Of a stretch of DNA of 64,000 bases, positions 1 through 64,000 are shown piece after piece (position 1 is the stretch's first letter; each line of letters opens with the position of its first letter). Where the stretch lies: contig CM075103.1 of NCBI GenBank assembly GCA_037576195.1, positions 16,678,001 to 16,742,000 of the forward strand, given 5' to 3'. The stretch is from Phytoseiulus persimilis. Its lineage: Eukaryota > Arthropoda > Arachnida > Mesostigmata > Phytoseiidae. Both the position numbers and the translations under genes were made by a program. Below the pieces are notes generated by a model. That model searched no databases and had not been told where the DNA came from. It worked only from the letters and a program-made list of their open reading frames with translations.

Positions 1-140
1 GGGACACTTCGGGAGTGGCCACCGATTCTCGATAGGATTCTGACCTGGGATCGAGGCCCTTTTCCCTCTCTTCACTGGGTCAGCATTAAGGTTTCGAGGA
101 GTAATGGTCAGATTGGTCTCGGAATCACCCCTCCAGNTCT
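1..140 (+). repeat. Satellite leader fragment plus one 45-bp monomer
   Basis: Bases 51-90 match the leader that precedes satellite arrays A and B (shared words include CTTCACTGGGTCAGCATT). The leader is followed by one monomer containing GGTCAGATTGGTCTCGGAAT and CACCCCTCCAG. The match ends at about 137, where the single ambiguous base lies. This is an isolated, truncated copy of the leader-satellite unit seen at 24,971 and 28,607. Confidence 0.7.
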
Positions 141-207
141 TCTACAACGAAACCTAGACACAAACGAAATCTCCTGGGCGAATAATGGGCGAATCTACCC
201 AGTACTG

Positions 208-1115
208 GTGCGATATCTCCCCGACGCTACACTGGATCAAAGAGTCCCCAGATCGGCTGAAAGTTCCCGTAGCCAATCGAGTGTAAAAAGTTCAATTGCT
301 GGCAGCGATGGCGAAGTTGGACTACGTCACCTTTGCGCAGAACCCAGCCGACCTGTTGAGTCGCGGAGCGGAAATCGCGTCGGAGGACAAACCAATCCCA
401 TGTGGCTTGAAGGACCAGGCTGGTTGGCGGAGGGAGGGCGGCCATCGGAGATATATTCATCGAATGAATGCTTTGAGAGCGAAATAGATTCAGAGAGGAA
501 AGCGGTTAGCATGCTGACGATGGAGCCAAGTCATTCAAGAATAGAGGGCTCCCGATCATCATGTTGGAGCGCGCTGGTCGACAGGACGGCTCGATTCCTC
601 AGGTGGCTTCCAAGCCGCTACTCGCCAGCGAGACAATCTCCGCGGCATACTTCGGTTTCAGCAACCTAAGCATGGTCACCCAAGTCCTCCAAAGTACCCG
701 ATTCGAGGCAGAGGGAGAATCAGAATGCAAGGAAATTTCAAAGGAAAACAAGCTCTCCAAGGTGGCACCGTTTCTGGACGCCGAAGGTTTGATTAGATGT
801 CGCTCTAGGTTGGAGCGCGGCGAGGAGTGGGGATACTACGGGAAGTATCCAATTGTGCTTACAAGAGAGGCACACCCCGTCAGGCTGATCATCAAGTTTC
901 TCATGAGAGAACTGCTTCCACGTCGGCGGTGTCGCGGCCACATTGAGCGTGCTCCGCGAAAATACTTCATTCTTGCGGCGCGTAAGGCAGTCGAAGCAGT
1001 CCTCAAGCAGTTATCCCAGATCGAGGCGGTGGCGGAGCCCGCGCCCCTGATTCCGAGCTTCAGGCTGTGAACAGTCCCTCCACTCACGTTCTGCGAGACC
1101 AATAAGCCATAGGTA
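208..1115 (+). pseudogene. BEL/Pao pol relic 1 (RNase H end to integrase zinc finger)
   Basis: Translated in several frames, this stretch carries the end of a BEL/Pao RNase H domain (NPADLLSRG at about 335-362). It is followed by the start of the integrase zinc-binding region, with a PFLD-EGLIR-type motif and 'RSRLERGEEWGYYGKYPIV' at about 765-860. The zinc-binding histidines and cysteines are largely lost, and the frame changes several times. Similarity fades just after 1,110, where the second relic (16.8 kb) continues into its integrase core. The homologous copy at 15.2-20.7 kb gives the order of the domains. It is a decayed fragment; no LTR is recognisable. Confidence 0.75.
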
Positions 1116-1555
1116 GGCCTGGGAGTGTGGCGCGGGGGCATTCACGGTCGAGATTCACGGCCTTCGTGATTCACCCGCGGCTCCCGTGGGTCCTGCACGA
1201 CGTCTCGACTTCCGTCTTTCAACCTACAGGAACGAGGAGAGGAGCCGCGATTCTGAAGTACGGGTGGTGGGTCCGGGGGTTGTGAAACCGACACGATGAT
1301 ATTGGAGATTGAATAGAGAACGAGTTTCATAGAGGTCAATAGGTGATGCGAGTAAATGAATTATTCGAGCATTTGATTCGTTTCGTATGCGGATGACAAC
1401 ATACCCAGTTCAAATTAGGCCGGATTTCGTGTTAAATAGAATATACATAGAGAGGTTACCCTCTTGGATCGACCGGCGATCGTCGCGTAGGACTCTCAAG
1501 TACTGGCTGGAAGATCTCTCAGCTGTGACGCTACTCACTGGAATGCTCAAACAAC
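1116..1555. other. No recognisable feature
   Basis: I see no coding, RNA or repeat signal here beyond short chance reading frames. Confidence 0.4.
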
Positions 1556-2160
1556 TCATGTCAGAGTAATTTCCGAGAGCTTCAGAGACCTTGTCGACGC
1601 CTGCGTCCAGAATGCGGTGATACTGGCGTGCTGATGGAGTTCGCTGGCAGATGATAGATAAACTTTCAGCTCTGCTATTGCCCTAGTATCGTCGTCGAAC
1701 CAGGGTATGTTTCTGACGATAAAATCTATCGACATTCTTATTATCGAGGCTCTCGACGGATCAAAAATGCGAACAGCTCGGGAGAAGTCGGCTGCCGGTT
1801 GTCGGAATCGATGACTCACGCCGGCGATGTATCTTCTTAGTTCTTCTGACGAATCCCGTTGAGCGGCATTTCGTTGTGCCAGGTTCTCATCGTGTCCCGA
1901 TGAAGATTTGAACCACTGGACAAGCAGCTCCAGATCTTCGATGACTGAATGTGTTCTCAAATCGTTGCCTTCATACTTGGTCAGTGTGGCCATCAGATAA
2001 GTTGCATATTTTTTGAGCTGGTCCTGTTGAGCACCAATATCGCGGGATCGACACAAATTGACGATTCCCGCCGTATTAGGACTAGAACTGCTCCGAGCCT
2101 CAGAGTTTAAAAATTCAGAATACTCTTCCAACCGGTCAGCGTGAAAAAGCGCGGCCTTGA
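1556..2160 (-). CDS. Hypothetical helical protein or exon, unrecognised
   Basis: An open frame of about 195 codons runs on the minus strand and ends at 1,556. The composition looks protein-like: mixed charged helices, a 'FIVRNIPWFDDDTRA' stretch and few repeats. I do not recognise a family. There is no clear ATG; the frame opens after a stop that overlaps an AG, so it may be an internal or last exon. It lies between a BEL relic and the hAT element. It could be a host exon or a transposon fragment. Confidence 0.3.
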
Positions 2161-2507
2161 ACTAGCTATTCCATCTGGTAACAACTGGGGTGGCTGGTCG
2201 AACTCCAGGGAATGCACTCCGCAGGGATTTTTCCCCTGGAGACAGTTAGGTTTTCCTTTCTCCTCCACGAATGGTCTGAATCGTGCTTCCAAATCTGGGC
2301 GCGCCGTGAATGCTCTCTTTACTCCACAAACTAATGTGTTCAACTCTGGGAAGGAGGACATCCATACCTCACAAACCAGATTTGATATTGGTATTGGTAT
2401 TTATTCATCCTAATGATATAATGACACTCGTGTCTCTCGTCCACACCAATGATTCCCGTTAAGCGCATGACATCCTTTTCCTTCGCATCTTATATTCGCC
2501 ATCATTA
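2161..2507. other. Non-coding flank of the hAT insertion
   Basis: No gene is recognisable. The stretch ends at the 8-bp target-site duplication CTAATTAG (2,508-2,515). Confidence 0.4.
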
Positions 2508-2530
2508 CTAATTAGTAGGGCCCGAAATTT

Positions 2531-2690
2531 TATGCACGAAGATATGCATGAAAATATGCATAATATGCATGAAGATATGCATGAAAATATGCATAATATG
2601 CACGAAAATATGCATAATATGCACGAAAATATGCATGATATGCACGAAAATATGCATGAAGAACCGCGAAATCAGCGCAAAAGTGTGCAT
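2531..2690. repeat. Left subterminal repeats of the hAT element
   Basis: About ten copies of ATATGCA or its variants (ATATGCATG, ATATGCATA, ATATGCACG) are packed just inside the left TIR. hAT transposases are known to bind short subterminal repeats, so these are the likely binding sites. This is inferred from position and repetition. Confidence 0.75.
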
Positions 2691-3146
2691 TAGATCATGC
2701 GGAGAAATAAGTGAGAATGCTCGACAACATGCGAGGTACTAGAACCGTGGCAAGATTCGGGCGGAATCATGGTTAGACTGTGTCGATCAGAATTATCTGA
2801 TATCAGTTCCACCTACAGTCCGCGAAGATATGGGAAAAGTCGTCTCCCGGGTCGAAAAAGCCTCTCGATACAAATATGCCGAAAATGTCTCCTAGAGCTG
2901 GAACATATCACGAGCTTGAGTTGTTCGACGGACTTGGCAGCCTCTAGCTCCATTTCGGATGTGCGATCGCGAGACGACCATAACATGACAAACTGATGTC
3001 GAACAGAGATGAGCTGAATAGCATGTCTTGAGAATCTCAAATGACGGGCCACCATCATCTGTGCCGCATTACCGAGCAGAATTTCTCAGCGCGCGGGTCT
3101 CCGTGTTCACGCCACAATTTCCAGTATCGCTAAGTTATAGACAACC

Positions 3147-4628
3147 ATGGGAAAACCGAAGCCCTCAGCTGAGGATCTCGTGCAGCAGTTCGGACCAGAC
3201 TTATTCTCCAGTGCTGGAGACACTGTTTCTTGTGATGTGTGCTCAAGAACTTTTCCCGGAGCTCGGAAGTTCACTCTCGATCAGCATGTCAGAACCGCAA
3301 GACATAAGCAAGCATTGGAACTTCGGGAATCCAACTTGGACAGAAGAGCAGAGCGAGTTGGGAGGTTCGAAGACGGTCGACTTCGAAGAAGCCCTTTCTC
3401 GTCAGAGCTCTGTGAGGCTTTTCTGAAGGCGGATATACCGCTTGAGAAACTCCAAAACCAGCATTTGAGAAACTTTCTTGAATCCTGGTGCTCCCAGCAT
3501 GTGCCATCTCCGACCAGCCTCCGGGAGAATTACGTTCCGGTATTGTACGAAGAAACTCTAGAGAGAATAAGAAATTCGGTCGGTGATTCGCCCATATGGG
3601 TCTCCATGGATGAGACCACAGATTCGTGCGGACGTTTCGTAGCCAATGTGATCATTGGTGAGCTGATAGTAGGACGCCCTGGTGGAAGTTTCCTGTTGGC
3701 TTGCGAGGCTCTATCAGCGACGAATTCGACCACGATCGCTCAGCTCTTCTGCAAAAGCCTGGCAATCCTGTGGCGAGGCGAAACCCATCATGAACGCGTG
3801 CTCCTCTTCGTCACAGATGCAGCTTCGTACATGAAGAAAGCCGGTCAAACGCTGCAAGGACTCTTCCCAAAAATGTGCCACGTGACTTGTGTGGCGCATG
3901 GACTCCACAGAGTCGCGGAAGAAGTTAGGCAAAGTTTCCCAGATGTGGATAGTCTCATCGCCAACATGAAGAAGATCTTCCTGAAAGCGCCGTCTAGAGT
4001 TCAAGCCTTCAAAACCGCCCTGGACATTCCTTTGCCGCCGTCCCCGATCGTCACGCGTTGGGGGACTTGGATCCAGGCCGTCGCTTACTATGCGGCTCAC
4101 TTCGAGAACCTCAAGAACTTTATTAGCGACCACCTTGACGCCGATGAAGCAACTTCAATTTCGAGAGCTAGAGAAGTGTTCGGGAAGTCCTCGCTCAAAA
4201 CAGATCTCGCAACTATATGCAGCATGTTCGGAGCTTTGCCAACGATAATCGAGAAACTTGAAACGAAGGGCATGCCACTCTTGGACGCGATGAGTATAAT
4301 CGGAGAGTTCCGATCGGAAATGAGGAACATTCGAGGTCCACGGCTGAGGAACGTCCGAGATAGAGCTTCAACAGTTTTCGGGAACAACGTCGGATTACAA
4401 CAGCTCTCCTTGATCGCCGCCTCACTCCAGGGCGTTAGTAGCGAGGAGATCATCCAAGCGATCGAAAATTACACTGTCGATGATCTTTCGCGATTTAGAT
4501 TTGCTCCCGTAGTCTCTGTCGAAGTGGAACGATCTTTCTCGAAGTTCAAAGCCTTTTTGCGGGATAACCGGAGAAGTTTTGACTTTGAGAACATGAAGGC
4601 CTATGTGGTTGTACTTTGCAACCAATGA
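3147..4628 (+). CDS. hAT transposase, CGGBP1-like zinc finger, intact
   Basis: A 493-residue protein starts at an ATG in good context (ACAACCATGG). Residues 29-53 form a C2H2 finger (C29, C32, H47, H53) of the CGGBP1/BED type. The hAT RNase-H-like core follows: the MDETTD motif at about 154-159, 'FVTDAASYM' with D224, 'CVAHGLHR' near 249, and the conserved RW at 304-305. The C-terminal dimerisation segment has 'VERSFSKFK' (E461) and ends 'VVVLCNQ'. The acidic residues needed by the hAT family (two Asp and one Glu) are present, though I assign D155 or D159 by motif only. Expected role: nuclear DNA-binding and cut-and-paste transposition of its own element. It lies alone between the TIRs. A domesticated host gene is unlikely because TIRs and TSD are intact. 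Confidence 0.9.
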   Translation: MGKPKPSAEDLVQQFGPDLFSSAGDTVSCDVCSRTFPGARKFTLDQHVRTARHKQALELRESNLDRRAERVGRFEDGRLRRSPFSSELCEAFLKADIPLEKLQNQHLRNFLESWCSQHVPSPTSLRENYVPVLYEETLERIRNSVGDSPIWVSMDETTDSCGRFVANVIIGELIVGRPGGSFLLACEALSATNSTTIAQLFCKSLAILWRGETHHERVLLFVTDAASYMKKAGQTLQGLFPKMCHVTCVAHGLHRVAEEVRQSFPDVDSLIANMKKIFLKAPSRVQAFKTALDIPLPPSPIVTRWGTWIQAVAYYAAHFENLKNFISDHLDADEATSISRAREVFGKSSLKTDLATICSMFGALPTIIEKLETKGMPLLDAMSIIGEFRSEMRNIRGPRLRNVRDRASTVFGNNVGLQQLSLIAASLQGVSSEEIIQAIENYTVDDLSRFRFAPVVSVEVERSFSKFKAFLRDNRRSFDFENMKAYVVVLCNQ

Positions 4629-4859
4629 ATGATACCAGCGATCGGCAAATTAGAAAGAGTAAAGTACACGGCAATAGCCTCTATAAAACTACATATTCAC
4701 AACCATGCGCCGGCCTGGTCTCTGGTTTCCAATTCCCCCATAGAACCAAGATGTCAATGTCAAACGTATCATATGATTCAATACGAAAGAAGGGTTGTAT
4801 GCTTACCTCATCAAATGCAGTCAATCAAGTACTCTGATGCATCTTTCAGCACAAGTTCC

Positions 4860-4955
4860 GGTCCATAAACATACTGCATATGCACATGCATGCTGCATAT
4901 GCAGCATGCTTAATCATGTCCAGGTGCATACTGCATATGCAGTATGCATATGCAT
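4860..4955. repeat. Right subterminal repeats of the hAT element
   Basis: Alternating TGCATATGCA, CATGCATGC and TATGCATATGCAT words fill the last 100 bp before the right TIR, mirroring the left side. These are probable transposase-binding sites. Confidence 0.7.
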
Positions 4956-5036
4956 AAAATTTCGGGCCCTACTAATTAGTATATTGCAATATGAAACGCG
5001 AGAAGTTTCTACCTCACTTGAGAATCGAGAACTGCT

Positions 5037-5417
5037 TCAGAGGAGCGCTTGAATGGGTCGAGATTCCAATGAAACCGAGAATTCTGAGCCTCTAATGCTC
5101 AGGTGTCGAGGAAGCTTGTATCGCTTCCAGAACGGAGTGAGCGAACGCTTCCAAGTTGTAGATCGACCAGTCGACGGGATACTCGCGAGCGTCCCCTTCC
5201 TGTCTAAACTCTCCAAAGTAGCCGGCAGGAAGTGAGGACGTTTCGTGTCGTCGGGGCCAAACGCACGGTCGGTGGGCATGTAGGAGTGCCCTCTGATTGT
5301 GAAGAAATATTCCAGTTCGGTCTTCGTTTGCGAGGCGATTGCAGAGGGCATAGCAATCACAGGGTAATCCTTATTCTGACCCGCGCAGTTATCGCTGAAC
5401 AACCTCACTTTTTCCAC
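5037..5417 (-). pseudogene. Fragment with 'SDNCAGQNK' and 'GHSYMPTDRAFG' motifs
   Basis: The minus-strand frame contains 'LFSDNCAGQNKD' followed 30-40 residues later by 'RGHSYMPTDRAFG'. This pair is typical of a widespread family of transposon-associated proteins in arthropods and other animals (I believe the DUF7869 type, from memory). The rest of the domain is not visible, so this is a C-terminal fragment. On the minus strand its upstream part would lie across the Transib insertion, in 8.2-8.8 kb. Confidence 0.6.
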
Positions 5418-5424
5418 ATCATTC

Positions 5425-5985
5425 GGTGAATTGGTTGTCAGATCATGATAAAGCGCACTTCAAATTTCGTGAGAGCCGCTGCCTGCCTAGTGCTCCCTCG
5501 GGTGTGGAAAGCTGCTTTTTCAGAGCCCTGGCGCGTCATATAGTTGCAGTTCAATATGCCGAAGAAGTACTGCCATTATTGGCGGGAGTAGTAAGTTTCG
5601 CCAACAGGTGTGCATGGCAACTCTTGGTTCTGCCCCAGTCAAAGCTTCTCGGCGAAGCTCGAGCAAGTGGAGCACACATCACTTCGGGGGTTACCGAAGG
5701 CGAGATTATCTTCGGGGGAAAAAAATCGGAGTCCGTTACGATCTACGATCGTGAACTCTCAGATGTAGGATACGCTGCAGGCATCATTCCGGGTTTCGAA
5801 ATACATATGTGGTTGCGACCATTTCGCAATGTGTCCGTACACTCTCCGTAACCCGTGCCATCCAAAAACGTGGTTCGACCTTGATTAAGCATAGGTCTTG
5901 GAGGGTACCCAAGAGCAGAGCTCTTTATTCACGGAAGACGGGTCTACGAGAGACTTGACAGAAGTCTGTGCAGAGCCGTAGTGTA
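5425..5985. other. Flank of Transib-A, unrecognised
   Basis: A plus-strand frame of about 140 codons lies here but shows no family motif. Before the Transib insertion this sequence was contiguous with 8,231 onward. Confidence 0.3.
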
Positions 5986-5990
5986 CGACG

Positions 5991-8225
5991 CACAGCGGTC
6001 GGGATTGTCGGAAAATCATAACTTTTGAACGGCTGGACCGATTTTCCTGAATTTCCGCGAGCGAGTTCTGAGCCCAGAGGAGCAACTTTTGAGCATATAA
6101 CCAACTTCCAAACTCTCTCCCAAGGGGGCGAAATCGAAAAAAAAAAGGAAAATTCACGATTCGGGCCGAACGACTGGATTGATCTAAAATCGGCAAGAAG
6201 GGTCGCAAAGCTGGTGCGATTCCGCATTTTTTCCGAAAATTTTCAACGGGCCCTTCGTAAGGGAGGTTTAGACCGATTTTTAAAAATGCCCATAACTCCT
6301 CGAAAAATGCACTTCTTTCACCGGAAAAAAAACGGAGGATGCGCGCAATTTCTCGGGCTAGCTGATGCCGTCGATAAACCAATTACTTTTTCTCGGCAAA
6401 TCGCTGTTATAACCTCATTTTGGTGGGAAAACGCATTTTTTTTGGGTTTTCCTCCAAAATGGTCCACCCTTCGAAGCACCCAGGCTCGCACGCGGCTCTG
6501 AGGGGTGCGTCTGGTATCCCCGCACGTCAACCAGTTTACAAAGTTTGCGCCAAACCATTGTGGTTTTCAAAAATTTCGATATATGCCCCCAAGTGCCCTA
6601 TTTTCGTCGAAATCGACCAAACGGTCAGTTTGACCACGAGTCTAAAATCCGTGGAATCGAATTTATTGAGTCATAACACCAGCATGAGATCGGACTCGAG
6701 CCAACAGTTTCAAATTTGCCGCTTCCCACCATTTTGGGATCCACGCGGCGCCAATATGGGCAATAGCTTCCATAGGAAGTACATCACTCGGCACTCAGAA
6801 GTTTCCTCACATCATCCAGGATGTCAAGATCACTCAAGGGGAGATCCTTCCGGTAACTGTTCACGAGGGGATCCGCATGTACCATCAACCTTTGCATCAC
6901 ATCGCGATTCACGTTCTCACGGACGTCCTTGAACGAGAAATTTTCTCGGAAGTTCTTGAAGAGCTTGTTCAATGCTTCCTGAGCTTCTCCACTGAGAGCA
7001 CCTATGGGTTGGGTGATATTCTCCACGATTGCCTGGCCGTGAATCAGTACCTTGTGCAGTGTCACAGGCATGTAATACCACGGATAGTGCGTAACGAAAA
7101 TATTCGCTATGACGTGGCAGTACTCGCCGAACGCCGCAACGTTCAACTGGTGGCCAGAGTTGATTGCTTCCAAGATGATGTGGGGCCTATAGACCAACTC
7201 TGGGTCTGAGCCGGTTATCATACCCGTCAAACCATGATTTCTGAAGAACTTGCGCGCAATGTTGCCGTCATTGCTGGTGCCGCCGCCCGGTCGAACAACG
7301 GAAACAATCAAACCCAGTTCTTTCCTGAACTCATCCTGAATTTCCCGCAAGCGCTTGGTCCGTTGCGCTGCATTCTTCTTTTCGCAACGCCATTTTCTGA
7401 AGTCCTGGTTACATGCGATATTGACAAGGCACTCCATGAAATTCCTATGGAAGCTATTGCCTATATTGGCGCCGCGTGGATCCCAAAATGGTGAGAAGCG
7501 GCAAATTTGAAACTGTTGGCTCGAGTCCGATCTCATGCTGGTGTTATGACTCAATAAAATCGATTCCACGGATTTCAGACTCGTGTTCAAACTGACCGTT
7601 TGGTCGATTTCGACGGAAATAGGGCACTTGGGGGCATATATCGAAATTTTTGAAAACCACAATGGTTTGGCGCAAACTTTGTACATTGGTTGACGTGTGG
7701 GGATACCAGACGCACCCCTCAGAGCCGCGTGCGAGCCTGGGTGCTTTGAAGGGTGAACCATTTTGGAGGAAAAAATAAAAAAAATGCGTTTTTTTCACCA
7801 AAATGAGGTTATAATAGCGATTTACCGAGAAAAAGTAATTGGTTTATCGACGGCATGAGCTAGCCCGAGAGATTGCGCGCATCCTCCGTTTTTATCCGAT
7901 GAAAAAAGTGCATTTTCCGAGGAGTTATGGGCATTCTTAAAAATCGGTCTAAACCTCCCTTACGAAGGGCCCGTTGAAAATTTTTCTCATGGGAAAAAAA
8001 ATGCGGAATCGCCCCAGCTTTCCGACCCTTCTCGCCGATTTTAGATCTATTCAGTCGCTTGGCCGGAATCGTGAATTTTTTTTTCTGCCTCCTTTGGAGA
8101 GAGTTTGGAAGTTGGTTATATGCTCAAAAGTTGCTCCTCTGGACTCAGAAGTCGCTCGCGAAAATTCAGGAAAATCGGTCCAGCCGTTCAAAAGTTATGA
8201 TTTTCCGACAATCCCGACCGCTGTG
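5991..8225 (-). mobile_element. Transib-A foldback element with CGACG target duplication
   Basis: The element is 2,235 bp with terminal inverted repeats starting CACAGCGGTCGGGATTGTCG. The repeats extend into long arms of about 785 bp (5,991-6,778 and 7,443-8,225) with scattered mismatches. Perfect 5-bp target-site duplications CGACG flank it (5,986-5,990 and 8,226-8,230). Transib transposons are known for 5-bp TSDs of the form CGNCG and for TIRs starting CAC. The single-copy centre (6,779-7,442) encodes the C-terminus of a RAG1/Transib-like transposase on the minus strand. The rest of the transposase is missing, so the element is non-autonomous. Confidence 0.9.
6782..7445 (-). pseudogene. C-terminal fragment of a Transib/RAG1-like transposase
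   Basis: About 220 codons are open on the minus strand, ending in a TGA at 6,782-6,784. The motifs in order are 'NDGNIARKFF', 'YPWYYMPVTLHKVLIHG', 'PIGALSGEAQEALNKLF' (glutamates at about 6,978-6,987) and a short C-terminus ending 'LLSAE'. The HK-x-L...E-x2-E-x2-NK block is, from memory, the region that holds the catalytic glutamate in RAG1 and Transib transposases. The N-terminal two catalytic aspartates are absent, because the long inverted arms replace that part of the gene. The open frame extends a further 106 codons into the right arm, but that part shows no domain. Known Transib ends and TSD around it support the family assignment. Confidence 0.75.
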
Positions 8226-8230
8226 CGACG

Positions 8231-9908
8231 CCTTCCGGGAGTATTGTGGAGTTTCGAGTTGTTATCTCCGTTCTGCTCAAGAACTGCTTTATGTAGAACA
8301 GCAGTTTGGTGGTGATGTATCCGTGGACAATTCGTCTCCTCCCATGTTCACGGAAACTTAGCATAAGGCTTTGGGTCAGAAAGTATCTCGCATATCGTAA
8401 GCCGCGCCGTCACGAAAACGTCATCCAACCAAATGAAGCTTTGGCTTGAAAGGTACCGGCGGGCAATCGGAGCGCCGTACAGTGTACTTCCAACGAGCAC
8501 AGTCGGTCTGTGATCTTCATTTGCGGCAGACGGGATTGAGAAACTCCAGGGAGGCCACGATAGGGCCTTGACTAACGACGGTTTTCGGTAGCCATGAATC
8601 GTGAACAAGATACTAGAGGGTGGCTTTTTTCAGTCGGTAATTTTGGAGCTCGATTTTGTTCTCGCCATAATTTTCTCAATTCTTGGTTCTTGTCTCTAAT
8701 ATCAGGAGGTGATGGATAGAGGTATCCGAGGCGGTCATTCCGATCCTTACTCGAAATAGGTTCGACGAGAATTGTGGCCAGGAGATGGTTTTGAAAATGA
8801 CCCAGAAGATGAAGGACCAAGAAAGTCCTATCGATGGAACGAAGGATTCCATCATATCGGACTGGTCACGCGCCTATTTTTGAGGGCGCTGCCCGCCATC
8901 GTATTTAGTTTCCCTCGCGTTTCCTCTCGTGACCCCTAATCGACGGTATCTCCTCGGCTGCAAACTAGTTAGTAGAGCTGCAAGGTCGATTCGACGATGT
9001 TTGTTTTCACCGGGAATTAGCCTGATTCAGTTTCCCTCTCTTGGTCGCCGGAATCACCCTTGACTTTAGAAGAATCCTCGATGCGATCGGTCGCCTTTTT
9101 TCGGGGAAACGAGGTAACCACAATCGGTTTTCTGGCAAATTACCGGCTTTGTTCAGCGCGGCGAATGCGTCCACGCGTTCGATCCGATGAAATCAGACGT
9201 TTTCCCGATAACTTCAAGAGAGACTTCGAAACGTAAAGTTCAATCATTCCCAAAACCATCCGCCGCCGCCATTCTCATTATATGCACATAAAAAATGAAT
9301 CGAAATGAGCCCCTCGAATACTTCCATGGATAACTCCTTGATTATCGAAAATCGAAGACTTGACAAAGTTATGGCCAGAACCAAATCAGACTCGGAAATT
9401 CCCAACTGAAAAATGCCATCCTGTACTTCGGGTCGAGCAGCATCTCGCTCAGCGCACGGAACACAACCCGCATGGATGCCGTCCGATCAAAGTGAAGCTA
9501 CAGCTCGAAAAGTAGCGGCGGATAGACGCAGCACCGTACCGGTAACTTCCAGCCTAGCGACGGCTCAGCATGGGCTGACATGCGAGAATTCCCTCCAGTG
9601 AACTGAGCTGAATTTCTCTTCAATCGACATCCCTTCACGTACGTTGAGAACTCACTCAGTACGCCGAAGTGGAAGTTGAGTTCTGAAACTCGCTGAAAAC
9701 ACTCTCGCCAACCTAGCATAGAATTTGACGTCATATCCGGACAGCGAACTTCCGTTCCCGAGACTCATAGACTGCGTCCAATAAGACGTATCATACGTCG
9801 AAAATGTGGTGATACAGTGCATCTTCGCAACGCTCAACAGGCTCGACAGATGTTGCCGGTTTTGCGGCCTGACATGCGCATAGTTTGAGTCCTCACAGTG
9901 GAAGCTTT
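8231..9908. other. No confident gene; short unassigned frames
   Basis: Two minus-strand frames (8,348-8,608 and 8,572-8,820) may be remains of the protein whose C-terminus lies at 5,037-5,417, now separated by the Transib insertion, but they show no decisive motif. Nothing is recognisable from 8,880 to 9,900. Confidence 0.3.
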
Positions 9909-12330
9909 CTATGTGTCTTCGAATGAGTTCTTTCTTCCATCAGTTTCCTTCGCAGATTCGATAAACTCCTCTCCTTTCGGGACGGGAACTCTTCTCCTTC
10001 GTCGCAGGTCTAGCCCTCGCAGTTCCGCGTATCTCACAAGATTGTTGACACGTGTGGTACCCACACAAAGTATGCTGCGGAATCTTGCAGCGCAGACTCC
10101 GATAGAAGTAGGAGTGTCATGCTTCTTTCGAAAATACCTTGCGAGCCGCGAGGCCACGTCTCTGCGTTGAAGTATCCTTATGCAGAGGTTTATATAGAGC
10201 TTGCCTGCGAACTCCGTCTTGAGCTCCCTCAGTGCCTCCAGCATCATCTGCAAGTTACAATGTATCATCGTTAGTGCCGGGCACGATCCTTCCGAGTTAT
10301 GGGAAGGCTCATGACTTCCGATCTGAACAGATATCATACATTATCCATGGGAAATTGACGAATGAACCATCAAACGAACTCTGACTCACTTCCAAAGCGA
10401 CAGCGGCCATGCGCTTGGTGATATCACTCTCCGGAAGGCGCTTCGAAGCCTCTTCCAAGAGCGCAAGGCAGGTCACGAAATCACGACGTCTTCCCAGTGC
10501 TTCAGCTCTACAGCGGTAGTGCCTCGTGGTAAGTGCGAACTGCTCCCCTCGAACGCAGAAAATTTTTCAACATTCGCAACGTTGAGTTCCACCTTATCTT
10601 CATTTCCACCACCGACGAGACGGCGCTGTCAGAGTTTCCAACGTATTGCAGCAGTCCGTCGCTGTGTTTTCCAATTTTGTGGGAAAGTCAACTGACTTCC
10701 AGTATATGCTGGATCAGATCACCTAGCGACCCGAGGAACTCCTCCGCTTCTTCTTGGCCCTCTTCGAAAATTTCATCGGACACACCTGCGAATAAGCGGA
10801 CATCTTCAATCAGTTTATCAGACGCAACGAGGATAACAGGAGGGGGGTCAGATCGAAATCAGGCAGCGGACAACGAGGGATCATTTGGGTAAATGATCAA
10901 TGACGAGCATCACCTGTTGCGACTCCTGCCTCGACCTTTCCCGTGTCGGCTTGCGCCATGTCGAAAAGGTACCAAGAGGCAGGCTCGGCTCCCTCTTCCA
11001 TTTTCTGTTCTTCGTCGTCGGTGTAATCCTGCACTGCTGATGGTAAGATGCCCTCGGTCCACCACGGCTCGAATGGAGGAGCCCAGCTTGAGCATGGGCT
11101 TCGCTCCATCGGTGGTCAGGCCGCGGATATCGGAAATTTCAAGACCGATCCGCTCGAGAGCAGCGGCCACGACTTGGAGGAGATTTTTCGCACTTGCTTT
11201 ATCGCGAGAGCGCGTGATCAACTCGAGGGCCCCACTACCGACACAGGGTATCATGTGCGAACAATGGAGAGTCACCCCTGCAAAAACAAGGAGATGAGAA
11301 TCTGCGGTCGCGAAGAGACGTCAGAGAGATGGAAAATGCGGACGCCAGTTATTCGGATTTTCGATAAATGAATGCACGGCGATAGGACAAGACTCGGAAT
11401 GCACTTACCCAGAAATCGCTTCCTCCGGCACGTCCATTCGTCGGCCTTGAGCGCGAACGCCGCACCAGCGTCGCGCAGGTCTCCAAGATACTGGCGGAGT
11501 TTCGCGCGACAGACACTGCAAAGTAAGACAAATCGATCAAAGGGAAAGATCAAAAATCATCATTGATCTGATAACATTGGCGTCAGGGGCAGTTAGGAAG
11601 CAATATTGTTCCCATTCTCTCCTCCTCTTCTTTCATAGATTTAATGAAGCCAGATACGGAGTGTCGAGTCACTTACTTGGCCTCCTCGTCAGTGATTCGC
11701 CGTGCGATCACCTCGTTTATGGGTCCAATATCCGTGAGGTTGTAGATTGACCTCATGATGAGGTGCTCGAATGTGTTCTCCGGCATGAACACGTTTGGCG
11801 TGCGCCTTCCGCTGCGATTCGCTCTCCTCGTCTCGGACCGGTGCGACGAAGCTTCGTTTGACGCCAGCTCCGACGGAGTTCTGCAATACCAGAAGAGAAA
11901 CGCACGATGTAAGTTAACGGCACTTGAACAACAGGACCGAAACCAACCCCGAAACGATCAATTTCTTCGTCTCTCCCCGGAGCTTTGCTTGTTCGACTTC
12001 AGCTTCTTCTCACAGGTCAACCACTCGGAGAAGTCTTCGTCTGCTGTCGCCTCGAAGAATTCCCAAATAAGATCTGGAATCAAGAGGAGCACAGATGAGA
12101 AGTCTGAGAAGGGGATTTTTAATGCCTCTAGCTAATTTGCTGAGTATTTCACTCACCCTCCTTGGGTTTAGCCGGACGCCCTTTCTTCACACCTTCTCGA
12201 GCCGGTATCGACCGCTCCTTCGGCGGCGCTGTCTCTTCCTCAGAGTGTCCGCGGCTGACTTTTCCGGAACATGGTCGGGCTCGCAATCCGTGCCGCTAAC
12301 GTCTTCCTCCTCCTATGCGCTGAGCTGGGT
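9909..12330 (-). pseudogene. Broken multi-exon BED/hAT transposase-derived gene
   Basis: Minus-strand exons with GT-AG borders can be followed in order. Exon 1 ends at 12,157 (basic 'KKGRPAKPKE'). Exon 2 starts at 12,073 ('LIWEFFEATADEDF', BED-finger-like). Exon 3 is 11,880-11,677, exon 4 is 11,515-11,409 ('AFALKADEWTCRRKRF') and exon 5 is 11,277 to about 10,914 ('GLTTDGAKPMLKLG'). Exon 6 is 10,786-10,697, exon 7 is 10,625-10,390 ('EMKIRWNSTLRMLKNFL', the hAT RW motif) and exon 8 is 10,247-9,909. The phase joins well at exons 1-2 and 3-4-5. Exon 2 runs into a stop and exon 7 is interrupted in frame. The hAT C-terminal dimerisation domain is not seen. No TIR or TSD is found. It is either a decayed domesticated ZBED-like gene or a decayed intron-bearing hAT. 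Confidence 0.65.
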
Positions 12331-12479
12331 CTCCTCCTCAGGCTCAGCAGCCTGGGTTGTAGCTGCGTGTGGATGGGAAAATATTAGGAATGAACTACCC
12401 CAAGACGGTATGGGGCGGAGGATAAGCATACAGGAAACGAGAGTAACGTCAGTTACGTACCATGACATGTCTTTATATT

Positions 12480-13940
12480 AGGCTTTTTCGTCTCGGCGAT
12501 TTATGACATGCTGGACTTATGAGATCAACCGTCTTCCATACTCATAGTGATGATCTTCCGACGATAATCCAGTGATAGCTATACGTCAAGTTAAGTCATG
12601 AAGATTAACATAGACGAACATCAACTCGCGGTGCGGAAAAGAAGTCACGCGGCATAAATCCAAGCGACACGCAGATATTTGAAGCACACACGATTGAATC
12701 GAATGTCTTCTCCGGAGTACTAAGCACATAGAAGCGCCTCTAGTAGCACGACATAACAACACTCACCGGCACCAGCCATCAAAAAACTGTAAGTTCGACG
12801 CGAAAAAGTTACACGGAAGTCAACACGAGCCCAAGAGGACATGAATATTATGGAAATTCTCGAAAAAGGACGACCGAAGTGGGATTCGATGTATCTGGAT
12901 TCCTCCCCCGGGAACGCAAGCTCCGATCTGGGATCCAGAACCAACCATAATCTTTCCTCGAGGTCTGCTACCTCCCATTATTCTCTCGTGACTTTTCGGT
13001 GCGAAATAAAGATTTTGAAGACTTCCGCCGAAATTTCCGAAATCTCTATTTTCAGGAATAAATTCACGGAATTCTGAGGGGAGGAAGAGCCCCCGTTTCC
13101 GGGGAAAAAACCAAAGTTCCAGGGAGAAGCAGGATAAAATTGATATCTGGGGAACGGCACGTCCCATCGGAGATACGAGGGTCTCCACCAATTCGCTTTG
13201 ATGTCGCCTACCTCCCACCAAGGTTTCGTGCATTTATCCCGAAAAATAGAGAATTTGGGGAAAAAAATCGCGAAAATCTTCATCTTCTATCGAAAAGGCT
13301 CGAATAAATTATGGGGCAAGGAGACATCAGAGCAAGATCTTGCATGGTTTCAGATTCCAGATCAGAGCTACCGCTCCCGAGAAAAAAAGAATCAAAGTTC
13401 AAGATGAAGATCGGAAGAAAGTTGATATCTCGTGGACCGTTAGGCTTATCGAGGTTGTCAAAGTATTCGCCTCATCATCCCCTATCACCGCGATAAAGAT
13501 CAGCGCGCTGCTCACAGTAGCAGAAGAGATATGGTCACAGTTATCTCTCATAAGTAATTGAACACGGAACGCTCGTTTTCTGCCCGAAAAAACGCGGAAC
13601 TTCACGATAAAAACGTGTTCTGGCTTTCGGGAACAGTGGGGCCTCGCGCTGTTTTCAAGATCCCCAGACGTATTCCTGACTAGCCTACATCACTGAAGAG
13701 AAATCAGCGGGCGGCGCACAGCAGCAGGAGAGATACCGCCAAGAGTATTTCGCATGAGAACATTTCCGTAGTCCGTAGAACGGAAAACAAGATCCTAGAG
13801 GAACTCACCCGAGAGTTGGTGGAACGCGGATCACATATCACAAGCTCCGTTGTCAGTGACACGGTTGGAGGAAAACGAATTTCCGTGTTTCATGTTCCGT
13901 GTCCCGTAACACGGAAGCCCATTTTACCGAACGATCGAGC
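12480..13940. other. Non-coding; A/T-rich 'CGGAAA' palindromic words
   Basis: No coding frame with family signal is seen. Several short words such as CCGTAACACGG and TTCCGTAGTCCGTAGAACGGAA recall the hairpin insertion at 23,263-23,431, but no boundary can be drawn. Confidence 0.3.
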
Positions 13941-13944
13941 TCGG

Positions 13945-14151
13945 CACTGACTATGATATATTGTAACTTGTAGATGATGCTGGAGGCACTGAGGGAACTC
14001 GAGAGGGAGTTCGCTGGCAAGCTCTTCATCAACCTCTGCGTGAGGATATTCTCGCTACTTCCCCAGACAGCGTCAGGAGAAGGCTCCGCTAATTCGCCAG
14101 TGTTCCAACAAATAGGCAATCGCATCGAGGACCTCAAGCATCAGGATGAGT
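13945..14151 (+). pseudogene. Second copy of exon 8 of the BED/hAT gene
   Basis: Bases from about 13,945 reproduce, on the plus strand, the end of the intron and the start of exon 8 of the 9.9-12.3 kb gene: TTGTAACTTGTAG then ATGATGCTGGAGGCACTGAG. Identity fades after about 14,060, although the frame stays open to a TAA at 14,149-14,151. Because intron sequence is included, this is a DNA-level duplication and not a processed copy. Confidence 0.7.
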
Positions 14152-14159
14152 AAGAACGC

Positions 14160-14700
14160 GACTCCGGTACGGTCGACGAGCTACCAGGAGATCTCATGCT
14201 CGCCCACAGGCAAGGTGCCGTTGAATCACAGACTGGTATAATAGTATCCATTCAATCTTGCCACCCATTCATTCAATCACTCCAGGATTCAAAGTATCCG
14301 TCGATGATGAATGAAAAACCATCAATCATCATCATTCAATATAGTTATTGTTTCGATCATTCAATGCCAAATGAACTGAAGGCATTTTATTGAGCACGAA
14401 AGTGTATTCATACCCTCACTCGTTTAGCCTTCGGTATTCTGGAAGCCAGTGGTTCCAAAGGTCAAGCCTACTCCCCGTGGAATGCGTCGCCGGGATCATA
14501 TCGACGAATATTGGGTACACTCCGCGCACCCAGAGCTCCTATGTTCGCCCGTGGCTCGATTTCCGGTCGTGGTCGAGGATCGAGCTTGGAGTCACCAAGC
14601 TTGTAACTTGCAATTTCGCTCTCTGGCTATCGTGATCCTTCGTGGACGCGAAATGATTGAACTGATATTTGAGGACATTAACTCCGAGATTTGGCAGCCG
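14160..14700. other. Non-coding; loose ATTCAATC-rich stretch
   Basis: The words ATTCAATC and TTCAATCATC recur at 14,250-14,370, forming a low-complexity patch. No gene is recognised. Confidence 0.3.
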
Positions 14701-15110
14701 GAAGGGTGAGCCTGTGGCCGCGGGGGGTTCGGCCGACTCCCCATGAAGTTAACGGGAGCAATGAACTCCAGTTTCTTTTAAAAACGGAAGAACGAGAAAT
14801 GAAAAGCACGAATAGGGGGCGAAGAATGAACCATTAGAGCCTTATCTGGAGGATCAGTAGCTATGCGGGTACCTCCATGGCTTTGGACGGATGGAACTAA
14901 CCCCCATATGAAGTTTTCAAGAGGTATGAATTCCCTTTTTTCCGAGAACAGGAGATGGATTAACTGATAGAGCGCAAACAATGAAGCTTAGGACCCTCAC
15001 TTGCAGGCAGGCACGCCTGCCCGTGGCTTCGGAGGTGTGATGTCGACTGTCCAATGAGAATTTCTGGAGTAATCAATTCCCGTTTTTCGGAAAAACGGAA
15101 AACCATATTC
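14700..15110. repeat. Three degenerate tandem copies, about 145-165 bp each
   Basis: The sequence CCATGAAGTTAACGGGAGCAATGAACTCC at 14,740 recurs in altered form at 14,905 (ATGAAGTTTTCAAGAGG) and 15,052 (ATGAGAATTTCTGGAG). Each copy is preceded by a GC-rich tract and followed by TTCCCGTTTT-like sequence. The copies are strongly diverged. Confidence 0.45.
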
Positions 15111-15215
15111 CCGTTTTCTGGAATAGAAACGGAAAATCAATTGCGGCTTTCCGTACCACGGGAAATGGGGTCTGATTTACGCCGCGACTCGCGTCTTAAA
15201 CATTGAGTCAGAGGA

Positions 15216-15545
15216 ATACAGTTCCTTGTGGCTTGGAGGACCAAGTTTGTTAGCCGAGGAAGGGAGGCCAAAAGAGGAGCATGCACTGAATAAATTCTTC
15301 GGAAGCGAAAAAGAAGCGGAGAGGAAAACAGTTAACATGTTGACGCCGGAGCAAAATCAACCAATGCTGGATGGCTCTCGATCATCATCTTGGAGCGTGC
15401 TGGTCAACAGTACGGCTCGAATCCTAAGAGTGGCTTTCGAATCGCTATTCGCAAGCAGAACCGAAGCATAGAAAGCGACGACTAAAATCATTCAAGTCCT
15501 CCAGAAGACCCCATTTAGAGCAGAGATAGAATCAGATCGTCAGCT
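15216..15545 (+). pseudogene. BEL/Pao pol relic 2, part 1 (between RNase H and integrase)
   Basis: The frame 'WLGGPSLLAEEGRP...' is a close homologue of relic 1 at 400-620 ('WLEGPGWLAEGGRP...') and corresponds to the stretch after RNase H in BEL/Pao pol. It breaks off near 15,545. The same pol continues at 16,840 after inserted material. Confidence 0.7.
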
Positions 15546-15730
15546 CGGACGTAAACAGAGTACAACGCTTTTTAGAAGCTCCGTAGAAAGCAGAGCTTTT
15601 TCGAAATAAAAAGCGGTGAAAGTGGTCGGAGCAGTGCCCGGGAAGCTCAGAGTGAGTGGGTGTGTGAACTCAGGAAGTGCAGTGCTTGTGTGTGCAGTGC
15701 TTCGTGAGTTATTGACAAAAATCTCCAGAG

Positions 15731-16298
15731 CGCATGGCCGGCGAGCAAGGACAGCGAACCGGGGTGGATTTACTGGCTGGTAGTCCACCACTGTGCGTCG
15801 TTTGTGAATGCACGTCAAGTGATGGTGATCGGAGATTTCTGTGCGTCTAAATCCGCAGCGAAATTAGCAGCTGGGCTCATGACGCGGAACACAGCTCTGG
15901 AGTTGGATCTAGTGACAACCCGCCTGGAGGTGAGAACGCTGAGATCCGCCGAAGAGTCAGCACAGAAGAAGGCCGATGGCCTGGAGGAGAAACTCAGGAG
16001 AGCGAATGAGTACGTACGCGATCTTGAGAAAACCCTCAAGGAAATCAAGGCCGAAAGGGAGAGCCTGGAAGACGAACTAGCCACGCTGAAAAACCAGCAG
16101 GGTGAAGCGATGGTGGTAGAACCGGCTCCCTCGGTCAAGGCATTTCCCTTTCAAACGTCTCTGATCGCCGTCGAGCGAGTTCTCATGGGGATTCAATCAA
16201 TTCGAAATCTCCGAATCTCCAAGCGGTGGCAGTTCCATCGCTCACATACGCAAATGCGGTCACAGTTATGTCCAAAGCTTTGCGAAATAAAATAACAA
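15731..16298 (+). pseudogene. Cys-rich start plus coiled-coil ORF, possible retroelement ORF1
   Basis: An ATG at 15,734 begins a short frame with 'PPLCVVCECTSSDGDRRFLCV' ending in a stop. An overlapping frame (15,804-16,295) then encodes a strong coiled coil at about residues 35-105 (repeated E/K/R/L heptads such as 'ADGLEEKLRRANEYVRDLEK'). A Cys-pair segment followed by a coiled coil resembles ORF1 of some non-LTR retrotransposons or a gag; I cannot choose between them. It lies inside BEL relic 2, next to the truncated Transib-B. Confidence 0.35.
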
Positions 16299-16834
16299 GA
16301 GCACCTCTCAAAGGCTCGTGCGAGCCTGAGTGCTTTGAAGGGTGGACCATTTGGAAGAGAAACTAAAAAAAAATGCGTTTTTTCTCCAAAATGAGGTCAT
16401 CAAAGCCATTTTCCCGGAAAAAGTGATTGGTTTATCGACGGTATCAGATAGCCCGAGAAATTGCACGCATCCTCCGTTTTTCATCTGATGGAAAAAGTGC
16501 ACTTCCTGAGGAGTTATGGACATTTTTGAAAATCGGTCCATACCTCCCTTACGAAGGGCCCGAGGAAAATTTGTCTCATGGGAAGAAGATGCGGAATCGC
16601 ACCAGCTTTCCAACCCTCGTTTCCGATTTCAAATCCATCCAGCCGCTTGGCCGCAATCGTGAATTTCCCATTTTTTTTCTTTCGATTTCGCCCCCTTCGG
16701 AGAGAGTTTTGAAGTTGGTTATATACTCTAAAGTTGCTCCTCTGGACTCAGAACGCGACAAGGCTCGCGCAAATTCAGGAGAATCGGTCCAGCCGTTCAA
16801 AAGTTATGATTTTCCGACAATCCCAACCGCTGTG
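16299..16834 (+). mobile_element. Transib-B: truncated copy of the Transib-A right arm
   Basis: About 535 bp match the right arm of Transib-A (7,720-8,225) and end in the same terminus, CCAACCGCTGTG at 16,823-16,834. The next five bases are CGCCG (16,835-16,839), a good CGNCG Transib target. The corresponding left end is missing. It sits exactly where BEL relic 2 resumes. Confidence 0.8.
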
Positions 16835-16839
16835 CGCCG

Positions 16840-17328
16840 TTTGTGGACACCGAAGGGGTGATCAGATGTCTTCCGAGATTGGAGCGCGGCGAAGAGTGGG
16901 GACATAATGAAAAGTATCCAATCGTGCGTCCAGGGGAGGCGCATGCCGCTAGGTTGCTCATCAGGTTTCTCCACGAGAGAAAATGCTTCCACGCTGACGG
17001 CGTCGCGGGCACATTGAGCGTACTCCGGAGGGAATATTTCATCCTCGCGGCGCGCAAGGCAGTCAAAGCAGTCCTCAGAGACTGTAAAGTTTGTATGTTA
17101 TCACGGATCGAGGCGGCAGCGGAGCCAGCACCCCCGATACCGAGTTTCTGGCTGGCAACAGCCCCTCCATTCACGGTTTGCGGAGTGGATCACGCGGGAC
17201 CACTCAGCTATCGACTCCCAAGCGGAGATCTCGCCAAGTCATACATACTGCTATTCGTGTGTTCGAATACGAGAGCAGTCCAGCTGCAGTTGATTCCAGA
17301 CCTGTCAACCACCGAATTCTCACTGGCG
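16840..17328 (+). pseudogene. BEL/Pao pol relic 2, part 2 (integrase zinc finger and core start)
   Basis: The frame opens in the integrase zinc-binding region ('EGVIRCLPRLERGEEWGHNE', 'LLIRFLHERKCFHADG', 'CKVC'). It enters the DDE core at 'FTVCGVDHAGPLSYRL', whose Asp is the likely first catalytic residue. It is then cut at 17,328 by the foldback element. When the insertion and one copy of its 5-bp duplication are removed, the frame continues exactly at 18,805. Confidence 0.85.
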
Positions 17329-18799
17329 CACAGTGGGCGATTTGTGCTCGAAATTATTTTTGGCGATTTTCGCTGAAACTGATGTTATTTCATTTTTTTT
17401 TACACAGAAGCTGAAGTCGTATGGAGTCGAGGCGGTGGCTTCGGATAGACAGGATCGAGGTCTACAAGAAGAGTCAACCAACACTTCATTCGCAGACGGT
17501 CCCTTTTAGTACTAGCTAGTATATAACGCTATATTAGAGCGGATAGTGCTCCGCGGATATCCGGCCCCATTGCAATTCTAGCCGACTGCCCACACTCAGG
17601 AGAGTCCAACTGACCAGTTTTCAGCTGCCCCTTCGGACCTCGAGACACAATATACACGAAAATTTGGAAGAAAAGGGGGTGTTTTTGGCCCCTTTCGACT
17701 GATTTTTGATCTCCATTTCTGACGCTAGTTCTCGGCTCCACGGGCAGCGAGCTCGATCAGAATGACTGTTATCGCCATAATACTCCATAGATCCTCAGAA
17801 AAAAAGCCTTCCGACCCGATCCGATCACTGGAAGTGTGTGTTTCAACTTATTCGCCTCGATTCATCATCATCACCATGATCATCATCATCATTGGAGTCG
17901 ACGAAAAGCGATTCGCCTCGAGTCCCACCCAAAGCCACTAGTGACTTCCGCGTTTCTGGACGCCTGAAATGTAAGGGAACACGTGTGCAGGGTAGGAACC
18001 GATGGATTCAAATCCAAGAACGATCAACATAGTTGGATGCAGGCGATCGATCGACTTTATTCTGAGTCGGAGTCATCATCCTCCTCGACTCTCTCTGAGA
18101 GCTCTAAAACGTCCTCATCATATTCATCGTCATCTCGCACTCGCAGCTCCCTGTAACTGAAAATGAGCGGATCAGATGACACCAGCATGGTGTGCATGAT
18201 ATGGTGTGCATGGGTGCTTTTCGTCGACTCCAATGATGATGATGATGATCATGGTGATGAAGATGAATCGAGGCGAATTAGTTGAAACACACACTTCCAG
18301 TGATCGGATCGGGTCGGACGGCTTTTTTTCTGAGAATTAATGGAGTATTATGGCGATAACAGTCATTCTGATCGAGCTCGCTGCCCGTGGAGCCGAGAAC
18401 AAGCGTCAGAAAGGAAGATCAAAAATCAGTCGGAAGGGGCCAAAAACACCCCCTTTTCTTCCAAATTTTCGTGTATATTGTGTCTCGAGGTGCGAAGGGG
18501 CAGCTGAAAACTGGTCAGTTGGACTCTCCTGAGTGTGGGCAGTCGGCTAGAATTGCAATGGGGCCGGATATCCGCGGAGCACTATCCGCTCTAATATAGC
18601 GTTATATACTAGCTAGTACTAAAAGGGACCGTCTGCGAATGAAGTGTTGGTTAACTGTTCTTGTAGACCTCGATCCTGTCTATCCGAAGCCACCACCTCG
18701 ACTCTATACGACTTCAGCTTCTGTGTAAAAAATGATGAAATAACATCAGTTTCAGCGAAAATCGCCGAAAATAATTTCGAGCACAAATCGCCCACTGTG
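17329..18799. mobile_element. Transib-like foldback C, RSS-type heptamer ends
   Basis: The element is 1,471 bp with ends CACAGTGGGCGATTTGTGCT and the inverted equivalent. Near-identical inverted arms are about 582 bp long (17,329-17,909 and 18,217-18,799). A 5-bp duplication TGGCG (17,324-17,328 and 18,800-18,804) flanks it, and removing one copy restores the host BEL integrase frame. The first seven bases equal the consensus heptamer of V(D)J recombination signals. Together with a GC-rich 5-bp TSD this points to the Transib/RAG superfamily, although no transposase is recognised inside. The arms also carry CATCATCAT-rich tracts. Confidence 0.8.
18057..18150 (-). pseudogene. Possible captured terminal exon in the foldback centre
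   Basis: In the single-copy centre of foldback C, the minus strand shows a good 3' splice site (CATTTTCAGTTACAG, AG at 18,151-18,152). It is followed by 30 acidic codons ('DDDEYDEDVLELSERVEEDD' and onward) and a TAA at 18,057-18,059. The stop is embedded in an AATAAA (18,056-18,061). It looks like the last exon of a gene, either the transposase of the parent element or a captured host gene. No family is recognised. Confidence 0.45.
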
Positions 18800-18804
18800 T
18801 GGCG

Positions 18805-19557
18805 TTGAGAAAACTTTTGAGCAGATCCAGCGGAACCCCCAGAATCATGTCCGATGACGGGCTAGCGTTCATCAGAGCAGCCAAAGAGCTTAAGATAATT
18901 TTCGAACACATCAAGTCGCCAGCCGTACAGCACCACCTAGCTTCTGCAGAAATAGAATGGGAATTTATCACAGCCAGGCCCCCCCGGCAGGGCGGATGGT
19001 TGGAGCGCTTAGTACAGTGCGTAAAGAGACCACTCAGGAAGATCTCAGAAGATCTCAGTAGAAGCTCGTTACCGTTCCGAGAACTAGAAACAATCTTGGC
19101 AGAAGTAGAGGCGACGGTCAATCAAAGACCGCTCACGGCAGTTCAGGGCGACCTCAATGAAGTTGGCGCTCTCTGCCCAGCCGACCTCCTCTACGGCTAC
19201 AGAGCCAAACAGGGTCTCCCGGAAACAAAGATAAAGGCGAACGACCGCGAAGCGGCTACTTCAATAGTCTACTCAAAGCGTTGGGAGCATCAACAGACGA
19301 TTCTGCGAGCGCTGTGGAAACGGTTCCGGGGAGAGTATCTGTCCTACCTACGTTCCGCGCACATTCGGCCACCGGAGGCTCGCAGACCGATAGCGGTGGG
19401 CGACGTTTGCCTCCTTAGGGACGCAAGTCCTCCGCGAGCTCACTGGCCGTTGTGTCGCGTTTTCGGTCTTCCCGGCGGGGAGAGAACGGATCGACGTAAG
19501 CGATCCTGCCCAATCAAGACGGCCACAGGCCAAACTATAAATCGACCGATACATCTA
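18805..19557 (+). pseudogene. BEL/Pao pol relic 2, part 3 (integrase core and C-terminus)
   Basis: The frame carries 'RIMSDDGLAFIRAAKEL' (second catalytic Asp region), 'PPRQGGWLERLVQCVKR' (catalytic Glu), 'LETILAEVEATVNQRPL' and the BEL C-terminal domain with 'RGEYLSYLRSAHIRPPE' and 'GERTDRRKRSC'. It is open throughout. A mariner interrupts it at 19,557; the last codons and a TAA stop resume at 20,645-20,665. Confidence 0.88.
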
Positions 19558-20642
19558 TTGGGTGGATGTAAAAGTTCTGGGCCCCTGATTTCAGTCGCTC
19601 ATAACTCCGCTCCCAGGAAGCGCAGGAAGATATTAAAATATACGAAATGACGGGATTCAGTAGAAAGCACCCAGCTCACAGCATCGATTTTATCGAAAGG
19701 GTCGAAATTCGAAAAATCGCGATTTTGCAGTTCCGGCGAAACCAAGATTACGAACCCCTGTTTTCTTTCCAGAAACATGAAGTTCGTCGAAAAATAAGCG
19801 GTTTAACGAAAAATTGAGCATTTTGGTCACGGCAAAGCGGAGATAGCGGCTCCCAAAGATTCGACTTTTTCGTGATTCTTTGGTGACCTTTTTCCGCAAA
19901 TTGAACGTCTCATGGATGGGATACGCTGGAATTCCCCTGGAAACTCTCAGAAGCCTCTTGGAAACGTCCTCTCAACCCTTTTCATCAATGTTCGGCTCGC
20001 AAGAAGAGGCCTTAGTATCAGAGTCGGATTTTCGGAATCATTTTCGTCTTCTTCAGCGACGGAAGAGTCATTCCACTGCGACCCATTCGTCGGGTATATA
20101 CTCGCCGGTTGTTTGCGACGGATTCTCGTTGAGGAAGGCAACCAAGTCGTCGTCACTCAGTTCGACAGGTCGGCCTGATCATTGGTCATCGTTCAGGTGT
20201 GGTTGCTGTCTTGGAACTTGGCGAACCACCTCTTCACTGTGGAAAGAGACGAAGTGGCTTCACGGAACACATGTTTCAATTGCTTCGTCTCGGCCGCTGA
20301 ATTTCCCTTGAGGAACTCGTAGAGCATTGCGCTCCGGATCAGTTGATCTCGGTTGGCGATCCCGAGGTGATGGCTGGAGTTTTTGAAACTTTCACGAACT
20401 TGCAGCGTATCCCTTCAATGGGACCGTTCAACTGGCGGAAAAAGGGTCATCAGAAAAACACAAAAATATTGAATCTTCGGAAGCCGATAACTCTGCTAAA
20501 ATAGATCCTGTGAGCGATTGATTCCACCTGAAAGCCGACTGAATTTCGCACATTTCGTATATTTTATTACCTTTCTGCGCCACCTGGGAGCGGAGTTATG
20601 AGCGATTGAAATTAGGGGCCCAGAACTTTTGCATCCACCCAA
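19558..20642 (-). mobile_element. Degenerate mariner-family transposon in the BEL integrase end
   Basis: The element is 1,085 bp with ends TTGGGTGGATG[T/C]AAAAGTTCTGGG in inverted orientation, flanked by TA on both sides (19,556-19,557 and 20,643-20,644). Inverted similarity continues for about 90 bp. Mariner TIRs and TA duplication are family hallmarks. The minus strand encodes a broken transposase N-terminus. Removing the insertion restores the last codons of the BEL pol frame. Confidence 0.85.
19947..20345 (-). pseudogene. Mariner transposase N-terminal fragment
   Basis: The minus-strand translation gives 'LYEFLKGNSAAETKQ' and 'STVKRWFAKFQD', the paired helix-turn-helix region of mariner transposases. 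It is followed after a stop by 'LSDDDLVAFLNENP' in another frame. The catalytic DD34D region is not present, so the copy cannot be autonomous. Confidence 0.75.
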
Positions 20643-20665
20643 TATTATTCCCACTTGAAGTCTAA

Positions 20666-21480
20666 AGGGGCGAGCTACTGCAGCAGGGCAAAAAAACGGT
20701 ACCTAGTATATAATGAAAAGGCGATCGTACAGCGAGGGATATTTTCACAATTAAAAAAACCTGGAACGGTTCACCCTGTGGTTGAACCGGGGCGCAGAAA
20801 TGCGAGGAACCGAACGTTTAGTCGGGATACAGAATAAATTCGTCGATGAATGTATTGTTTTCGAAACACCCACGAAAAACGAGGCAACGATTTTCGAGGA
20901 GGCGATCGTACAGCGAGGAATGTATTCACAACTAAAAAATATATATATATATATTACACCTCACACGAAGGGGGACAGATTGCGATGGCAGCCCAACCCC
21001 ATCTCGTACGCGTCCGCCTGAGTTTCGGCATCGCGCCGCGTCGGCGCGGGCGGGTCGGTCCCGCGGCACGGGAGCACCCGGCAGGCTGCTAGGGGTCGGC
21101 TCGGTTTTCCACGCCTGGAGCGCGCGGAGGACGGACTCCTCGAGGCCCGCGGGGAACGGAGGCGGGACCGGGTTCCGAGTCCGGAACCGCCGGGCGGCGG
21201 TCGCCGCGTCGCAGAAGGCACTTCGGGAGTCGTAGTCTAGGGCGTCCCAGACCTAGCCGGTGGCGTACCGCAACTGGGCGTTGGGTGGGGAGTCAAAACG
21301 CCCCGAGGTCAGCACGGCTTGATGGAACATTCCTAGCGGACTGAACAAAAACGTCGACATCTTCGGGTTGGTCACTCAAACGTTTCGACAGAGAATAAAC
21401 CCCGAGGTCTGGGACGGTCGGAGTTTCGGTCCAAAAGAAAGGGTAAATGTCGGGGTCCCTAGGATCTAGCTACTGAAATT
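20666..21480. other. Putative BEL 3' region: direct repeats, AT tract, GC island
   Basis: After the pol stop there are two direct copies of a 40-bp word (GGCGATCGTACAGCGAGG at 20,720 and 20,900) and an (AT)n tract at 20,938-20,957. A very GC-rich block (21,020-21,240) is open on the minus strand (20,961-21,221, Arg/Ser/Pro-rich). A similar GC-rich block follows pol in the relics at 40.9, 49.5 and 51.5 kb. The minus frame has no family signal. Confidence 0.4.
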
Positions 21481-21572
21481 CTCAAGTTCCGATCGACCAT
21501 CTCGGGTCACCAAAATGTGTTAGAAGTGCTTTAGGCAGGGAACCAGTTGTAAATTGAGAATTTGGCCGGGGG

Positions 21573-21860
21573 TGTCACGCACTCGACAGAGTGCTTAGTG
21601 TTTATCGATAATACCGAATAATGTACATCCTCGACTGTACGCGTCGTGCTGCTTCTCTCCGTGCGGTAGGCCCACCGCGCATGTTCCGGCAGCGGCGATC
21701 CCGGTGGGCAGCCGACAGTGGGTCGGCAGTCAGGTGTCTCACAGCATTTGAGAGACAACGCACCGAGCACGAGAGAGCGGCCACGACGGCGTTTACAGGA
21801 GGATTCCAGATCCAGACCAGCGTTTTCCATCTTGTAGAATAAGCCCAAACAGTGGCATCA
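21573..21860 (+). repeat. Candidate solo or 3' LTR of BEL family 2
   Basis: About 288 bp starting TGTCACGC and ending GTGGCATCA, preceded by a purine-rich GGCCGGGGG, are clearly homologous to 52,086-52,372. Homology also covers about 80 bp upstream (GATCGACCATCTCGGGTCA). Both copies follow a BEL pol C-terminus and a GC-rich block, so they are best read as 3' LTRs. No second LTR or TSD is found. Confidence 0.5.
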
Positions 21861-21970
21861 CACAGACCCAGTGCTGGGTGAATTTCTGCAGAGGTAACGG
21901 GTCAGGTCGACCCGCTCCCTTATTATCTTCTCCAACTGAATCATCGGAGGGAACTCCGACCGGCCTAGAA

Positions 21971-22010
21971 TGAAAGGTGACAAATGATCATGATCATTTG
22001 TCACCTTTCA
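21971..22010. repeat. Perfect 40-bp palindrome
   Basis: The 20-base half TGAAAGGTGACAAATGATCA is followed directly by its exact reverse complement, with no spacer. The same GGTGAC word is repeated just after it. On the minus strand it lies 10 bp past the stop of the short frame ending at 22,020, so it could be a 3' UTR hairpin. Its centre (ATCATGAT) equals the target duplication of the nearby hAT insertion. Confidence 0.85.
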
Positions 22011-22019
22011 GGTGACAAT

Positions 22020-23223
22020 CTATGCAAAATAAAGATATCTGTCATTGGAAGCGAACGTACCGACGTGGAGCCATAACGTAGCGAACGCTCCTGCGACTAC
22101 GATGAAGATGAGGGAGCATTCATACAATTGCACGATTGCTCTACGGAGTTGGACCACCCCGCATTGCAGTGGACGCAGGAAAATGAGTAATCAGCCAATC
22201 CGAACCCTCGATCATGATTAGAGCTCCCGGACATTTTCCGGATTTTTCCGGATGACCGGACATTCTTTTTTTTGCGGAAAGCGGACATTTTGCCTGCAAC
22301 CGGTCAAGGAGGCGAACATGCAAATTTCGGACTTTCTCTAGATAAATTGAGCATTTGAGAGTATTGAATGAGGACCCCTTTTATCGGACTAACTTAGGTA
22401 CCGTCACAGGCTTTTTATTCGTCGAAAAGTAGGTCCGCATAAACTGTATCGATGAGGGCCTCTTCGTGTTCGATCGTGACAAGCTATGTCTCCTGTCCGA
22501 AAAAAGGTTCTTGTACATGGAAAAGGAACGGGTCATCGACTCAAGGTTTCAGCGAAAGCTGTCCGCAGGTTTTACTTTTATCTTCGAGACGAACAATTTG
22601 ATTTCCTCAAAATTTTCATGAGGGTGGAATGCGGTGCTCAGAAATGTACCCCAGCATGTAATCACTGGCTCAGGTGATTTCATATCGACGAAGCCGCCAG
22701 AGGGCATTACCTCCATCGCTCCGCAGATAAAGAGCGAGGATCGATATTCCGGCTGCTGGGAAACCGCTCTTCACTCATCCCCTTAAAATCCCGGAATCAT
22801 CTCGCGCTCTGTTGCCCGAAACCCATCGATTCTTTTGATGGGGAAATTCATTCAAAGTCATGGTTGGCCACTCGATCTGTGAGCCTGAAAACCGGACATT
22901 TCCTCGGTTGCTCAAGAAAACCGGACAAACGGACGGAAAAGGACATGTCCGGTCATATGGGAGCTTTAATCATGATCCGTTTGCCACCAGCGGTTACTCG
23001 AAATAAAAACGCCCAGCCCTTCTGGGCCCTGAGTCGCCGTGACGGCAGCGACTCGCAGGACCGCACTTTGTTCATGGGTTAGCGTGGTCGCGCCTGCGAT
23101 CACCACGTCGAGCCCTCTGGAGTTCCGTTCGTTGTTTTGGGATACCGACATCGTGGGTTCCAGAAAATTCTTCCCAAAGCTCGAGAACTCTGTGGAGGAG
23201 TGCTCGAGAGCACCCCCTTTCAT
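22020..23223 (-). pseudogene. Locus X: small membrane-protein-like gene broken by a hAT insertion
   Basis: An ATG at 23,221-23,223 opens a frame starting MKGGA, which runs to the hAT insertion at 22,968. Past the insertion, a minus-strand frame (about 22,170-22,020) encodes a hydrophobic segment ('SLIFIVVAGAFATLWLHVG') and a stop. The upstream sequence and first codons match locus Y at 46.2-46.6 kb, whose product also has one hydrophobic segment. The two halves are not in one frame as they stand, so this copy is probably dead. Function is unknown. Confidence 0.4.
22219..22968. mobile_element. Non-autonomous hAT, 750 bp
   Basis: The ends TAGAGCTCCC and GGGAGCTTTA form short TIRs (one mismatch). 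Subterminal CCGGACA repeats lie at both sides. A perfect 8-bp duplication ATCATGAT flanks it (22,211-22,218 and 22,969-22,976). No transposase frame is present. The 8-bp TSD and TA-GCTCC ends indicate hAT; the TIR differs from the complete element at 2.5 kb, so it is another family. Confidence 0.85.
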
Positions 23224-23262
23224 ACGATTTTGGCGAGAGTTCTTCTCCAGATAAGGTCGTAT

Positions 23263-23431
23263 CATACGACCGTATCTCGCATTTCCCGTAGTACGGAGTA
23301 CGGCAATTGAATTGCCGTACCGGCCCAGTACGGCAATTCAATTTCCGTACTTCCTGGTACGGAAATTCATTTTCGCCGCCCCGGTACGGAAAATCTATTG
23401 CCGTACTCCGTACTACGGAATATGATGTCTA
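23263..23431. mobile_element. Hairpin-forming insertion with 7-bp duplication
   Basis: 169 bp of nested inverted words (CCGTAGTACGGAGTACGGCA and its complement, GTACGGAAAT) are flanked by GTCGTAT on both sides (23,256-23,262 and 23,432-23,438). The empty site is seen in the homologous locus at about 46,500, where GGTCGTATGCCAGTT is uninterrupted. The superfamily is unknown; 7-8 bp TSDs fit several DNA transposon groups. Confidence 0.7.
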
Positions 23432-23438
23432 GTCGTAT

Positions 23439-23580
23439 GTCAGTTCAGTCGGAGAAAAATTCCTTGACAAAGATGTCTCGACAGACATCAGCTCGGAGTT
23501 CCTCTATGGAATTCGAACCATTGACCTGATACAGTATTTAGTGAAGTCTCTACTCATAGCAGGCGAGATAGGCATTTCCG
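23439..23580 (-). repeat. Upstream region shared by loci X and Y
   Basis: GTCAGTTCAGTCGGA, then GATGTCTCGACAGACATCAGCT and GAATTCGAACCATTGA, are repeated with about 85% identity at 46,510-46,620. The block precedes the MKGGA start codons in both loci. It may be a shared promoter or 5' UTR, or the end of an older repeat. Confidence 0.5.
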
Positions 23581-23755
23581 CAAAACAGATCTGTAATCGC
23601 GTAATCGTGCATTCGAGTAATGTCACATGCAATGCTCCCCACATCGGAAGATTCCGGCTGTAATCTACGAACGACTGTTCTGTGTAGGAGGGAGTTGTTG
23701 AGTAGTTGATGTTTTACCCAGAGCGGTCGTCGGCACTATGCGGATAGTCAGGGTC

Positions 23756-24028
23756 CCTTTGTTTCCCGGCTGAACCTCTCAGCCAGCCCTCAGAAGTGTC
23801 CCGGAATCACCCGCGGTATTGCTTCAGTAACACTCCCTATGGCCTCGCAAATCCCATTGCGGGCGGTGGGCTTGGTTCTTAAGATGGTTCAGACTTAATT
23901 CTGATATGAATTAAAACCTCTTTTTACCACATAAGAAATTTGTTTTCCCGGCCGGGGCTCGAACCCGCGATTGCTAGCTTAGCGTGGCACCCAAGGCGTT
24001 GGTTTATGCCACACGGCCAACGAGCCGA
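23756..24028 (-). mobile_element. tRNA-derived SINE, copy 1
   Basis: 273 bp flanked by a perfect 15-bp target duplication CGGATAGTCAGGGTC (23,741-23,755 and 24,029-24,043). On the minus strand it starts with a tRNA-like head: an A-box-like TGGCCGTGTGGC and a B box GGGTTCGAGCCC. It ends in an A-rich tail (the T-rich plus-strand start). A second copy of the same length lies at 42,079-42,351. Such SINEs are transcribed by RNA polymerase III and moved by a LINE. Confidence 0.9.
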
Positions 24029-24146
24029 CGGATAGTCAGGGTCGACGCCAGTCGAATGGGCGAAGCGTCGGTTTACTACAATTACTATAAATTACTGAGA
24101 TAGAGCTCGGACGTCTGAAGACTTAGGTCGGGCGTCAGCAATCGCT

Positions 24147-24795
24147 GTGTATCCCTTCCGCGTCAGTGACTATGAAAGCCGGAGTAAAGTTCAGTGTGTT
24201 GGGGCAGCCAAACATTCTGCCCGTCAGAATTGTCGTCTTCATTCGCTAGCCGTCGTCTCTAGGCAAGTATCGTACGCGCCACCGATCTTCTCGTCCAGCC
24301 GCGAAAAGCTAGAGCCAGGCCCAGAAGGCTTATCAGGTATGGTGGGAGCGCTTGAAGCAGTGATTGCAGAGACCGCTGAGGAAGATTCTCAGAAAAAACT
24401 CGTTGCCGTGCCGAGAACCAGAGACAGTCTTAGCGATGGTCAACCAGAGACAGTCTTAGCGATGGTCAACCAGAGACCGCTTTGGTGCTGCAGGGCGATC
24501 CCGATGAGTTTGGCACTGTCTGCCCAGCGGATCTCCACTACAGAGCCAAACAGAGTTCAGAGACCAAGTGGAAAGCAAACGACCGCGAAGCGGCGAATCT
24601 GAGAGTATTCTCGAAGCGCTGGGAACATAAGCAGAACATTCTGCGAGCGCTGTGGAAAAAGTTCCGGGCGAATACCCGTCCTTCGCGAGCACACTGGCCG
24701 TTGTGCCGCGTTCTCAGTCTATCCGGCGGGGAGAGAACGGATCGACGCAAGCGATCCTGTTTAATCAGGATTGCCACAGGCGAAATCGACGATGA
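24147..24795 (+). pseudogene. BEL/Pao integrase C-terminus, relic 3
   Basis: Frames at 24,330-24,795 match relic 2: 'VCPADLHYRAKQ', 'KANDREAANLRVFSKRWEHKQNILRALWKKF', 'SRAHWPLCRVLSLSGGERTDRRKRSC'. A 30-bp internal duplication (GACAGTCTTAGCGATGGTCAACCAGAGA, 24,422-24,475) breaks the frame. The catalytic core is absent. Confidence 0.75.
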
Positions 24796-24958
24796 GACCG
24801 TTGGCTGTGCAGATCGTGAACGGTTCTCTCAAAGGAATTTTCTGCTGTTCGGAGAATGAGTGCCTCTGGTAGGTGTTGATGGTGCTCTTCTGGGGGCGGA
24901 TGTATGTTCCATCCATAATTCCGGGATCGATCTCACCATACTTCTGGAAGTCTGGGCG
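24761..24958 (-). pseudogene. DDE-transposase-like 'DGTYI' fragment
   Basis: The minus-strand frame has 'IMDGTYIRPQKSTINTYQRH', then 'FSEQQKIPLREPF' and 'ANGLIVDFACG'. A DGTY-I-QKS-QR-YS-K-L-KPF-DGYI-G pattern is common in a group of animal DDE transposases. It is a short internal fragment. Its upstream end overlaps a sequence resembling a satellite monomer (GTATGGTGAGATCGATCCCG). Confidence 0.5.
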
Positions 24959-24970
24959 GGTTATTGCGGG

Positions 24971-25073
24971 ACCAGCCGGCCTTTGGCCGACTGGAGTCGG
25001 CCGCGCTGCGCGCGGTTGGACGGCGCTCCCTGCCATCGAGGCACTTTTCTCTCCTTTCACTGGGTCAGCATTC
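24971..25073 (+). repeat. Satellite leader, copy 1 (hairpin-containing)
   Basis: About 103 bp beginning ACCAGCCGGCC contain the hairpin GGCCGACT-GG-AGTCGGCC (24,985-25,002), a GCGCTGCGCGC tract and CTTTCACTGGGTCAGCATTC. They are nearly identical to 28,607-28,709 and partly to 48-90. The leader stands immediately before the first monomers of array A. Confidence 0.85.
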
Positions 25074-28000
25074 TGATTTTGAAAAATATGGTCAGTATGA
25101 CCCCGGAATCACCCCTCCGGAGTTGGGAAGTAATGCTCAGATTAGTCACGGAATCACCTCTCCACAGTTGGAAATTAATGCTTAGAATGAGTCCGGAATC
25201 ACCCCTCCAGAGTTGGAGAGTAATGCTCGGATTGACCCCGGAATCACCCCTACAGAGTTGGAAAGAAATGCTCAGATTGGCCCCGGAATCACCCCTGCAG
25301 AGTTGGAAAGTAATTCTCAGATTGATCACGGAATCACCTCTCCAGAGTTGGAAATTAATGCTCAGATTGAGCCCGGAATCACCCCTCCAGAGTTGGGAAG
25401 TAATGCTCAGATTGGTCTCGGAATCACCCCTTCAGAGTTGGAAAGTAATCCTCAAATTAGTCACGGAATCACCTCTCCAGAGTTGGAAATTGATGCTTAG
25501 AATGAGTCCGGAATCACCCCTCCAGAGTTGGAAAGTAATACTCAGATTGGTCACGGAATCACCTCTTCAGAGTTGGAAATTAATGCTCAGATTGAGCCCG
25601 GAATCACCCCTCCAGAGTTGGGAAGTAATGCTCAGATTGGTCACGGAATCACCTCTCCAGAGTTGGACATAAATGCTCAGATTGACCCCGGAATCAACCC
25701 TTCAGAGTTGGAAAGTAATGCTCAGATTGGTCACGGAATCACCTCTCCAGAGTTGGAAATTAATGCTCAGATTGACCCCGGAATCACCCCTACAGAGTTG
25801 GAAAGTAATGCTCAGATTGGTCACGGAATCACCTCTCCAGAGTTGGAAATTGATGCTCAGATTGAGCCCGGAATCACCCCTCCAGAGTTGGGAAGTAATG
25901 CTCAGATTGGTCACGGAATCACCTCTCCAGAGTTGGAAAGAAATGCTCAGATTGAGCCCGGAACCACCCCTCCAGAGTTGGGAAGTAATGCTCAGATTGG
26001 TCACGGAATCACCTCTCCAGAGTTGGAAAGAAATGCTCAGATTGACCCCGGAATCAACCCTTCAGAGTTGGAAAGTAATGCTGAGATTGGTCACGGAATC
26101 ACCTCTCCAGAGTTGGAAATTAATGCTCAGATTGACCCCGGAATCACCCCTACAGAGTTGGAAAGTAATGCTCAGATTGGTCACGGAATCACCTCTCCAG
26201 AGTTGGAAATTGATGCTCAGATTGAGCCCGGAATCACCCCTCCAGAGTTGGGAAGTAATGCTCAGATTGGTCACGGAATCACCTCTCCAGAGTTGGAAAG
26301 AAATGCTCAGATTGAGCCCGGAACCACCCCTCCAGAGTTGGGAAGTAATGCTCAGATTGGTCACGGAATCACCTCTCCAGAGTTGGAAGGAAATGCTCAG
26401 ATTGACCCCGGAATCACCCCTACAGAGGTGGGAAGTAATGCTCGGATTGGTCACGGAATCACCTCTCCAGAGTTGGAAATTAATGCTTAGATTGAGCCCG
26501 GAATCACCCATCCAGAGTTGGGAAGTGATGCTCAGATTGGTCACGGAATCACCTCTCCAGAGTTGGAAAGAAATGCTCAGATTGGTCTCGGAATCAACCC
26601 TTCAGAGTTGGAAAGTAATGCTCAGATTGGTCACGGAATCACCTCTCCAGAGTTGGAAATTAATGCTCAGATTGGTCACGGAATCACCTCTCCAGAGTTG
26701 GAAATTAATGCTCAGATTGAGCCCGGAATCACCCCTCCAGAGTTGGGAAGTAATGCTCAGATTGGTCACGGAATCACCTCTCCAGAGTTGGAAAGAAATG
26801 CTCAGATTGACCCCGGAATCACCCCTACAGAGTTGGGAAGTAATGCTCAGATGGGTCACGGAATCACCTCTGCAGAGTTGGAAAGAAATGCTCGGATTGA
26901 CCCCGGAATCACCCCTACAGAGTTGGAAAGTAATGCTCAGATTGGTCACGGAATCACCTCTCCAGAGTTGGAAATTAATGCTCAGGCTGACCCCGGAATC
27001 ACCCCTACAGAGTTGGAAAGTAATGCTCAGATTGGTCACGGAATCACCTCTCCAGAGTTGGAAATTAATGCTCAGATTGAGCCCGGAATCACCCCTCCAG
27101 AGTTGGGAAGTAATGCTCAGATTGGTCACGGAATCACCTCTCCAGAGTTGGAAATTAATGCTCAGATTGAGCCCGGAATCACCCCTCCAGAGTTGGGAAG
27201 TAATGCTCAGATTGGTCACGGAATCACCTCTCCAGAGTTGGAAAGAAATGCTCAGATCGACCCCGGAATCACCCCTACAGAGTTGGGAAGTAATGCTCAG
27301 ATTGGTCACGGAATCACCTCTCCAGAGTTGGAAAGAAATGCTCAGACTGACCCCGGAATCACCCCTACAGAGTTGGGAAGTAATGCTCAGATTGGTCACG
27401 GAATCACCTCTCCAGAGTTGGAAATTAATGCTCAGATTGAGCCCGGAATCACCCCTCCAGAGTTGGGAAGTAATGCTCAGATTGGTCACGGAATCACCTC
27501 TCCAGAGTTGGAAAGAAATGCTCAGATTGACCCCGGAATCACCCCTACAGAGTTGGGAAGTAATGCTCAGATTGGTCACGGAATCACCTCTGCAGAGTTG
27601 GAAAGAAATGCTCGGATTGACCCCGGAATCACCCCTACAGAGTTGGAAAGTAATGCTCAGATTGGTCACGGAATCACCTCTCCAGAGTTGGAAATTAATG
27701 CTCAGATTGACCCCGGAATCACCCCTACAGAGTTGGAAAGTAATGCTCAGATTGGTCACGGAATCACCTCTCCAGAGTTGGAAATTAATGCTCAGATTGA
27801 GCTCGGAATCACCCCTCCAGAGTTGGGAAGTAATGCTCAGATTGGTCACGGAATCACCTCTCCAGAGTTGGAAAGAAATGCTCGGATTGACCCCGGAATC
27901 ACCCCTACAGAGTTGGAAAGTAATGCTCAGATTGGTCACGGAATCACCTCTCCAGAGTTGGAAGGAAATGCTCAGATTGGTCTCGGAGTCACCCCTCCAG

Positions 28001-28550
28001 AGTTGGAAAGTAATGGTCAGGTTGGTCTCGGAATCAGCCCTCCAGCTTTTGAAAAGTATGGTCAGGTTGGTCCCGGAATCACCCCTCCAGAGTTGGGAAG
28101 TAATGGTCAGATTGGTCTCGGAATCACCCCTCCAGAGTTGGGAAGTAATGCTCAGATTGACCCCGGAATCAACCCTCCAGAGTTGGGAAGTAATGCTCAG
28201 ATTGACCCCGGAATCAACCCTCCAGAGTTGGGAAGTAATGCTCAGATCGGTCTCGAAATCACCCCTCTAGAGTTGGAAAGTAATGCTCAGATTGAGCCCG
28301 GAATCACCCCTCCAGACTCGGAGAAGTATGGTCAGGTTGGTCATGGAATCACTCCTCCAGAGTTGGGAAGTAATGGTCAGATTGGTCCCGGAATCACCCC
28401 TCCAGCTTTCGAAAAGTATGGTCAGATTGGTCCCGGAATCACCCCTCCACGTTCTGGAAAGCATGGTCAGATCGGTTCCGGAATCACCCCTCCAGCTTTT
28501 GAAAAGTATGGTCAGATTGGTCCCGGAATCACCCTCACATCTTTCAGAGA
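25074..28550 (+). repeat. 45-bp satellite array A (alternating dimers)
   Basis: About 77 tandem monomers of 45 bp. The core reads AGTTGGAAAGTAATGCTCAG, then ATT, a variable five-base block (GGTCA, GGTCT, GAGCC or GACCC), CGGAATCAC and CCCTCCAG. Down most of the array the GGTCACGGAATCACCTCT type alternates with the GACCC/GAGCC type, giving a 90-bp dimer. The last 11 monomers (28,010-28,550) diverge, with GGTCAG in place of GCTCAG and CTTTYGAAAAGTATG in place of AGTTGGAAAGTAATG. Because 45 is a multiple of three, long frames are open on both strands, but frame 1 has TAG stops at 25,186, 25,498 and 26,488. Confidence 0.97.
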
Positions 28551-28606
28551 AAGTGCGGACAAACAGACAAACTGACAAACTCACAGACGAAGCCGATCCT
28601 TACTAT
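28551..28606 (+). repeat. Array A tail (8-bp GACAAACT repeats)
   Basis: AAGTGCGGACAAACAGACAAACTGACAAACTCACAGACGAAGCCGAT (in parts) is an 8-bp (GACAAACT-like) repeat, followed by CCTTACTATA. The same tail ends array B, its two truncated copies and, inverted, array C. It abuts leader copy 2. Confidence 0.85.
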
Positions 28607-28709
28607 ACCAGCCGGCCTTTGGCCGACTGGAGTCGGCCGCGCTGCGCGCACTTGGACGGCGCTCCCTACCATCGAGGCACTTTTCTCTCCCTTCACTGGG
28701 TCAGCATTC
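28607..28709 (+). repeat. Satellite leader, copy 2
   Basis: Near-identical to 24,971-25,073, including the hairpin at 28,621-28,638. It stands directly after the tail of array A and before array B, so the two units are joined head to tail. Confidence 0.85.
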
Positions 28710-31700
28710 CAACTTTGAAAAGTATGGTCAGATTGGTGTCGGAATCACCCCTCTAGAGTTGGAAAGTAATGCTCAGACTGACCCCGGAATCACCCCTCCA
28801 GAGTTGGAAAGTAATGCTCAGATTGGTCTCGGAATCACCCCCCCAGAGTTGGAAAGTAATGCTCAGATTGAGCCCGGAATCACCCCTCCAGAGTTGGAAA
28901 GTAATGCTCAGATTGGTCTCGGAATCACCCCTCCAGAGTTGGAAAGTAATGCTCAGATTGAGCCCGGAATCACCCCTCCAGAGTTGGGAAGTAATGCTCA
29001 GATCGGTCTCGAAATCACCCCTCCAGAGTTGGGAAGTAATGCTCAGATTGACCCCGGAATCAACCCTCCAGAGTTGGGAAGTAATGCTCAGATCGGTCTC
29101 GAAATCACCCCTCCAGAGTTGGGAAGTAATGCTCAGATTGACCCCGGAATCAACCCTCCAGAGTTGGGAAGTAATGCTCAGATTGACCCCGGAATCAACC
29201 CTCCAGAGTTGGGAAGTAATGCTCAGATCGGTCTCGAAATCACCCCTCTAGAGTTGGAAAGTAATGCTCAGATTGAGCCCGGAATCACCCCTCCAGAGTT
29301 GGGAAGTAATGCTCAGATTGGTCTCGGAATCACCCCTCCAGAGTTGGGAAGTAATGCTCAGATCGGTCTCGAAATCACCCCTCCAGAGTTGGAAAGTAAT
29401 GCTCAGATCGGTCTCGAAATCACCCCTCCAGAGTTGGAAAGTAATGCTCAGATTGAGCCCAGAATCACCCCTCCAGAGTTGGAAAGTAATGCTCAGATCG
29501 GTCTCGAAATCACCCCTCCAGAGTTGGAAAGTAATGCTCAGATTGACCCCGGAATCACCCCTCCAGAGTTGGGAAGTAATGCTCAGATCGGTCTCGAAAT
29601 CACCCCTCCAGAGTTGGAAAGTAATGCTCAGATTGGTCTCGGAATCACCCCTCCAGAGTTGGGAAGTAATGCTCAGATTGGTCTCGAAATCACCCCTCCA
29701 GAGTTGGGAAGTAATGCTCAGATCGGTCTCGAAATCACCCCTCCAGAGTTGGGAAGTAATGCTCAGATTGACCCCGGAATCAACCCTCCAGAGTTGGGAA
29801 GTAATGCTCAGATTGACCCCGGAATCAACCCTCCAGAGTTGGGACGTAATGCTCAGATCGGTCTCGAAATCACCCCTCTAGAGTTGGAAAGTAATGCTCA
29901 GATTGAGCCCGGAATCACCCCTCCAGAGTTGGGAAGTAATGCTCAGATTGGTCTCGGAATCACCCCTCCAGAGTTGGGAAGTAATGCTCAGATCGGTCTC
30001 GAAATCACCCCTCCAGAGTTGGAAAGTAATGCTCAGATCGGTCTCGAAATCACCCCTCCAGAGTTGGAAAGTAATGCTCAGATTGAGCCCAGAATCACCC
30101 CTCCAGAGTTGGAAAGTAATGCTCAGATCGGTCTCGAAATCACCCCTCCAGAGTTGGAAAGTAATGCTCAGATTGACCCCGGAATCACCCCTCCAGAGTT
30201 GGGAAGTAATGCTCAGATCGGTCTCGAAATCACCCCTCCAGAGTTGGAAAGTAATGCTCAGATTGGTCTCGGAATCACCCCTCCAGAGTTGGGAAGTAAT
30301 GCTCAGATTGGTCTCGAAATCACCCCTCCAGAGTTGGAAAGTAATGCTCAGATTGAGCCCGGAATCACCCCTCCAGAGTTGGAAAGTAATGCTCAGATCG
30401 GTCTCGAAATCACCCCTCCAGAGTTGGAAAGTAATGCTCAGATTGGTCTCGGAATCACCCCTCCAGAGTTGGAAAGTAATGCTCAGATTGACCCCGGAAT
30501 CACCCCTCCAGAGTTGGGAAGTAATGCTCAGATCGGTCTCGAAATCACCCCTCCAGAGTTGGAAAGTAATGCTCGGATTGAGCCCGGAATCACCCCTCCA
30601 GAGTTGGAAAGTAATGCTCAGATCGGTCTCGAAATCACCCCTCCAGAGTTGGAAAGTAATGCTCAGATTGAGCCCGGAATCACCCCTCCAGAGTTGGAAA
30701 GTAATGCCCAGATTGGTCTCGGAATCACCCCTCCAGAGTTGGGAAGTAATGCTCAGATCGGTCTCGAAATCACCCCTCCAGAGTTGGAAAGTAATGCTCA
30801 GATCGGTCTCGAAATCACCCCTCCAGAGTTGGGAAGTAATGCTCAGATTGACCCCGGAATCAACCCTCCAGAGTTGGGAAGTAATGCTCAGATCGGTCTC
30901 GAAATCACCCCTCTAGAGTTGGGAAGTAATGCTCAGATTGGTCTCGGAATCACCCCTCCAGAGTTGGAAAGTAATGCTCAGATTGAGCCCGGAATCACCC
31001 CTCCAGAGTTGGGAAGTAATGCTCAGATTGGTCTCGGAATCACCCCTCCAGAGTTGGGAAGTAATGCTCAGATCGGTCTCGAAATCACCCCTCCAGAGTT
31101 GGAAAGTAATGCTCAGATCGGTCTCGAAATCACCCCTCCAGAGTTGGAAAGTAATGCTCAGATTGAGCCCGGAATCACCCCTCCAGAGTTGGAAAGTAAT
31201 GCTCAGATCGGTCTCGAAATCACCCCTCCAGAGTTGGAAAGTAATGCTCAGATTGACCCCGGAATCACCCCTCCAGAGTTGGGAAGTAATGCTCAGATCG
31301 GTCTCGAAATCACCCCTCCAGAGTTGGAAAGTAATGCTCAGATTGGTCTCGGAATCACCCCTCCAGAGTTGGGAAGTAATGCTCAGATTGGTCTCGAAAT
31401 CACCCCTCCAGAGTTGGAAAGTAATGCTCAGATTGAGCCCGGAATCACCCCTCCAGAGTTGAAAAGTAATGCTCAGATCGGTCTCGAAATCACCCCTCCA
31501 GAGTTGGAAAGTAATGCTCAGATTGACCCCGGAATCACCCCTCCAGAGTTGGGAAGTAATGCTCAGATTGGTCTCGGAATCACCCCTCCAGAGTTGGAAA
31601 GTAATGCTCAGATTGGTCTCGGAATCACCCCTCCAGAGTTGGAAAGTAATGCTCAGATTGACCGCGGAATCACCCCTCCAGAGTTGGGAAGTAATGCTCA

Positions 31701-33087
31701 GATCGGTCTCGAAATCACCCCTCCAGAGTTGGAAAGTAATGCTCAGATCGGTCTCGAAATCACCCCTCCAGAGTTGGAAAGTAATGCTCAGATCGGTCTC
31801 GAAATCACCCCTCCAGAGTTGGAAAGTAATGCTCAGATTGAGCCCGGAATCACCCCTCCAGAGTTGGAAAGTAATGCCCAGATTGGTCTCGGAATCACCC
31901 CTCCAGAGTTGGGAAGTAATGCTCAGATCGGTCTCGAAATCACCCCTCCAGAGTTGGAAAGTAATGCTCAGATCGGTCTCGAAATCACCCCTCCAGAGTT
32001 GGAAAGTAATGCTCAGATTGAGCCCGGAATCACCCCTCCAGAGTTGGAAAGTAATGCTCAGATTGAGCCCGGAATCACCCCTCCAGAGTTGGAAAGTAAT
32101 GCTCAGATCGGTCTCGAAATCACCCCTCCAGAGTTGGAAAGTGATGCTCAGATTGACCCCGGAATCACCCCTCCAGAGTTGGAAAGTAATGCCCAGATTG
32201 GTCTCGGAATCACCCCTCCAGAGTTGGGAAGTAATGCTCAGATCGGTCTCGGAATCACCCCTCCAGAGTTGGGAAGTAATGCTCAGATCGGTCTCGAAAT
32301 CACCCCTCCAGAGTTGGGAAGTAATGCTCAGATTGGTCTCGGAATCACCCCTCCAGAGTTGGGAAGTAATGCTCAGATCGGTCTCGAAATCACCCCTCCA
32401 GAGTTGGAAAGTAATGCTCAGATCGGTCTCGAAATCGCCCCTCCAGAGTTGGAAAGTAATGCTCAGATCGGTCTCGAAATCACCCCTCCAGAGTTGGGAA
32501 GTAATGCTCAGATCGGTCTCGAAATCACCCCTCCAGAGTTGGGAAGTAATGCTCAGATCGGTCTCGAAATCACCCCTCCAGAGTTGGGAAGTAATGCTCA
32601 GATTGGTCTCGGAATCACCCCTCCAGAGTTGGAAAGTAATGCTCAGATCGGTCTCGGAATCACCCCTCCAGAGTTGGGAAGTAATGCTCAGATCGGTCTC
32701 GAAATCACCCCTCCAGAGTTGGGAAGTAATGCTCAGATTGGTCTCGGAATCACCCCTCCAGAGTTGGGAAGTAATGCTCAGATCGGTCTCGAAATCACCC
32801 CTCCAGGGTTGGAAAGTAATGCTCAGATCGGTCTCGAAATCGCCCCTCAAGAGTTGGGAAGTAATGCTCAGATTGGTCTCGGAATCACCCCTCCAGAGTT
32901 GGGAAGTAATGCTCAGATTGGTCTCGGAATCATCCCTCCTCGTTCTGAAAGGTATGATCAGATCGGTTCCAGAATCACCCCTCCAGCTTTCAAAATGTAT
33001 AATCAGACTCGTACCGGAATCACCTCTCCAGACTCGGGACAGTATGGTCAGATTGGTCCCGGAATCATCCCCATGTGTTCCAGAAAA
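28710..33087 (+). repeat. 45-bp satellite array B
   Basis: About 95 tandem 45-bp monomers with no indel over more than 4 kb. Three main types (GGTCTCGAAATC, GGTCTCGGAATC, GAGCCCGGAATC) recur in blocks. The order at 29,264-29,730 is repeated at 29,894-30,360 (630 bp, 14 monomers later) and from 30,974. The last three monomers diverge (CGTTCTGAAAGGTATGATCAG, CTTTCAAAATGTATAATCAG). One plus frame is open for 1,450 codons, but two other frames are also open for long distances. Confidence 0.97.
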
Positions 33088-33149
33088 AGTGCGGACAAAC
33101 AGACAAACTGACAAACTTACAGACGAAGCCGATTATATATAGTAAGGAT
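33088..33149 (+). repeat. Array B tail
   Basis: AGTGCGGACAAACAGACAAACTG and onward, ending GCCGATTATATATAGTAAGGAT. This is the same tail as array A up to GCCGAT; the last part carries the reverse complement of CCTTACTATA. Confidence 0.85.
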
Positions 33150-33341
33150 CGGTTCCAGAATCACCCCTCCAGCTTTCAAAATGTATAATCAGACTCGTAC
33201 CGGAATCACCTCTCCAGACTCGGGACAGTATGGTCAGATTGGTCCCGGAATCATCCCCATGTGTTCCAGAAAAAGTGCGGACAAACAGACAAACTGACGA
33301 ACTGACAAACTTACAGACGAAGCCGATTATATATAGTAAGG
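33150..33341 (+). repeat. 5'-truncated copy 1 of the array B end
   Basis: Starts inside the third-last monomer region (CGGTTCCAGAATCACCCCTC) and runs to the same tail end (GCCGATTATATATAGTAAGGA). The tail has four 8-bp units, one more than array B. The junction shares GAT with the source. Confidence 0.85.
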
Positions 33342-33490
33342 ACGTACCGGAATCACCTCTCCAGACTCGGGACAGTATGGTCAGATTGGTCCCGGAATCA
33401 TCCCCATGTGTTCCAGAAAAAGTGCGGACAAACAGACAAACTGACAAACTGACAAACTTACAGACGAAGCCGATTATATATAGTAAGGAT
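33342..33490 (+). repeat. 5'-truncated copy 2 of the array B end
   Basis: Starts further downstream (CGTACCGGAATCACCTCTCC) and ends at the same tail and GTAAGGAT. It has four 8-bp tail units. Together with copy 1 it gives a nested set with a common 3' end. Confidence 0.85.
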
Positions 33491-36400
33491 AAGGATAGTA
33501 AGGATATAATCGGCTTCGTCTGTAAGTTTGTCAGTTTGTCAGTTTGTCTGTTCGTCCCCACTTTTTCTGGAACATATGGGGGTGATTCCGGGACCAATCT
33601 GACCTTGACTGTCCCGAGTCTGGAGAGGTGATCCCGGTACGAGTCTGATTATACATTTTGAAAGCTGGAGGGGTGATTCTGGAACCGATCTGATCATACT
33701 TTTCAGAACGAGGAGGGGTGATTCCGAGACCAATCTGAGCATTACTTCCCAACTCTGGAGGGGTGATTTCGAGACCGATCTGGGCATTTCTTTCCAACTC
33801 TGGAGGGGTGATTCCGGGGTCAATCTGAGCATTACTTCCCAACTCTGGAGGGGTGATTCCGAGACCAATCTGGGCATTTCTTTCCAACACTGGAGGGGTG
33901 ATTCCGGGGTCAATCTGAGCATTACTTCCCAACTCTGGAGGGGTGATTCCGAGACCAATCTGGGCATTTCTTTCCAACACTGGAGGGGTGATTCCGGGGT
34001 CAATCTGAGCATTACTCCCCAACTCTGGAGGGGTGATTCCGAGACCAATCTGAGCATTACTTCTCAACTCTGAACGGGGTGATTCCGAGACCAATCTGAG
34101 CATTACTTTCCAACTCTGGAGGGGTGATTCCGGGGCCAATCTGGGCATTACTTTCCAACTCTGGAGGAGCGATTCCGGGACCAATCTGAGCATTACTCCC
34201 CAAGTCTAGAGGGGTGATTCCGGGACCAATCTGGCCATTACTTTCCAAGTCTGGAGGGGTGATTCCGAGACCAATCTGAGCATTACTTTCCAAGTCTGGA
34301 GGGGTGATTCCGGGACCAATCTGGCCAGTACTTTCCAACTCTGGAGGGGTGATCCCGGGACCAATCCGGCCATGACTTTCCAACTGTGGAGGGGTGATTC
34401 CGAGACCAATCTGAGCATTTCTCTCCAAGTCTGGAGGGTTGATTCCGGGACCAAACTGGCCATTACTCTCCAACTCTGGAGGGGTGATTCCGAGAGCAAT
34501 CTGACCATTACTTCCCAAGTCTGGAGGGTTGATTCCGAGACCAATCTGAGCACTACTCTCCAAGTCTGGAGGGGTGATTCCGAGACCAGTCTGACCATTA
34601 CTTTCCAACTCTGGAGGCGTGATTCCGGGACCAATCTGAGCATTACTTTCCAAGTCTGGAGGGGTGATTCCGGGACCAATCTGGCCAGTACTTTCCAACT
34701 CTGGAGGGGTGATTCCGAGACCAATCTGAGCATTACTTTCCAAGTCTGGAGGGGTGATTCCGGGACCAATCTGGCCAGTACTTTCCAACTCTGGAGGGGT
34801 GATTCCGGGACCAATCCGGCCATGACTTTCCAACTGTGGAGGGGTGATTCCGAGACCAATCTGAGCATTTCTCTCCAAGTCTGGAGGGTTGATTCCGGGA
34901 CCAAACTGGCCATTACTCTCCAACTCTGGAGGGGTGATTCCGAGACCAATCTGAGCATTACTTCCCAACTCTGGAGGGGTGATTTCGAGACCGATCTGGG
35001 CATTTCTTTCCAACTCTGGAGGGGTGATTCCGGGGTCAATCTGAGCATTACTTCCCAACTCTGGAGGGGTGATTCCGAGACCAATCTGGGCATTTCTTTC
35101 CAACACTGGAGGGGTGATTCCGGGGTCAATCTGAGCATTACTTCCCAACTCTGGAGGGGTGATTCCGAGACCAATCTGGGCATTTCTTTCCAACACTGGA
35201 GGGGTGATTCCGGGGTCAATCTGAGCATTACTCCCCAACTCTGGAGGGGTGATTCCGAGACCAATCTGAGCATTACTTCTCAACTCTGAACGGGGTGATT
35301 CCGAGACCAATCTGAGCATTACTTTCCAACTCTGGAGGGGTGATTCCGGGGCCAATCTGGGCATTACTTTCCAACTCTGGAGGAGCGATTCCGGGACCAA
35401 TCTGAGCATTACTCCCCAAGTCTAGAGGGGTGATTCCGGGACCAATCTGGCCATTACTTTCCAAGTCTGGAGGGGTGATTCCGAGACCAATCTGAGCATT
35501 ACTTTCCAAGTCTGGAGGGGTGATTCCGGGACCAATCTGGCCAGTACTTTCCAACTCTGGAGGGGTGATCCCGGGACCAATCCGGCCATGACTTTCCAAC
35601 TGTGGAGGGGTGATTCCGAGACCAATCTGAGCATTTCTCTCCAAGTCTGGAGGGTTGATTCCGGGACCAAACTGGCCATTACTCTCCAACTCTGGAGGGG
35701 TGATTCCGAGAGCAATCTGACCATTACTTCCCAAGTCTGGAGGGTTGATTCCGAGACCAATCTGAGCACTACTCTCCAAGTCTGGAGGGGTGATTCCGAG
35801 ACCAGTCTGACCATTACTTTCCAACTCTGGAGGCGTGATTCCGGGACCAATCTGAGCATTACTTTCCAAGTCTGGAGGGGTGATTCCGGGACCAATCTGG
35901 CCAGTACTTTCCAACTCTGGAGGGGTGATTCCGAGACCAATCTGAGCATTACTTTCCAAGTCTGGAGGGGTGATTCCGGGACCAATCTGGCCAGTACTTT
36001 CCAACTCTGGAGGGGTGATTCCGGGACCAATCCGGCCATGACTTTCCAACTGTGGAGGGGTGATTCCGAGACCAATCTGAGCATTTCTCTCCAAGTCTGG
36101 AGGGTTGATTCCGGGACCAAACTGGCCATTACTCTCCAACTCTGGAGGGGTGATTCCGAGAGCAATCTGACCATTACTTCCCAAGTCTGGAGGGTTGATT
36201 CCGAGACCAATCTGAGCACTACTCTCCAAGTCTGGAGGGGTGATTCCGAGACCAGTCTGACCATTACTTTCCAACTCTGGAGGCGTGATTCCGAGACCAA
36301 TCTGAGCATTACTCCCCAAGTCTAGAGGGGTGATTCCGGGACCAATCTGGCCATTACTTTCCAAGTCTGGAGGGGTGATTCCGAGACCAATCTGAGCATT

Positions 36401-36990
36401 ACTTTCCAAGTCTGGAGGGGTGATTCCGGGACCAATCTGGGCATTACTTTCCAACTCTGGAGGAGTGATTCCGGGACCAATCTGAGCATTACTCCCCAAG
36501 TCTAGAGGGGTGATTCCGGGACCAATCTGGCCATTACTTTCCAAGTCTGGAGGGGTGATTCCGAGACCAATCTGAGCATTACTTTCCAAGTCTGGAGGGG
36601 TGATTCCGGGACCAATCTGGCCAGTACTTTCCAACTCTGGAGGGGTGATTCCGGGACCAATCCGGCCATGACTTTCCAACTGTGGAGGGGTGATTCCGAG
36701 ACCAATCTGAGCATTTCTCTCCAAGTCTGGAGGGTTGATTCCGGGACCAAACTGGCCATTACTCTCCAACTCTGGAGGGGTGATTCCGAGAGCAATCTGA
36801 CCATTACTTCCCAAGTCTGGAGGGTTGATTCCGAGACCAATCTGAGCACTACTCTCCAAGTCTGGAGGGGTGATTCCGAGACCAGTCTGACCATTACTTT
36901 CCAACTCTGGAGGCGTGATTCCGAGACCAATCTGGCCATTACTCTCTAACTCTGGAGGGGTGATTCCGGGACCAATCCGGCCATGACTTT
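33491..36990 (-). repeat. 45-bp satellite array C, inverted, part 1
   Basis: From 33,491 the tail is met in inverted orientation (ATAATCGGCTTCGTCTGTAA), then the diverged end monomers and about 75 ordinary monomers, all on the minus strand. A 27-monomer block with a one-base insertion (CTGAACGGGG in place of CTGGAGGGG) occurs at 34,060-34,080 and again at 35,276-35,296, exactly 1,216 bp apart. Further blocks repeat 1,080 bp on. The array is cut at 36,995 by a BEL element and continues at 41,891. Confidence 0.96.
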
Positions 36991-36995
36991 CCAAC

Positions 36996-37538
36996 TGTGG
37001 CGTACGGATGGGCCCTAGCGCTAAGACTCTAGCACATCACATCCATGTCACACAGGATGAACACATTACACATAGGAGATTGAGCAGTCTGGGAGTTTCA
37101 GAATAGACTGTGCATTTCATTAAAGCAATCTCTTGTCGAATAAGCTCAAGCAGAGCTGCAAGTGTCAAATATACAAGGAGGTCCTTCCGCACTGGGTTCG
37201 TCCGGTGACGCACGGTCACCATCAGCTGGCAGGGAGTTCGGATGCAGAGCAACTCTGTCTCCACGTTTTCCTTCAGAGTGACGTCTCGCATCAGCTGACA
37301 ATAGTCTGTTGGTCAATGAGATCCGCCATCTTGGAAGAACACGTTGCGCAGCAACCTCGTCACCCGACGAGTCTTTTGTTCTCCATCCGTATCATCATCG
37401 GGAAATCCCCTTTTTCCGATCTCACCCGTCTGCCGGCACCCGCCTGGCCAGCGACTAGACGGGCTCAGTGCGCCAGAACACCTATAAGAAACGAAAACAG
37501 ACGTGTATTCATTTCTTGCATCCGAGGTGTGAGCCACA
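36996..37538 (+). repeat. 5' LTR of the BEL element
   Basis: 543 bp, TG...CA ends. It contains an ATTAAA at about 37,119 and a TATAAG at 37,483. It differs from the 3' LTR by scattered substitutions and two small indels (about 20 and 7 bp), so the insertion is not brand new. Confidence 0.93.
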
Positions 37539-37790
37539 AAATTGGTGTCAGAAGTTTAGAACCGAACTCAGCCCGCACATTCGTCGGAGCCCGGCAATAT
37601 TTCTAGAGAAATTACTGGCAGGGCCACAGCGGAAGTTCTACCCGTGTGCAGCTTCAACGGCAGACCACCCGGCAGCCTTCAGAAGCATCAGAGGCGAAGC
37701 TCCTCAGCACAGATATACACCCCAGGGCCGCTTGGATTGAACCGGTCAGCTCACCCCAAGTCGTAATTCATTAATACATTCGATGTCAGC

Positions 37791-40278
37791 ATGTCTCAAA
37801 ACGCAGGCGCATCGTCAAATCCAACCACGGGAGTTGCGGCCGACGGCCAAGAGCCAGAGGGTCGGCTAACCGCTTATGGCTACCCGGTGCTTCCATATCC
37901 ACCTACGACGAGCAATGCGGATCGGCAACTACCGACCGGCAGTGCTTTCAGCGAGTACAGAGTACAGAGTGAACACAGCTCGGACGGTGAGATGGAGTCA
38001 GAATTCTATACGCAGATATCTCTGTCAGACACTTTGGACAACCGGACCGGTGAGCAAGTCGCAAGACGCTCCGCGCAGGTTGGAGAAGGCAGGCAGGAGG
38101 TTGGTGGAGCCGTGGCAGTTACTCCTCGCGCCTCCCCCGCTCCCCGAGCTAATCAACCAGAACCCGCAGCAGAGGTGGTTAAACTCCACCGCAGACTCGC
38201 GCAGCTACGAGGTCGAGTCAAGGCGTTTGTTGACGACGCCGCAACGTTCTACAAGGAAGGCATTGACAGAAGACAGGCCGTGTCGAAGGTTGACGACCTG
38301 AAGGATACACTGGCGTCGCTGCTGGAGCAGTGGCTGAGTACAGTCACAACAATATCTATGGTAGCGTCGCAGGAACCCGAACAGGAGTTCTACGACGAGG
38401 CCAGCAAGACAGAAAGAGATATCCGGGAATCGCTCAGGTATCTCAAAGATCTGCGTATATTCCTAGTCAACAGCATCACCGCAGAGAGGTCTCGATCTCA
38501 GTCGGCCCGAGATCCAGACGATACGTCTTGGGCCAGCCCTCTGATCCACGTACCGTGGAGGTCATCCACCAAAAATGAGGAGGGTCTCCGGCCGGAGGTG
38601 GTTCTTGGGGCGTCGGCATTAGCTGAGGTCTCAAAAATTTCTCCCAAGAACTCTCTTCAGGAACAAGCTCCAATTCCGGAGATGGCCCCGCACAGTGTAG
38701 CTGGTGTAGGGAATTTGTCAAGTGGCATTCCAAGTATGCAACAGCTCGAACCGAATTGGCACCCGCCTTTGGCAGCGCCGCGAGCGCAATGCGTGAACCC
38801 ACAGGCAACACAAGAAGACCCAGCAAATCATCTTCCTAAGCTGAACAAAAACTCCAAAATGCCGAGGTTCAACGGCGACGTCAAGGAATCCCGAAAATTC
38901 ATGAGCACGTTCAACGTCTTCGTTCATGATAGACAAATTCCGGACCTACAAAAAATGCTGCTCCTACACGAATCGCTGTCAGGCAAAGCATATCACAGTG
39001 TGAAACACCTGGACCTCAGTGCGGAAAACTATATCCCGATGCGACGAATACTGGAGAAATCCTTGGACCAAATCCTGTCATCAGGGGGTGAAATCCGTTA
39101 CGATAAGTTGCCCAATTTTGTTAACTCAATCTCCCAACACATATTGGCACTCATTTCTCTAGGAGAATCCTATACAACACTTTCACCTTCCTACGCAAAC
39201 AGGGTCCTAGATAAACTTTCCAGGGAGACACAACACAAATTCATGACAGCTTTCAGGGACACACACAAGCAAACACACGCGTGCAAACTCGAAGCGTTAG
39301 TGGCTTTTCTAGAGTCAGAGTCCCGAATAATTGAAGCTCTCACGTCGAATCGAAGCCTGAATGTTAGACAGCAGCCGTCCAACTTCAACCCAAACAGAAG
39401 AGCAGCGACGGACTACAACCAGCGGAGCCCGCAGCTGACTCGAGGTCATACGAATCAGAGACGGGAATTCAACAACTCCAACGGCAAGCAAAACCCTACG
39501 TCGTACAAGAGTGCAACGACCAACTTCCACGTGGCATCGCGGTCGGCAGTAGCACCAAGTCGGCGAGTTCCTACACCACCTCAGAGAAAACAGAAAATAA
39601 GCTGTATATTCTGCGAAGGCGATCACCCACCGTACCGGTGTACGGCAACCCTGTCACACCAAGAACGGAAAGAGAGAGCCGAGGCGGCGAAGGCTTGCCT
39701 GAAGTGTCTCAAGCTCAACCATGAAGCGAAGAGTTGCAAGGAGGCGTTCAGGAAGGTCTGTCGCTACTGCAAAGGGGAACATTACTCGATCATTTGCAGC
39801 AAGGCCCCCATGGACATACAGGAAGAGAAGTCGACAGTTTCCAGCGTCAACCTGAAGACGGAGATCCATGACAGACCGGTATATCTATGGACGGCCCACG
39901 TTTGGGCAGAAGTCGGCGACAAGCGGGTGTTATGCAGAATACTCATAGATCCTGGCTCGCAGTCTTCCCACATTACGCACGCCATGGTCGGGAAGCTTCA
40001 CTCAGTTCCTGAGAGACACATCGACATGGCGATGTCTACGGCAGGAGGAAGAGTCACCAACATTCGCAACTGTGGAGTCCACCACATAATCTTGCGGAGC
40101 AGGTACGACGAACGGAAATCCCTCTCCCTAGAGGCGGTGGAACTGAAGTGCCCGTCTAGGGCAAAATTTCCCATCTTGAGGGAAGACTTCGGTCTGAAAC
40201 GCCTGGCCGACCGCGTCCCAGAGGGCGAATTAGAATGGATCGACATTTTACTCGGAACAGAGAAAATGGCACGCATAG
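37791..40278 (+). CDS. gag-pro: BEL/Pao Gag with zinc knuckles, plus aspartic protease
   Basis: The frame opens at an ATG (MSQNAG) 252 bp after the 5' LTR. Residues 1-340 are Ser/Pro-rich with charged helices. Residues 350-560 form the BEL Gag core (DUF1759-like: 'MPRFNGDVKESRKFMSTFNVF' split here as two motifs, 'LLLHESLSGKAYHSV'). Three CCHC-like knuckles follow at about 605-669 ('CIFCEGDHPPYRC', 'CLKCLKLNHEAKSC', 'CRYCKGEHYSIIC'). The protease (DUF1758-like) has 'LIDPGSQSSHIT' at about 716-730, with DPG in place of the usual D-S/T-G. The frame is lost near 40,260-40,282 and the homologous protein continues in frame +1; without the shift it ends at 40,481. Products would assemble retrotransposon particles in the cytoplasm. 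Confidence 0.88.
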
Positions 40279-40770
40279 GGTTCGTTCGGCGATGTTTTCG
40301 CTTTCGACAGCATGTTCGAATTCATTCTAGGGGGAACGACAACGGACTCAGTGCCTGGCGAGAGTGCAATGACTCGATTCTGCGGTTTCGAAATTGTCCA
40401 GGAGGCGAAATGCTCTTCCCCAATATACCAGGCAGAATCTATAGGAACGGAGCTAGCGGAACAGTCCACGTCGCCCTTTAACAGGAAATCACAAACGATG
40501 GAAGACATTCGGTTCCTGTGGACTTCGGAGGATGTCGGCTTCGGAAGAGAAGCGAGCGAAGATAAAGAGGAGGAGGATGAGCTGAATGAAGCTCTGATGA
40601 AGAACTTCCGCGAGACTACATACCGTGATGAGACGAACCGTTACGTCATTCGGCTTCAGCCGAAGGACAATGTGTTGTCGCTGGGAGACAATCACAATTT
40701 GGCTCTCTCTCGGCTATATTCTCTCTTGAACAAGCTTCAGAAGGACCCAAATCTTAAGTCGCCCAATTAA
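40279..40770 (+). pseudogene. Protease end and truncated reverse transcriptase start
   Basis: This is the continuation of the BEL polyprotein in the +1 frame ('FAFDSMFEFILGG', 'FCGFEIVQEA', 'RFLWTSEDVG', 'ETNRYVIRLQP', 'ALSRLYSLLNKLQKDPNL'). It ends at TAA 40,768-40,770, before any RT catalytic motif. BEL/Pao normally encodes one continuous gag-pol frame, so the frameshift is probably a mutation; programmed shifting is possible but no slippery site stands out. Confidence 0.75.
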
Positions 40771-40902
40771 GAAGCTTTACCCAATAGTGAAGTCAGAATG
40801 AACAGGTCTACGAAGTCTTCTACATGGCTAGTATTCTTTTTTGGCTACGAACGTTCGTCAAAATAAGACATCAGTAGCGCGAATATAGCATTGCTACAAA
40901 AA

Positions 40903-41259
40903 TTTATTACAAAATATAAACTTTCATGAACACGTTCAAGATCGGTGGGCCGGGCCGGCCTGGGTGGTGGCCGAGCGGTCGTACGATGCGAGGATTGCGC
41001 GCACTTGATCTTGAACGGGACGGGAGGACCTGGAGCCGGCCGGGCCTTGCGCCCGCTGAACGCGTGCCGTTTGTTGTCGGGCATCGCGCTGCTCCAATAC
41101 CCTATACCGGGTTTCCTCCCAGGCGAAGTTCTGCTCGATGACCCGCCGTCGGAAGGCTTGGTCCGTAAGGGGCTCACCCCGCATAAACAAGGGTCGAGAG
41201 CCCAGTACGGAGTCCACGGTGATGTTGCGGGGCTCCACGAGGGAGTCCCGTTCTAGCAT
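40903..41259 (-). CDS. Antisense ORF in the BEL 3' region, with AATAAA
   Basis: A GC-rich minus-strand frame of 107 codons (41,259-40,936) lies between the truncated pol and the 3' LTR. It has 'RRRVIEQNFAWEETRYRVLEQ' (helical, charged) and an Ala/Arg/Gln-rich end. An AATAAA on the same strand lies at 40,908-40,903, 28 bp past the stop. No family is recognised. It could be a captured host 3' exon or an antisense gene of the element. Confidence 0.4.
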
Positions 41260-41320
41260 GGCGAGGTACTCGACGCTGTACGAATCCGTCGAATTCCGTC
41301 AGCGGAATTCCCCGGGGGAC

Positions 41321-41890
41321 TGTGGCGTACGGATGGGCCCTAGCTCTAAGACTCGGATGGACGCACGACGACGTTAGCACATCACATCCATGTCACACAG
41401 GATGAACATATTACACATGGGAGATTGAGCAGTCTAGGAGTTTCAGAATAGAATGTGCATTTTATTAAAGCAATCTCTCGTCGGATAAGCTCAAGCAGAG
41501 CTGCAAGCGTCAAATATACAAGGAGGTCCTTCGGCACTGGGATCGTCCGGTGACGCACGGTCACCATCAGCTGGCGGGGAGTTCGGATGCAGAGCAACTC
41601 TGTCTCCACGTTTTCCTTCAGAGTGACGTCTCGCATCAGCTGACAATAGTCTGTTGGTCAATGAGATCCGCCATCTTGGAAGGATACGTTGCGCAGCAAC
41701 CTCGTCATCCGACGAGTCTTTTGTTCTCCATCCGTATCATCATCGTGAAATCCCCTTTTTCCGATCTCACCCGTCTGCCGTCAGCCGGCACCCGCCTGGC
41801 CAGCGACTGGACGGGCTCAGTGCGCCAGAACACCTAAAAGAAACGAGAACAGACGTGTACTCATTTCTTGCATCCGAGGTGTGAGCCACA
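41321..41890 (+). repeat. 3' LTR of the BEL element
   Basis: 570 bp, same ends as the 5' LTR, with extra CGGATGGACGCACGACGACG and CCGTCAG segments. The sequence just before it (CGGAATTCCCCGGGGGAC) is the only polypurine-tract candidate and is weak. Confidence 0.93.
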
Positions 41891-42510
41891 CCAACTTTGG
41901 AGGGGTGATTCCGAGACCAATCTGGCCATTACTTCCCAAGTCTGAAGGGGTGATTCCGGGACCAATCTGGCCATTATTTTCCAAGTGTGGAGGGGTGATC
42001 CCGACACCAATCTGACCATTACTTCCCAAGCCTGGAGGGGTGATTCCGAGACCAATCTGAGCATTACTCTCCAAGTCTTTTTTGTTTTCCGGCTGAACCT
42101 CTCAGCCAGCCCTCAAAAGTGTCGCGGAATCACCTTTCGGTATTGCTTCAGTGACACTCCCTATCGCCTCGCAAATCCCATTGCGGGCGGTGGGCTTGGG
42201 TCTTAAGATGGTTCAGATTTAATTCTGATATGAATTAAATCCTCTTTTTACCACATAAGAAATTTGTTGTCCCGGCCGGGGATCGAACCCGCGATTGCTA
42301 GCTTAGCGTGGCATCCAAGGCGTTGGTTTATGCCACACGGCCAACGAGCCGTTACTCTCCAAGTCTGGAGCGGTGATTCCGGGACCAATCTGGCCATTAC
42401 TTTCCAACTCTGGAGAGGTGATTCCGAGACCAATCTGAGCATTACTTTCCAAGTCTGGAGGGGTGATTCCGAGACCAATCTGACCATTACTTTTCAACTC
42501 TGAAACGGTG
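41891..42510 (-). repeat. Satellite array C, part 2, split by a SINE
   Basis: About 7-8 further 45-bp monomers on the minus strand (41,891-42,078 and 42,352-42,510) continue the array across the BEL insertion. They use the GGTCAG-type monomers. The array ends at about 42,510. Confidence 0.92.
42079..42351 (-). mobile_element. tRNA-derived SINE, copy 2, inside the satellite
   Basis: 273 bp, homologous over its full length to copy 1. It is flanked by a perfect 15-bp duplication of satellite sequence, TTACTCTCCAAGTCT (42,064-42,078 and 42,352-42,366). The minus strand has the tRNA-like head with B box GGGTTCGATCCC and an A-rich 3' end. Confidence 0.92.
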
Positions 42511-42699
42511 ATTCAGAGGCCAATCTGGTTTGCAGGCAAATCGGTTGACTGGAAATCTGTTATGGGCGACATGTATGGAAGACGAATCGGGAAGCCAGAC
42601 ATCTGTACACCCTGGCGGAAGGGAAAAATGAGGTTACTCCACAGGCACTTCTCCGAGGAAGTGAGCGATTTCACATTCAGAGAAAAAATACTAACATTC

Positions 42700-43747
42700 A
42701 CTGTTCTTCCTCTCGAGAAACTTCATGGTACCATCCACGAAGCAGCACCAAACTGTCCAGGGTCTTTAATCCAAGAGAGTTTCTGGTCTTTGAGCATACG
42801 AAGTTCATCACGCTGAAGTCTCTCTCTCTGGTATCACCGATGTTGGCGGAATTGTCAGCAGTCGGCGAGTGCAGATTCTCAGGAACCTCCCAAGGCCCTG
42901 ACCCGCCTCGTGCAGTTTCATCTCTCACAATCTTATCGTTCGTTGCTTCCGATTGAGATGGAGCTCGTAATCATAGAGAGCCAAAATTGTGCGGTCGCCA
43001 TGGGCGAGAGTTGCCTTCGACGAGCACAGGAGCTTCATGGCAGCCTTGAACGGCATCAGCACCTTCTGAATGTTCATGAGCTCGATCTTGGTCTGTTTGC
43101 CGAACGGTTCTTCATCGAACTCGTCGAGTAACAAGTTGATTGATGGCATGATCAGCAACGTTCTTTCGAGCTTTGAGATAGTTGAATACCAGCTAATTTC
43201 GGCATACAGCATTACTTGGAGGCTCTTGCCGTGCTGTTCTCGTGTGATTTCTCCCAGCCTGTCAAGTTTCGGGACAATCTGCTTGATTCCTGTTAGAACT
43301 TTCCTCAAGTTAGTGATGGCCGTTTTCACCGCTGCGAACTCCGGCTGTTCTCTGTCCCTCGCTGGAATCTCGTACCGAGACTAAGAGATGTCACTGGATA
43401 CTTGATCCGAGTTTTCCTCATCACTGCTTTGAATCTCAGTGATATCCCCAGGAAAGGCTCCGCCGTGACGACTCTCTCTATCCGTGTCTACTTGCATGAA
43501 TACAAGTTGAGTCAGGATTTCTTCGTTGTCGTTTTCGTCTTCAGATGACCAGGGATCATAGCTGTCTTCCAAGTTATCGTCCTCGCCACGGATCAAGATG
43601 TTGATGTGATGGGGCGATGCGCTTGGATCCGCCGATTTTTCGGGGACTTTCACGAGCGCGAGATGAAGCGCGTGCACGAGGCAAAGCTGTGATTTGAGGT
43701 TGAGCTCATTAGTTACGTTCTTCATCACGGCCGTGCCATCGGTCACT
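42700..43747 (-). pseudogene. hAT transposase fragment, broken
   Basis: Two minus-strand frames belong together. 43,747-43,381 has 'TDGTAVMKNVTNEL' and 'LCLVHALHLALVKV' (hAT D and C-x-H region), followed by an acidic insert. 43,380-42,925 has 'LQVMLYAEISWYSTISKLERTLLIMPSI', matching the hAT RW-NST-LER segment with the Arg-Trp degraded. Stops separate and end the frames. The first exon begins after TTTGCAG, immediately beside satellite array D. The C-terminal dimerisation part is absent. Confidence 0.65.
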
Positions 43748-43749
43748 GC

Positions 43750-44392
43750 AAATTTGGGAAGTAATGGTTAGATCGGTCCCGGAATCACCCCTCCAGACTT
43801 GGAAAGTAATGGCCAGATTGGTTTCGAAATCACCCCTCCAGAGTTGAAAAGAAATGGCCAGATTGGTCTCGAAATCACCCCTCCAGAGTTGAAAAGAAAT
43901 GGTCAGATGGATCCCGGAATCACCCCTCCAGACTTGGGAAGTAATGGTTAGATCGGTCCCGGAATCACCCCTCCAGACTTAGAAAGTAATGGCCAGATTG
44001 GTCTCGAAATCACCCCTTCAGAGTTGGAAAGTAATGGTCAGATAGGTCTCGGAATCAGCCCTCTAGAGTTGGGAAGTGATGGTCAGATTGGTCTCGGAAT
44101 CAGCCCTCTAGAGTTGGGAAGTGATGGTAAGATTGGTCTCGGAATAACCCCTTCAGAGTTGGAAAGTAATGGTCAGATTGGTCTCGGAATCACCCCTCCA
44201 GAGTTGGGAAGTAATGGTCAGATTGGTCTCGGAATCACCCCTCCAGAGTTGGAAAGTAATGGTCAGATTGGTCTCGGAATCACCCCTTCAGAGTTGGAAA
44301 GTAATGGTCAGATTGGTCTCGGAATCACCCCTCCAGAGTTGGAAAAAAATGGTCAGATTGGTCTCGGAATCACCCCTCCAGACTTGTAATCA
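43750..44392 (+). repeat. 45-bp satellite array D
   Basis: About 14 plus-strand monomers, mainly of the AATGGTCAG type (in place of AATGCTCAG), ending at CCAGACTTG 44,387. No leader and no tail are seen. The left end touches the 3' splice site of the hAT fragment, so the array may lie in what was an intron. Confidence 0.93.
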
Positions 44393-44625
44393 CAAACATG
44401 TTCTCGGTGGTCGCAGGGTTGGTTATCGTCATAGGATGGGCCAGATGGATTCGAGCGCGTTCGTAAACTCGCATGCCTGATCCGCCACTTGAACGGGAGG
44501 ATGGATCATACAGACCGACTACCGAGGAGATTTGAGATGAAGTTTCCTTCTTGTCAATCTCGCTCTTCCTAAACAATAAAAGGCACGTCTTTCCATTCAC
44601 ACCTCAGAATTTGAAGCTTCATTCA

Positions 44626-45489
44626 ACGATCAAGCGGAGAAAATCGATAATTTAGAACATCCCTTCTGTATCTCAGATACATCTTGTACGAGAGCAGCGA
44701 AACTACTTGGATCATATTTCCAGCTGACAAGCGCTTCGGAGTCGGGATGAGCAGAGGAATGACGACACGGCGTCGATCTCTGCGGTAGATGTTGGTCCGC
44801 ACAAACGACATCCGATAACAGTGATATCCACGGATATCCAATTCGAAGCGCCTGGGAGGCAAGCTCGATGAAATCGAATCGTTGCACATTTCCGGAATAG
44901 AACTCGAGGGAGTCGAAATAGGAACGGCTCCAGTTGTTACTGCATGTCCGATTGACTTTGGAGAAGTCAAACGCACGGTTGTAACTGTGGGAAAAGAAAT
45001 CCGAGATGTTATAGTAAGCAGCGGGTCCGAAGTAACAACACCCTCGGCAGTGGTCAAGGGAGACCGAGTGGTGCTTGTAGCTGATACCATGGGGACTACC
45101 GACGTAGGACGCGACGTTGTTGCCCACGAAGATGAAGTTATTGATGGAATGTTTTGAGTCGGCCCAGAATGAGAGCGTCGCCCGGTAGTCGTACGTTCGA
45201 ATACCAATGATGACTCGTCGTCACCAAAGAGCGGGAATACCTTGAAGTTGTGGAACTCGGTATCCGACGACGAGTCGTAGTGAACCGATACGTGGGCTTT
45301 GTGGGAGCAGGTGAGGTAGATTCCACAGATTTCGGAGTCGATGGGGTTATCATAGTCAAAATCGGGTATGGCGTTACAGTCGCTGTCGGTAGCCCGACCG
45401 ACTGCAGTCTCGTCGAGTTTCGTGAATGCATGACTTCGCGAACCATGCGCTCGGTGTTCGTGCGAACCGAGCTCAAGAAGAAAACTGTA
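44626..45489 (-). CDS. Hypothetical Ser/Thr/Pro-rich protein or exon
   Basis: A minus-strand frame of about 288 codons runs from a good acceptor (TTACTCTCCTACAG, exon start 45,489) to a stop at 44,626. The first 110 residues look like a folded domain ('DYDNPIDSEICGIYLTC', several Cys). The middle is Thr/Ser/Pro-rich and mucin-like. The end is basic and helical. A second frame over the same DNA is also Thr-rich, so the frame choice is uncertain. No family is recognised; a secreted or surface protein is possible. Confidence 0.35.
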
Positions 45490-46036
45490 GGAGAGTAACG
45501 GGAAATCGGGATCCGGCTTGCACGGAGATATGGTCAAGAAATGTAACGACGTCTGACACGTAGACCTGAATTCCTAGCACTACCGACGAAACGGATATCT
45601 ACTCCGACGAGAAAGGAAACACTCATGATCAAGCCGTTGGAGTTCCATTGTGCAGGGCGTGGATCAAGAGAAAGTCCTACTCGAAGCAAAGGATGCTTTG
45701 GAAGTGGCACTCCATAGAGTGCCACAGTACCGAAGATTGCCAAGTAGTGTCAAGACTCCAGCATCCTCTCCAGTTGAATCGAACCCGTCAGACACACTGT
45801 TCGTGAGCAAAAGAAGAACCAATCAATCAAATATCATTATACAGTTGAAATGTTTTTTCTTCCTTTTTCAGTCAGAATATCGAAAAAGATCCATGCCTCC
45901 GCATGTGTCTGTAAATGTCCCCAGACTCCGGGAGGCGCTTCTACGGAGGGCCACTGCAGGAACAGGTTGTTCCATCCTCAAGAGGAGACACCTTCGTGTC
46001 TCTCGGTACACACACACCAAAAAGCGCGAAGTGCGC

Positions 46037-46468
46037 TCACACGAAAATTGTCTTAGGTCGACACGTTCGCGAACAATCTCCTTCAGGACTTCCATGTGCG
46101 GGAGGCCATGGCGATGTGTGTCCAAACAAACAAAAAGGGAGGTCATGTACATGGCGATCTGAGGACAATGCGCCACGGAGGACGGTCGATGAAGTCAAGT
46201 AGTGTTTGGTTAACTCACCGACGATTGCCCAGACTACTCCGACTATCCCGGTCATGATGCCCACCGTCTGCCAGTGGGGTTCGGCACGATCCCCAAAGTT
46301 CTGGATCATCCGAATCGCTTTCCAAAACCGCTCGGACCAGCGGACGGCTGACGCGGTGTCCTCAGCCGGCGAAGCCATCTTTCGAAGTCTGGCGTACCTC
46401 GAGAGGATATCGTAGGATTCCCCAAAAACGAGTTTGGTAACTGAAAGCTCGTGAGCACCCCCTTTCAT
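46037..46468 (-). CDS. Locus Y: small two-exon membrane-protein candidate
   Basis: The ATG at 46,466-46,468 opens MKGGAHELS. Exon 1 ends at 46,219 with a consensus donor (GTCG|GTGAGT). A good acceptor (TTGTCCTCAG) starts exon 2 at 46,158; the intron would be 60 bp and in frame, so the unspliced frame is open too (143 codons, 123 when spliced). Residues 65-83 are hydrophobic ('TVGIMTGIVGVVWAIVG'), a probable single membrane segment. The 5' flank and start match locus X (22.0-23.6 kb), where the gene is broken. Function is unknown. Confidence 0.4.
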   Translation of the reverse strand: MKGGAHELSVTKLVFGESYDILSRYARLRKMASPAEDTASAVRWSERFWKAIRMIQNFGDRAEPHWQTVGIMTGIVGVVWAIVGELTKHYLTSSTVLRGALSSDRHVHDLPFCLFGHTSPWPPAHGSPEGDCSRTCRPKTIFV

Positions 46469-46625
46469 ATGCTTTCGTCGAGAGTTCGTCTCGAGAGATG
46501 GTCGTATGCCAGTTCAATCGGAAACAAACGCGACAGAGATGTCTCGACTGACATCAGCTTAGAGCTTCTCTAAAGAATTCGAACCATTGAACTGATACAG
46601 TATCTAGTGACGTCTCTGCAAAGTA
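46469..46625 (-). repeat. Upstream region shared with locus X
   Basis: Homologous to 23,224-23,262 and 23,439-23,580, without the 169-bp hairpin insertion. It gives the empty site for that insertion. Confidence 0.5.
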
Positions 46626-46639
46626 TTGCATGTGTAACA

Positions 46640-47040
46640 GGCCGATAGGGACCTATACCTGGATTCACTCAGGGAAGAGGGACAGTGCACTTATAGTTCA
46701 ACTTCTCTTTATTTTACTCCTTCCCGACCGGCTCCTCGATGGGCAGCCACGGTCCTTCACGCCGTTCACGGCTCTCTCTACTCTCTGCTTCTAGCTACTG
46801 GCGGCTTCTCTCGTCAACGCCGCTACCCTTTCCTATGTCGATCTGCCGGCATTGCCGCTTCCGACATGCATCTCCAAAGAACATTCTAGCCAGCTCTCCT
46901 CCAGGATCCAACTTGCTGTTTCATTCGACCATGCATCCTCCTGGCATATGCTAACCTGGAACTCTATGAGCCTAGCTAACCCTAGTAGAAATTACCTATC
47001 TGAATAATGACTCTAGTTGTGCGCGAGCGTACACTAATCT
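46640..47040. other. Unassigned; pyrimidine-rich
   Basis: No gene is recognised. CTCTTTATTTTACTCC near 46,706 and a CTCT-rich stretch suggest a non-coding or LTR-like segment, but no partner copy is found in the window. Confidence 0.3.
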
Positions 47041-47051
47041 AACACAATAGT

Positions 47052-47302
47052 TTTATTGTTGAATCCTTTCGATTGACGCGAAGCGGATTGTTCCCTCTCG
47101 GTAGAGCCGTATCATCGCTCGCCCGTCGATGTAGAAGCCGCACCCGGCTTGGACCGCTTCCCGGACCTCGACATCGGAGCTCAACGGCGTCCCTTCCCAA
47201 ATCGATTGCGTTTGGGCCGTCACGACCGAAATGCGCCCTCGAAATGCTGACGCTAGCTCCTCCGCTTGCTCCTGCACTTGTTCCTCCGGTGCCTCGTTCT
47301 CC
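47052..47302 (-). CDS. GC-rich ORF fragment with AATAAA at its stop
   Basis: The minus-strand frame runs in from the satellite junction at 47,302 and ends at TAA 47,055-47,053 ('DVEVREAVQAGCGFYIDGRAM', 'RLYREGTIRFASIERIQQ'). An AATAAA overlaps the stop (47,057-47,052). It looks like a genuine 3' exon or gene end, cut upstream by a satellite monomer. No family is recognised. Confidence 0.35.
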
Positions 47303-47360
47303 AGAGATGGGAAGTGATGGTCAGATTGGTCTCGGAATCACCCCTCTAGACTTGAAAAAG
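47303..47360 (+). repeat. Single 45-bp satellite monomer
   Basis: ATGGGAAGTGATGGTCAGATTGG and CTCGGAATCACCCCTCTAGA form one monomer of the GGTCAG type, isolated from the arrays and inserted at the edge of the ORF ending at 47,053. Confidence 0.85.
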
Positions 47361-48060
47361 TAGAAGTGTGGGGTGGCCGTTGTTCGTTTCACCCATCGCC
47401 GGATTCGGCTTTCACAAAGCATTTCGGGCGAAAGCAGTAGGTTCGTTCAGAGAAATTTGAGGCAGGTAGATCATTCTGTCCCGCTGAGTTGTTCGCGTGG
47501 AAACGTTGCAGGCTCTAGCGGAGCAGTGTTGATGGCTTCAGAGCGTGTCAGCAATGGAATATCGCTTGTCGGATAGATGCATTCGATTATTGATATCTGT
47601 GGAGATGAGAATGTTTCGCGATCGTGGCGGCCGAAGGTAGAGGAGACAGTTTTAGTGGGTGCAAGCCCCACATTGGCCAGGAACGCGCAAGGATTCCTCG
47701 TGCGTGCACAGTCACTCCGAACTTCTCTATGAATATGAGGGAGAGAAAAATAAGATCATCGAATGCAGCGCGTCGAGGGTCGACATCGTTGCTCAAAAAC
47801 GATTGCCGCCAAGATGTGGGACTGCGTCGTGCAGGATAGGGTCCGCCCTCGGGCTGAAGGGTTCGGACTCCAGGAGCTAAGGGGCTCCCCAACCTGTCAT
47901 GTCGAACTAGGCACGTGCCCCCGATTACTTTGAGCCTTCCTCCTCTCCACCCATTTTATGCCTTCGCTGGCTCGCTGCCTATGCCCTATGCACTGGCCTG
48001 TTCGGCCCCCGCACTCTACACAGCCTAAGAAAGCGCCTTTTTCTCTGCGGTAGCCGAACA
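47361..48060. other. Unassigned stretch
   Basis: A plus frame at about 47,650-47,880 ('LLYEYEGEKNKIIECSASRV') is open for 73 codons without a family signal. The rest shows nothing. Confidence 0.3.
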
Positions 48061-48062
48061 GA

Positions 48063-48590
48063 CTAGTACCGATCGAAGGTTACCAAGCTCTGAGGCGTCC
48101 TCTTCGTCATTATTATCCATCCCAACCATGTGCCAAGCATCCTCGTTACCGAACTAATGGTAAAAAGGACCACTATGAATGTTTCTTTCAAATTGTCTCC
48201 CAGCTTTCGCACAGTTGATGCTGCGTCCGTGGATATGCCCGATTGTACGTTTTCCAATTTCAAGCCATATTGACCGAGGGAATCTACCAAAATCGCTTGC
48301 AAATCCGTGGCATTCGCGCGTTCGGTCACCGGAGATGTGATCACACCGTGTTGCCGAATTCCGGAGTATCTTCGGAGCTGTGCAGAGCACACCCGGGAGC
48401 AAACCTATAATTCAAAAGAGCACTCGATTCAGGCACGCTCCAGATGTTCAGATTCCTGGCCCGAAATCGTTTCCGCTGATGTGTCCACTCATCGGCTGTC
48501 AACGTGAACATGGCTCCGCTATTCTTCATCGCAGCGAGGCCATCGACGAGCAGTTTTTCGTTCGCCTGCAAGGAGCGCCGTTGAACCCGT
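48063..48590 (-). pseudogene. hAT transposase fragment (N-terminal half of core)
   Basis: The minus strand gives 'LVDGLAAMKNSGAMFTLTADEWTHQRKRF' as two parts, then after a frame change 'DLQAILVDSLGQYGLKLENVQSGISTDAASTVRKLG'. The order matches exons 4-5 of the BED/hAT gene at 11 kb ('KADEWTCRRKRF', 'LTTDGAKPMLKLG'). It is truncated on both sides and abuts a plus-strand BEL relic. Confidence 0.65.
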
Positions 48591-49405
48591 TCACCCACCG
48601 AGCGACAGAGTTTCTATTGACTCTCAGGAAATTCATCAACAGACACCCGGCAGTCCAAAGAATCATTTCAGACGACGCAGCAATCTTCAAGAGAGCCGAA
48701 AAAGAACTCGAATTCGCGTACCAAAATATCAAATCCGAGAAGGTTCAGGAGCTTTTGGCCAAGTCTCAGATCCAGTGGGAATTCATCACCGATCGAGCTC
48801 CCCAGCAAGGAGCCTGGTGGGAAAGAATCGTACAACTGGTAAAACGCCCACTGCGCAAGGTCTTGGGTACCAACGTCCCAAGATTCAGAGAGCTAGAGTC
48901 CATCCTATCGGAGATCGAGCTCTGCATCAACTTAAGACCAATCTCACCGACGACGTCGAAGGACTGCGAAGTAAGGGCAATCTGCCCGGCAGACATCCTC
49001 GATGGGTACCACGCCAACTAAAGATTTCCAGACACTTCGGTCGTGGCAATGCCAGAAGTCGGCAACGATACGCCAATCCTGCTCACCAAGGCGTGGCAGA
49101 GGCAAGAATCAATGATGCAAGCCTTCTGGAAACGATTCCGGGGCGAATACTTGGCCCAGCTAAGAAGCGCACACGAGATCAAACCGAAATCATCTCATTC
49201 TCTATGTGTCGGAGACATCTGCCTGCTGGCCGACCCAAGCCCATCACGAGGTTTCTGGCCCTCGTGCAGAATCGTCAATTTATTCGGCGGAGAAAGAACA
49301 GACCTGAGGCAACGCTCTTGCATGGTCAAACTAGGGAATGGCAAAGTCGCCAAGCGACCCATATCTATGATACATCCGCTAGGTATTTGTGGAAACAATC
49401 AATAA
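48584..49405 (+). pseudogene. BEL/Pao integrase, relic 5
   Basis: The frame contains 'HPAVQRIISDDAAIFKRAEKEL' (Asp region), 'APQQGAWWERIVQLVKRPLRK' (Glu), 'LESILSEIELCINLRPIS', then a single in-frame TAA at 49,019, then 'RQESMMQAFWKRFRGEYLAQLRSAH' and 'GERTDLRQRSC'. It ends at 49,405. The upstream core and all of pol before it are missing. It is distinct in sequence from relics 2-4. Confidence 0.85.
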
Positions 49406-49451
49406 ATGCCTAGCCATCAACGAAACGCCTCGCTCGAAACAACACTTGTCG

Positions 49452-49996
49452 TTTATTCGGAACATTCATACACCCAGCGGCCGTTACATAAGTTCGGCCC
49501 TGAAAAGGGCCTTTTGGTTTTCAGCGCGCATTCCGCTCTCGGCGTGCGCGTCGCAGTAGGGAGCCGCGAAGATTGTAATGCAGGTCACGATATGGCCGTT
49601 TCTCGGCCTCCGACATGCGGGTCCACATGGCGACGGCGAAGTTGTGGAGATCGGCTCCGGGCACGCGCCTCGCCATGGGCACATCTTTCTGGAGTTCCTC
49701 CTTGAAGTGGTCCAGTGGGGCGGCGGTACTTCGGTGGCGGTCGCCAGGGGCACATGCGTGAGTGGTTGTGGCGGCGGTGCTTCAGTAGCGGGAGCCATCG
49801 GCACATACACGAGCGGCTGCGGCGGCGGTTCACTGGCGGTTGGTGCCATAGGCACGGGAGCAGCACTGGAGGTTCCTGGTGCGTCGGAAGCCTGGCCACC
49901 GGTTGGAGCGACGTAAAAATTCTGTACCACACCGTGGCGGACCAGTGTGGCAAGATCAATGACGCCTTGGATGCGTACGGCGGGAAAATCGCCCAT
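49452..49996 (-). CDS. Antisense Pro/Ala-rich ORF downstream of BEL relic 5
   Basis: A minus-strand frame of 170 codons (49,996-49,484) begins 'MGDFPAVRIQGVIDLATLVR' and has imperfect repeats ('VPMAPATEAPPPQPL', 'VPLATATEVPPP'). A second minus frame after 49,725 has 'FKEELQKDVPMARR' and 'MWTRMSEAEKRPYRDL', which recalls an HMG box and suggests a frameshift between the two. An AATAAA lies at 49,457-49,452, 27 bp past the stop. Position and orientation match the antisense ORF of the BEL element at 40.9 kb, but the sequences are not similar. Confidence 0.4.
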
Positions 49997-49999
49997 CTG

Positions 50000-50540
50000 C
50001 AGGAGAAGAAAGCACGATAGGAAAGAGGAATCCAGGAATTGACGATGTCGGATTGTGCATAGGAAACTCGGTCGGGCTACAGCGAGAAGGGCAACTTACA
50101 TTGAATTTGTTGGCTCGCCTGCGATAGGTTGGGAGGAACTGCCTGTCGGCTCGGAGGCTCGAACAGGAGTGATTCTAGAATGTGGTCTTCAAGACCTCGG
50201 CACATTTTCGAAGGAAGGACTTGACTCTCTCCAAGAAGTATCAAGTTGATTTCTAGGAAGTTCGGTCGGAGTCGTTGGCACGAATCAAATTACCAAGCGT
50301 CGAAGATCCAGCGGAGAGCCTAGAGAATCTACACTCTTTTCTAGCGATGCCAGATCTAGCAGGAGTCTCCGTACGTCATTTCGGGTTCACATTTTTCGAG
50401 TGCAACGCAAAGTACCTGTGTCGGACTGTGGTGCATCCGCCTCACTCCGATATATATACATTTTATTTCGAAAGCGTAATTACGTTCCCCAGTAGTGTCT
50501 AGGAACTCTCATCATTTCATTCTAAAAGTTCAGGGGGAGA
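50000..50540. other. Unassigned, between antisense ORF and LTR candidate
   Basis: No gene signal. It probably belongs to the 3' region of BEL relic 5. Confidence 0.3.
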
Positions 50541-50906
50541 ATGTCGCGTGCACTTTGCACGTTCTCCATTTGCTAGGTAGTTTCCGCGTTACACCGCAAG
50601 GTGTCGCGGGTGAGCGCTCCATCGCTGCCGGGATTCCCCGGAAGAGAGTGACGTCAACCGCACTCGCGGTGCGGATTGTCGACTCCAAGTTCTCGATGAG
50701 TGCCACCAATGTAAGTCCTATCATCCATAAATTAGTGTCTATGACCATCGTTGTCATTTCCAAAGATGTACCCACGGCGGTATACCTCGCTTGGCACCCA
50801 GACAGGTCTAAAGGACTGCTGACGTCAGAGGTCGCCTCGTGTAAGCACGCACCTCTCGACGGTGTGCAACGAGGTGCCCGGCGCGGCCAGCAGTACAGTT
50901 GCAACA
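50525..50906 (+). repeat. Candidate polypurine tract and 3' LTR start of BEL relic 5
   Basis: AAAGTTCAGGGGGAGAA (50,525-50,540) is a good polypurine tract, followed directly by TGTCGCGTGCAC. An end is uncertain; a CA lies near 50,906 (TTGCAACA). No second copy or TSD is found in the window. Confidence 0.35.
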
Positions 50907-51064
50907 AGTGTGTGTAAGACGCGGACTGCGTAGGAACTATCCGTTCCCGCCTCAAGCCAGGCCACGCATCTATCTTTCGAGCCTAGCTCGGAAATCCTGT
51001 CTGGTTGCTCATAGCTTGGAGGCCAAGTGGGGAGTCGACACCCGTACCGTCTTTTCCATAGAAG

Positions 51065-51391
51065 CATGCAACACAGTTTGCTTCTGAAAGCGTTAGGAGC
51101 ATCAGCAGACGAGACTACGAGCACTGTGGAAACAGTCCAGGGGGGAGTACCTATCATATCTGCGCTCCGCGCACATTCGGCCTCCGGAGATCCGCAGACC
51201 GATAGAATTAGGCCATGTGTGCCTCCTTAGGGACCCAAGTTCTTCGTGGGCGCACTGGCTGTTGTGTCGCGCTCTCGGTCATTCCGGCGGGGAGAGAACG
51301 GATCGACGCAAGCGATCCTGTCTAATCAAGACGGCCACAGACCAAACTCTAAACCGACCAATACAACTGCTGTTCCCTCCTGAGGTCTAGT
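51065..51391 (+). pseudogene. BEL/Pao integrase C-terminus, relic 4
   Basis: About 325 bp match the C-terminal domain of relic 2 ('YLSYLRSAHIRPPE'-like frames, 'GERTDRRKRSCLIKTATDQ', ending 'RPIQLLFPPEV' and TAG at 51,388-51,390). Frameshifts are present in the first half. It is followed by a GC-rich block and an LTR candidate in the same order as relic 2. Confidence 0.75.
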
Positions 51392-51489
51392 CGATCGAAT
51401 ACTGAAGCGCGAGGCGGCATCACCTCGCTCGTGGAATGAAAAGGCGATAGTTCAACAAAAAATGTGTAACAAGAAGGAAAATTTGTTCA

Positions 51490-51909
51490 TCACACGCCGG
51501 GGCGGTTGGCGAGGTCGGGGTGGCGGGGCGCCCGCTCGGCGGCCCGCTGGACGGGCCCGCCTCCAAAAGTGCCACGAGCGAGTCGCGTGCGGCGTTCACG
51601 CGGGCCGGGGAACCTTGCAGGGGCTCCGGGTTCCGCGGCGACGCAGAATGGGCGCCGTTGGTCGATCGTAGTGGTGTCCCAAACGGTGCGCGCCGAAGCC
51701 CGCAATCGGCAGTAAGATGTGCCAGCGAAGTGGCCGGAGACACCAAACGACACCACAAACAGTCCTGAAGGACTTCGCTCGGAAAGCCCGAAGACATCGT
51801 TAGTCCAAATGGGTTTCTTGGAGGATGATTTTGGCAAGTCCGAGAAAGCCAGAGTTTCGATGCATGAGAGAGGGAAGATGTCGGAATCGACATGATTTCC
51901 GTTGATCAA
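51490..51909 (-). CDS. Antisense GC-rich ORF downstream of BEL relic 4
   Basis: A 139-codon minus frame ('DVFGLSERSPSGLFVVSFGV' and an Arg/Pro-rich end). It occupies the same place, between pol stop and LTR candidate, as the antisense ORFs at 40.9 and 49.5 kb. No AATAAA follows. No family is recognised, and the high GC makes chance open frames more likely. Confidence 0.25.
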   Translation of the reverse strand: MINGNHVDSDIFPLSCIETLAFSDLPKSSSKKPIWTNDVFGLSERSPSGLFVVSFGVSGHFAGTSYCRLRASARTVWDTTTIDQRRPFCVAAEPGAPARFPGPRERRTRLARGTFGGGPVQRAAERAPRHPDLANRPGV

Positions 51910-52085
51910 AGCTCATCCAGTGTGAGGTTCGAGATGCCGTTTGCTCAAATTTCGTAGGTCTCGGTTGCACCGCGCGCGCCAGGATCCACCCACTCGAATT
52001 CTCAATTTCCGGTCGACCATCTCGGGTCATCCAAATGCGTCGAATGTTCTCTAGAATCAGTTTAAATTTAGAATTTGGCCACGAG

Positions 52086-52372
52086 AGTCACGCATTCGAC
52101 AGAGTGCTGTATGATATTTGAATATAATACTGGATGAAGGACATTCCTCGTCTGTATGCGGCGTGTAACGCTCTCCGTGCTGCAGGCCCACCGCGCATGC
52201 GCCGACACAGGCGATGCCGGTGCGCAACGACAGTCGGCAGAGCGTGTCTCGCAGCGTTTGGAGGAGAACGCACGTAGCACACAGAGCGACCACGACGCCA
52301 TCCACAGAGGGGATTCGAGATCCAGAACCAGTCTCTTCCTTCTCTGTAGAATGAGGCCGAACGGTGGCATCA
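52086..52372 (+). repeat. Candidate LTR, second copy of the 21.6 kb LTR
   Basis: Homologous to 21,573-21,860 throughout (shared CGACAGAGTGCT, GCCCACCGCGCATG, GTGGCATCA). It follows relic 4 and the GC-rich block. It is diverged by roughly a fifth of positions, judged by eye. Confidence 0.5.
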
Positions 52373-52605
52373 AATATGATCAGATCGACTTCTGAATCAC
52401 CTCTTTGGCACCTAAAAAGTATGGTCGGGTCGACCTCGAAACCACCTCTCTAGGCCCCGCGAAGAATTGTCAGATCCATCTCGGAATCACCTCCATAGAT
52501 CCCCAGAAATATGGTAAGATCGACTTCGGAGTCCCCTTCATGGCACCTGAAAAGTATGTCGGATGGACCTCGTAGTTACCCGCATGGATCAATACCGCAG
52601 TATGG
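52373..52605 (+). repeat. Highly diverged satellite monomers
   Basis: Five units of about 44-46 bp follow the scheme AAAGTATGGTCAGATCGAC-CTCGGAATCACCTC-...-CCC (for example AAAAAGTATGGTCGGGTCGA and AATATGGTAAGATCGACTTC). They resemble the AAAAGTATGGTCAG monomers at the ends of arrays A and B more than the array cores. This suggests that this form is ancestral. Confidence 0.6.
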
Positions 52606-53120
52606 TCAGAACGAAGAAAGACGTCGTTCGGGCTCATTCGACATCCCTTGTCACCCCTCAATACTCTCTGCACCCTCGGCACCTCGCGACACCCTTGGCA
52701 CCCTCGGCCCCCTGCTGTGTCGCGACACACAGTTTGACGACCAGTGCGCTAGACGACAACGAATAAACAGCGCTGATCAGATTCAACTTTCTCGTATCCA
52801 AAGGCGCCAACGGAAGGCTTAGAGCAGTCAACGAAGAAATCCAATAACACGTTCAAAAAGCGGGAGAAACGTCGTCCTCGCCGCTCTGGCAGAGAGCACA
52901 ACTTCCGGAGCGCGATCGTTGAATTCGTGCCAAGTAGTGAGAAAATTACTCCGTGCCCTGTGAGCATCTGTGCGCGCGAACACTGTCATTGAGCCGTGTT
53001 ATCTTCCGGTCCATTCGGCGATGTTCGGGATTAGAGATGCGGTCCCAGGCACCAGGGGCTGGACGTTGGACGCCGTTCCAGCGACTCTGCCATTCGAGCA
53101 TGGCTGACTCCCTATTGAAG
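52606..53120. other. Unassigned stretch
   Basis: CACCCTCGGCACC-like words repeat at 52,672-52,710. No gene is recognised. Confidence 0.3.
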
Positions 53121-53124
53121 AGCT

Positions 53125-53570
53125 CTAGCTCCCACTCGTCGTCGAGCTATTGTTGAGACTCCGAGACTCGTGCCCCAAGATCATGGGGCAACTGTCCGAC
53201 AATAACCTGGAGCGCGGCTGTTGAGAATGTCCGATTGGACCGAGGGATGCCGATGCATAGTGACCACTGTGTTCCATCAAGCAACTCACGGATTCGGGCT
53301 CGTGTTGTTCGGAGCACTCACAGCGATGCCGCGTATAGCATGACGCTGTCCGCAGCGGTGACCAGGACTCTCGTCCGGAAGTCGTTTGATCCACGTGGGG
53401 ATAGATTTCCGCATCTCTCAGGGAACGGCTCACCGCGTTCAAACTCACGGTGTTGAATGCGTTCTTGACGTCCAGAAGTATCATCAGGCAGTGCGGCCCC
53501 TTTCTGGTTTGAACTTGCTTTTGGGCGATTGCGATCTCCAGGACCCTCGGAATGCTCTAACTAAAGAAGG
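53125..53570 (-). pseudogene. Non-LTR retrotransposon reverse transcriptase fragment
   Basis: The minus-strand translation has 'KGPHCLMILLDVKNAFNTVS' (RT motif A with its catalytic Asp) followed by 'LRDAEIYPHV'. This is the pattern of R1/Jockey-like LINE reverse transcriptases. Later motifs, including the Y-x-DD box, are not seen in frame, so it is a decayed fragment. Confidence 0.7.
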
Positions 53571-53593
53571 GCGGTCGGGTATGCGGGGCCGCA

Positions 53594-53607
53594 GGGGGGG
53601 GGGGGGG
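53594..53607. other. 14-base G homopolymer
   Basis: A run of 14 G between GCA and CCTGC. Its length is likely unreliable in the assembly. Confidence 0.9.
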
Positions 53608-53609
53608 CC

Positions 53610-54040
53610 TGCACATCCTCGTGAGCTCGCCCGACCGACAGCTTCGTTGTACTGTTCTTAGTCTTTCCAGTGGCTATCTAAAGTGCTTTCCTGAACGGAT
53701 GCTCTCCTTCATTTGTGTCGTCGAGCAGGGCCCTCCATGAGTTGAGCTCGCTCCTTACAATGCATCTTCCAAGCTCCCGCTCGGAGGCCTAAAATGCAGC
53801 TCGAGGCTCTGAGACGTCTCGGCCGTTTATGCGGGATGCTACGAGTGTCCAGACGTGATAAAATTATGGTGAATCGGGAAGATCGATTGGAATGAATGAG
53901 AAGGGAGCCAAAGCTAGGACTCGAACCTGGAGCTAAGCTCACGGAGTCGTCTGCAAACCTCGACATGCAAAGCGAACAATGCCGTCAGTTGAAACTCGGC
54001 TCTTCTTCTAGCGTTCGGTTCTGAAAGGTTCAAGCCGAGT
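53610..54040. other. Unassigned; weak tRNA-like B box
   Basis: The minus strand at about 53,935-53,920 reads GGTTCGAGTCCTAG, a B-box-like word, but there is no paired A box, duplication or second copy. No gene is recognised. Confidence 0.3.
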
Positions 54041-54050
54041 TTTCGATCTA

Positions 54051-55620
54051 TTGGGAATCATAGCACCAATCATGTTAGGCTCTGAACATGATTTGGGTGA
54101 AAATATTTCATTCGGATATGGTCCTGACGGGGAAGATGGAAATGGATACCGAGAGCTAGTCGCGAGCCCACAATTGGCGGAAAGCGTCAGTCTCAGAAGA
54201 CACTTCTGTCCAATCAAGGCAGTGGAGCGAGCTCTACTTAGGGAGCTACACACATTCTGCAATGCGTCACTGGCATGTTATGGGGCAGTTGGCTATGTCA
54301 GGGATGTGACGATTGAAGGAAAAGTCTCGGTAGATCTCATCCTGGCCGCAATGAGAGCACCATCCCTTCGGAGAATTTCTCGATACATCGACTGGAGCTG
54401 CTAGAAGATGATCAATGAATATGCATCAATCCATCCTCAGACGGATATGGTGTAGCCAATGAGGCGTTGTTGAGAAACATCCAGCAACACCATTTTTCTG
54501 CGGAAACGGACTCAGATCCCGGAGAAGTATTAGGGAGAACCAGATCTTCCAATATAATCCATTCATGGACCAACAAGGTCCAACTACTAGATGCCGATCG
54601 AGGTTGAGCAACTTGGGAGACATGGAGTTTGAGACTGCGAGTCCGATGAGTCTGCCAAGATGATGTCCTAGTCGACCTGTATGTGAGAAAGACTCATGAG
54701 GTAATCTGCATGCACGCTGGCGGTCAGCAGGGAATATTACAGAGGCTACGAAGAGCGGTTCCCAGATTCTCCGACTCCGGAGCTGCGAAGCGAGCGTGAA
54801 ATTCAGGGCGGAACCAGCGATGGAGCCAACACCGCAAGAGTCAAGATTTCGGATAGAAACAGCTACGACGTTCAGCACAACGGAAGTAGACGTTGCGGAT
54901 TCTCTCACGCTGGTCGAGAGCTTATCGACATATGAATTCTTACTGGCTAGGAGGCGGTTCTACAACAGAAAGCTGACGGTTGCATGTTTATTCTCAGACA
55001 ACGAGTCCTCGTTCGGGCGAGTAGCGAAAGTAACCGAAGTGTTTTTCGAAATCGCGCGATCGGAAGGAGCTTGAGTTCGTCTGACGAAACATAGGATCGA
55101 ATTGAAGTTCAACGCGGAGAGAGCGCCTTTGAGGAGTGGCGTCGTGGAAGGAATGTTCGGTACAATTGAAGAGCAACCTGGGAAAGCGTTGGGACGCAAT
55201 CCAAAGTCTTTCTCAGAATTAGAAACCCTGTCGAGGGACATTGAAAATAATGTGAATGATAGACCCCTGTGGTACGTCAGAAATCATACCAATGAAATCC
55301 TTCCGCTGACGCCGTCGGATTTAACGCGTGCTGAACACGTGAAACCGGCATTGCCGGAGATGGGGGAGGTTCTGGAAACGGCGAAGCTGATAAATCAAAC
55401 AATCCTGACTGCCAGCGGAACATCAGCAAAATACTAGGTAGGTTTACTGGAAGTGGGATCGTCGGGAGTATCTGATGCAACTGCGGTTGAACCTAGTTAC
55501 GAGACCAAATAAGAGTAGGTCGATCAAAGAAGGTGATGTGGTTCTAATCAGTGATCCAGCTGCTCCACGGAGCTATTGGCTCATGGCCCAGGTGCAGTCT
55601 CCTTGTGGCGGAGAAGAATC
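54051..55620 (+). pseudogene. BEL/Pao pol relic 6 (RNase H to integrase C-terminus)
   Basis: In order on the plus strand: 'LLRELHTFCNASLACYGAVG' (RNase H start, 54,230-54,290); 'KTHEVICMHAGGQQGILQRL' (integrase zinc finger, about 54,690); 'LFSDNESSFGRVAK' (integrase core, 54,990); 'APLRSGVVEGMFGTI' (Glu region, 55,130); 'DIENNVNDRPLWYV' (55,240); and 'IKEGDVVLISDPAAPRSYW' (C-terminal domain, 55,520). Frameshifts and stops separate these blocks. It is a family different from relics 1-5. Confidence 0.8.
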
Positions 55621-55649
55621 CGATGGTTGGAAGAGAACATGCATCGTAC

Positions 55650-58600
55650 AATTCGGAATTTTCGACGTCGGAACCATGGCTCCCTTCAGTCTCGCAGTCA
55701 CTCTCTGTCTCGCTGGTCGAGTTCTTCCCGCGATCGATTGTCCTCGCGTCAGCGCCGGCAGCTTTCGGAATAGTTGAACGCATTATCGGTGGAACGAGCC
55801 GTTATTTTCTCAGTCTGGAGGCCGAATGAGCTGTGTATTTCACTGACGAACTCTGCAATCTCCTCGAACCAGTCCCCGCATTCGTCGACAGGCCTTCGCG
55901 GTTGACCTTTGTTGGTATTTGTGATCCAGCCAGTGTGATTCCGAGGATGGAATGTCATCCGTCTGACCAGATGTCGGCGGTTGTCACCATCCACGAAAAC
56001 TCCTACACGAAGTGTTTTACATGGCGTCGGGAGCTTGCGAAGGTCGAGTCCATTCTCCGGCCAACAGAGCGGCGGCTCAAGACTTCCAAGCCCAAGGCCG
56101 TCCAAACTAGCGGTTCGAAGAATGGACTTTGCACTGTGTCACGGACCGCCATGGAGAGCTCATCCCAAGGGAATGCTTGGTCCATGGCCAGGGTAGTTCT
56201 CGAGTTTTCCTTGACACCTTCAATCATGCAGAATACTGTATAATGACGCGTCTGCTCTCTGCCGAGTCTCGTTTGGGAGAAGCTCAGGTTCGCTGCGGAT
56301 GCTGATGTAGCTAATCACCGAGTGAGAATGGACTTACTCGGACTGGAGGGACCCGACGGATCTCGGGCAGGGTCAGACAGCTAGGAGTGCTGGTATGAAC
56401 ACAAGGAAGGGACTGGTCGCGGGGTCAACAAAACTGTGTCAGGGAGTGCTTCAGTTATCCTCGTCGCCTCTTCTCATCTCATTCATTCTTCTCTTCTTTC
56501 GCGAGTTCGTTCTCTTTCTGCATGCAGTGTCGTCAGTGCACATTGGACGGGGTGCTTGCTTGGTTCTCCCATAGATCTCTGACCGCGCGCCGGGCCGCGT
56601 AGTCGGCATCGCTGCTCGCACATGGCACACATGTGGGCTTCTCTGACTGCCCTGTGGCTACCAATTACGATTTGAATACCACTTCAGATGTGATCGTCTT
56701 TGGAGCGCTCCGACTCTGTGTGGCCCCATCAACTTCCCGAGGATATTATGGGAGGAACGGATAGTACGAGCCCAACAGGTCTCGTTCCAGTCTTTGAATT
56801 TTGGGTACACCGGCTTGATCCGGGCAACAAACGTTCGACTCACCCACACATCATACCAATGTATGAACGGAGTTTACGGTGCGATCTGATTAGCTTTTTT
56901 CTCGTTGCTCTGGTTGCAGCGGAGAGGTGACAACGGTGGGGGAGAAAGGTGGGGCAGCAAAAACTCGGTAAGAAGACGCGGCGGCGTAGCAGGCATGCCG
57001 ATAACGCTGTTGTACTCTCACTGACCACACGAGGCAGTCGCGTGGTGATGGAGAGTCACCGGTTCCAGAGATGCACGCGTTGGAAACGCTCTGCATGGGT
57101 CCTGCTATTCCTGACACAGCGGTCTTTCCGTAGTTGAATCATCCAGGTCGAGAGAATTTTCGTACAAACGAATCGAATTTCTGTGACGTGGGTGGTAAAT
57201 TCGAATACGAGGGGTGATATGAGCTGTTGGCTGCTAAATTCTGCCTGACTCGGAATCCCAAGGCAAGATATTATGTAGCAGGATTCACCAGGTGAGCGCA
57301 GAGAAAGATCTGTCACTTGAAAAACTGGTTCGATTCCGCGATCACTTCTTCTTTGCCGCTTTTTTGTACTCAGAATGCCGCGACAGACGCCTGGATCTCA
57401 CGGGCGACTCAAGCGGCGAGCTGACCAGTCATCGGGCCAGGTGAAGAAACCTGTAACTTCGACAGATATATCACGAGCTCTCAGAGACCGCCGTCTGGAT
57501 ATTCCGTCCTATCCGTTCGCATTCGTGGCGGTTGTTCCACCGAGTTCTAGTTCTCAGGTGAATGATGGAAATGATTCAGTTTCAGCAGCTCTTCGGGATC
57601 CTTCGAGGTTTGGCTCAAATACTGTGTTCGCGATCGCTCTGGATTCGAGATTTGGAAGCGGCGATTCAGATGCAACGAATCCCCTGAATGAATGATCCAC
57701 CGGTGAAGACACTGCTCATTCCGGACTATGCAGCAATTGTTTAGGAGCTTGTGGAAAGAAAAAGAAAACAATGAGCAGTGAGGATCGATATCCGCCCGAG
57801 CCGCCGATTCTACCGTAACTGGATCCGTTGACTGAGCGTTTGGTTCCACTTAGGATTCCTTTCATGTGAATCCTTCGCTCACGCTGGAGGCTGTTACGGA
57901 ATCGTTCATCAAATCATGAACCTCCTCGTTGATGTCAAGACAAAGCTCACGATTTCACCGAGACATTTGACTGAATATCATGGTCTCAATGTGAATCCGA
58001 AGAAAAAAATATTTCATAAATCCTCTTGTCTCAGCGGGCACATCAAGGAGTCGACCATTGACGCTTGGCTTATAATCTCAGCTAAGCCGCTGCTCTACAG
58101 AAAGTTTGATATTGTTATCGATTGATCTACATTCAACAGCTTGGTCTCTGATGAGAATGTTCAATATATTCCTGATTGCGACATTGAGATTTTGAATCCA
58201 GATTGAGGGCCGAATTCCTGACTGACCCACACCGGGCAGAAAATGACGATGTGGAACGAGTATCAGCGTTTGCGAATCAGCCCCGGGCGGCACCGCACAT
58301 CTCAAAGCCTCATTTCCAACGAGTAAGTGGAGGAGCTCTCACGCCCTTCCACTATTCCAGAGTCTCTCGTGAAATAGCATTGAACGACAGAGAAAATATG
58401 CGTTCTACTGCCATGAGTATGTCAGTCTGGGGAAAAATCGCCGCGGAGTAACACCCGAATATGTACTCTGGACGGCCATGAAGAATACTTCGAACAGGAT
58501 CCGAGACGCGAGTCGAGACGTGTATCAAAACGAAACATGTATCAATCTCTTCGCTCAACGGATAATATAACTCGCGATGTGATTGAAGATCCTGACTCCG

Positions 58601-58800
58601 CAGAACGACTGATCGACTCGAAGCGAGTTTAAACTCTGCTCGGTACCGGGCTTCTTCGCCGTACAGGATGGATAACAACAAACAGCAGCTCCCCAAAACA
58701 GGGCGTATCCAGTTCTTTCTTCTAACGGGGGCCAGGGAGCATCGTCGTCGCGAGCTCTCCATCATGCAATCGATAGGGTTTCCAAACCTGTGAGAATGCG
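55650..58800. other. No recognisable gene over 3 kb
   Basis: Several frames of 70-137 codons exist on both strands (for example minus 55,749-56,105 with 'DECGDWFEEIAEFVSEIHSS', and plus 57,375-57,695), but none shows a family motif, splice structure or repeat partner in the window. Confidence 0.35.
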
Positions 58801-60437
58801 TCCGATCAGACTGAATCTTTGCGGGATGCTTCCACCCATAAAAGTGGAATATAATTCGTCCTCCCCCATATCATCGAAGAGCTTGGAGGGGTCATGGCCT
58901 CCCTGGGTACGCTACTGCCTCAAAGAAACCATAAGGAAGCAACGTTAAGAGAAGTAGCGACCCCTTACACCGCCGCTAACAGCGGCCGCATCATCATTTG
59001 GAACCTGACAACCTCACACGAGATCGGAAGCAGGAGCGTGAAAGATATGACGCTTTGACGATAAATTCATGGCAATGCGGTAGCTCTGCCTGGACAGAAT
59101 TTTTCAGTGGTTAACCACGGTCAGCAGAACAGTTGCTCCACTTCCATCACTGCGTTGCCGAGCTTCCACTGGCGGATGGAGGGTCCTTTTTAGTGCCTTG
59201 CCGGCAGAAAACGGGTCACATGTGGGTCAAGCGCAGATTTCGTGATATGACCCACAGCAGGTTAGGGGGAGGGTCCTCGAGCTCCAACACGGGTACTACG
59301 CGGTTTTAAATTAGTTCCTGCCGTCCCCTTCTGGAAAGAACAAGTTTCAGATAGGAACCAAGTATCACCCAGCAGGTGAGCTCCTGGAGATGAAACACTG
59401 AAATAACCGCTGAGAGAGCAACTGTCAATTGATATCAGTTGAATTGATGGTCGAACACCGAGAGCGGGCGTTTTGACTGAATCCAAGGAATCGGATTCTC
59501 GGGAAGCTTTTGAGATGCACTAAAACCGGATCGCAAGGATAGCCATCCATCGGAGGCATCACTCTGCTGCGCTCGGTTCTCGAAAAAAAAACCGAAAAGT
59601 AGATTCGAGCCTAGCTCGCTACCGATTCTCGTCTCTCCTCGCATACTGGAGACGCTAACCTCTGCTGGCGATTTGCAAAGAAGATTTCTGTCTTCATACC
59701 AAACCTTCGACCACATATTTTCCAGTGATGTTTGGATGTGTCTGGCTGCGTACAAAGCACTAGAACCATGCCTGAGCTGAACGAACATTCAATGCTCTGC
59801 TGGGTTGTCTCGCCTCCTTCGGAGCACTCCGCTCTTTCGACGCATGGAATGCCCGCTGGTTTCACTTCTTTGATTGATGACTCCTTTGACAGTCCAATGA
59901 TCAATCGGATCCACGATGGAAGAGACCCTGTTCGAGGGAGAAATCCTCGGAAGAATGTTTGAATTCAGTTTCTCGGAACACGGAGCATTTAGATTGGGAT
60001 CTGGTCGTATACTAAGTCCTATGTGGGTGGACGCTCAGCCCAACAGGGACCCTGGGCTCCGTTCGTACCGATGGAGGGGCTTGTTTCCGACTTCCATCGA
60101 TTTTCGATCATGAACCTACCGGGGGCCACTCAGGTATTCTAGTTGGAAACATTTCCAGTGTGCATTGAGGATTTTCCGTTGGTATTTCCAGCAACGGTCA
60201 GAAACGGTTCTGTCTTCGTCTGAATTCTTCGGCTTCAGGCCCTACTGGGGAAGCATTCAACTGCCTCCGCTGCGCCGAACGTATTCTGGATGTTGACCGC
60301 CCAAGTGATATCACGCGTGAGCATTGGGATGTATCATTGGCTGATTTTGCCCAAGTCTTTCTCGTGACTGGACAGCCCCGCGGAGTCAAAGCTGACATGT
60401 GAAACAGTGGTGCGAACTCGATTCGGTATCTAGCTAG
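58801..60437. other. Probably decayed 3' part of BEL relic 7, not resolved
   Basis: If the minus-strand BEL relic 7 were complete, its integrase core would lie here. I find no DDE motif; only short open frames such as minus 59,611-59,904. The function of this stretch is open. Confidence 0.25.
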
Positions 60438-63400
60438 CTATACCATTCGGGGTGGAGTCACTCCCGCCTGGGAGATTTTGCATGTCTGACACCCTCTCAA
60501 GACTTGAAGAGTCAGACTGCGTGCTTTCAGGATGCGGTATGTTCTTCTCAGCAGTTGAAGTACGTGGTTCAGGCCCTCGGCGTGGGAGCATTGGTCTTCA
60601 TGAACATCTTCGATTCTCAATTCCGACATGTTTCTCGTGGAAGAGGACTGTCGGAAACTTCTGAGTCTCCGACAGTTCTTTGGACTGAGCGAGCCTCGTT
60701 CTGCAGCGGCTGACTCCATTTTGGCCCATGGATGGGGCAAGTTGAGGGAGTAGACTGGATTGCTCGGTTTTGGCACAGTTCGAGGGAGCTTCTTCGAGAC
60801 AGCACCTTTCTCGATCAATTCGATCGGACTCAGCCTGGCTGCGGACTTCTCCTCTGGGTCTAACTGGCTTAGCGCGGTCTTAGCTTGTAGGGAACATCTG
60901 CCATATTTCTCGATCCGAACTGTCGCTCGTCGAGATTCCTCGATCAAGCCCGTGATGGAGGCTTGGAATCGGATGTTTACTTTTCCAGGACGAAAAGAGA
61001 TGTGCTTTCTGTCTGAAATCAGATATGATGAAACGGAGATCCTCCGTTCGACGTCCAACTCTTCGGCGTCGATGGAGATATTTGCGGTTCTCCAATTTTC
61101 TCTTCTTCTCGCTGTTCGGCATCGCTTAGGAGCAAGCTTGGTGGCCCGTCACCCATAACGTGCCGAAATCGTTCAAGATTTTTCCGGGGGAGATGAGGTC
61201 GCTTGGTTTCATTCCCGTGGCTACGTAGTTCCAGTCCACCTGGCGAATCAGCTGTTGTATCCTTCTGATCCGGTTCGCAACATGAGGTTCCCGTTTCTCC
61301 GGACTCGACCTGACCCGAGCTAGCATTGAGGTCTTGTTCGAGGGAGGGTGCGTGGAGTCAATCTCGAAATCGAGTGACGATCGGACAGCGTCTACGACCC
61401 TTGCTGTGAGGAGAGCCCCGAGAAGCTCCAATATTTGAATTGTCATGGGGCAGTCTCGGGTCTCAGTCCCTCCGCCGCAAAGAACGATATTGTTGGTTCC
61501 TTATGCTGGACCTGTGTCTCCAGGAAGCATACGCATCTGAAGCGTAGCTGACTCGCAGCGAAGCACGGCGTGGTGGTGTGCGGAGAATATGGATTTACCA
61601 TCCATGATCACCGGTGAAATGCTTCCCAGTGGATTGAACACTTTGGCGATGCCACTGAGTAGTCTCTCCTTGGATGAGCCTGGTCCAATCACCTTGAGTG
61701 CTTTCGAGATTTGGGCCGACAGAACTTCAGATTCCTGGTCCCATGGTATACCCAAAAATTTTGCTCGATTCTAGTCTGTGGTGACGGTTGCCTTCCCGAC
61801 TGGGGACGTCTCTCTTATGCATCCGCCCTCTCGATTTGAGTTTGACGACCATTCCTTCAATGGGAATCGGGCTCCCTTGAGGATGTCCGCCGGGAGTGCT
61901 GTTCGATTATTCGCTTGCGGCAGCGAATCTCCTCCCACGGCAATGTGATGACGATTTCATCGATGAATTCTGTCTCTCGAGACCGTGCAGATGCTGCCGA
62001 TTCCAAGGGCTATAGAATGACTCGGCAGTGTAAGGAGGGACTGTGGGATAATCTGGAATCACGACGTTCCGCTCGAAGCTCCTGAATCGGTTTCTTTGTC
62101 GTCACTCAAACCCAACGGCGATAGCAACCCGGGAAATGTGCGATCCTGGTTAGCGATCTTGTTTAGCGACGACGGAGCGGTTTCCTGAAACTCCATGATT
62201 ACTCTGATAATGTTGGGAAGTTAATTCGGGCCGCAGTGTGGGACGTCGTTCGAGCTCGGTTCATGAGAGCGACGCGAGGATGCATCTTTCGCAAAGCCAC
62301 GAGAAACCGATGTCCTCCAAACAACAGGAGATCGGGCATACACCTGAAGTCAAAGTGTATCGCACGCTCAGATGGAGTCAACAACCTCTACTCCTAACGT
62401 CTTTCCAGAAAGCCAGACTTGTATAAACCTTTATTCACGAAAAAAGAGATCTGAACCTGCGATGGTGCCGGCGCTCTGAAAAACCTCGTTTACGGATGTA
62501 TTGCTCTCCGAGGAGAATGTCAATGAAGTCTGGCTCGTGGTTCGGAACACGGTCTGCAAAAGGTGAGAAATTGGGATCGGAGGTCTCAACATCCGAGAAC
62601 TTCTCAGAATCGTGCATACTTCGTGAAATAAAGTTGTGAATGCCGCAGATGCTGGCGACTTTACCGCCTGCGGCGGCCAGTGCGAGATCGATTTGGCCTC
62701 CGCGGGCTCCGACTTCGATTTCTATCCGTGAAGCTGTGATGTGTGATGATTGGGATGCCGGATCAATCAGGATTCGGCACGGAACTCCATGACCGCCTAC
62801 CCCTGTCCAAACGTAGACTGTCAACAAAGAGTCCGGATCTCGGACGTTGCTGTCGTTCAGATTCCGCGTGCACCGTAGGACGCTCGTTCGAGTCAACTGG
62901 AGCTTTTTTACACATGATGAAATAGTGGCTACCGTCGCAGTGCTTGCAGTTCGACTTCACTCCCCCTTCGTGTATTTGGCTGGAGGAGGTTGCTATGTGT
63001 GGTTCATGGACAGTACAACGAGAATGTGTTTGGGGATCAGAGCAACCACAGAAGGCAATTTATCATAGTTGAGTTTGCCTCCGGTTGACAGGTTACGGTC
63101 CATTTCATATAGTTGACCGCTCTCGGCCGCATTGAGAACTCAGCCAGAGAGTGCATTGCGTAGTACGACTCACATCTGAGCCGTTGGGATTGGTCTTTGA
63201 TCGATAGATGCGTCGAACATCTCGATGAATTCTCGGTGTCGTTTCACGTCGCCGTTGAAGCCAGGGAGTCTCACGCTCGAGACAAGTAGCGGCGACTATC
63301 ACGGAGTAGGTCATCAATTGATGCGATGTCTCCCAAAGGCGTGGTGTTGCCAGAGATCTCCGCCACTCTCGCCATATCGTCTGATATGTCCCTCAGGTTA

Positions 63401-63510
63401 CCTGCCAACTGGTCCAAATTCCATCGGAAATCGCCTATGTTATGCACTCCCGCAGGAAGATCGACAACACTATGCTGTGTTGATGAACCGGCTCTCGGCA
63501 TGCGAACCAG
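60438..63510 (-). pseudogene. BEL/Pao relic 7 (gag to integrase zinc finger)
   Basis: Minus-strand blocks in BEL order: Gag core (63,500-63,110, 'LRDISDDMARVAEISGN', 'TTQCTLWLSSQCGRE'); CCHC knuckle 'CKHCDGSHYFIMCKKAP' (62,955); protease 'VPCRILIDPASQSSHIT' (62,790-62,740), with DPA in place of DSG; RT thumb ('FPLKEWSSNSN', about 61,850) and 'LLSGIAKVFNPLGSISPVIM' (61,640); RNase H 'LELLGALLTARVVDAV' and 'PHVANRIRRIQQLI' to 'SDLISPG' (61,440-61,150); and integrase finger 'HAEGLNHVLQLLRRTYRILKAR' and 'CQTCKISQAG' (60,600-60,450). The central RT with its catalytic box is missing or scrambled. No LTRs are identified. Confidence 0.85.
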
Positions 63511-63599
63511 TGGTACGCCGTGAGATTATTTCAGAGATTTTGGTCGGACTCCGGCGTTGCCGCGAGAGGCACGACGCTTCTGGGTTTTCCTAAAACGAG

Positions 63600-64000
63600 T
63601 ATTGAGACCCTAGAATGATCATGAGGAGTCGCGAGGTCCGAGAAAGTTATCCCAAGGTCTCCTTGCGTAGTCTCGACGACTGGAGATCATCTAGGTAGAT
63701 GAAAAAAAACGCTCCAAGTGCCATCTGGCGCGGACACTTGAAGCGAGGATACACGCTCGCTCCCGGCAGCGACACGCTCCATATACCCTTGAGCGTCGTG
63801 TGTCTCGAAGTATGTATTGGCACACGACCCACTGGAGATGTGTAAGTTAGCCTGTCCGCTACAGCTAAAGCCTCCAAGCACATGAGCTCGATGATTGGAA
63901 AACCGAATCGAAATGCTGCCGCGTCAGGTGGCATGGACCGCCGGAACGTACGAGTCATTCCTGTGACTCTGGAATATCGAATCTTTGCTCATTTCAGTTT
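63600..64000. other. Unassigned window end
   Basis: A minus frame of 103 codons (63,958-63,647) has no family motif. It may be the start region of BEL relic 7 or flanking DNA. Confidence 0.25.

Follow-up and report, generated by a model that had tools for sequence, protein, structure and literature searches.

Canonical Helitrons are recognised by a TC 5' end, a CTAG or CTRR 3' end, a palindrome of 16-20 bases lying 10-15 bases before the 3' end, and an A and a T flanking the element (PMC2267711). In maize, the 5' criterion TC[TC][CA]TA[CT]TA has been applied (PMC2267711). Helitrons are known to lie head to tail, to acquire new 3' ends and to insert next to one another (PMC2267711, PMC4778049), and Helraiser insertions prefer AT-rich sequence, most strongly beyond the 3' end of the transposon (PMC4778049). 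Other rolling-circle elements carry tandem repeats. These include Cg_HINE of the Pacific oyster, non-autonomous Helentrons that are dispersed and have satellite-like central arrays between conserved flanks (PMC7492417), DINE-TR1 of Drosophila (PMC6947457) and HINE-Mo of the mite Metaseiulus occidentalis (PMC4067079).

Analysis of a stretch of 64,000 nucleotides from the Phytoseiulus persimilis genome (C3:16678001-16742000, here called the window) revealed a repeated unit that is almost certainly a non-autonomous Helitron of the canonical type. It carries a 45-base array, and one copy has jumped into the end of another. The preliminary description had proposed a retroelement of a kind not known before; rolling-circle elements with tandem-repeat cores have in fact been published (PMC7492417, PMC6947457, PMC9659126, PMC4067079), and the unit is a new family member among them. 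It is like the canonical Helitrons of maize (HelA) and bat (Helibat/Helraiser) in its TC and CTRR ends, 3' palindrome, duplication-free insertion at A^T, preference for AT-rich sequence on the 3' side, 3' ends that vary, and adjacent head-to-tail copies (PMC2267711, PMC4778049). It differs from them in having CTGG for CTAG, a 45-bp minisatellite as its body, additional short units at the TC terminus of 12/58 tail-side rows, and recurrent insertion at one site in Helitron TC ends. Cg_HINE differs in carrying a microsatellite, the GACAAACT repeats of the tail being the sequence considered here in that respect, and in having subterminal inverted repeats (PMC7492417), whereas none of at least 7 bases was found here when the initial 60 bases of one 5' end were compared with the final 140 bases of one 3' end.

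In the window, tandem 45-bp units extend from ~25,104 to 33,072, with a leader between them at 28,608, and inverted units extend from ~33,579 to 37,000 (Table 1). Four copies of one end were confirmed at 33,086-33,570, in the arrangement given by the preliminary description. The sequence GCCGATTATATATAGTAAGGAT was found at 33128-33149, 33322-33343 (1 mismatch) and 33469-33490, compared to a mean of 0.00 in shuffled sequences. Copy 2 (33149-33342) is identical to copy 1 at 185/185 aligned bases, with 8 gap bases, and copy 3 (33343-33489) is identical to copy 2 at 146/147. The inverted copy begins at 33505 without its terminal 11 bases, which are those at 28597-28607. The copies had been thought to end alike, on the same final base. 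They do have a common end, ..AGTAAGGA, but the T that follows is host or array sequence (after copy 2 there is a C), and copy 3 has extra terminal units beyond it at 33490-33504. The pattern read as a common 3' end with a variable 5' end is real, but its polarity is reversed: the common end is the 5' (TC) end of a Helitron, and the variable end is its 3' end. Because arrays vary in length and a 3' end may be lost, copies agree at the TC end and differ at the other.

Table 1. Features of the nested elements in the window (positions from the first base of the window)
Feature	Position	Strand	Details
W1 3' end (RTS, "leader")	24972..25104	-	CTGG end 24972, adjoining 24971, the complement of host T; palindrome 24985-25002; inner border approximate; from leader alignment and junctions
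W1 45-bp array	25105..28540	-	borders approximate; TRF; 72 units of exactly 45 bp
W1 5' (LTS) region	28541..28596	-	cut at GAAGCCGA by entry of element D
Element D, first 11 bases	28597..28607	+	TCCTTACTATA; separated from rest of D by el2
el2 3' end (RTS)	28608..28740	-	palindrome 28621-28638; inner border approximate
el2 45-bp array	28741..32960	-	borders approximate; TRF; 92 units of exactly 45 bp
el2 5' (LTS) module	32961..33148	-	tail of the preliminary description; TC end 33148
Copy 2	33149..33342	-	TC end 33342; 3' side truncated
Copy 3	33343..33504	-	3' side truncated; extra terminal units TAAGGATAGTAAGGA at 33490-33504
Element D, remainder	33505..36995	+	5' region and array; begins TATAATCGGC; Helitron orientation plus
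LTR element (DUF1759 protein)	36996..41890	.	inside D array; 5-bp duplication CCAAC; 3' LTR from 41321
D array end	41891..42528	+	SINE-like repeat at ~42079-42353; terminus ..AATCTGG followed by T, no RTS palindrome

These features form a nest. When el2 and copies 2 and 3 (28608-33504) were removed by script, the join TCCTTACTATA^TATAATCGGC was an exact family end. In the window, then, the TC end of an inverted element houses another element. The inverted copy, which had been taken as a hallmark of reverse transcription, is the host of the insertion and not a by-product of inverted reverse transcription. W1 was inserted first, D then entered the TC end of W1 in inverted orientation, and the last step was the entry of el2, with copies 2 and 3, into the TC end of D. 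Counting against the Helitron reading, neither copy 2 nor copy 3 is truncated at a CTRR. Their stacking probably arose from a concatemer, adjacent insertion or recombination, and exchange between arrays is a possible source of their 3' loss.

Read on the minus strand, the unit runs from TCCTTACTATATATAATCGGC, preceded by A, through a palindrome to CTGG, followed by T, with the terminal sequence GGCCGACTCCAGTCGGCCAAAGGCCGGCTGG. The layout is that of a Helitron: a 5'-TC end, a unique 5' module of ~190 bp, a variable 45-bp array, and a unique 3' module with a palindrome and CTGG-3'. The 5' TC terminus TCCTTACTATATATAATC is present in the window and in dispersed copies, the loci having been selected by that end. 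Its first nine bases fit the maize criterion at 8/9, with a poorer fit at later positions. The extra terminal units in tail-side rows are of 6, 7 or 9 bases and occur singly or in greater number; in appearance they resemble the slippage of retroelement tails. At the other end, the aligned leaders have a common ACCAGCCGGCCTTTGGCCGACTGGAGTCGGCCGCG.. with some changes, and the sequence preceding it is locus-specific. CTGG adjoins T in 20/21 copies and the remaining copy (L085) has CTGA, although these junctions were located by the CTGG-type sequence itself; one (L102) has three extra bases there, and L106 was left out of the count since its stretch stops short of the junction. The palindrome GGCCGACTCCAGTCGGCC, of 18 nt and 13 nt from the 3' end, is present in W1, el2 and L112, and part of it is missing from L086 and L088. 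A search of the window against Rfam gave no gathering match, and a tRNA search found none; the leader region had one sub-threshold miRNA match in Rfam, which was disregarded.

Empty sites were informative on how the element inserts. When joined, the flanks of L021 give 111 bp that match L039 without a gap (91.9% identity), those of L012 (111 bases) are spanned at three other places in the genome (94, 90 and 79%), and the L104/L105 join is spanned by L032 over 81 bases at 80% with gaps, the site lying within a Helitron TC end. Insertion was at A^T with nothing duplicated or lost (L021 and L012, as well as L104 and el2 within other Helitron ends). Among 19 joined flank pairs, all compared with the other loci read, those spanned were L021 and L104 only; the genome-wide search covered two pairs, of which L012 was spanned and L087 had no spanning place. 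A comparison of common words between the flanks of 17 loci revealed no convincing target duplication. Because insertion at A^T at the tested sites was free of gain or loss, ordinary target-primed reverse transcription, the mechanism of the preliminary description, is excluded there; the two termini, like the A^T target, are of Helitron type.

Flanking sequences on the two sides were dissimilar. On the plus strand, leader-side flanks have A at -5 in 14/21, T at -6 in 15/21 and A/T at -7 in 19/21, a motif that reads TAWWA in the Helitron direction. TAT was found within 16 bp on the 3' side in 15/21 flanks; in the two successive 16-bp intervals farther out it was found in 1/21 and in 3 flanks, respectively (the last count from flanks that were long enough). 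Four of the 21 leader-side flanks (W1, W2, L021 and L104) are in or near the family's own sequence. On the tail side 58 rows were found, of which 8 lie in repeats of the family itself and were left out here. In the resulting 50, the first T is conserved in 46, and beyond it there is no motif.

The family is dispersed throughout the genome (181 Mb; 127 contigs, of which four measure 28 to 55 Mb). A 27-base tail pattern had 551 matches with at most 3 mismatches (reversed-pattern control, 0), a 32-base leader pattern had 340 (control, 0), and a sister form, GACTAAGCC.., had 138 exact matches. The tail and leader matches listed are on C1-C4 and small contigs; among the 45 tail matches listed on C1-C4, most end within 1 base of query position 80. 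The 45-bp unit itself had 47,394 matches, equivalent to ~2.1 Mb or 1.2% of the genome if each is counted as 45 bp. Since loci were mostly chosen by their tail, copies without a TC end are under-sampled and the constancy of the TC end is partly a result of that choice. In a sample of 100/340 leaders (one with a mismatch) and 70/551 tails, a leader was present on the same strand no more than 20 kb upstream of 22/70 exact tails, compared to an opposite-strand leader for 1/70 and a downstream leader for 0/70. Three of the 22 paired tails are the window's own stacked tails, sharing one leader. This pairing bears out the earlier view that leader, array and tail are one mobile, dispersed unit with a minisatellite.

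Matches to the Helitron-like N domain (RepHel) numbered 101 in the genome, with frames of up to 1951 aa, and none was within the window. One of them (C3:24450345-24450878, plus strand; frame 1951 aa) has an RTS 2.9 kb downstream on the same strand. The CTGG of this RTS ends at 24453759, and over the final 48 bases the RTS is identical to the window element at 46. We infer that this locus may be the autonomous partner, from a sequence comparison that covers the 3' terminus; the 190 bases read inside its RTS contained no 45-bp unit. Comparison of 100/340 leaders and 70/551 tails with the 101 RepHel positions revealed no other clear pairing. A possible autonomous copy 14 kb inside two leaders was rejected, as both leaders run into 45-bp arrays. 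By analogy with known Helitron biology, RepHel from autonomous relatives would nick the TC end and peel off one strand, and strand transfer would stop at the palindrome and CTGG. The strand would then be joined between A and T of the host, in most cases where a sequence resembling TAWWA follows shortly after the 3' end.

Three other explanations were considered. That the family is a Helentron or HINE instead of a canonical Helitron is improbable. HINE elements, some with tandem repeats, have been reported from a predatory mite (PMC4067079), and the 101 RepHel matches may be of either type. However, HINE-Mo belongs to the Helentrons, having subTIRs and a target rich in T (PMC4067079), and in the window family the 11-15 bp subterminal inverted repeats of Helentrons were not found, the one 5' and one 3' end compared having none of even 7 bases. 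Insertion at empty sites was at A^T, not at TT or T-rich sequence, and TC and CTGG ends are present.

Still less probable is an origin solely by local tandem or inverted duplication, unequal exchange or assembly error. The near identity of copies 2 and 3 (146/147) is in keeping with such an origin, as are the few tandem sets of whole units (L016/L023 and L017/L018/L026), and exchange may be how copies 2 and 3 came to be stacked. One flank is also common to five loci (L025, L027, L028, L029 and L069). However, the remaining flanks read all differ, and the genome-wide searches, with 551 tails and 340 leaders dispersed and flanks differing at most sites read, do not describe a single tandem cluster with identical flanks.

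A retroelement (LINE-, SINE- or Penelope-like), whose copies would arise by target-primed reverse transcription starting at the tail and be truncated at the 5' end, is the least probable explanation of all: conservation at one end and variation at the other, short overlaps at junctions, inverted partial copies and the short terminal repeat units in 12/58 rows are all features that it would produce, but the empty sites have neither duplication nor loss, tail-side flanks have no poly-A, and the target motif is at the leader side and absent from the tail side. The SVA elements of apes are likewise mobile and contain a VNTR whose units are of similar size, and they differ from the window family in being retroelements moved by L1.

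LINEs were examined as partners of the tail, with 150/1905 RT candidates scored. In 30 RT loci searched, a tail-like stretch after the frame was found only in L032, where TATATAGGAAGGAT lies ~145 bases past the frame. This locus is a LINE cut short, and its sisters end in poly-A. At L034 there are three tails, on the opposite strand. A LINE at L091 directly precedes a short array and tail, but members of its family (L045, L049, L050 and L052) end at CGCTATT without an array, while L051 and L060 run into arrays. LINEs with a 3' UTR of 45-bp repeats were also rejected, as poly-A junctions show that they had inserted into arrays. Among the listed relatives of a LINE protein (at least 120), two were from Galendromus occidentalis and others from other arthropods.

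With the unit read as a canonical-type Helitron, we noted that the window's nest has counterparts elsewhere. Junctions of CTGG with TTATATATAGTRA, i.e., a 3' end within an inverted TC end, numbered 43 genome-wide with at most 2 mismatches, 20 of them exact, and the control had 0; these 43 and the 340 leader matches were counted separately. The pattern for the opposite side of the same TC-end site had 9 matches. This imbalance may be caused by resident ends from families with other inner sequence, or by duplicate matches. Both sides of one TC-end insertion were seen at L104/L105, and because the host at L104 resembles L032, a related family accounts for some of the resident ends. Further cases were seen from the 3' side at L110 and L112, with different outer flanks.

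Recurrent insertion into TC ends and site-specific LINEs in a minisatellite both look unusual. We tentatively hypothesize, while regarding it as somewhat less probable than its opposite, that the Helitron prefers one A^T in its own or related TC ends, which it enters inverted to give inverted nests, and that its minisatellite is the docking site of a site-specific LINE. Incoming strands could be guided to that site by a transposase bound to the resident TC end. A narrow search of the literature found no case of one transposon spreading the landing pads of another.

These data add to the rolling-circle elements one whose ends are those of canonical Helitrons and whose core is a tandem repeat, the comparable cases considered here being mostly Helentrons. 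They also urge caution, as reverse transcription is not proved by copies that agree at one end and vary at the other. The nests provide a natural setting in which to test whether new insertions are drawn to transposon ends already in place, and carriage by a Helitron explains how a minisatellite has spread through a 181-Mb genome.

LINE copies were found at one position of the 45-bp unit. When members of this LINE family were grouped by the sequence preceding their poly-A, the poly-A junction fell at CTCCA^GA.TTG of the unit in 7 of the 8 copies in which such a junction was visible, the exception being the copy at locus L033. No poly-A was seen at loci L032, L034, L046 and L048. Loci L054-L057, which form one cluster, and L058 likewise run out into arrays, on the opposite strand. 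The minisatellite is apparently the target of a site-specific LINE, its position being read at the poly-A side only.

One LINE family, whose end is short and (ATT)n-like, gives way to 45-bp arrays at L051, L060 and L091, and to non-array sequence at L045, L049, L050 and L052.

Location of features (window positions unless a contig is named)
Feature	Location	Remark
SINE-like repeat, two similar copies	23750-24030; 42079-42353	spotted by eye
LINE copies at CTCCA^GA.TTG	L031, L035, L037, L038, L039, L040, L053	arrays resemble window 25105-33070
Extra TC-end units, examples	L067, L090, L107; 33490-33504	
Tail matches, apparently in tandem	G000:C3:16417842-16418293	
RepHel fragments adjoining tail and leader	G000:C1:16664393-16664783; G000:C2:4886294-4886787	

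The TC end of the Helitron family carried extra terminal units in 12 of the 58 tail-side rows, these being AAGGAT, GTAAGGA or AGTAAGGAT, plus variants. On contig C3, five matches to the tail (the TC end), four of them spaced at 85 bp, seem to form a short tandem array made from the transposon end itself. At two sites, a tail and a leader (the CTGG end) were adjoined by fragments of the Rep-helicase gene (RepHel), as if family copies had inserted into old Helitron genes.
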